Positions 1 through 38,219 of a stretch of 38,219 bases of DNA are shown one piece after another. Made by a program: the position numbers and the translations under genes. Source of the DNA: Acidimicrobiales bacterium (GTDB lineage: Bacteria; Actinomycetota; Acidimicrobiia; Acidimicrobiales; SZUA-35); the NCBI GenBank assembly GCA_020628305.1, contig JAHDFH010000015.1, positions 1 to 38,219 on the forward strand. The letters run 5' to 3'. How positions within the stretch are numbered: the stretch's first letter is position 1; every line of letters begins with the position of its first letter. The notes beneath the pieces are model-generated. The model had not been told where the DNA came from. It was given only the letters and a program-made list of their open reading frames with translations, and did not search any database.

Positions 1-478
1 GATCCTGCTGGTCAAAATGAGAAAGGCTGTCCAAGGTGTTGCCAACACCTTCAACAACTGCGAAGTTGCGTTTCGAAAGAGCTTGCAAGTTTGGGTTAAG
101 TCCGAGGGTGTCATCAACGACGATGACCTGATCTTGTGGAATCGACAGTCTTGGACGAAGATCGTAATACTTACCTTGAGTGTAAGGCACGAACGTAGAT
201 GGGCCGTCGTTGCCACCTTGCATTTCTATCAGCACCAGAATGCGATCTTTATAGTCAGCTGGGTTGAGTTGAAACTCAACACCTGCTTTCGGGAGGGTGG
301 TTGCTGAAGCCTTAGCTTGATCTGAAGAACTGCCAGACCCAAGCAAGCTACCAACTGAGCCTCCAGAGTTGCGCCCCCCATAGGCTAAGGCTGCTGCGCT
401 AACCAAACTTGTGGCGCCAAGCCCTGCAATGAACTGTCTTCTAGTGATGCGGCTGCCCCTAGTATTGTCATCGGTCAT
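1..478 (-). CDS. DUF1501 family protein, Tat-exported (3' part cut by window edge)
   Basis: The first 159 codons are visible; the gene runs off the left edge of the window. The N-terminus has a twin-arginine signal (ITRRQFIAG near residues 11-19) followed by a hydrophobic Ala/Leu stretch, so the protein should be exported folded by the Tat system. The mature part begins with a Ser/Gly-rich linker and then ILVLIEMQGGNDG, YDLRPRLSIP, LGLNPNL and the SHFDQQD motif, which are hallmarks of the DUF1501 (alkaline-phosphatase-like fold) family. Its ATG overlaps the stop of the DUF1800 gene as ATGA (475-478), so the two are probably translationally coupled. DUF1501 and DUF1800 genes are commonly paired in bacterial genomes, but the biochemical role of the pair is not established. 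The C-terminal active-site region cannot be inspected. Confidence 0.88.
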   Translation of the reverse strand, partial: MTDDNTRGSRITRRQFIAGLGATSLVSAAALAYGGRNSGGSVGSLLGSGSSSDQAKASATTLPKAGVEFQLNPADYKDRILVLIEMQGGNDGPSTFVPYTQGKYYDLRPRLSIPQDQVIVVDDTLGLNPNLQALSKRNFAVVEGVGNTLDSLSHFDQQD

Positions 479-1713
479 GTGAGGTTCACCTCCGGCGACA
501 TCATCGTCAACCACCAACGCAGTTGCACGATGCGATCCTCAGAATTGACATCTGGACGATTTGGGATTGAGTTAAGGACCTGCATGGTTGAATCACTCAC
601 ATCATAAACTCCGCAACGGTCAAGCACTTCTTCTATAGATGCAGTACTTCCACCTTCAAGCTCAGAGTAATTAGCGGTTGCTTGTTCTGTCCTACCGAGC
701 ATGGAACCAACGTCAAGCCATTGACTAGCATCCGGCCAACCAGCAACGTTTGGCGGATGCCAAGGTCTTTGCCCAAGTCGAGCAACCCGCCACTCATCCT
801 CTGACGGATATCGAAGCACCCGCTTAAGGTTGAGGTAATACTCCATACCAGACCGTGGCCGGACATAATGGTTGCTCTCAACAAACTGCTGCGAGCTAAG
901 GATTGCCTTAATTAGCCACTTGATGTCATAGCCTTGTTGTAGCCACTGATCTCCAAGGTTTTCTGGAACCGGAGTAGATTCACCAAGAAACTCTTTCCAA
1001 ACTAAGGATGAAATGCGTTTCGCTGTTCTTGGATCATCAAGCAATTTATTGGTGATACTTGCCACATCCCACTCTTTAGTCTCGCCAAGAAACTCGAGAG
1101 CTCCGGTATGGCCACGCTTAGGGTTGTATGTGGGGACTGAGTTATCGTCGAGTTGCCAGCCTGACATTGCAAGAGCTGCGTTGCGAACATCTTGCTCTGA
1201 GTAGTTGCCCACACCGAATGTAAAGAGTTCCATTAGTTCTCTGGCAAGGTTCTCGTTTGGGTTCGAGGCACGGTTTGATTGTGCAGAAAGATACCTCATA
1301 AGTAGAGGGTCCATCACGAAGGCTTGAAGCAGATCTCGATAGTTACCTAGTGCGTTGCTGCGCAGCATGTCAACGTGTTGCGGAAAGATATGGAAAGCTT
1401 TGCCAGTTACCGAATATGAACAGCAAAGAATGGTTGACCAGAAGAACGCCATCTTCTCTTGCACAGGATTAGTGCTGGTATCTACCAAATCAAACCAGGA
1501 AGCGATGCTTTCTTTATATGCCTGGTAGTACTCAAGGTCGCTGCGGTAAATTGGCTGAGAACTTAGAGGTCTGTCTAGAAGCGAATCCACCGCTTGAGAC
1601 CAGCCTTGTGAATCAATAGTGGCACCAACTTCAACAATCAACGAAGGCTTATTATCTAAAGTTGTTCGACGCACTAATTTAGCGGCCTGCGCTAAGCCCT
1701 TACGATCCGCCAT
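475..1713 (-). CDS. DUF1800 family protein
   Basis: This 412-residue protein carries the DUF1800 signature NPNENLARELMELFTFGVGNYSEQD near the middle (roughly residues 151-175), preceded by the FFWSTILCC and HVDMLRSNALGNYRDLLQAFVMDPLLMRYL segments and followed by the RPWHPPNVAGWP motif typical of the family. No signal peptide is visible at the chosen ATG. The gene ends in a 4-base ATGA overlap with the Tat-exported DUF1501 gene, so the two form one transcription unit. There is no clear Shine-Dalgarno before the ATG. Instead a TTTACG-N17-TAATGT promoter lies with its -10 six bases before the start, which suggests leaderless translation. Family membership is clear; the function is unknown, and large secreted complexes or surface assembly have been suggested for the pair. 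Confidence 0.9.
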   Translation of the reverse strand: MADRKGLAQAAKLVRRTTLDNKPSLIVEVGATIDSQGWSQAVDSLLDRPLSSQPIYRSDLEYYQAYKESIASWFDLVDTSTNPVQEKMAFFWSTILCCSYSVTGKAFHIFPQHVDMLRSNALGNYRDLLQAFVMDPLLMRYLSAQSNRASNPNENLARELMELFTFGVGNYSEQDVRNAALAMSGWQLDDNSVPTYNPKRGHTGALEFLGETKEWDVASITNKLLDDPRTAKRISSLVWKEFLGESTPVPENLGDQWLQQGYDIKWLIKAILSSQQFVESNHYVRPRSGMEYYLNLKRVLRYPSEDEWRVARLGQRPWHPPNVAGWPDASQWLDVGSMLGRTEQATANYSELEGGSTASIEEVLDRCGVYDVSDSTMQVLNSIPNRPDVNSEDRIVQLRWWLTMMSPEVNLT

Positions 1714-1719
1714 AGGTCA

Positions 1720-1748
1720 ACATTACCACGCTCCTACAGGTGCGTAAA
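1720..1748 (-). promoter_or_regulatory. Probable leaderless promoter of the DUF1800-DUF1501 unit
   Basis: On the minus strand TTTACG (1743-1748) and TAATGT (1720-1725) are separated by 17 bases, and the ATG at 1713-1711 begins seven bases beyond the -10. Transcription should therefore start at or next to the start codon. The boxes match the sigma-70-type consensus at about four of six positions each. Confidence 0.4.
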
Positions 1749-1812
1749 ATGGAACGAACTCAGATACTTCTTTCATTACCGGACATCAGTCGCTGTGATC
1801 TTTCCTATGATA

Positions 1813-1849
1813 GAGATCCTCCCTCGGCATTGAGCCTCGGAGGATGACC
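1813..1849 (+). repeat. Palindromic GAGATCC...GGATGAC element, copy 1
   Basis: The element starts GAGATCCTCC and ends GGAGGATGACC. The arms ATCCTCC and GGAGGAT pair around a GC-rich middle (CTCGGCATTGAGCCTC). It sits between the DUF2510-AIM24 gene and the DUF1800 gene and could fold as a terminator-like hairpin in RNA. It is one of seven related elements in the window, all outside well-supported genes. Confidence 0.6.
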
Positions 1850-1877
1850 ACTGAGGCGATCAAAGATAATTTATGCT

Positions 1878-2711
1878 TTATCTAGCTGCAGCTGGTGAAT
1901 AAACTGGCCCTTCAGAAGGCTGAACTATCACAATTCCCTGGCCTTGGAAACCAACTTGCATAGCTTCACCAGAACCTCGACCTATCAAAGCGCCGGCTTT
2001 GAATGACGAGTTGAAAGAGGTTTGCAAACTTGTGCTCCACGCCACGGCAGCATCGGCGTCTGCAAAAGTTGGGGCATCTGTCTGCAACACAACAGGATCG
2101 CCATCTGTGGTGATTGCAAGCCAACCCGATCCAGTGAAAACTGTGTTAAACAAACCACCTGCAACCATGCCTGCTGCTCCACCCTTTATTCGGTTGACGT
2201 CCCAATTCAAAGAAGGACTGAAAGCAAGAACGTTCTTGCCGTTAACAGTGATGCTCGAGTTAGTGATGTTGAGAATATGAACCTGATGTGCCCGGTCTGC
2301 TAAAAAGACTTCGCCTTGGCCGGAACACTTCATCAAGCTTTGGCCCTCACCAGTCATAGCACGCTTGACAAACTTGCCTACGCCGCCACCCTGATAGGCG
2401 AAATCCACTTGCCCTTGGTACGCAACCATCGAACCCTGCTTAGCGTAGAACTCAGGCCCGAGCTTCACCTTAAGTAGTCGACTGTTTTGTTTTACCACCG
2501 GCGCATCGTCGCTTGTCTCAGCAAACTTAGGGTCTGTTAAAAGCTCAGTCTCAATGCTCCCTTGCGCCTGAACAGGCTGTGGTGTCGGCTGAGGAGCTGG
2601 AGCTGCTTGCTGAGCAGGCTGCACTTGATCAGTCCACTGGGATCCGTCCCAGTATCGTACGTTTGCTGCGTTCTGTGGGTCGGCATACCAGCCTGGCTGT
2701 GGTGAAGTCAT
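1878..2711 (-). CDS. DUF2510 and AIM24 domain protein
   Basis: This is a 277-residue protein with two recognisable parts. Residues about 5-32 (PGWYADPQNAANVRYWDGSQWTD) form a DUF2510 domain, a short Trp-rich module found mostly in actinobacteria and usually next to membrane or envelope domains. A Pro/Gln/Ala-rich linker follows (about 33-55). The rest, from about residue 70, is a Gly-rich beta-sheet domain of the AIM24/TerD-like type (KLGPEFYAKQGSMVAYQG, GEGQSLMKCSGQGEVFLAD, GSGWLAITTDG, GRGSGEAMQVGFQGQGIVIVQPSEG). No membrane segment is evident. Bacterial AIM24 proteins are poorly characterised; a membrane or stress-linked role is only an inference. The gene is monocistronic by spacing, with repeat-bearing gaps on both sides. 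Confidence 0.88.
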   Translation of the reverse strand: MTSPQPGWYADPQNAANVRYWDGSQWTDQVQPAQQAAPAPQPTPQPVQAQGSIETELLTDPKFAETSDDAPVVKQNSRLLKVKLGPEFYAKQGSMVAYQGQVDFAYQGGGVGKFVKRAMTGEGQSLMKCSGQGEVFLADRAHQVHILNITNSSITVNGKNVLAFSPSLNWDVNRIKGGAAGMVAGGLFNTVFTGSGWLAITTDGDPVVLQTDAPTFADADAAVAWSTSLQTSFNSSFKAGALIGRGSGEAMQVGFQGQGIVIVQPSEGPVYSPAAAR

Positions 2712-2819
2712 GGTCTAGAACTTATCATGGCTTGATAAACCAATGACTAACCATCTGGAGATGACACACAGATGTGACGTTTGTGCCTGTCCCAAACTGT
2801 CACAGCAATGAACTGTTTC

Positions 2820-3005
2820 TCAAAGCCCCGCTTTGATGTGAAGGTCAAGGAGCCCCTGACCTTGTCGGTCTAAAAATGGTCTTATCATGTCCGCAACTTC
2901 GCCCAGTCCCGACCCTCCAGCAAGCTGGTGTCTAACTAATGCTCGTGCCTGTGGGTCAAGAGGTGCCTCGAAAAGTGATGGGGCCGTGCTTGCGTATTCT
3001 GCCAT
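2820..3005 (-). CDS. Small hypothetical protein (61 aa)
   Basis: This ATG-initiated 61-codon frame lies in the 421-base gap between rpsJ and the AIM24 gene. The predicted protein has a plausible composition, with an amphipathic core (LDPQARALVRHQLAGG, LGEVADMIRPFLDRQGQG), no membrane segment and no motif I recognise. No convincing Shine-Dalgarno precedes it, and it begins only about 36 bases after the str-operon terminator hairpin. There is no competing frame in the gap. It may be a genuine small protein, but chance cannot be excluded without homologues. Confidence 0.4.
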   Translation of the reverse strand: MAEYASTAPSLFEAPLDPQARALVRHQLAGGSGLGEVADMIRPFLDRQGQGLLDLHIKAGL

Positions 3006-3040
3006 ATGTCGACACTAGCAAGTAATCAGAAAGCGTGCCC

Positions 3041-3077
3041 AAAAACCAAATGAGGCGGCCCTTGTGAGGCCACCCCA
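3041..3077 (-). terminator. Rho-independent terminator of the str operon (after rpsJ)
   Basis: On the minus strand GGGTGGCC, a seven-base loop (TCACAAG) and GGCCGCCT form a stem with one G-U pair, followed by CATTTGGTTTTT. It lies about 55 bases after the rpsJ stop, so it ends the rpsL-rpsG-fusA-tuf-rpsJ transcript. Confidence 0.75.
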
Positions 3078-3096
3078 TTCGAGTTATATAGGTTTT

Positions 3097-3124
3097 GAGA
3101 TCCCGGAACAAGTCCGAGATGACA
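3097..3124 (+). repeat. Palindromic GAGATCC...GATGAC element, copy 2
   Basis: This short version reads GAGATCCCGG, a small loop (AACAAGT), then CCGAGATGACA. It lies between the rpsJ stop and the str-operon terminator, so it would be the first hairpin in the rpsJ 3' untranslated region. Confidence 0.55.
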
Positions 3125-3132
3125 CTTACGCT

Positions 3133-3453
3133 TTAGACCTCTTGGATCTTAAGCTCGATGTCAACACCAGCAGGCAACTCAAGCCGTTGCAATGAATCGA
3201 CTGTCTTTGGATTTGGTTCCATAATGTCAATTAGACGCTTATGGATTCGCATCTCAAAGTGCTCACGGCTGTCTTTGTCCTTGTGAGGTGAACGGATTAC
3301 ACAGAATCTGTGCATCTCAGTTGGAAGTGGGATAGGCCCACGAAATACAGCGTTTGTCCGAGCAACAGTTTCAACGATCTTCTTTGTTGACTGGTCAACA
3401 ATTTCGTGATCGTATGCTTTTAGTCGGATTCTAATTTTTTGTTGAGTCGCCAC
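3133..3453 (-). CDS. rpsJ: 30S ribosomal protein S10
   Basis: This 106-residue protein matches S10 along its full length: [29 protein letters not shown] at the N-terminus, then the [29 protein letters not shown] loop and the [31 protein letters not shown] end. S10 sits in the head of the small subunit and, as NusE, joins the Nus antitermination complex. The start follows the tuf stop by seven bases, so it is the last gene of the str transcript. In most bacteria rpsJ opens the S10 operon (rplC, rplD and so on). Here it is followed by two hairpins and unrelated genes, so the S10 operon proper must lie elsewhere. Confidence 0.97.
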
Positions 3454-3460
3454 AATGGTC

Positions 3461-4636
3461 CTATTCGATAATTTCGATTACTCGACCAGCACCTACGGTA
3501 CGGCCACCTTCACGGATAGCAAAGCGAAGACCCTCATCCATAGCGATTGGGTTAATGAGCTCTACTGTCATTTCGGTGTTGTCACCAGGTACACACATCT
3601 CTGTGCCGTCTGGAAGGTTAATCTCACCAGTTACGTCAGTTGTTCTGAAGTAGAACTGTGGACGGTAGTTGGTGAAGAATGGCTTGTGACGTCCACCCTC
3701 TTCCTTGGTAAGTACGTATACCTGAGCCTTGAACTTCTTGTGAGGTGTGATTGAACCTGGAGCTGCAAGAACCTGGCCGCGCTGTACGTCGTCTTTTTCA
3801 ACACCACGTAGAAGTGCACCAATGTTGTCTCCAGCCTGTCCACGGTCAAGGTCCTTACGGAAAGCCTCTACACCAGTACAAGTGGTCTTGTGAGTGTCTT
3901 TGATACCTACGATTTCAACTTCGTCACCGATGTTGATGATGCCCTGCTCAACCTTACCGGTTACTACAGTTCCACGACCGGTGATTGAGAATACGTCCTC
4001 AATTGGCATTAGGAATGGCTTGTCGAAGTCACGCTCTGGCTCTGGGATGTAAGAGTCAACCTGAGCCATTAGCTCTTTGATCTTCTCTTGCGCATCAGCA
4101 TCACCCTCAAGTGCTTTAAGAGCTGAAACATGAACCACTGGAACGTCGTCTCCTGGGAATTCGTACTCTGTGAGAAGATCACGAGCTTCCATTTCAACGA
4201 GCTCTAGAAGCTCTTCATCGTCAACCATGTCAGCCTTGTTAAGAGCCACAACAATAGCTGGAACACCAACCTGGCGTGCAAGCAGTACGTGCTCACGTGT
4301 CTGAGGCATTGGTCCGTCTGCTGCAGATACAACAAGGATCGCGCCGTCAACCTGAGCAGCACCGGTGATCATGTTCTTGATGTAGTCCGCGTGACCTGGC
4401 ATATCTACGTGTGCGTAGTGACGGTTGTCGGTTTCGTACTCGATGTGAGAGACGTTAATGGTAATACCACGCTCACGCTCTTCAGGAGCCTTATCTATGT
4501 CAGAGAACGCAGTAGCATCATCACCACTGAGAGTCTTTGAGATTGCGGCGGTAAGAGTTGTCTTACCGTGGTCGATGTGGCCCATTGTTCCCACGTTCAA
4601 GTGAGGCTTGGACCTATCAAACTGTTCTTTACCCAT
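3461..4636 (-). CDS. tuf: Translation elongation factor EF-Tu
   Basis: This 391-residue GTPase delivers aminoacyl-tRNA to the ribosome. The G1 loop GHIDHGKT lies at about residues 19-26, the switch I region ends in RGITI, G3 is DMPGH, and G4 is NKAD. Domain 2 ([14 protein letters not shown]) and domain 3 ([24 protein letters not shown] and the [11 protein letters not shown] terminus) are complete. The residue before PGH in G3 is Met where many bacteria have Cys or Ala, a tolerated position. It is the fourth gene of the str operon, with a 57-base gap after fusA. Only this one tuf copy is visible in the window. Confidence 0.98.
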
Positions 4637-4693
4637 TAGGTTTTTTCCTTTCAGATTCCGGAACGAGAGAGTTCACGGGTTGTTTTATTTGTT

Positions 4694-6778
4694 TCACTCG
4701 CCCCGGATGCGCTGGACAATTTCTTCCTGCACACTTCCGGGAGTTTGTTGATAGCTATGAAATTGCATGGTGTAAGTGGCTCGGCCCTGGGTCTTTGAAC
4801 GGAGATCGTTTGAATAAGCAAACATCTCTGATAAAGGCACCTCAGCTGTAACAACCTGGTTCATACCACGAGACTCCATCTGACCGACCTTGCCTCTTCG
4901 AGAGTTAAGATCACCAATGACATCACCCATGTAATCCTCAGGCGTAACCACTTCTACCGCCATCACAGGCTCAAGCAATACAGGCTTAGCTTTACGCGCT
5001 GCCTCTTTGAATGCCATGATTCCTGCGATCTTAAACGCCATCTCCGAAGAGTCGACGTCGTGGAATTTACCGTCAAGCAAAGTTGCCTTCACATCAACAG
5101 TAGAGAAGCCAGCCAATACACCAGTTGTCATAGCTTCCTGAATTCCAGCATCTACAGATGGGATGTACTCCTTAGGAATACGTCCACCCGAAATCTTGTC
5201 CTCAAACTCGTAACCCCCACCAGGACCTGATGGCTCGAGCTTAATCTGCACTTCTGCGAACTGACCAGAACCACCAGACTGCTTCTTGTGTGTGTAGGTA
5301 TGTGAGTCGATGGTAGATCGAATTGTCTCACGGTAGGCAACCTGAGGTTTACCAACAGTTGCGTCTACCTTAAACTCACGGAGCATACGGTCAACAAGAA
5401 CCTCAAGATGAAGCTCACCCATACCAGCAATAATTGTCTGCCCAGTCTCTGCATCGGAGTTAACGGTGAAAGTTGGATCCTCTGCAGAAAGTTCAGTGAG
5501 CGCCTTACCCATCTTCTCCTGGTCGGCCTTAGTTTTGGGCTCAACAGCTACGTGAATAACTGGTTCTGGGAAGTCGAGAGATTCAAGGATGATCGCATTA
5601 GAAGGATCAGTCAATGTGTCACCAGTACGAGCATCTTTCATGCCAATTGCGGCCATGATGTCGCCGGTTGTGGCTTCAGTGCGGTCTTCCTGCTTGTCAG
5701 CGTGCATCTCCAACAGACGGCCCATGCGCTCTTTGTTACCACTACGAGTGTTAAGAACCTGCCCACCCTTTTCGAGCTTTCCTGAATAAACACGGAAATA
5801 AGTTAGCTTGCCGACCTGGTCAGCACGCATGATCTTAAAAGCAATAGCTGAGAACGGCTCATCGTCAGATGGCTTACGTTCTGCCTCTTCGCCGGACTTC
5901 ATCATCACGCCCTTCACGGGAGGCAAATCGATTGGCGAAGGAAGGTAGTCAACTACTGCGTCGAGAAGAGGCTGGACACCTTTGTTCTTAAAAGCAGTTC
6001 CACAAAGGATAGGGACAAGTTCGCCGGCAATGGTCGCTTTACGTAGAGCAGCTTTGAGTTCATCTAAAGAAATCTCTTCACCTTCGATGTACTTCTCCAT
6101 AAGCTCTTCATCGGTTCCAGCAACTGCCTCAAGAAGCATTTCACGGTACTCAGCGGCCTTGTCAGTTAGATCTTCTGGAATATCGACTTCGTCCCATGAG
6201 GCACCAAGGTCTTCTGAAGTCCAAATAAGGGCCTTCATCTTGAGGAGGTCAACTACGCCAAGGAAATCTGCTTCAGCACCAATCGGGAGCTGTGTGATTG
6301 CGATGTCAGAAGTGAGACGCTCTTTAATGGTGTCTACCACGAAGAAAAAATCAGCACCTGTACGGTCAAGCTTGTTAACGAAACACATACGTGGAACACC
6401 GTAACGGTCAGCTTGACGCCAAACTGTTTCAGTTTGAGGCTCTACACCAGCAACACCATCAAAAACTGCGACGGAACCATCGAGAACCCGAAGTGAACGT
6501 TCTACTTCTACGGTGAAGTCAACGTGCCCTGGTGTATCGATGATGTTGATGCGGTGACCGTCCCAAGAACATGTTGTGGCAGCAGAGGTAATTGTGATAC
6601 CACGCTCCTGCTCTTGTTCCATCCAGTCCATGGTTGCACCACCATCGTGGACTTCACCAATCTTGTAATTCTTACCGGTGTAATAAAGAATACGTTCGGT
6701 TGTTGTTGTTTTACCCGCATCAATGTGGGCCATAATGCCAATGTTGCGGTACTTTTTGAGTTCTTCTGTAGATGCCAT
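4694..6778 (-). CDS. fusA: Translation elongation factor EF-G
   Basis: This 694-residue translocase has the usual length for EF-G. The G1 loop AHIDAGKTT is at about residues 17-25, the RGITI switch follows, G3 is DTPGHVDF and G4 is NKLD. The later domains are present, including the [17 protein letters not shown] segment of domain III, the [16 protein letters not shown] and [15 protein letters not shown] stretches of domain IV, and the domain V end with [22 protein letters not shown]-like sequence. It catalyses GTP-dependent movement of mRNA and tRNAs and helps recycle ribosomes. It starts 12 bases after the rpsG stop, so it is co-transcribed with the S12 and S7 genes. Confidence 0.98.
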
Positions 6779-6790
6779 CTAGATAATTTC

Positions 6791-7261
6791 CTACCAGCGG
6801 TAATGAGCAAACGCTTTGTTAGCTTCTGCCATCTTATGTAAATCTTCACGACGCTTCACTGATGCTCCAACACCATTTGAGGCATCAAGGAGTTCATTAG
6901 CGAGACGTTCTGACATTGTGTTCTCACGACGATCTCGTGAATACTCAACCAACCATCGAATAGCAAGTGTAGTTGCACGACGTGGACGAACTTCAACAGG
7001 GACCTGGTAAGTCGCTCCACCGACACGTCGAGAACGGACCTCGAGCTGTGGCTTTACCTGATCAACCGAACGCTTAAGAGTACCGATTGGATCTCCACCA
7101 GTTTTCTCAGCAACAACGTCGAGTGCATCATAAACGATACGCTCAGCGACGGTCTTCTTGCCCGAAAGCAGAACTTTGTTTACTAGCTGTGTTACCAAGA
7201 GAGACTTGTAAACCGGATCTGGTTTAAGCTCTCGTTTTGGTGCTGCACCTTTTCTAGACAT
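6791..7261 (-). CDS. rpsG: 30S ribosomal protein S7
   Basis: This 156-residue protein has the normal S7 length and starts [18 protein letters not shown]. The conserved [43 protein letters not shown] and [26 protein letters not shown] segments are all present. S7 binds the 3' major domain of 16S rRNA and nucleates assembly of the small-subunit head; in E. coli it is also the str-operon translational repressor. Its ATG shares one base with the rpsL stop (TAATG), so the two are tightly coupled. Confidence 0.98.
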
Positions 7262-7626
7262 TACTTAGAATCCTTCTTTGCTCCATACCGACTTCTAGCT
7301 TGCTTACGACCACTAACACTTGCTGTATCTAGTGAGCCACGAACGATCTTGTAACGCACACCCGGCAGGTCCTTTACACGACCACCACGAACAAGAACAA
7401 TTGAGTGCTCCTGAAGGTTGTGCCCTTCGCCGGGAATGTATGCGGTCACCTCAATGCCGGTGGTGAGACGGACACGAGCAACCTTACGAAGCGCAGAGTT
7501 AGGCTTCTTAGGTGTAGCCGTGTACACACGGGTGCATACTCCACGCCTTTGAGGAGACCCGTTAAGAGCTGGGGTCTTCTCTTTTCTAAATTTTGACTTG
7601 CGGCCCTTCCGGACCAATTGCTGCAT
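7261..7626 (-). CDS. rpsL: 30S ribosomal protein S12
   Basis: This 121-residue protein begins [22 protein letters not shown] longer in-frame extension to 7725 exists, but it does not resemble S12 and is discarded. The [10 protein letters not shown] and VKDLPGVRY motifs, which carry the two lysines most often changed in streptomycin resistance, are both wild type. S12 lines the decoding centre and monitors codon-anticodon pairing. It is the first gene of the str operon and shares one base with rpsG. A weak AGAAAGG lies about 14 bases before the ATG. The upstream 188 bases should contain the operon promoter. Confidence 0.97.
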
Positions 7627-7741
7627 CGTTGGCACAAGAACCTTTCTAAGTGCGAACTTAAAGTTGTCTAGAGGATAAATACAATGAACCCAAAAATATG
7701 GGCTCGCGCAGGCGAATCCATACAATTACGCCGGCTAGATA

Positions 7742-7769
7742 AGGCTACCCACTAATTAGTGGTTCGCAA
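7742..7769 (-). promoter_or_regulatory. Candidate str-operon promoter with a 14-bp palindrome in its spacer
   Basis: On the minus strand TTGCGA (7764-7769) and TAGCCT (7742-7747) are 16 bases apart. The spacer is almost entirely the perfect palindrome CCACTAATTAGTGG (7749-7762). The -10 is poor, so this could instead be an operator, or a processing or termination hairpin of the upstream ABC transporter transcript. A second weak candidate (TTGTAT then CCATAT) lies nearer the gene. Confidence 0.3.
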
Positions 7770-7814
7770 CTAATAAGTACACAATCTGGGCCAAAAGTTG
7801 AACTTGTGATTCGA

Positions 7815-8612
7815 TCAACGTGGCTTAGAGTATTTCGCTACCGCCATTGGAGCGAAAATGGCGATAATCACAGCTGACCATATAAGAGTATACAGGACAG
7901 GGTTTGCCAGTGACCAAGCTTCGGGCTCAGGCGAGTTAGCAGGCAAATTACCAAATAGCTCTCGACACGCCTGGGTTACAGAAGAAACCGGGTTCCATTC
8001 TGCAAACACTCGAAGCGCCGTCGGCAAACTTTCGGATGGTACGAAAGTGTTTGCGATAAATGTAAGCGGGAATATGACAATGAATGATGCGTTATTGATT
8101 ACGTCAACACTTGGCACCAGCAACGCAACAAAAGCCATGATCCAGCTGACGGCATAAGCAAATACGAGAAGCAGACCGAATGCAATAACTGCATCCAGGA
8201 ATGATCCTCGAATTCTCCAACCAACAATCAATCCGGTGATCGACATTATGAATATAGAAAGCATGTTATAAATAACGTCGCTGAATGTTCGGCCAGCTAG
8301 CACTGCTGATCGTGACATCGGTAAAGATCTAAACCTGTCGATGATTCCCTTCTGCATATCTTCAGCGATGCCCGCTCCGGTGAACGTAGCTCCGAAAACA
8401 ACGGTCTGTGCAAAGATGCCGCTGATAAGAAACTCTCGATAGTTCGAGCCTTCGATATCTATAGCCCCGCCAAATACATAGGCAAACAAAAGAACAAACA
8501 TAATCGGGGAGATCAGCACAAAGACTAGGACTTCGGGAACTCTAAAGATCTTTATGATGTTGCGATGTGCGATTACAGAAATATCAGTCACAGCGTCTTT
8601 CAAAGTGCTCAT
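7815..8612 (-). CDS. ABC-2 type transporter permease (DrrB-like)
   Basis: This 265-residue integral membrane protein has six hydrophobic segments: about residues 26-48, 62-80, 110-130, 140-162, 172-190 and 235-255. The segment GIAEDMQKGIIDRFRSLPMSRSAVLAGRTFSD is the conserved ABC-2 membrane signature of DrrB-type exporters. It should form a homodimeric export channel energised by the ATPase encoded just upstream, whose stop shares one base with this ATG (TAATG). DrrAB-type pairs export hydrophobic compounds such as antibiotics or lipids. The substrate here cannot be inferred, as no biosynthetic genes are adjacent. Confidence 0.88.
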   Translation of the reverse strand: MSTLKDAVTDISVIAHRNIIKIFRVPEVLVFVLISPIMFVLLFAYVFGGAIDIEGSNYREFLISGIFAQTVVFGATFTGAGIAEDMQKGIIDRFRSLPMSRSAVLAGRTFSDVIYNMLSIFIMSITGLIVGWRIRGSFLDAVIAFGLLLVFAYAVSWIMAFVALLVPSVDVINNASFIVIFPLTFIANTFVPSESLPTALRVFAEWNPVSSVTQACRELFGNLPANSPEPEAWSLANPVLYTLIWSAVIIAIFAPMAVAKYSKPR

Positions 8613-9586
8613 TACTTGTCCTCCGAGTCTTGTTGGGGAGCATCGCCTGTTAGGGTCAAGAACACATCATCCAGAGTCGGACGTCGAAGCCCAACATCTG
8701 TGACACTTAACCCCGCTGCTCGGAGCGACTGCAAAACCTGTTCAAGCGATTCAACTCCTGAATCGACCGAGGCAAGCAAGGTTCGAGAGCTTTGCGTAAC
8801 TTCAACGTCTCCTTGCCTTCCAGGTAGGCTCTCCATTACCGATTTAGCTGAATCTATGTTGGCTTCATCAGCAATCGTAATCTCAACTCTGGAACCACCC
8901 ATCTGTGCCTTAAGTTCATCTGAAGTCCCTTTGGCTATTGCTTTGCCTTTATCGATAACGACGATCTCATCTGCAAGCTGATCAGCTTCTTCCAAGTACT
9001 GAGTTGTAAGAAGTAGCGTTGTGCCGCCCGATACAAGTTCTCTGATTACACCCCAAAGCTCAATACGACTACGTGGATCTAAACCAGTTGTTGGTTCATC
9101 AAGGAACAAGATGGGTGGGCTAGCAACAATGGACGCAGCTAGATCGAGTCGTCGACGCATACCTCCTGAATAGCCTTTGGCAGGTCGATCTGCTGATTCG
9201 ACTAAGTCGAAACGCTCCAATAGTTCATCAGCACGCTTCTTGGCATCAGATGAAGAGAACCTGTATAGGCGAGCAATCATCTTCAGATTTTCACGGCCTG
9301 TTAGAACCTCATCGACAGCGGCGTATTGTCCTGACAAGCCAAGTCGGGTGCGGATTTGTTCTGGCTGTGTAGCTAGGTCTAGACCATCGATGGTAGCTGT
9401 TCCAGAATCTGCAACTGCCAACGTTGAGAGAATAGAAACGGCCGTTGTCTTTCCTGCGCCGTTCGGACCAAGCAAACCAAGCACAGATCCACGCTGAACA
9501 TCTAAATCTAGATTATCCAGTGCCTTTACATCGCCGTATAACTTGCTCAATCCTCTGGCAACAATTGCTGCGTCTGATCCGGTCAA
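8612..9586 (-). CDS. ABC transporter ATP-binding protein (DrrA-like)
   Basis: This 324-residue ATPase shows Walker A GPNGAGKTT (about residues 39-47), the Q-loop region SGQYAAVDEVLTGRENL, the signature YSGGMRRRLDLAASI, Walker B ILFLDEPTTGLDP, and TTQYLEEADQLAD. The Gln in TTQYL stands where many ABC ATPases have His, a feature usual in DrrA-type proteins. A C-terminal domain of about 100 residues follows, as in DrrA. The start is a TTG preceded by a good GAGGG at six bases. It energises the permease encoded next to it and is divergent, across 85 bases, from a winged-helix regulator gene. Confidence 0.92.
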   Translation of the reverse strand: MTGSDAAIVARGLSKLYGDVKALDNLDLDVQRGSVLGLLGPNGAGKTTAVSILSTLAVADSGTATIDGLDLATQPEQIRTRLGLSGQYAAVDEVLTGRENLKMIARLYRFSSSDAKKRADELLERFDLVESADRPAKGYSGGMRRRLDLAASIVASPPILFLDEPTTGLDPRSRIELWGVIRELVSGGTTLLLTTQYLEEADQLADEIVVIDKGKAIAKGTSDELKAQMGGSRVEITIADEANIDSAKSVMESLPGRQGDVEVTQSSRTLLASVDSGVESLEQVLQSLRAAGLSVTDVGLRRPTLDDVFLTLTGDAPQQDSEDK

Positions 9587-9608
9587 TGTATCCCTCTCTT
9601 TAACCTTC

Positions 9609-9631
9609 GACTAACTACTCATAGACTAACT
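9609..9631. repeat. Direct repeats GACTAACT in the divergent promoter region
   Basis: GACTAACT occurs at 9609-9616 and 9624-9631, a 15-base period. The repeats lie between the DrrA-like start and the regulator promoter, so they could be binding half-sites for the neighbouring winged-helix protein. Confidence 0.35.
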
Positions 9632-9637
9632 GAGAAA

Positions 9638-9665
9638 TTGGATCGGAGAGATCTCTAGCTAGTAT
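9638..9665 (+). promoter_or_regulatory. Leaderless promoter of the winged-helix gene with internal palindrome
   Basis: TTGGAT (9638-9643) and TAGTAT (9660-9665) are 16 bases apart, and the ATG at 9672 follows six bases after the -10, so the mRNA is probably leaderless. The spacer contains the perfect palindrome AGAGATCTCT (9647-9656), well placed for autoregulation. Confidence 0.5.
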
Positions 9666-9671
9666 TGATTT

Positions 9672-10100
9672 ATGGCAAAACCAACTGAAGAAGAGCAGAA
9701 CTTGTTTGATTGGTCACTGGCTGACGACTTGCGACGTATGAGAGTGCTGGTAGTGTATGGTAATTTTGAAGCCACGAAGCATCACCCAGCTTCCCTACTT
9801 GAAGCTTTAGCTCACAGCAAAGATATCGGATTGAAAAACAGACGCTTTCACTTTCATCGCATGACGGTCCAATTTCACCGCTTTGGATATCTTGACCAAA
9901 TTGAGCGAGGGGAAGACTTCGTGTACCCACTAACTCAAAAGGCAAAAGACTTTCTGTCTCAAGACAGAGGCAAGCGCGAACCCCTGCCATCTCTAGGTGA
10001 TTTAGTGCGGGGAGTTCGGGATCGCCTCTTACCTCCAAGCAGCAATCCCGGCTGGGCCCGATCACCTGGTTCATCCAGACCAGCACAAGTTCGCCGGTAG
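9672..10100 (+). CDS. Winged-helix DNA-binding protein, probable transporter regulator
   Basis: This 142-residue protein contains, at about residues 38-100, a helix-turn-helix followed by a wing (HHPASLLEALAHSKDIG, RFHFHRMTVQFHRFGYLDQIERGEDFVYPLTQKAKDFL). This pattern is typical of MarR/PadR/HxlR-like winged-helix regulators. The C-terminal 40 residues are Pro/Arg/Ser-rich and probably disordered. It is transcribed away from the DrrAB-type exporter genes, an arrangement typical of local transcriptional control of a transporter. The exact family and inducer cannot be told. The shared 85-base gap holds a palindrome and a pair of direct repeats that could be its operators. Confidence 0.65.
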   Translation: MAKPTEEEQNLFDWSLADDLRRMRVLVVYGNFEATKHHPASLLEALAHSKDIGLKNRRFHFHRMTVQFHRFGYLDQIERGEDFVYPLTQKAKDFLSQDRGKREPLPSLGDLVRGVRDRLLPPSSNPGWARSPGSSRPAQVRR

Positions 10101-10298
10101 TGCCCATAGTATCGTATCTAGCCCGCTTGCTGAGGCTTCTCCAAACAGACCTCCAGAAACAGGCACCTAAACACACCCTCCACCAACTCGCTCCCATAGC
10201 CCACAATAGTCACCAGCGCTTTAACAACGTCACCCGCTCTCCATCACAGTCGCCCCGGTCGCTGTTCAAGTGTTATAGAACGAGCAACTGCAGTTACT

Positions 10299-10332
10299 GA
10301 GATCCCGGAATCCACTTCGCTCCGGGATGACC
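10299..10332 (+). repeat. Palindromic GAGATCC...GGATGAC element, copy 3
   Basis: GAGATCCCGG, a loop of about 12 bases, then CCGGGATGACC. The arms ATCCCGG and CCGGGAT are perfect complements. This is the best-preserved palindrome of the family. Confidence 0.7.
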
Positions 10333-10372
10333 GCAAGGTGAGGCTGGAGCTCTGGAAGCCGAGAAGACGCCA

Positions 10373-10411
10373 GGGTCATTCTGGCTGGCCTCGACGGCCA
10401 GCTGGAATCTC
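10373..10411 (-). repeat. Palindromic GAGATTCC...GAATGAC element, copy 4 (inverted)
   Basis: Read on the minus strand this begins GAGATTCCAGCTGGCC and ends GGCCAGCCAGAATGACCC, so CTGGCC and GGCCAG pair around a short loop. It faces copy 3 in the opposite orientation 40 bases away; the pair resembles a small composite palindromic unit. Confidence 0.6.
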
Positions 10412-10500
10412 TAACGACATCAGTCAAAATCCGATTAAAGGCAGCTAGCAACCTCTCGGTGCCGCTAAGGCCACTCAAGATAGCCGGCCGGAGACAGCAA

Positions 10501-10533
10501 GTGGGACAAATTACCCCGTCCCTAATGCCGCGG
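10501..10533 (-). repeat. 3'-end palindromic element, copy 1
   Basis: Directly after the surface-protein stop codon the minus strand reads CCGCGGCATTAGGGAC, then GGGGTAATTTGTCCC. GGGAC and GTCCC can pair around a ten-base loop. Near-identical sequence follows the next two minus-strand genes. Confidence 0.65.
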
Positions 10534-13500
10534 CTAGCCGAGCAACTTTCTGCGTTGAAGCAGCACACCAGAAACAAGCACCAGCAAACCGAACCCGGCC
10601 AACCATATAGTTGACGCACCCGTAAAAGCAATTGTTTCAACGGTTCCGCCCACAGTTATTACAGCTATATCAGAATCATCCTCATCACCGCCGGTTCCAT
10701 CAACCACATCATCAACAACCACATCATTATCCGACAAGATATCTGATAGCGAATCAACATCTATAATTCTGTTTCCATCCTCATCTCTGAAACCCGCAAC
10801 CTCAGCAAGATTGGTTATCTCACCTGGAGCGTCGGCTGAAATTTCAAACGTGATAGGAACCTCAACCATCATCCCCGCCGGAATCGAAACAATAGGCTCA
10901 ACCAACCCCACAACCCCATCCTCAATCTCAACCCAACCCTCATCAGCCAACACAAGCCCTGCCGGAACATAGTCAACAACTTCAACATCAAACGCATCTG
11001 CAGTACCCTGATTCAAAATCCGAACCGTGTAACTCACCAAATCCCCCGGAGCATAAACAGCCGTCTCAGATTCAATAGCAACCTTCTGCAAAGCCAAATC
11101 ATACGGAGAAGTAAACCCAAAATCCTGAACTACATCATCAGACACATCTAACAACGTTGCATCACTATTAGGCCCAATAAGAGTGAACCTAGAGGCCAAA
11201 TCCAAACCACCATCAGAATCGTAAGAAGCTACGAGCCCAGCAGGCAAAGAATCCACATCAACCCGCACGCTATACGTGCCAGAACCCAAACCAGCAAACA
11301 AATAGTGCCCCGATTCATCAGAAACTGAAGTCACCGGGATGCCAGCCGAAGTCAACACAGGATCACCACCAGCATCCAACAACTCCAAAATCACCCCAAC
11401 CAGAGGACGCTCCCCCTCATCAAAAACTCCATCAGAATCAGCATCCAACCAAACTAAATCTCCTACAGAGCCAGCAACCACACCAACACAAACATCATTA
11501 CTAACGACATCCAAAGTCACCACAGCAGCGTTAGAACCAACATTGGCGCAGAACAAATCACCATCCATAGACAACCCAGAACTCAACGTCAACGTAATCT
11601 CCCGAGGAACCTCACCCGAAACAACAGTCGGCAACAAAGCCCTAAAACCGGTGACCGTCGATAAGTCAGTAGGTGGAGAAGACAGCCAAACAGTCTCCCC
11701 TGTACCCACAACCGAAACATCAGGCACATCTGTTACAGGATCAACCAAACCAAACGAGCAGATCTCATCCAACAACATATTACCCGACCCCAAGCTATCC
11801 CCAGTCGGCCAATTAGAAGGAGCACACGGACGCTGATCCACCAACTCCACTGACGTCGTAGTGTACTCAAACACCTCACCCGCCCCAGAACCAACAACAC
11901 CAACAAACCCAGCACGACCAGACACATCAACTGTTGACGTCTCCGTATTCGCATTAAACCGCAACTCAGAGTTGAACCGCTCAGGAGACGCACCAACAAC
12001 AGAACCATCCACACCATCACCCTCAAAAGGCAACACACCAATCAACTGACCCCGACCCAAATCGTCACGCCCGCCATTCACGTAAGAAAAAGTCAAATCA
12101 AAATCATTGCCAGGTTCAACCACCTCAAACCCAGCGCTAGCAAAAACACCAAACTCGCTTGATTCTGCGAATGAGTTAGATACCCAACGAGAGGTCCAGG
12201 CTGAATCCACTACATCATTTATGGATTGAATATCAGACGTTATTTCGACATAGTTCCAGATTCTTGTCGTACTCCAGGTTGGGTCTTCTGAGTTAGTGGT
12301 GACAGTAACCTCAAATGGCTGAAGGTCGGAGCTATCAACTACATCACTGATTACGAAATCCACACTGTGCGTAGCTTCATCATAAACTTCCAGACACGTG
12401 GGCATAACAACAGCGCAAGTTGAAGACGCAAATTCCATAGCGTTATCGAGCTCATCAGTAATCGTTATAACTGCGCCAGGAGCATAAGTTCCATAAAAGC
12501 GAGGTGTTACTTGGTAACTTGTTTCTTCATTGAAGTCAACTAGGTACGTAGAGTCGTCTGATCTCGTCATCCAGATTGTATAGAAAGCATCAACTAGTCG
12601 GGTTCTATCCGCAGTTCTTGCATTGAAGGAATAAACACCAGTCGGGTCATCGTCGATCAGATAGCTTCCCGTTTCATCAAGAGGTGGAATCCAACCTTGC
12701 CCAGGGGAGGCGGACATGTAATTTTCGGTCCGAGATGCCACGTTTGCCAACAGGTCAGTGACTGATGTGTCGATCACCTCATTCACTCGAACGTTGAAAG
12801 TGAAAACCATACGAAAGTCGTCTAACTGAGAATTCCCGATCTGTTGACCGAGGTCAGCAATGTCTCTGTCCCAAAGCACTCTGACACGAACAACGGATTC
12901 CTCTCCACCCGGAAGAGCGCTGTAATCAGAGACCCAATCTGATGAACCATCGCCATCTAGGTCATCTTCACAAGTGGCGGTCCAAGAATCATCACTAGTA
13001 ACGGAGTAAGGCACGTCAGAAAACTCAACTCTTACCCCACCTTCTTGAGCTGTATAAAAGCCCCACCTGTTGGTCTCAGGCGTTGAACCAGAACCTGTGA
13101 AGGCATAGACCGATGGGTTGTAGCCCGGCAGATCATGATAGTCGATGCGCTGATCGGGAGGATCGCCGTTGTAACGATAGGAGTCGGTTAAAGGCAAAGT
13201 ATCCGGCGTTACCCACCACATAATGGTGTCTTCATAGACACCTGTGTAGGCAGCTTCTTGACTTCCATCATTTCTATATCCGGCAAAGGTGAACAGATCC
13301 GTATCGATCGTTTCGCAAATACCTCGATGAGTCAAGTTGCTCTCAACCGTACTGTCGTAGATGCTTAAAGAAACTGGCATCTCCTGGCCTCGCGTTGCGA
13401 GAGTACTTCCAGATTTAGTAGCTCGACCACTTTGAAGATAGCCACTGAAGGTCTTAACAAATCTGATAGGGCCAGGTGGCGTTTCAGCCAACACAAAGGA

Positions 13501-14745
13501 GTTAGAATCAACTAATGGGTTGAGATTTACAGCTCCACTTGCTGAAAGCAAGTTAGTTGAAAACTCAGTGCCCGTCGGACCCCAGCTTTCCAACTGGGCG
13601 GTGTTAGCGATCTCCAGAGCTTCGCCAGCGGCAGTATCTAAATCAATGTCTGACAATGGAATGAAGAAATCGACTCCCACCTCAAAAAACATCGCTTCAT
13701 CAGAGTTGTCGCTCCAGTGGTCGGTGATCATGCTGGCCTGGGTGTTGTAACCATTGACTTCGATGAAGATGTCAGTTCCAGGACCGCCTGGTTGAGAACA
13801 GCTGATTGATTGCACCAGCTCTGGGTACATGTTGAAGCATCCATCGCCACCAGAGCCAGACTTGAGAACGATGTTGTCCGCTACAAGTCCTTGAACGTTG
13901 TGGGTGGCGGCCCAGGAATCCCTAAACACAAATGACTGTAAACCTGCGCTGCCTTGAAGTCTTTCACTTGGCCGATCACCAATCAACCTCAGCGTCCATG
14001 TAAGCGTAAAGCCAGCTTCGCCGGTTGGCGACTGGGCCGCTTGAACGAGCCGGGGGGTGTAACTTGCCTGCCGAGAATCTGGTAGGGACGCTACGGTCTT
14101 GTCGAGTCTCACGTCGAACCCTGCGGTTATCATAGTTGAAGGACTGCCAAGACCTTGAGTTGTGCCGACACCTCCTAGATTGACGTTGTTGCCTGAGCCT
14201 CCTGTTATAGAGGCCTCGATCTGGTCGCCGTTTGAACCGATCGCTCGTGCGTCAACTAAGTAAGATCGCTTAGAGCCTTCTTCCATGGGTCCGACGTTAC
14301 AAACCAGTGTTTCGTTGTGTCCGTCTCCATCTGTATCGATAATTCCCGAATCTGGAATGGGGTTCTCGCTTGGTTCGTATCGCTGGGTGAGACAGTAGAA
14401 CGGTAGCTCCGCAAAGTATGCATTCTCGTTAAGTTCGATGGTGAAGTTGACGTTGGTGTCGTCAGCGTCGTTCATAGCTATCTCAACTCGATAAGTTACC
14501 GCATCTTGAGATCTAACAATGCCGTTGTTTAACGATGAGTCTGTCCCTGCATCGTTTGTTCCATCCCAAGTGGTCGCGTCCAACGGCTCAGAACCATCAG
14601 ACTGCACAAGAATCACAGCCTCAACAGACGGCTCCTGAGCAGCGGGCAAACCAACAGCAACAACAGCGCCAACGATCACTAATGCCAAAGCTGCCAACAA
14701 CTGCCAGCCAAGTCTAGAAAGACTAAACAAAACAACCCTCCACAC
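10534..14745 (-). CDS. Large cell-wall-anchored surface protein with SdrD_B-like and DUF11 domains
   Basis: This 1403-residue protein begins with a positively charged N-terminus and a hydrophobic segment (about residues 13-36), a signal peptide. The long central part is Thr/Ser/Asp-rich beta-structure. At about 1095-1210 is an SdrD B-like/Cna-B-type repeat (GSVGDLVWLDADSDGVFDEGE, then GHYLFAGLGSGTYSVRVD) with an Asp-rich calcium-type loop. At about 1213-1330 is a DUF11 domain (DLALQKV, YAPGDLVSYTVRILNQGT). The C-terminus has the sorting signal IAFTG, a hydrophobic stretch and RRK, resembling the LAxTG signals used by class E sortases. No sortase gene is in the window. Adhesion or surface-layer function is likely but unproven. 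Base composition changes along the gene: the first 50 codons and the last 530 or so are very G/T-rich on the coding strand, the middle is not. Confidence 0.9.
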   Translation of the reverse strand: MWRVVLFSLSRLGWQLLAALALVIVGAVVAVGLPAAQEPSVEAVILVQSDGSEPLDATTWDGTNDAGTDSSLNNGIVRSQDAVTYRVEIAMNDADDTNVNFTIELNENAYFAELPFYCLTQRYEPSENPIPDSGIIDTDGDGHNETLVCNVGPMEEGSKRSYLVDARAIGSNGDQIEASITGGSGNNVNLGGVGTTQGLGSPSTMITAGFDVRLDKTVASLPDSRQASYTPRLVQAAQSPTGEAGFTLTWTLRLIGDRPSERLQGSAGLQSFVFRDSWAATHNVQGLVADNIVLKSGSGGDGCFNMYPELVQSISCSQPGGPGTDIFIEVNGYNTQASMITDHWSDNSDEAMFFEVGVDFFIPLSDIDLDTAAGEALEIANTAQLESWGPTGTEFSTNLLSASGAVNLNPLVDSNSFVLAETPPGPIRFVKTFSGYLQSGRATKSGSTLATRGQEMPVSLSIYDSTVESNLTHRGICETIDTDLFTFAGYRNDGSQEAAYTGVYEDTIMWWVTPDTLPLTDSYRYNGDPPDQRIDYHDLPGYNPSVYAFTGSGSTPETNRWGFYTAQEGGVRVEFSDVPYSVTSDDSWTATCEDDLDGDGSSDWVSDYSALPGGEESVVRVRVLWDRDIADLGQQIGNSQLDDFRMVFTFNVRVNEVIDTSVTDLLANVASRTENYMSASPGQGWIPPLDETGSYLIDDDPTGVYSFNARTADRTRLVDAFYTIWMTRSDDSTYLVDFNEETSYQVTPRFYGTYAPGAVITITDELDNAMEFASSTCAVVMPTCLEVYDEATHSVDFVISDVVDSSDLQPFEVTVTTNSEDPTWSTTRIWNYVEITSDIQSINDVVDSAWTSRWVSNSFAESSEFGVFASAGFEVVEPGNDFDLTFSYVNGGRDDLGRGQLIGVLPFEGDGVDGSVVGASPERFNSELRFNANTETSTVDVSGRAGFVGVVGSGAGEVFEYTTTSVELVDQRPCAPSNWPTGDSLGSGNMLLDEICSFGLVDPVTDVPDVSVVGTGETVWLSSPPTDLSTVTGFRALLPTVVSGEVPREITLTLSSGLSMDGDLFCANVGSNAAVVTLDVVSNDVCVGVVAGSVGDLVWLDADSDGVFDEGERPLVGVILELLDAGGDPVLTSAGIPVTSVSDESGHYLFAGLGSGTYSVRVDVDSLPAGLVASYDSDGGLDLASRFTLIGPNSDATLLDVSDDVVQDFGFTSPYDLALQKVAIESETAVYAPGDLVSYTVRILNQGTADAFDVEVVDYVPAGLVLADEGWVEIEDGVVGLVEPIVSIPAGMMVEVPITFEISADAPGEITNLAEVAGFRDEDGNRIIDVDSLSDILSDNDVVVDDVVDGTGGDEDDSDIAVITVGGTVETIAFTGASTIWLAGFGLLVLVSGVLLQRRKLLG

Positions 14746-14803
14746 AACTCATGGGAGGACTTTAACACGCATCAAACAGCCAAAAGCGCACCTAAGGCGA
14801 TAG

Positions 14804-14835
14804 GCGCGGCAAATTACCCCGTCCCGAATGTCCCA
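14804..14835 (-). repeat. 3'-end palindromic element, copy 2
   Basis: Two bases after the stop codon of the secreted-protein gene the minus strand reads TGGGACATTCGGGAC, then GGGGTAATTTGCCGCGC. The core GGGACGGGGTAATTTG is identical to copy 1. The flanking arms are less complementary, so the hairpin is weaker. Confidence 0.6.
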
Positions 14836-14837
14836 GA

Positions 14838-16364
14838 TTAGAGGGCGTCTTCGTAAGGCTGTGCGGGAGTTTGGCAACGAGGGTCGCCAGCATTTGGAGT
14901 TGATCGAAAGGCTGTTCCTTGTGGGACTGCGCACTTGATCTGATAACCAGAAGGCTTGTTCCAATCTGGAGGCATAACTTCTAGCTGTGACCAGTCAATT
15001 GCATATAGTATGTCCCACTCCTGCGCATCTTTGTAGGCAGTCTCAGCCCACAAATTTCCGGAAGCCAAACCGTTAAATGTTGCAGCCAAGCCACTTTCAG
15101 CCTGGAAACAGAAACAACCAGCTTCGTCGTGAACAACGATCCCATAATCTCTAGCAGCTTTAGCAACCATCCGAGCATACGGATGGGCAATAGCCTCTAC
15201 GTTAAAATCTGCAGGCAAACGAAGATACTGACCTTCGTAGAGACAGTTCTGCGCTCCACCAACCGCATTCTCGACCGTTGTCCCACGCTCACCCTTACTA
15301 GGGTTATTGCAGTAGCCGTCGTTTCGGTTAGCCGGATACGACGCTCCCCCAGCGTTGACCATTTCAGTTGATATACCGATTGCGTGTCGAATCTCGCCTC
15401 TTCTAACATCCTCGAGCGTGATGGTTAGGCCTGGCGCTGTCAACCCTGCGGCGTCAGCCCCAGTAGGGAACGCGAACGCTCCTTTACCCTGTGACCCAAA
15501 GTTTTTGATGATGCCGCCCCAACAAACTTCTAAACCGGAGTTGCCAGTGAGGTTAGAAGTCTGAGCACGCCAAAACTCAATCAGGATGTCTTTCCGATAA
15601 TCATAAATCACTAGATGATAGTCACCATCGCCAGGCTGCATCTTGAAGTCTGACGGCAAAGGAATTCCTTGCTTACCGATATCAGAATACGCACCATTTA
15701 TATAGGGCTCAAAGTGTTCGTCCTTCCAGTTCCACCAGGTACTGGCACCGCATCTTTCAGGTGAGAACTCGACCGTCTGAAAACTCTCACGTTCCGAATC
15801 TACAAGCAACATGTAAGGTGCATTGAAATCGTCTTCAAAGCCGCTGCCATAGCTATAGAGACGCTGGCCTCTTATTATCTCGTTGATGTGATTGGCAATT
15901 GTTGCGGAGTTCGAAAGTGTTGGAGTATCAGCAGGGAGCTTGCGGTTGAAAATCAGCGTTGTTGAGTTCATCCATGGAACTGCATAATCAGGCGCACCGT
16001 AAGTGGTGAAGAAAGTACCATTTGCATTTTGGTAGCCACCGTCTGACGGGGTGAAATCTTTCGGCGGAACGACCGTTGTTTGGTCAGTGGTTTGATCGAC
16101 TGAGTCTACAGAGGACGATGTTGGGAGTTCAGCAATTGTTGTGGCAGTTAGATCAACACTTTGATCCGAAGTTTGAGTGGTTGGTTCGTCAACAAAGATA
16201 GAGACCGTTGTATTGAAGGCATCGCCTGGCTGCTCGACTGGAACCTCAGCCGTTGAAATACCCGAGTTATTTCTGATCAGAGCAACTGCCAAGGCCGCCA
16301 TACCGCACATCGCTAGACACGCCACGATCATCGAAGATGTAGAAAGTTTGATGCCGCCGTTCAT
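14838..16364 (-). CDS. Secreted or membrane-tethered protein of unknown function
   Basis: The ATG at 16364 is chosen because GGAGG lies seven bases upstream; the longer frame to 16418 lacks this. The 508-residue protein has an N-terminal hydrophobic segment (about residues 10-32, signal or anchor), a Thr/Ser/Val-rich linker (about 40-100) and a large domain. That domain contains SYGSGFEDDFNAPYMLL, ERCGASTWWNWKDEHFEPYI, a GEIRHAIGIST segment and YARMVAKAARDYGIVVHDEAGCFCFQAE. The last two blocks resemble extracellular actinobacterial proteins of unassigned function in which a similar HA(I/L)xI and MxxAARxYGIVVxD pair occurs. Several Cys residues in the outer domain suggest disulfides. It is next to, and oriented with, the wall-anchored protein gene, so both may act at the cell surface. 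Confidence 0.75.
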   Translation of the reverse strand: MNGGIKLSTSSMIVACLAMCGMAALAVALIRNNSGISTAEVPVEQPGDAFNTTVSIFVDEPTTQTSDQSVDLTATTIAELPTSSSVDSVDQTTDQTTVVPPKDFTPSDGGYQNANGTFFTTYGAPDYAVPWMNSTTLIFNRKLPADTPTLSNSATIANHINEIIRGQRLYSYGSGFEDDFNAPYMLLVDSERESFQTVEFSPERCGASTWWNWKDEHFEPYINGAYSDIGKQGIPLPSDFKMQPGDGDYHLVIYDYRKDILIEFWRAQTSNLTGNSGLEVCWGGIIKNFGSQGKGAFAFPTGADAAGLTAPGLTITLEDVRRGEIRHAIGISTEMVNAGGASYPANRNDGYCNNPSKGERGTTVENAVGGAQNCLYEGQYLRLPADFNVEAIAHPYARMVAKAARDYGIVVHDEAGCFCFQAESGLAATFNGLASGNLWAETAYKDAQEWDILYAIDWSQLEVMPPDWNKPSGYQIKCAVPQGTAFRSTPNAGDPRCQTPAQPYEDAL

Positions 16365-16596
16365 GCGTCCGCCTCCACTTACATTTGTATCAAAAATGCG
16401 TGAGCCAGGACAGAGCAACTATGGAACTTCAATCAGATCAGTGTGGGGCTTTAGACCTATTGCGTCTAGTGAATGCACGCATCAACAGCCAAGCCGATCC
16501 AGCAGCCAACTATCGGAAACTTCCCCCAAACGCAATCGAGTTCAACCTAAATCCCAAGGTTGGCCAAACAAACCGCAATCAGAAGCACCAAACACC

Positions 16597-16630
16597 GGAC
16601 GCGACAAGTTGCCGCGTCCCTTATGCCGCG
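16597..16630 (-). repeat. 3'-end palindromic element, copy 3 (overlaps the CPBP stop codon)
   Basis: The minus strand reads GCGGCATAAGGGACGCGG, then CAACTTGTCGCGTCC. GGACGCG and CGCGTCC form a perfect seven-base stem with a nine-base loop. The GCGGCATAA at its left end supplies the last Ala codon and the TAA stop of the CPBP protease gene. Confidence 0.65.
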
Positions 16631-17436
16631 TCGACGAACAGAACCCCGATCACCGCGAAGAGGTTGAAATATCCGTGGGTTAATATTGCAGGGCCCAGGC
16701 GGTCGAAATAGAAGGTCATGACTGCTAGGCAAGCACCAAGCACAAAGATCGTTGCCCAGACCACCAACTGAGCATTTATTGACGGATCATCAGCTGAGTG
16801 CAAGAGAGCAAAGATTGATGTTGAAACTACGACGGCAAGAAGCCTCGCTGCTATGCCATTGTTGAAGAGACGACCACCAATACCTTCAAAGATTCTAAGC
16901 GTCATTCCTCTAAACACTATCTCTTCAGAGATTGGAGCTACAACGACTGCAAGTACCACTGCCAAGATAATCCAGCCAGAATTCATAGCATCGGAGAGAA
17001 TATTGGTGTTACTAACCTCATCGTCAATACTCAATAGTGCTTGCATGATTTGTTGCGTACCAAGCGCAAGCCCGAAAACTATTGGAAAGGCCAACAATCC
17101 AATACCAACATCCTGAAGTTTGACCCCCAACTTCCAATCTTTGAAAGGACCAAACCCTTTTCGAGCTACCCATATTGCGCCAGCCACAGCAAGTAACTGT
17201 TGCAGAAGTCCTGAGAGGAGAGTTGATTGAATTGGAATCTGAATCCCATTTCCTGAAGAGCCCGACAGAGCTTCATTGAGATCGTCTAATGACAAGTCAG
17301 AACTTATAATCACTAAAGGGAAGCTAAGCATTAATGCTAGGAAGAGAGGGCTAATGAACCCGATCAACCAGTCAATGATACTCAACCAAGTTCTGGGCTT
17401 TCTCTGCTCCACAGATGGTGAAATCTCCGTCATCAA
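16621..17436 (-). CDS. CPBP family intramembrane metalloprotease (CAAX/Abi type)
   Basis: This 271-residue membrane protein has about seven hydrophobic segments. The family motifs are present in order: ISEEIVFRG (EExxxR, about residues 167-175), FALLHS (FxxxH, about 212) and a C-terminal LGPAILTHGYFN (HxxxN/B type). These residues form the active site of intramembrane glutamic/metallo-type CPBP proteases, related to Rce1. A role in processing membrane or surface proteins, or in bacteriocin immunity, is known for relatives; the substrate here is unknown. The start is preceded by GGAGG. The gene lies just after rpoC on the same strand, and its stop codon is embedded in a palindromic element. 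Confidence 0.88.
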   Translation of the reverse strand: MMTEISPSVEQRKPRTWLSIIDWLIGFISPLFLALMLSFPLVIISSDLSLDDLNEALSGSSGNGIQIPIQSTLLSGLLQQLLAVAGAIWVARKGFGPFKDWKLGVKLQDVGIGLLAFPIVFGLALGTQQIMQALLSIDDEVSNTNILSDAMNSGWIILAVVLAVVVAPISEEIVFRGMTLRIFEGIGGRLFNNGIAARLLAVVVSTSIFALLHSADDPSINAQLVVWATIFVLGACLAVMTFYFDRLGPAILTHGYFNLFAVIGVLFVDAA

Positions 17437-17637
17437 CCTCGGACCTCCATATCGAACGGACCGCCCTTATGCATGATAGCTGTACTAGTTCGGCCAGTTG
17501 AATATCTATAGGAAGCTTTCAGGTTGAACTGTTCACCAATTGCCACATCTAAAGACGGCGGAAGTGAATTCAAGAAAAAGGGTGACTTTGAAAAGTGCAA
17601 GCCAGCAGCAAATGGAGAAACAGAACCGTTAGTTGCT

Positions 17638-17671
17638 GAGATCCCGGGGACACCTATGGCACCCCAGGATT
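17638..17671 (+). repeat. Palindromic GAGATCC...GGAT element, copy 5 (degenerate)
   Basis: GAGATCCCGGGG, a short middle (ACACCTATGGCA), then CCCCAGGATTG. The arms GGGG and CCCC with the flanking ATCC and GGAT pair, but GATGAC has decayed to GATTGC. It follows the rpoC stop by about 30 bases and may act as its transcription terminator. Confidence 0.5.
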
Positions 17672-17700
17672 GCTCAGAAAACTTTGAATCGGGTTCTTCG

Positions 17701-20700
17701 TTAACCAATTTGGTCTGGAATTGTCTCGCCTATCTCGCCAGTAGCCTCTGTGGCCATAGCGAAAGACTCAGCTTGTTCAGCACCGATCGACGCAAGCCAT
17801 TGTGCCGGATCCTGCTCTTCGGTATCTGAAGAATAGAAAGACATTGGCTGATAGTCAGGAGCGTGAGTTGTTAACTCACGATGACGTGGCAGACCAGTAC
17901 CAGCAGGAATCAACTTACCAATAATGATGTTCTCCTTAAGACCAATCATTGGATCAGACTTGCCCTCGATAGCGGCCTCAGTCAGAACTCGAGTTGTTTC
18001 CTGGAACGAAGCAGCTGACAGCCAAGAATCTGTAGCCAAAGACGCTTTGGTAATACCCATAAGCTCTGGACGACCCTCAGCAGGACGCTTCTTATCGCCA
18101 ACCAACGCCTTGTTAGCATCAGCGAAAGTCCACTGGTCACAGCGCTCACCCGGCAGGAACTCTGAATCACCTGGATCAGAAATCGCTACTCGACGAGTCA
18201 TCTGTCGCACAATCAACTCGATGTGCTTATCGTGGATTGATACACCCTGATCTCGATAAACTTTCTGCACTTCTGCAACAAGGTAGAGCTGAGTTTCACG
18301 AATACCGCGAATCTCAAGAAGCTCTTTCGGATCACGAGGACCATCGACAATTGCATCACCAGCAGTGATTTCATCACCATCTTTAACTTCAAGCCTTGCA
18401 GCTAAAGGAACCGTGTAGGAGTCTTCAGTACCGTCATCTGTAACAACAGTAACGACCTTGCCCTTACCCTCTTCCTCTTCGATGCGAACAACTCCAGAGA
18501 CACGAGCCAAAGTAGCTGCGCCCTTAGGTGTGCGAGCCTCAAACAACTCAACCACACGTGGAAGACCACCAGCGATATCAGCACCACCGGCAACACCACC
18601 GGTGTGGAAGGTGCGCATTGTTAGCTGAGTACCGGGCTCACCGATCGACTGAGCAGCAATTACACCTACGGCTTCACCAACTTCAATATCGCCACCAGTA
18701 GCAAGAGACATACCGTAGGAGTCTGCTGTAATACCAACTGGAGAATCATCAGTCAAAGGTGAAAGAACCTTTACCTTATTGATGCTTGGGTCATCCCGAA
18801 GAGCTTCCATCTCTTCTTCACGCACCATTGTTCCACGAGTCAAAACAGTGCCATCAGAAAGTTCAACGTCATCAGCCAAGATTCGGCTGTAAAGTCGAGT
18901 CTCGAGGTAGGTGCGGATCATACGAGCGTCGGGATCTGAAGCATCAGAAGCTTCGCCTGTATTCTTATTGTAGTAACCGTCAGGCTTTACATCATCCAAC
19001 ACAAGGCCACGAACTGTGCGGCCCTCTTCAAATGGCGAAGAATCGTTGATGATCACTTCCTGAGCAACGTCAACAAGACGACGAGTTAGGTAACCCGAGT
19101 CAGCTGTACGAAGCGCCGTATCAACAAGACCTTTACGAGCACCCGGAGTAGCAATGAAGTACTCCAACATGGTTAGCCCTTCACGGAAGTTCGACTTGAT
19201 CGGACGTGGAATCATGTCACCACGAGGGTTAGCTACCAAACCACGCATACCTGCGATCTGACGAACCTGCATCATGTTTCCACGAGCGCCAGAACCAACC
19301 ATCATGTCGATCGGGTTAAACTGCTTGGACTTGAGGTTGACTTCCATTGCTTCACGAACTTCGTCCGTAGCCGCTGTCCAGATCTCAACTTCTTTCTGTC
19401 GGCGCTCACCGTCGGTGATGATTCCCTTACGGAACTGCGCCTGAATCTTCTCAGCCTCAATCTCGTGACGGTCAAGAATTGCTTTCTTCTCTGGCGGCGT
19501 TTGAACGTCGTCCACCGAGACTGTCAACCCTGAACGGGCCGCATAAGAAAAAGCCTTGTTCTTGATCGCATCAAGCGATGCCCCAACAACTGCCTTCGGG
19601 AAGCCAGTTGCTAGCTGTTCAACTATCTGTCCAATATCACGCTTCTTGATGATGTGGTTGACGTAAGGGAAATCCTCTGGCAACGCATCATTTAGAATCA
19701 CTCGACCAGCAGTAGTTGGTGTGTACTTTGCAGCTTCACCGTTCGCTGGAGTCTCTAACAAATCTGGGTGACGGAAGATAATTGGCTCATGAAGAGCAAC
19801 CGCTCCCGCTTCGTATGCTCGCTCTACCTGATAGAGCTCACGGAAAGACTGAAGAGCAGAATCGTCTGTCTTTTCAACCATTTCAGAAAGGTAGAAACAA
19901 CCAATAACCATGTCCTGGGTTGGTGTCACGAGTGGGCGACCGTGTGCAGGCGACAGTACGTTATTAGCTGACAGCATCAACACTCGAGCTTCGGCCTGAG
20001 CTTCGGCTGAAAGTGGAAGGTGAACAGCCATCTGGTCACCATCGAAGTCAGCGTTAAACGCAGCACATACAAGAGGGTGAATCTGAATAGCTTTACCCTC
20101 AACCAGTACAGGCTCGAAGGCCTGAATACCAAGACGGTGCAGTGTTGGCGCCCGGTTAAGAAGTACTGGATGCTCCTCAATGACATCTTCAAGAACTTCC
20201 CAAACCTGTGACTTTCGTCGCTCGACCATTCGTTTAGCTGACTTGATATTCTGAGCGAGCTCAAGATCAACAAGTTTCTTCATCACAAATGGCTTGAATA
20301 GCTCCAAAGCCATCAACTTTGGAAGCCCACACTGGTGGAACTTCAAAGTAGGACCAACAACGATTACAGATCGACCAGAGTAGTCAACACGCTTACCAAG
20401 AAGGTTCTGACGGAAACGGCCTTGCTTACCCTTGAGCATGTCTGAAAGAGACTTTAGAGGTCGGTTACCTGGGCCAGTTACCGGACGACCGCGTCGACCG
20501 TTATCAAACAACGCATCGACAGCTTCCTGAAGCATACGCTTTTCGTTGTTGACGATAATCTCAGGAGCACCAAGATCAAGAAGTCGCTTAAGACGGTTAT
20601 TACGGTTAATAACACGACGGTATAGATCGTTAAGATCTGAGGTTGCGAAACGTCCACCGTCAAGCTGAACCATTGGGCGAAGCTCTGGTGGAATCACCGG

Positions 20701-21708
20701 AACAACATCCAGAATCATAGAACGAGGATCATTCTCTCGGACTTCATCCTCATTACGACGGTTGAATGCAGCAACAATCTTGAGCCGCTTAATGGCTTTC
20801 TCTTTACGCTGTTCAGATAGAGGCTTCACACCTTCTGGAGGGTCGATAGCTTCACGAAGTCGCTCTTCTTCCGAGTCAAAATCGATTCGCTCAACAAGGT
20901 CTGCAATAGCTGCAGCCCCCATACCACCCTCGAAATACTCACCCCAACGGTCGACCATTTCGATCCAAAGAAGTTCGTCTTCAACAATCTTGCGAGCGAA
21001 CAGATCTTTGAACTCATCGAATGCTCGATTGAGTGTGTCTTTTTCATCTTCAAATGTTTGGCGTTCAAAGGCAAGCTCTTTTTCAAAAGCTTTCTGACGG
21101 GCTTTTACCTCAGAATCCTTAGCCTTATCTTTCTCCATTTGAGCGATCTCGGCTTCGAGCTCTTCGTGCATTCCAGCAAGGCGAACTTCCATCTCCTTGT
21201 CAATGGCTTCACGCTCAGCGATGACGTCGGCTTCAAGGTTTGGAAGATCTGTGTCACGCTTTTCTTCATCAACGTGAGTGACGAGAGACGCAGCGAAGTA
21301 AATGACCTTCTCAAGCTGTTTAGCTTTTAACTCTTCACGTGGCTCAGTGCCCATGAGGAGATAAGCAAGCCAAGAACGGGTGCCACGAAGGTACCAGATG
21401 TGGACGCAAGGAGCAGCAAGCTCGATGTGTCCCATGCGCTCACGGCGAACCTTGCTTCTGGTTACCTCTACCCCACAACGCTCACAGATGATTCCCTTGA
21501 AACGAACGCGCTTGTACTTTCCACAAGTACATTCCCAGTCCTTGGTAGGACCGAAAATCTTCTCACAGAAAAGGCCATCTTTCTCAGGCTTTAGGGTTCG
21601 GTAGTTGATGGTCTCTGGTTTCTTAACCTCGCCGTTAGACCAGGTACGAATTGAATCAGCTGCAGCTAAACCAATTTTCAGTTGATCAAAGTCATTTACA
21701 TCCAACAT
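17701..21708 (-). CDS. rpoC: DNA-directed RNA polymerase subunit beta'
   Basis: This 1335-residue subunit is complete. The N-terminal zinc site ([11 protein letters not shown]...CERCGV) is at about residues 60-78, and the catalytic NADFDGD that binds the active-site magnesium is at about 551-557. The bridge-helix and trigger-loop regions follow ([24 protein letters not shown], then [41 protein letters not shown] and [19 protein letters not shown]). Between about residues 150 and 240 is a highly charged helical insert ([32 protein letters not shown] and onward) at the place where actinobacterial beta' carries its lineage-specific coiled coil. It starts 29 bases after rpoB and is in the same operon. 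Confidence 0.98.
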
Positions 21709-21737
21709 GGTGCTTGTGCTCTCTTTCCTAGTCTCTA

Positions 21738-25331
<3,594 letters not shown>

Positions 25332-25516
25332 GGGGCACCACCAAACAATGCTAAGAAAACGGACAAGGCAGCACTAATTACGGAATACGGATTTCAAACC
25401 AGTTGAGACACGAAGACAGCAATAAGCACGGCTTGTCAAGCATATTCATGAAAATTTCGTAATCCAACTGTTTTATTGGATTAATTACCCAGACGGTGCC
25501 GTACCGAGTGGGAGTT

Positions 25517-25545
25517 ATGGTAACGCACCCTCATATAAAGGTCAA
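25517..25545 (-). promoter_or_regulatory. Probable rpoBC promoter
   Basis: On the minus strand TTGACC (25540-25545), a 17-base spacer and TACCAT (25517-25522) predict a transcript start near 25510, giving a leader of about 180 bases. A second TTGACA at 25434-25439 has no good -10 at 16-18 bases. Confidence 0.5.
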
Positions 25546-25572
25546 GGACAACCAAGTTGGCCATCTCCTGCC

Positions 25573-25578
25573 TATAAT
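25573..25578 (+). promoter_or_regulatory. Candidate -10 box for the plus-strand hypothetical operon
   Basis: A perfect TATAAT lies 18 bases before the GTG of the first gene. No good -35 is present at 16-18 bases. It sits back to back with the rpoBC promoter. Confidence 0.4.
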
Positions 25579-25596
25579 CTTGGAGCGGAATAACCG

Positions 25597-26346
25597 GTGG
25601 AGAAGAGAATTTTGGGAAGCACTAAATCACCAATAACACCCAACTACACAGTGATGATTGATCTGGGCTGGCTCTACTTGAAGGAACAACTAATTCCGGG
25701 TTTGGTAGCAACTCAAGACGGTAACCCATTCGAACCTTTCGAACAGTTGGTTAGTTCAATGCTCAGCGAACGCCCCAGCGAAGCGAGTGTCAATTCCTCT
25801 ACCCCACACTCAGCAGCAATTGCTGCTGAGAAACTCATCTCTCGACAGTTACGCAACCTTGGTGACAGAGCTGGGAAAGAGACAACAGCAATCAGGTTTG
25901 GCAATCACCACAAAATGCTTCGTCCACTGCCTGAGAACATGACGAGCTCTTTTTTCGAAAAAATCTGGATCGATCTAGTGCTCCCGTTCATAGGAGCCAG
26001 AGAACTAGAGACGGGTGCGAGGGTTGCAACCTTGGCCCCTGCTGGGTTATCTCTTGCGATCGAATCAAATTCCTTACCTGCTGAGTTACTCGACCCTTTC
26101 GATTTTGTTAGCGACAAATGGAACCCTACAGAGCCGAGCCAGATGCTTTTCGAGCTATGGCATGCTTTCAGGGAAAGACTGGAGACCGTGAAATCGAATG
26201 GGTTCCTCGACGCCTGCCTACTTGATATCGACCAGATCGGAGAAGAGTTGAATACTCCACCACAAGGAGCAGATGTGATCAGCCAAAGCCCAACTGTCAA
26301 GACGCTACGACAGCAGGAAGGTAGAGGATTGTTTCCCCATGGATAG
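25597..26346 (+). CDS. Hypothetical protein A of a three-gene operon
   Basis: The start is GTG with GGAG about ten bases upstream; a Met at residue 21 is an alternative. The 249-residue product is soluble and largely helical, with segments such as MIDLGWLYLKEQLIPGLV, SAAIAAEKLISRQLRNLGDRAG and PSQMLFELWHAFRERLETV. It has no signal peptide, membrane helix or motif I recognise. It is divergent from rpoB and is followed, on the same strand, by two more unrecognised genes after 55 and 14 bases, so it likely begins a small operon. The composition is ordinary for the window, so I believe it is coding. No function can be proposed from sequence alone. Confidence 0.65.
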   Translation: MEKRILGSTKSPITPNYTVMIDLGWLYLKEQLIPGLVATQDGNPFEPFEQLVSSMLSERPSEASVNSSTPHSAAIAAEKLISRQLRNLGDRAGKETTAIRFGNHHKMLRPLPENMTSSFFEKIWIDLVLPFIGARELETGARVATLAPAGLSLAIESNSLPAELLDPFDFVSDKWNPTEPSQMLFELWHAFRERLETVKSNGFLDACLLDIDQIGEELNTPPQGADVISQSPTVKTLRQQEGRGLFPHG

Positions 26347-26401
26347 TGTTCCAGCAAGGCTTGTGAGAAGATGTTGAATGAGAAGAAAGTGAAAATTCAC
26401 A

Positions 26402-27037
26402 GTGAAAGGACCTGACCTTGTCGAGGAATTTGTCACACGATTGGACGCTTCGCTGCAACAACTAGCCAGAATCATCACTAGACGAATCGGGCTGCTCCAT
26501 GGATTAGAGTTCTTACCTGAACGAACTGTTCACCCACCATTTCTCATCGGTGATCGCTTCGACGATGACCACGAACTAGAAGACCTGTTACTAGAAGGAC
26601 ATCGAGCAATGAAGCTACAGGTTGAAGAGATGGTACAAAATGGTGAGATCAACGGACCCCCAGACGATTCTTTCCTCAAGATTGATGAAATCTTTGCCCG
26701 GACCGTTCCTACTAAACAAGACGACGATGCCATCAAGACTGGCATCATGTTCATCGCTAAAGTGGTCTTGGAATCTAAGCGAGATGTGCTCCATCCTCCA
26801 CTACCGATCGATATAGTCAAATATCTCACGGTTTTGAAATCACTCGCACAAGGAAACGACGAGGTGTATCAGAAGTGCAACTTATCAGAGCTTCTCGGTG
26901 CTTTGACTCGACTAAGCAACGAGCTGTTTCCTAAAGCATCCTTCACTCCTCCTGGTCGCTGTGGAGTGGTTCCGCCACACACAGTGGGCTACCCACACTT
27001 CACCCCGGTAACATCAAGAAGGATTATCCTTCGCTAG
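26402..27037 (+). CDS. Hypothetical protein B of a three-gene operon
   Basis: The frame starts with GTG and encodes 211 residues. The Shine-Dalgarno is weak. The first 40 residues are amphipathic helix (DLVEEFVTRLDASLQQLARIITRRIGLLHGLEFLP). An acidic segment follows (DRFDDDHELEDLLLEGH), then further helices (DDAIKTGIMFIAKVVLESKRD and IVKYLTVLKSLAQGN). The C-terminus is Pro/Gly/His-rich. No family is recognised. The position between genes A and C on the same strand, with short gaps, argues for co-expression. Confidence 0.6.
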   Translation: MKGPDLVEEFVTRLDASLQQLARIITRRIGLLHGLEFLPERTVHPPFLIGDRFDDDHELEDLLLEGHRAMKLQVEEMVQNGEINGPPDDSFLKIDEIFARTVPTKQDDDAIKTGIMFIAKVVLESKRDVLHPPLPIDIVKYLTVLKSLAQGNDEVYQKCNLSELLGALTRLSNELFPKASFTPPGRCGVVPPHTVGYPHFTPVTSRRIILR

Positions 27038-27051
27038 AGAGCAGCTTCAAT

Positions 27052-27618
27052 ATGCAAAAACCGTTCGATGGGCACAACGCAACAGACTTGTTCAGCCGAT
27101 CAACCCCGACTCCGCAACTTGCACAACTTATTGAAGCCCTTTTTTGCCAACTTACGGATGAAGTTAACGCTCTCCAGGGTGAACTCGGGTTTGAAGCGCA
27201 AATCAACCTACCTGATGGTGGACTTGCAAACGACGTACCAAAGCTCACAGATCTGGTTGCCGGTGGACTACCCATTCATCAAGCTGCACATCGAGTGTTC
27301 ACAGCCATCGCCTCCCAAACTAGGGCTAGCTTTACGATACAAGGCTTTGGAGATACGGCATTTGCAGAAATCCCAGAATCGATTGAAAACTTGCTTGACG
27401 CCTCCTCACCTGATCGTTTCACTGGCGGCAGCATTTATGATTATGCGGTTGGGTGCATAGACAAACTTTCACTAGCCTTGGTTGAACACGGAGTTAGTCT
27501 TGACGAACAGCTAGAGAGCCTAGCCAAGACCATTCGACCAGCTAAGGACGATAGGGACAGTCCTATCGGATTCAGTCATGAGGACGATAGGGACGGTCCT
27601 ATCCGATTCACTCGATAG
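27052..27618 (+). CDS. Hypothetical protein C, C-terminus built from REP repeats
   Basis: The ATG frame encodes 188 residues and lies 14 bases after gene B. It is mostly helical (PQLAQLIEALFCQLTDEVNALQGELG, YDYAVGCIDKLSLALVEHGVSLDEQLESLAKTIRP), with no recognised family. From residue 165 onward the reading frame runs through two REP copies, giving the duplicated peptide DDRDSPIGF/DDRDGPIRF before the stop at 27616-27618. The original C-terminus was therefore probably truncated or replaced when the repeat array formed. The globular part ends at about TIRPAK. Confidence 0.6.
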   Translation: MQKPFDGHNATDLFSRSTPTPQLAQLIEALFCQLTDEVNALQGELGFEAQINLPDGGLANDVPKLTDLVAGGLPIHQAAHRVFTAIASQTRASFTIQGFGDTAFAEIPESIENLLDASSPDRFTGGSIYDYAVGCIDKLSLALVEHGVSLDEQLESLAKTIRPAKDDRDSPIGFSHEDDRDGPIRFTR

Positions 27619-27652
27619 CATATGAGGACGATAGGGACAGTCCTATCGGATT
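27545..27652 (+). repeat. Left REP array of the RAYT locus (three direct copies)
   Basis: Three 28-base copies lie at 27545-27572, 27581-27608 and 27625-27652. Each begins AGGACGATAGGGAC and ends GTCCTATC(G/C)GATT. CGATAGG and CCTATCG form a seven-base stem around GACAGT in copies 1 and 3. Copy 2 differs at two positions (GACGG, TATCC). Repeat periods are 36 and 44 bases. The array overlaps the 3' end of gene C. Confidence 0.85.
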
Positions 27653-27742
27653 GACTCGTCACCTTAAGCCAGTAAATAGACCAAAGTCTAATCCTCAGCC
27701 TTAGTTTGTGATCTTCAAACCACTCAAAGCGCTTAACATGCT

Positions 27743-28537
27743 ATGAGAAATAAGCGAGAAACGTTCGACGGAGCTATTCACCACGTTATGAATAGAGGCA
27801 GAAACAAAGAACACATCTTCGAAGGACCACCCGAAAAGAAGAAATTCGAACGACTACTAGAGGAGGCAACGAGTAAGTTCGAAACTGAGGTCCACTGCTA
27901 TTGCATTATGTCAAACCACTATCATCTACTTCTCCGCAACTGTGGCTCTGAGATGTCAAAGTTTATGCACTGGATTAGTGGAAAATACGCCACGTGGTAT
28001 AACAAGTCCCACGGCTCTGATGGCACGATTTATAAAGACAGGTACAAGTCGAAACTCGTTGACTCCGATGAATACTTGTACGCATTGGCCGGCTACATTC
28101 ACCGCAACCCCCTGACTTTCGTGAACGAAACCGAGCTAGCGGACTACCCATACTCAAGCCTTCCCTGCTACCTCAACACCAAAAACAAACCATGGCTATC
28201 GAAAGACTTAGTAAACTCCGTCGTTGACAGCCACGGGCTGCTGTTAGGTTCGTCTACCCAGAACCAACTTTATGAGCACGATGAATCCCAACTCCTGATT
28301 GATCTAGCAGACTTCCTTTCGCACACAAGACAGCTAGAACTTCCACACCTGAAAACCGTAGCCCAACTCTGTTTCCTAACAGACCCAAACCACAAACAGT
28401 TCGACCATCTCAGCACAGCTGCTAAAGCAACCAAGCGACGAAGAGTGAAATCAATTCTCGAAAGTACAATCGGCGTACCGCACACTGAAGTACTTCTCAA
28501 ATTAACAAAACAATGGCTATCAAATACGAAAACATAA
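27743..28537 (+). CDS. REP-associated tyrosine transposase (RAYT, Y1_Tnp/IS200-like HUH)
   Basis: This 264-residue enzyme has the RAYT layout. It starts near AIHHVMNRGRNKEHIF, has the metal-binding HUH motif as HYHLLLR at about residues 59-65, and contains MSKFMHWISGKYATWYN, a GTIYKDRYKS segment and the tyrosine helix SDEYLYALAGYIHRNPL. RAYTs are single-strand-specific Y1 nucleases, related to IS200/IS605 transposases, that bind and cleave REP hairpins and are thought to spread them. The gene is flanked by three REPs upstream and two inverted REPs downstream, the usual RAYT arrangement. The C-terminal 80 residues (LPHLKTVAQLCFLTDPNHKQF and onward) look like the accessory domain found in one RAYT group. 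The frame is intact, so it may be active. Confidence 0.92.
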   Translation: MRNKRETFDGAIHHVMNRGRNKEHIFEGPPEKKKFERLLEEATSKFETEVHCYCIMSNHYHLLLRNCGSEMSKFMHWISGKYATWYNKSHGSDGTIYKDRYKSKLVDSDEYLYALAGYIHRNPLTFVNETELADYPYSSLPCYLNTKNKPWLSKDLVNSVVDSHGLLLGSSTQNQLYEHDESQLLIDLADFLSHTRQLELPHLKTVAQLCFLTDPNHKQFDHLSTAAKATKRRRVKSILESTIGVPHTEVLLKLTKQWLSNTKT

Positions 28538-28546
28538 AAGCCAAAC

Positions 28547-28614
28547 TCGGATAGGACCGTCCCTAGAGGACTAGAGAACAAAGGTAAAAGCCGGATAGGA
28601 CCGTCCCTAGAGGA
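28547..28614 (-). repeat. Right REP pair of the RAYT locus (inverted relative to the left array)
   Basis: Two copies at 28547-28570 and 28592-28614 read, on the minus strand, TCCTCTAGGGACGG followed by TCCTATCCGA. The 19-base core TAGGGACGGTCCTATCCGA is identical to left copy 2. The pair lies between the convergent RAYT and MFS genes and could also terminate both transcripts. Confidence 0.82.
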
Positions 28615-28639
28615 TTGCTGAATCGATTAGTACAATTCC

Positions 28640-29815
28640 CTAGAATTTCATGGCTCTCGTTTGCGCATACACAAGCTGCGCTATTAGAGCCAGTGAGTAC
28701 AAACCACCAGCGATGAGAAATTGAGATTGTTCTGTCATAAAGTCTGCCAACCAACCGAAGCCAAAGGAGCCAGTAACCTGCCCTAGACGGGCCACAGTAA
28801 TTATCGCCATTAGCGCTGTCGCTCGTGCCTGAATTCCGGCCAATGAAGCTACAAGGTTGTAGATGATTGAGATTCCGAAACCTTCAGCGAAACCAAACAA
28901 AACCATTGCGAAGTAAACAAAGATTTCGCTCGAAGCTGTTCCAGCCACAAAATTACCTGAAGCAAACATAAAAGTTGCCAAGTAGATTGCGTATTTAGTA
29001 CCGATGCAATTCTTGATACGACTTAAACTGAAGCCGCCAATCGCTGCTGAGAAACCGCCAACTGCGAACACAATTGACCTCTCCCCTTCCGACATTCCGA
29101 ACTGTTCACGAAGCATCTCAGGCAGACCTACGACTTGGGCACCAAAGATTGAAACAAAAATGATGAAAATGTAGGCACCGGAAAGCAGAAACAGCGGCTC
29201 TTTCAGAAGTGCCTTCACCGGATCAAGCTGTTGCTTCAGAGTCTTCGAGTTGTCAGTCGCAACCTCGGGCAAGTTATTCCAGATGAGGTACGACACAACT
29301 AAACCAACTGACATTATGGCCACTGCATAACGCCAGCCAAACACATCGGCCACCCAACCACCGATCGGCGGTTCAATCATTAGCCCGAGCGAAAGGGCAG
29401 CCGAATTGTAGCCAATGTACTTTGCCCGACTTTCCCCTTCCCAGAAATCAGCTATGGATGTGACTGACAAGCCAAGCAACCCAGCCGAGCCTGCACCGAC
29501 AAGTACTCGAGAAGCAATAAACACTTCGAAAGTTGGGGCCAAAGCACCCAGGACACCAGCTAAGCCGAAGATGGCTAACGATACAGTCAACACCTTGCGG
29601 CGGCCATACTTGTCGGCCCAAATGCCAACAAACGGCGCCGCCAACATTCCACCAAAAGATGCAACGGCAATAATAAGACTTCGAGCAACATTGCCTCGCC
29701 CAAACTCAGCAACTATCTCAGGGGTAGACGAAACCACCATCGAGGTTGAAGAGACCGTCACGATGGGCAGACAGAAGATAAGAGCTAAAAGCTTTTTACC
29801 TTGTTGTAAAGCCAC
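28640..29815 (-). CDS. Major facilitator superfamily transporter
   Basis: This 391-residue protein has about twelve hydrophobic segments in two halves. The loop between segments 2 and 3 carries the MFS motif A as GIWADKYGRRKVLTV (about residues 63-77), and segment 4 has SRVLVGAGSAGLLG. The central loop (NLPEVATDNSKTLKQQLDPVKALLKEP) joins the halves. The pattern fits the drug:H+ antiporter group with 12 segments, but the substrate is not predictable. A long signal-like first helix begins at the ATG. The gene's 3' end meets the right REP copies of the RAYT locus, and 77 bases separate its start from the next minus-strand gene. Confidence 0.9.
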   Translation of the reverse strand: MALQQGKKLLALIFCLPIVTVSSTSMVVSSTPEIVAEFGRGNVARSLIIAVASFGGMLAAPFVGIWADKYGRRKVLTVSLAIFGLAGVLGALAPTFEVFIASRVLVGAGSAGLLGLSVTSIADFWEGESRAKYIGYNSAALSLGLMIEPPIGGWVADVFGWRYAVAIMSVGLVVSYLIWNNLPEVATDNSKTLKQQLDPVKALLKEPLFLLSGAYIFIIFVSIFGAQVVGLPEMLREQFGMSEGERSIVFAVGGFSAAIGGFSLSRIKNCIGTKYAIYLATFMFASGNFVAGTASSEIFVYFAMVLFGFAEGFGISIIYNLVASLAGIQARATALMAIITVARLGQVTGSFGFGWLADFMTEQSQFLIAGGLYSLALIAQLVYAQTRAMKF

Positions 29816-29892
29816 TGCTTGAGTGTAGAACCAGCGCAGGGGCTGCTCTAGATCAAGCTACGATTAACACACAACCGCAACAAACACCGATG

Positions 29893-31296
29893 TTAAATTC
29901 CTGTTCCGTTGGGATCGCCCAAGTTAATCATTGACTGAAAGTAGTTAAGCACGTCCCCTTCAGGCACGTCTAGGGCGGGCCACTGTGGCCAATCGAAAGT
30001 GTCGTTCATAAACGGTTCTGTCTGATCATGGCTGAGAACTGTCAAGTGGTGCAGGTCGTGTGCAGTTGCTACAGCTTCACCAGTTGCTGAATAAAAGGGC
30101 CTGTCACCATGCATACGGGCATGCATCCAACCACCGTAATGTGGCTCCATCTTCAAAGTGCTAACGAACACATCGACAAGATCGTTAGCTTCTAAATAAT
30201 GTGCGTACCCGTCACGACCATAGGTCTCCACTATTGCCAAAACTTCGTCGACACTACCTAGCCGAGCAGTTCGTTGAAAATCGGCCACAACTTGTGAGTC
30301 AAATTTAGCATCTTCCATCCAGCCAACTTTGGCCGCCTGCATAGCCACATAAAGCCCGACCCCATCCAGGTCTTGTTCATATGGAACAGCATTGTTGGTC
30401 AAGTCATTTGCGAATGCCCACTTGCCAATGGTTTCAAGATCTACATCAGCTAGGCCTAGAAAGTCTCTTAAACTGAGGTAAGAAACGTAAGCCTCCGTTG
30501 TTATTGGGGTTCTCCCACCCAGCAAGCTATCGTCGTGGGTGTGATCGCTGGAGGTGTGAAACATGCCAAACGTCATGATGTTGGCAAAACTTGTTGGTTT
30601 GACAACGCCGGCGATTGTTGAGGTTGTGACTTTCTCCTCATGATCATCATGTGAGTGAGTCGTTACAGAAGCGGTGCTTGTTGTCACCTCGTAAACCACT
30701 TTCGCTGGCAGCGAGGTCACAGTGTTCTTTCCTCGCTTCTTTCGAGTGGTAGTAGTTGTGCCTTTAGCGGTAGTTTCGACCGTGGTCGTTTCAGTCACGG
30801 ATGTCGTTTCGGTGGTTTGCTTGACTTCACCTGTTGTTGATTCCTGAACAGCTTGCGCTGCTTCATCGTAATCAGTCAAGCCGTCGGAACGGTCTTTCTT
30901 TGCTGCAGATTCACCAACGGTGGCCGCATCATCGTCAGCATCAACTGCGCTTGACTCTGACGCAAGATCGCTAACTTCAACAGATTCCGGAACAGCCTCG
31001 GTTGAAGTTTCGACAGAGGTTTCATCGTTGTTGCGAACAACAAAGTAGATGACGCCTGTTAAAAGTGTTAGAAACACCAGGCCTAAAGCGAATAGGCCAA
31101 TAGAACTACCGCTACGAGAATCATCTACAATTTCAAACTGTCCGCCGTTAATCACAACCTTCAGTTTACCAAACACAGCTAATTGAGTCAGGTCGGCAGG
31201 CTTGTTAGGCCATGGGCCGTTGAAGCTTTCATAGAGGGCGAATGATTCCACATCTAAAGCCGTGATAACTTTATGTTTGGCGAAAGGGGCGGCCAT
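29893..31296 (-). CDS. Single-pass membrane protein with Thr-rich linker and His-rich C-terminal domain
   Basis: The predicted 467-residue protein has a cytoplasmic N-terminus of about 68 residues and one membrane helix (SIGLFALGLVFLTLLTGVIYFVV, about 69-91). A long Thr/Glu/Ser-rich linker follows (about 95-200). Next come a His/Asp-rich stretch (THSHDDHEE, then FHTSSDHTHDDS), possibly metal-binding, and an external domain of about 200 residues with a WMHARMHGD and HDLHHLTVLSHDQ pair. I do not recognise the domain. The ATG at 31296 overlaps the start codon of the plus-strand neighbour in a CATG, with no Shine-Dalgarno. A GTG at codon 16 (31251) is an alternative start. Type II orientation, with the C-terminus outside, is inferred from the charge distribution. 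Confidence 0.72.
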   Translation of the reverse strand: MAAPFAKHKVITALDVESFALYESFNGPWPNKPADLTQLAVFGKLKVVINGGQFEIVDDSRSGSSIGLFALGLVFLTLLTGVIYFVVRNNDETSVETSTEAVPESVEVSDLASESSAVDADDDAATVGESAAKKDRSDGLTDYDEAAQAVQESTTGEVKQTTETTSVTETTTVETTAKGTTTTTRKKRGKNTVTSLPAKVVYEVTTSTASVTTHSHDDHEEKVTTSTIAGVVKPTSFANIMTFGMFHTSSDHTHDDSLLGGRTPITTEAYVSYLSLRDFLGLADVDLETIGKWAFANDLTNNAVPYEQDLDGVGLYVAMQAAKVGWMEDAKFDSQVVADFQRTARLGSVDEVLAIVETYGRDGYAHYLEANDLVDVFVSTLKMEPHYGGWMHARMHGDRPFYSATGEAVATAHDLHHLTVLSHDQTEPFMNDTFDWPQWPALDVPEGDVLNYFQSMINLGDPNGTGI

Positions 31297-31732
31297 GCGT
31301 ATAGCCGAACATCAATTTTCAAGGGACCTGATTGGGGCTCTAGATAGTGAAGATAGACAACAGATCATCCCACTATTGAACAATATTGCTACCAAGGCCC
31401 GAGCTAGCGGGAACATCATTCGTTTGAGGACACATCAAAAACTGAAGGACACATTCGCCATTATGCGAGTAAATGGGAACTCTAATGAGTACCGCTTAAT
31501 TGGCCAGGTATCCGGTGACAAAGTCGTATGGTTTGCCGGTGTCACCAGAGAAAAGGGTGATATCAATGCCCAAGTCAAGCTCGCAGAGAAGTGGAATGCC
31601 CCAGCAAGAGAAGACGTTCTCACTCTGCAAGACTTCGTTCAGCATTTCGGACTTAAGGAACCAGGTAATACTGAAGTTCTACCTTCAGCAACGGCGCCAC
31701 AACGTGGGGGCCAGGTCAACTCAATCGCATAG
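31295..31732 (+). CDS. Hypothetical small protein, faintly RelE-like
   Basis: The ATG at 31295 is chosen because GAAAGGGG ends five bases before it; a GTG at 31262 would add eleven residues without such a site. The 145-residue protein contains a segment (about residues 8-95) with RelE-superfamily-like rhythm: FSRDLIGALDSEDRQQIIPLLNNI, then KLKDTFAIMRVNGNSNEYRLIGQVSGDKVVWFAGVTREKGD. That pattern is helix-helix-strand with a conserved-type Arg and a YRLI strand. The resemblance is weak, there is no clear antitoxin, and toxin activity is only a possibility. A further membrane protein gene follows after three bases, so the two form an operon. Confidence 0.6.
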   Translation: MRIAEHQFSRDLIGALDSEDRQQIIPLLNNIATKARASGNIIRLRTHQKLKDTFAIMRVNGNSNEYRLIGQVSGDKVVWFAGVTREKGDINAQVKLAEKWNAPAREDVLTLQDFVQHFGLKEPGNTEVLPSATAPQRGGQVNSIA

Positions 31733-31735
31733 CCT

Positions 31736-32248
31736 GTGAAGAGACACCCGAACAAAGTTACAACGCTGGACGTGATCACCTTCAAGCTTCCTAAATGGCG
31801 GATGATTTTCCCGCTTGCAGTGTCGTCGATATCAGCGGTTGGTTTCGTCATAGGCGGTGCAACCGTTGCGATCGATAATCCAACTCCCAAGGAGCTCGCA
31901 TATGCCTTTCTGATCATGGCAGCTGGAGTTATTGCTATGCTTTTCGTAGCTGATCTCGCTCCGTTACTCAAGAAAGATAGGGGCTATGTTCTGTTCACTC
32001 CAACTCATCTCATCGTTAACATGCAGGAAGAAAAACGGTTTGCTTGGGGTGAGATCGGAAACTTTCGATTGGTAAAGCATCCGAAAAGGGCCAGAGTTAT
32101 TGGGTTCTACAAGTTTTACATGAATGAAGCTCACGCAGCTAACCAAGCTATCTTGAGTGACTATGAAAGCTTCCCGGTCAGTAATTTTGGTAGCCCTGAT
32201 TACCTTATCCGACTGATGTATCGGTATAAGCAAAACGCAATGCTATGA
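31736..32248 (+). CDS. Small membrane protein of unknown function
   Basis: The GTG at 31736 follows the previous stop by three bases. The 170-residue product has two adjacent hydrophobic segments (about residues 22-45, FPLAVSSISAVGFVIGGATVAI, and about 53-75, LAYAFLIMAAGVIAMLFVADLA). A cytoplasmic region of about 90 residues follows, with beta-strand features (YVLFTPTHLIVNMQEEKRFAWGEIGNFRLVKH) that recall bacterial PH-like membrane proteins. Function is unknown. It is coupled to the upstream small gene. Confidence 0.65.
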   Translation: MKRHPNKVTTLDVITFKLPKWRMIFPLAVSSISAVGFVIGGATVAIDNPTPKELAYAFLIMAAGVIAMLFVADLAPLLKKDRGYVLFTPTHLIVNMQEEKRFAWGEIGNFRLVKHPKRARVIGFYKFYMNEAHAANQAILSDYESFPVSNFGSPDYLIRLMYRYKQNAML

Positions 32249-32402
32249 AAAGCCTCGGAGCTCAACCTCTTTAGATAAGAGAGATCGAAGCCTAGACAGT
32301 AGGTCCGCTAGGTTATTTCAGTGCTCTTGGACGATAAGCCTTGTGTCACCCATGGGAAAAGAACCGGGCTTTAAACGTCAGACGCATGTCGCACTAACGC
32401 AA

Positions 32403-32434
32403 AGGTGCCCCTAACCAAACGATCAGAGGCACCT
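32403..32434 (-). terminator. Duplicated rplL terminator
   Basis: The minus strand reads AGGTGCCTCTGATCG, then AGGGGCACCT, with stem arms AGGTGCC and GGCACCT. It is the copy of the hairpin after rplL and now lies downstream of the AAA+ cassette, where it probably ends that transcript. Confidence 0.65.
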
Positions 32435-32462
32435 AAATAATTAATTGAAAGAAGCAAAGAGC

Positions 32463-32553
32463 TTACTTAAGTTCTACAGAACCGCCGGCTTCTTCGATCT
32501 TGGCCTTTGCAGCTTCAGCATAATCCTTTGAAGCGCCCTCAAGAACGTTAGCT
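32463..32553 (-). pseudogene. rplL 3' fragment (last 30 codons)
   Basis: In the rplL frame the fragment encodes [19 protein letters not shown] and [10 protein letters not shown], then the TAA stop. It differs from the intact protein only at ED to DY. It has no start codon or ribosome-binding site and begins a few bases after the stop of the 82-residue gene. It cannot make L7/L12 by itself. Its high similarity implies a recent duplication or continued recombination with rplL. Confidence 0.88.
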
Positions 32554-32556
32554 ATT

Positions 32557-32805
32557 TTACTTGAGGTTATCCAACCGCCCCAGGCAAGCAATGCAATCGT
32601 CTAGAGTAATTACTCCAACTAAAGAATCAGCGACTGATTGTTCAAATACTCTCCGTGCATGCGACTGAATCAACATTCTCGAAAGCTCGATGAGATTAGG
32701 ACCTGGCCCTACGCCTACCTTTGTGATCAAATAGTCAGCTGCAGCCTCTTCGATGTCGCATGAGTAGTGACGCATTTCTTCCAGCAGTGATTCTTTTTTG
32801 ATCAC
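32557..32805 (-). CDS. Small protein coupled to the AAA+ ATPase (82 aa)
   Basis: The frame starts with GTG inside a GTGA overlap (32802-32805) with the ATPase stop, strong evidence for coupled translation. The 82-residue product is helical and acidic at first (SLLEEMRHYSCDIEEAAADYLITKVG), then has LIELSRMLIQSHARRVFEQSVADSLVG and ends ITLDDCIACLGRLDNLK. No family is recognised; a partner or substrate of the ATPase is the natural inference. The stop abuts the displaced rplL fragment. Confidence 0.65.
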   Translation of the reverse strand: MIKKESLLEEMRHYSCDIEEAAADYLITKVGVGPGPNLIELSRMLIQSHARRVFEQSVADSLVGVITLDDCIACLGRLDNLK

Positions 32806-34004
32806 AGCACTCGCCTATGGCTGGGTTGTGTTCCAAGATCTGTTGAAAGGTCTGTACTTAGACGGAATGCTACTCGGGCTCGATCTCTGGTAACGCTCTC
32901 AACATAGTTCCGAACCCATCTTGCGTTTCCGAAACTTGGCAACCTTTGAGCCTTCGCCAGTTCTTGTCTGAAATCTTCAACCCCGTCAGCTGCTACAAAG
33001 TCAGCTTCTAGATCGACCTCTTCAAGCATCGAAAACAGAATAGCTTCCAACGCTTCCTTACCGTAGTCAGCAAAGTTGATCGTGATTGGAAATCGACTGC
33101 GGAGGCCAGGGTTTGTTTCTAGGAAACTCTGCATCTCAAGTGGGTATCCAGCAAGAATAATTGTTAAGCCCAACCGCTTATTCTCGGCCTCCACGACAAG
33201 CTGATCTATTACTCTTTTCCCGTAGTCGACTGTACCCAAAGTTCCGTTAGGAACAGCTAGGGAGTATGCCTCGTCGATGAAAAGAACCCCGCCCTGAGCC
33301 TCTTGAAAGATAGCTTTACACTTTTTCTCGGTTGCCCCTATGTGATCGCCGATAAGATCAGACCGAGAAACTTCCGTTATTGCCGAGCTCGTCGTAATAC
33401 CGATTTCGTGGTACAGCCTTGCAATAATTCTAGCTACCGAAGTTTTACCCGTTCCTGGGTTTCCAACCATCACAAGATGCTTTGTTTGTGGAATAGGTTT
33501 CTTGCCTTGCACCTGACGAACTTGGTTGAAAAAATGCATGGCTGCGAAATCTTCGACAACAGCTCTGACATCCTCGATTCCAACAAGAGAACTAAATCCT
33601 TCATTGATGAGGTCGTGCATACGTTCCCTGGACTTTTCAAGTTCTATAACTTTACGACGATTCGATTCTTCTCTGTAAGCTTCATGCAGTTCACCGTAAT
33701 GACCTAGAACCCGAGTAGCTTCTTCAGCTTCACCAAAGATCTCACTCTGTTCTTGGACAATTTGAAGAACTTTAGCTGACTCAGTGAGATTCCCAAGAGG
33801 CAAGGCCCGGCCAGATTGATAGAAGGCCATGACGATGCGATAGATAATCTCATCTATAGATTTTCCAGCAATAGAAATCTGAAGGTCTCCACTATGATCA
33901 GAACACAAGTTTGCGTGTGAAAACCCGTCGAAGAGAGACTCTCTGCCTCTCAATCTAAGCAAACCACTCACGTTACGTAGATTGACGTTTTGCGTAGTAA
34001 TCAT
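32802..34004 (-). CDS. AAA+ ATPase of the CbxX/CfqX (SpoVK/EccA-like) family
   Basis: This 400-residue ATPase has a good ribosome-binding site (GGAGG, nine bases before the ATG). Residues about 1-135 form an N-terminal domain of unknown type. The AAA+ module follows: LVGIEDVRAVVEDFAAM (about 142-158), Walker A GNPGTGKTS (about 183-191), Walker B GGVLFIDEAYSL (about 242-253), sensor segment TIILAGY and the Arg-finger region NPGLRSRFP, then a small helical lid (GNARWVRNYVESVTRDRARV). CbxX/CfqX members act as hexameric remodelling machines, for example Rubisco activases and type VII secretion EccA. No Rubisco or ESX genes are nearby. The gene sits between two copies of the rplL 3' end, so it probably arrived as an insertion. 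Confidence 0.88.
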   Translation of the reverse strand: MITTQNVNLRNVSGLLRLRGRESLFDGFSHANLCSDHSGDLQISIAGKSIDEIIYRIVMAFYQSGRALPLGNLTESAKVLQIVQEQSEIFGEAEEATRVLGHYGELHEAYREESNRRKVIELEKSRERMHDLINEGFSSLVGIEDVRAVVEDFAAMHFFNQVRQVQGKKPIPQTKHLVMVGNPGTGKTSVARIIARLYHEIGITTSSAITEVSRSDLIGDHIGATEKKCKAIFQEAQGGVLFIDEAYSLAVPNGTLGTVDYGKRVIDQLVVEAENKRLGLTIILAGYPLEMQSFLETNPGLRSRFPITINFADYGKEALEAILFSMLEEVDLEADFVAADGVEDFRQELAKAQRLPSFGNARWVRNYVESVTRDRARVAFRLSTDLSTDLGTQPSHRRVL

Positions 34005-34060
34005 AAATTGCCGCCTCCAGAAGTTTACACGCTCCCCTCTAGTCTAAGGCTAAGCGTTAA

Positions 34061-34217
34061 AACGCAAAGGTGCCCCTGACCATACGATCAGAGGCACCTT
34101 GATAGTTATTGAAAGAAGCAAAGAGCTTACTTAAGTTCTACAGAACCGCCGGCTTCTTCGATCTTGGCCTTTGCAGCTTCAGCATCTTCTTTTGAAGCGC
34201 CTTCAAGAACGTTAGCT
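34061..34217 (-). repeat. Direct repeat A: native rplL 3' end and terminator
   Basis: This is the intact counterpart of repeat B (32396-32553). It covers the rplL terminator, the 3' untranslated region and the last 30 codons of rplL. The distance between the repeats is about 1.5 kb. Confidence 0.9.
34068..34099 (-). terminator. Terminator of the rplJ-rplL operon
   Basis: The minus strand has AGGTGCCTCT, a 12-base loop and AGGGGCACCT (one mismatch), followed by TTGCGTTTTAACG. It lies 28 bases after the rplL stop. Confidence 0.75.
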
Positions 34218-34510
34218 GGAGTCTTCTCAACCAAGTCCTTAGCCTCTTTAAGACCAAGTGAGGTGAGCTCACGAACTACCTTGATAACACCGATCTTCTT
34301 GTCACCAGCTGAAGTGAGAACTACGTCAAAGTCTGACTTCTCCTCAGCTGCTTCGCCACCGGCTGCTGCTCCACCAGCTGCTGCTACAGCTACGGGAGCT
34401 GCTGCAGTTACATCGAACTTCTCTTCGAACTCTTTAAGGAGTTCAGAAAGCTCGAGAACGCTCATGTTCGCAATTGCTTCTAATACATCATCTTTTGTTA
34501 ATGTTGCCAT
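34127..34510 (-). CDS. rplL: 50S ribosomal protein L7/L12
   Basis: This 127-residue stalk protein is complete. The N-terminal dimerisation domain ([31 protein letters not shown]) leads through an Ala/Gly-rich hinge (about residues 35-57) to the C-terminal factor-binding domain ([42 protein letters not shown] and onward). L7/L12 dimers bind L10 and recruit translational GTPases such as EF-Tu and EF-G. It starts two bases after rplJ ends, so the two are coupled. Its 3' end and terminator are duplicated 1.5 kb downstream. Confidence 0.98.
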
Positions 34511-34512
34511 TT

Positions 34513-35247
34513 TTATTCTTCCCCTTCATCGGAATTTGTTTCAGCTTCTTCAGCTGAAGTTTCAACAGCTTCTGCTGCTTCAGTTTCGTTTGTTGTTTCA
34601 GACTCTTCAGCTTCTGCTGCAGGAGTCTCTACTTCTGTTACCTCCGCTTCAGCTGCTGGTGCTTCATCAGAAGCCTCTTCAGCTGGTGCAGATTCTGGAG
34701 CTCCGGGAGCTCCGCCCTTTTCGATAAGTGCTTGGAGTCCGTAAGCAAAGTCTCTTGGTAGAGCTTGCATAAGGCCAGCAAACTTCGACATTGGCGCCTG
34801 TAGCAATCCAGCAAACTTGGCGAGAAGAACCTCACGAGGTTCGATATCTGCAAGCTGCTTTACGCTGTCAGCATCAAGAACGTTTCCTTCGTAGTAACCA
34901 CCTTTGATTACTAGGTTTGGATTGTCCTTTCCAAAGTCACGCAAAGTCTTTGCCACTGTGACTACGTCACCGAGAGTTCCGTCAGGCTTTGTCTCTGTAA
35001 AGGTCAAAGCTGTTGGACCTAGAAGCTGCTCATCTAATTCGATGCCTGCATCTGATACTGCACGACGTACAAGAGTGTTCTTGTAAACCTTGTAGTAACC
35101 ACCGGCTTCACGAAGTGAACGACGTAGCTGTGAAAGCTGATCGACTGTCATACCTCGATACTCGGTCACATAAACAGAACGTGCAGATTCAAAACGATCT
35201 TTCACTTCCGTTACTGCGGCGACTTTTTCTGGTCTTGGATTTTCCAT
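34513..35247 (-). CDS. rplJ: 50S ribosomal protein L10 with long acidic tail
   Basis: The ATG at 35247 is chosen because AAAGGGGGG precedes it and the protein then starts [19 protein letters not shown] as in other L10 proteins; the longer TTG frame is rejected. L10 anchors the L7/L12 dimers to 23S rRNA at the stalk base. The core ([42 protein letters not shown], the L12-binding helix near [22 protein letters not shown]) is about 178 residues. It is followed by about 65 residues made almost only of Glu, Ala, Thr and Ser (from about 180 to 244), far beyond the usual length. The tail is likely disordered and strongly negative. Confidence 0.96.
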
Positions 35248-35278
35248 TGCACCCCCTTTCAATTACTAGTAGTTCGGA

Positions 35279-35336
35279 GTTGATCACCATGCGCCGATCA
35301 ACTCATCTTCAAGTAACTGACAAGCTGGGCTTGAAG
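35279..35336 (-). promoter_or_regulatory. Candidate L10 leader (autoregulatory hairpins)
   Basis: Two perfect seven-base stems lie upstream of rplJ: GTTGATC/GATCAAC (35279-35302, ten-base loop) and CTTCAAG/CTTGAAG (35307-35336, sixteen-base loop). The position, 32 bases before the start, fits the leader where L10 binds its own mRNA in many bacteria. I cannot verify the L10 kink-turn motif from sequence alone. Confidence 0.45.
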
Positions 35337-35428
35337 TAACCGAATCAGAAAAAGATCGCCTACTTAGGAATTACGCTGGCAAAGCCAACGACCTGAGGTC
35401 TCGGGCGTAAGGAATATTTCAGCTCTCA

Positions 35429-35434
35429 ACTATA
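35429..35434 (-). promoter_or_regulatory. Candidate rplJL -10 box
   Basis: The minus strand has TATAGT at this position, about 180 bases before the rplJ ATG. No convincing -35 is found at 16-18 bases; TTGCTC lies only ten bases upstream. It is the best -10 in the gap between the preceding gene and the candidate leader. Confidence 0.3.
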
Positions 35435-35470
35435 GCGGCTTTCTGAGCAAGCCGACCCTGTAGAGCCGCT

Positions 35471-36226
35471 TTAAAGTCTACGTCTATAGACAGGACGCCT
35501 GAAGCTAGGAGAGGTGGCCCTTTGTGGTTCAAGGTCAAGGTTCTGCCGCATAGCTTCAGGCAATGAGCCTCGCAAACTCATGAGGTAACTCTGATATCTG
35601 GACCTACCTAGGACTCTTTCCGCAGCATACAAAGCCTCCCATCTCTTGTTGTGTGGCACCAACCCTAAAGCCACCGCCATCATAAGGTCTTGTGCTGCGC
35701 TTTTCTTCCCATCCAAGGCTGGGAGTCCTGTTTTCAACTTCTTTTTCCACTCAGGGTGCTGATCATATAGATCTTCTATGAGGCGCCCTGTTTCGGAAGA
35801 CTCAGCGGCTTCTTTAGCCTTATTTACCTGGCCAATATGTCTCATCTGTGACTCATTGGGTTTACTTGCACCAGACCTGGGGTTACCAAGCTCGATGTAC
35901 TCCCTCAGTTTGACGATCTCATGAGGTTTCAGCTTTCGCTGCTCCGACCCTACCCTAATATTGTCCGGGTTCTTCAAAATCTCACTTGCATCTTTGAAAC
36001 AACCACTCATAAGAGAGAAGAATTCATCAAACTTTCTTGCAACCATCTCTTTATCGGTGTAGCTGGCTAGCTCAATAGCATCCAACAGTCTCGGAGCAGT
36101 AAGCAGCCAAAGCCAATAGTCTGGAACGTCACTCACCCGATCTGGATACTGAGGAGCCCCAACCTGCCTGTGAACTGGAGCTTTATATGTGACAATAGAT
36201 AGATCGCCGGGTGACTTTCTCGCCAT
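35471..36226 (-). CDS. Hypothetical protein (251 aa)
   Basis: This ATG-initiated protein is soluble, Lys/Glu-rich and mostly helical. It has a Trp/Leu-rich segment near residue 38 (YWLWLLTAPRLLDAIELA), a charged middle (KLKPHEIVKLREYIELGNPR) and a basic C-terminus (SPSFRRPVYRRRL). No family is recognised. It lies between rnhB and the rplJ leader on the same strand. The typical upstream neighbours of rplJ (rplK and rplA) are absent, so this gene marks another break in the ribosomal cluster. The basic end might bind nucleic acid, but this is only a guess. Confidence 0.7.
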   Translation of the reverse strand: MARKSPGDLSIVTYKAPVHRQVGAPQYPDRVSDVPDYWLWLLTAPRLLDAIELASYTDKEMVARKFDEFFSLMSGCFKDASEILKNPDNIRVGSEQRKLKPHEIVKLREYIELGNPRSGASKPNESQMRHIGQVNKAKEAAESSETGRLIEDLYDQHPEWKKKLKTGLPALDGKKSAAQDLMMAVALGLVPHNKRWEALYAAERVLGRSRYQSYLMSLRGSLPEAMRQNLDLEPQRATSPSFRRPVYRRRL

Positions 36227-36352
36227 AGTTCAGTCTACTGGCTCTGCTCCGAAAGCGAATTGCTTCCCTTCAGGATAGCCTTTAGGGTGAAATCATGGCA
36301 AGGCCATACTCTTTACTTAGGGCCTTTAAGTGGTCAGGCTTCGTGGACTTCC

Positions 36353-36985
36353 TTAAACGGGCAGTTTGTTTTCTTCCACCTGATTGATTTTGTCCATAAA
36401 CGCCCATGAACGCCTGTGCAGGCTAGTGGCACCTAAGCTTGCGAGCACTTCCCGATGAATTGGGCTTGGATAACCTTTGTTAGATTCGAAGTTGAAATCT
36501 GGATACTCAACATGAGCTTGGCGCATTTGGCGATCTCTAGTCACTTTTGCAATGATCGATGCTGTTGCTATCGATAGGGACTTTTGATCACCTTTAACAA
36601 TCATCGTTACTTTGGGATGCACAACGAAGTTCCACTTACCGTCGATTAAGACCGCATCCGGAGCGACCCCAAGCGAAGCTAACGCCCTTCTTGCAGCCAG
36701 CCGCTGAGCTTCGCTCATGCCTAACTGATCGCACTCGTCGTTACTTGCTTGACCAATTGCGTAGTACTCACACCAATCTGTTATTCGATCGAACAGCTCT
36801 TCACGGCGCTTTTCAGTAAGTTGTTTAGAATCCCGGACGCCATACACTCGACGATCTTTTGGAATTACAGCTGCTCCAAGCGTAAGCGGCCCTGCCCATG
36901 CTCCCCTGCCAACTTCGTCGATACCTACAACAACGTCATGGCCTTCGGCCCAAAGCTCTTTCTCTATAGATAATCCTGGCGGCAT
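36353..36985 (-). CDS. rnhB: Ribonuclease HII
   Basis: This 210-residue enzyme removes ribonucleotides and RNA from RNA:DNA hybrids. The catalytic DEDD-type residues are visible in the family motifs: GIDEVGRGAWAGPL (about residues 21-34, first Asp and Glu), AVLIDGK (the third acidic residue) and SIATASIIAKVTRDRQM, with the C-terminal acidic or polar position in the YPDFNFESNKGYPSPIHRE region. The length fits RnhB. An upstream -10 (TAGAAT) lies nine bases before the ATG, so the transcript has a very short leader. A 126-base gap separates it from the next gene. Confidence 0.95.
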   Translation of the reverse strand: MPPGLSIEKELWAEGHDVVVGIDEVGRGAWAGPLTLGAAVIPKDRRVYGVRDSKQLTEKRREELFDRITDWCEYYAIGQASNDECDQLGMSEAQRLAARRALASLGVAPDAVLIDGKWNFVVHPKVTMIVKGDQKSLSIATASIIAKVTRDRQMRQAHVEYPDFNFESNKGYPSPIHREVLASLGATSLHRRSWAFMDKINQVEENKLPV

Positions 36986-36994
36986 GGTGAGATG

Positions 36995-37022
36995 ATTCTA
37001 GCAAACGTCCCACTAGGGACGT
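36995..37022 (-). promoter_or_regulatory. rnhB promoter region with inverted repeat
   Basis: A minus-strand TAGAAT (36995-37000) precedes the rnhB ATG by nine bases. Just upstream, ACGTCCC (37005-37011) and GGGACGT (37016-37022) form a perfect inverted repeat with a four-base loop. This is a possible operator, or a degenerate member of the TAGGGACG-type repeats. Confidence 0.4.
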
Positions 37023-37113
37023 GCTAAAACGCGACGCTTGCAGTTGAGTCATCGTTTCCGACCTCCTATCGAGATTCGGCTAGGACCTTTAACTTGTGCG
37101 CCAAGTTGCAATC

Positions 37114-37151
37114 GAAATCCCACGGGGCTCTTTGCAGGCCCTCTGGATGAC
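37114..37151 (+). repeat. Palindromic GAGATCC...GGATGAC element, copy 6
   Basis: GAAATCCCACGGGGC, a loop, then GGCCCTCTGGATGAC. The arms ATCC and GGAT enclose an imperfect GGGGC/GGCCC stem. It lies in the divergent gap between rnhB and the hydrolase gene and is most similar to copy 7. Confidence 0.6.
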
Positions 37152-37240
37152 TAACTCAATTCCGAGTGTAAACATAATCTAGTGAGCTACATCTGGTGTC
37201 CGCTCAAGCGATGGAAGGCCACAACTCTTTCCTCTACAGC

Positions 37241-37246
37241 TACTAT
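37241..37246 (+). promoter_or_regulatory. Candidate -10 of the hydrolase gene (leaderless)
   Basis: TACTAT ends six bases before the GTG start at 37253 and there is no Shine-Dalgarno, so the message is probably leaderless. No clear -35 is visible. Confidence 0.35.
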
Positions 37247-37252
37247 TGATTC

Positions 37253-37999
37253 GTGACAAAGACGAAGCTAACCATTCCCTTCCGCCTTGCCCTAGATGCT
37301 ATTGTCCAGCAACCCGAAGCGAACGAGAACGCTCCTTTGGTCGTAATTTTACACGGACATACCGGCTGGAAAGAAGAAGCTCACCTGTCGAGTCTCGCAA
37401 ATGAACTTGCTAAATCTGGAATGTCATCACTTCGTTTTGACGCTCCTGGAAATAGACAGTCAGAAGGGACAATTGCAGATGATTACCGAGTCTCTAATTA
37501 CATTGAAGCAGCTGAATTCAGTCTTGAGTGGTGTAAAGCAGAGCTCGCAATCGACCAAACAAGAACCGCAATTGTCGGACATAGCATGGGCGGACTAGTT
37601 GCCCTTCAGGTTTTATCTCACAACCACGATTTTCTCGCCGGCGTCGGAATTCAACCGAGTGGGGTTATGCCTATACCAGACTCCGAACTTGTAGACCAAA
37701 GAGCGGAAACCGAACTAGATGGCGAAATCGACCTTTCAGCAGAGTATTTTATTGATAGGGCTAAGTTCAACAGTGTTGAAGCTGCTCTTAAAATAAGATG
37801 TCCACTGCTCTTAATCTCTGGAAGTCGAGACGAGATTGTTCCTGCAGAAGAGGTCAGAGCAATTCATGAAGCATGCGAGGGCTCAGAGCTGGGAGTATTC
37901 GACGCAAGCCACGAGTACAAGTACGAACCACAACCTCTGCTGGAGATTACTAGCGCTACTGTTGACTTCTTGAAGTCGCATCTTTGCGCTGAAGCGTAG
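37253..37999 (+). CDS. Alpha/beta hydrolase (dienelactone hydrolase/esterase-like)
   Basis: This 248-residue enzyme starts with GTG. The oxyanion-hole motif HGHTG is at about residues 34-38, the nucleophile elbow GHSMGG at about 109-114 (Ser nucleophile), the acid in LLISGSRDEIVP at about 188-199, and the catalytic His in DASHEYK near residue 222. All three catalytic residues are therefore present in order. It also has the LRFDAPGNRQSEG strand-loop usual in these serine esterases and lipases. It is soluble, without a signal peptide. The substrate is unknown; related proteins hydrolyse small carboxylic esters. Confidence 0.9.
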   Translation: MTKTKLTIPFRLALDAIVQQPEANENAPLVVILHGHTGWKEEAHLSSLANELAKSGMSSLRFDAPGNRQSEGTIADDYRVSNYIEAAEFSLEWCKAELAIDQTRTAIVGHSMGGLVALQVLSHNHDFLAGVGIQPSGVMPIPDSELVDQRAETELDGEIDLSAEYFIDRAKFNSVEAALKIRCPLLLISGSRDEIVPAEEVRAIHEACEGSELGVFDASHEYKYEPQPLLEITSATVDFLKSHLCAEA

Positions 38000-38080
38000 G
38001 CGTGGTTCGGCTTCGTCTTAAAGAAGGGCAATTCATCCGTTCAGCTAAAACTTCTAACTGGAGCGTACTAGAACGCAATA

Positions 38081-38117
38081 GAGATCCTACGGGGCCATCG
38101 AGGCCCCTCTGGATGAC
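38081..38117 (+). repeat. Palindromic GAGATCC...GGATGAC element, copy 7
   Basis: GAGATCCTACGGGGCC, a five-base loop (ATCGA), GGCCCC, then TCTGGATGACG. The stem GGGGCC/GGCCCC is perfect and the ATCC/GGAT ends pair outside it. It lies between the hydrolase gene and the tRNA. Confidence 0.65.
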
Positions 38118-38163
38118 GCCAGCGCTGCAGACGCTCTACTTGTGATGGCGTTGACGTTACTTG

Positions 38164-38219
38164 CACCCCGTACGGGATTTGAACCCGTGCTACTGGCATG
38201 AGAAGCCAGCGTCCTAGGC
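38164..38219 (-). tRNA. tRNA-Glu (CTC), 5' part cut by window edge
   Basis: On the minus strand the visible part contains the D-arm remnant GCCTAGGAC, the anticodon arm CTGGC-TTCTCAT-GCCAG with anticodon CTC, the T arm ACGGG-TTCAAAT-CCCGT, the 3' acceptor half ACGGGGT and the discriminator G. No CCA is encoded, as it is followed by CAA. The 5' acceptor half is beyond the window. Confidence 0.92.

Follow-up and report, generated by a model that had tools for sequence, protein, structure and literature searches.

Which kind of mobile or domesticated system is represented by a transposase gene that lies between oppositely oriented arrays of a short palindromic repeat in the genome of an Acidimicrobiales bacterium? 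The locus is part of the window, the whole stretch of 38,219 nucleotides analysed here. A preliminary description had taken it for a complete RAYT locus flanked by REP arrays. The gene and the repeats, the latter named T1 below, are placed as follows.

27743..28537, plus strand: HUH/Y1 tyrosine transposase gene, 264 aa (Y1_Tnp E 4.6e-14, core pLDDT >90, structure match 4er8)
about 27542..27576, plus strand: T1 upstream copy 1 (covariance model 39.3 bits), which doubles as coding sequence near the 3' end of the ORF at 27052-27618
about 27578..27612, plus strand: T1 upstream copy 2 (45.8 bits)
about 27622..27656, plus strand: T1 upstream copy 3 (39.1 bits)
about 28541..28575, minus strand: T1 downstream inverted copy 1 (41.1 bits)
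about 28585..28619, minus strand: T1 downstream inverted copy 2 (43.3 bits)

The transposase ORF is intact. The Pfam match covers residues 12-122, the Y1_Tnp domain from end to end, and the catalytic motifs are kept, with NHYH as the HUH motif and the tyrosine in YIHRNP. Alignment with 39 homologs showed that N58, H59, H61 and Y118 are invariant, and that the NH.H, Y118, NP and SS motifs are invariant or nearly so. The core is followed by YPYSS, of which S139 is invariant in the same homologs. AlphaFold predicts the HUH core with high confidence and a helical C-terminal tail with low confidence. In a fold search the best match among solved structures is PDB 4er8, the complex of TnpA_REP with a REP hairpin; a phmmer search of the protein against the PDB gave no match at 0.01. 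No Pfam match to a C-terminal HTH was found in the window protein, whereas several homologs do carry a Bac_DnaA_C tail.

The layout of the repeats, three direct copies of 35 nt upstream of the ORF and two in the opposite orientation downstream, agrees with the preliminary description, as do the intact HUH gene and the 19-base core common to both sides: an exact 19-nt inverted match, TAGGGACGGTCCTATCCGA, links 27588-27606 to 28547-28565. The copies can also be delimited as 27542-27578, 27578-27614 and 27622-27658 upstream and 28536-28570 and 28580-28614 downstream. The differing outer arms of the two sides had been read as two REP subtypes. This reading is ruled out, as all five copies fall into one alignment and match one model; the differences are variation within T1, and the true families (T1, T2 and T3, described below) correspond to one per transposase gene.

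The surroundings of the locus show some further features. Two T1 copies with a 36-bp spacing are read in frame at the end of the ORF at 27052-27618 (plus strand), where they make up the last ~23 codons and encode a peptide, DDRD[SG]PI[GR]F, that is repeated. Possible fragments of one disrupted gene are seen in the ORFs at 25597-27618, which have no Pfam match. A 71-bp stretch upstream of rpoB (25415-25485) is 92% identical to its counterpart in the same-genus genome G018, with the rest of the region unconserved, and is perhaps an rpoB leader or promoter. It has no match in Rfam, and an Rfam search of the window detected only an incomplete tRNA where the window ends. An empty-site comparison gave no result, as the region of the locus is too poorly conserved to be aligned with the same-genus genomes.

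Searches of the 2.36-Mb genome showed that T1 is dispersed. When at most two mismatches are allowed, the pattern ATAGGGACNGTCCTAT matches 31 sites compared with 3 for the reversed pattern, and a covariance model made from 27 copies gave 29 strong matches; these numbers are lower bounds because the repeats break the assembly. Contigs C65 (L011) and C11 (L013) start with the same T1 element and the repeat following it. The possibility that the repeats are purely local is thus ruled out, and the genome-wide copies anticipated by the preliminary description exist. Against 38 other genomes of the family the T1 model gave no convincing match (best E 0.055), and neither the transposase gene nor T1 elements were found in two genomes of the same genus, one of which is 55% complete. 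A second dispersed palindromic repeat was also observed, of the form GTCATCC-NNAGG-hairpin-GGGATCTCTA, whose hairpin arms seem to co-vary. Copies lie immediately downstream of T1 at L007, L048, L032, L015, L011, L013 and L050, and others lie elsewhere; several adjoin T1 elements.

The genome contains three Y1 genes: the window gene and one each on contigs C13 and C98. The window protein shares 37 and 51% identity with the other two. The C13 gene is truncated to 124 aa with a broken HUH motif (HFQ) and is flanked by copies of GGAC-TRGGGACGGTACTA-CCCGTCC, termed T2. The C98 gene encodes about 266 aa with intact motifs and is flanked by GGGACA-TRGGGACGGGGGTA-TGTCCC, termed T3. All three loci share one geometry, with the element on the plus strand upstream and on the minus strand downstream. 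The three elements are variants of a single type, one for each Y1 gene. T2 and T3 are dispersed as well. The T2 pattern with two mismatches has 63 sites (T1 included) compared with 15 in the control, and the T3 pattern has 21 compared with 0. About 82 distinct elements of the three families were counted on the fetched stretches of the genome, a count used as a total only, since the T1 and T2 labels of single copies are loose. Members of the three families sometimes adjoin one another, for example on C85 and C78. The relationships of the genes and of the elements agree, ((T1,T2),T3), an agreement that has a chance of one in three with three paralogs.

These counts bear on whether the locus is an ordinary insertion sequence of the IS200/IS605 type that has deposited its ends at other sites in abortive moves. 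The enzyme belongs to the same superfamily, and inverted TIR pairs ~210 bp apart, resembling MITEs, occur in the Aminicenantes genome G042 (locus L178; C6, C46 and C65). However, only three diverged gene copies are present, and no near-identical copy of the window transposase was found in the genome. The window protein scores 18.1 bits with the IS200 model, below the cut-off of 55, and no neighbour of tnpB size so annotated was seen beside the gene. This explanation is extremely improbable.

A canonical RAYT-REP system (REPtron) of the gammaproteobacterial style, in which GTAG-tagged REPs are spread by a domesticated RAYT, agrees better with the data. Inverted repeats with cognates scattered over the genome flank the gene, the majority of dispersed T1 copies start with GTAG or GTGG, and TnpA_REP is the best structural match. 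However, the copies beside the window gene read ATAG or CTAG, with the TAG inside the stem and not in an unpaired foot. The protein reaches only 47.9 bits with the NCBI RAYT model NF047646, below the cut-off of 80, and its homologs have TIRs and Bac_DnaA_C tails. A canonical RAYT-REP system is therefore unlikely. Of the preliminary reading, the HUH gene and the inverted, dispersed repeats stand, but the locus is closer to a TIRYT/TIRtron than to a GTAG-tagged RAYT-REP. An actinobacterial host is consistent with the relatives, which are Acidimicrobiales. Y1 genes of this kind are not uncommon in the lineage, being present in 10 of 39 family genomes.

By its RAYT model score, its motifs and the inverted repeats around its homologs, the window protein fits the TIRYTs (subclass 2.1) better than the classical RAYTs. 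Subclass 2.1 is characterized by NH[YF]H, Y[IV]HLNP, SS and HTH-like tails such as Bac_DnaA_C, HTH_23 and HTH_28 (Quentin et al. 2018, PMC6006769). The same paper considers the TIRYTs described by Di Nocera et al. 2013 (PMC3733652) its probable equivalent and reports no REP-like repeats near subclass 2.1 genes. YIHRNP of the window protein is one residue off the subclass motif. Among the homologous loci with enough flank, 48 of 84 have a significant terminal inverted repeat (TIR), and 32 of these 48 contain a GGGG[AT]C[AG]-like motif. The TIR motif published for TIRYTs is GGGGWSAS; the motif here is GGGACGG or GGGACAG, and many relatives have GGGGTCA or GGGGACA. Dispersed TIR copies are also present in G003, a genome of the same family (14 exact copies), and in G042, in which the inverted pairs mentioned above look like MITEs of a TIRYT.

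A tree of 98 proteins, rooted at the midpoint and containing no reference sequences of other Quentin subclasses, placed the three genes of this genome in one clade (support 100/93). The sister group consists of eight Aminicenantes/Chrysiogenota proteins (98/94), a placement weakened by the long branches of the three paralogs. Every one of the 11 loci of these two groups has GGGACGG in the TIR orientation in at least one flank. Outside this 11-member clade the motif has the TIR orientation at two loci, and at three others its orientation is wrong. Taken together, the locus is probably a TIRtron, that is, a low-copy TIRYT (subclass 2.1) Y1/HUH transposase gene between inverted copies of its substrate element. 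The locus with its dispersed element family is real and looks functional, and mobility would be expected by analogy with characterized relatives.

Analysis of the elements showed that T1 is foldable with a stem of 5-7 bp, T2 has two alternative stems and T3 has a stem of 6 bp; in each case the best stem has ~92% of its cells paired. The RNA fold z-score of T1 is weak (-0.5) and that of T2 modest (-1.5). Covariation analysis of the three stems revealed no compensatory change beyond that in shuffles; the stems are conserved as sequence. Thus, recognition of a hairpin is proposed from the analogy to TnpA_REP and IS608 (PMC8266576), from which we also infer cleavage, strand transfer and mobility. 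The conservation of GGGACGG suggests a role for this motif in recognition.

The positions of the elements relative to genes were analysed on the fetched stretches with a home-made codon-usage gene caller, whose start positions may be wrong and which may overlook short genes. Of the 72 elements outside the Y1 loci, 61 are intergenic, so that the copies mostly lie at intergenic sites, as the preliminary description had supposed. Of these 61 elements, 27 lie in the sense orientation no more than 15 nt after a stop codon, compared with 3 in the antisense orientation (p 8e-6, an optimistic value because element arrays were counted uncollapsed). Two T3-family elements of the window, well away from the transposase locus, lie in such positions.

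10503..10524, minus strand: T3-family element, ~9 nt beyond the stop codon of the gene at 10534-14745 (minus strand), core AGGGACGG confirmed
14806..14827, minus strand: decayed T3-family element, ~10 nt beyond the stop codon of the gene at 14838-16418 (minus strand)

Location of REPs near gene 3' ends, at times providing the stop codon, is already known; no statement on their polarity was found in the literature describing that placement.

The sense-strand bias, together with the TTTT that ends many T1 copies, would be expected if the dispersed elements were mainly host terminators or 3'-end mRNA hairpins and the transposase gene were flanked by them by chance. However, T2 and T3 have no T-tract, so intrinsic termination does not account for all of the placement after stop codons. 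Moreover, each family forms inverted repeats around its own transposase gene, the same-genus genomes lack T1, and the motif tracks the transposase clade into other phyla. This explanation is accordingly very unlikely, less probable than the RAYT-REP system.

In the TIRtron, the substrate of the enzyme would most likely be the element in folded single-stranded form, recognised by its GGGACGG tag together with the palindrome next to it. The tyrosine would nick beside the element, and the end would be transferred to another single-stranded site. The bare elements, rather than the gene, would have spread in this way. Each of the three ancient paralogs carries its own element variant, and new copies would have been retained mainly just downstream of stop codons. 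A more specific proposal, put forward tentatively and itself rather doubtful, is that a TIRYT radiated within one actinobacterial genome into three co-diverged enzyme-element pairs whose elements enter at gene 3' ends with a fixed polarity, such that the strand and a signal close to stop codons would guide the enzyme in its choice of a single-stranded target.

The type of system is known but little studied, and the locus adds another member, in Actinomycetota. TIRYTs are among the largest groups of Y1 enzymes, yet only two papers in the literature library searched mention them by name. Here the match between enzyme and element can be read from the sequence, as three paralogs, three families and one motif that tracks a clade across phyla. 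This makes it a testable question whether TIRYTs spread palindromes in a RAYT-like manner, and the sense-strand placement after stop codons poses a concrete question of target choice.

Comparison with known systems places the locus closest to the TIRYTs/TIRtrons (PMC3733652, PMC6006769). The shared features are the Y1 HUH enzyme with the NHYH, YIHxNP and SS motifs, the terminal inverted repeats, the low copy number and the TIR copies dispersed both singly and in clusters; a self-complementary TIR family has been described in the TIRYT literature for ORF 1152 of S. maltophilia. The locus differs in having GGGACGG instead of GGGGWSAS, several tandem element copies per side, a protein with no detectable C-terminal HTH, and a single genome, of an Actinomycetota host, that contains three paralogs and as many dispersed families. 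The RAYT-REP systems (Nunvar et al. 2010, PMC2817692; E. coli TnpA_REP, PDB 4er8) share the inverted REP-gene-REP layout, the dispersed cognate palindromes with one family per enzyme and the position near gene 3' ends. In contrast to them, no unpaired GT[AG]G foot is present beside the window gene, the protein falls below the RAYT model cut-off, and the ~20-30 copies per family lie towards the lower limit of the numbers reported for RAYTs. With the IS200/IS605 elements (IS608, ISDra2) the locus would be expected to share the Y1 HUH single-strand chemistry, given the common fold and catalytic residues. However, near-identical copies of the whole element are absent here, and the flanks are inverted repeats, whereas those elements have strand-specific subterminal hairpins.
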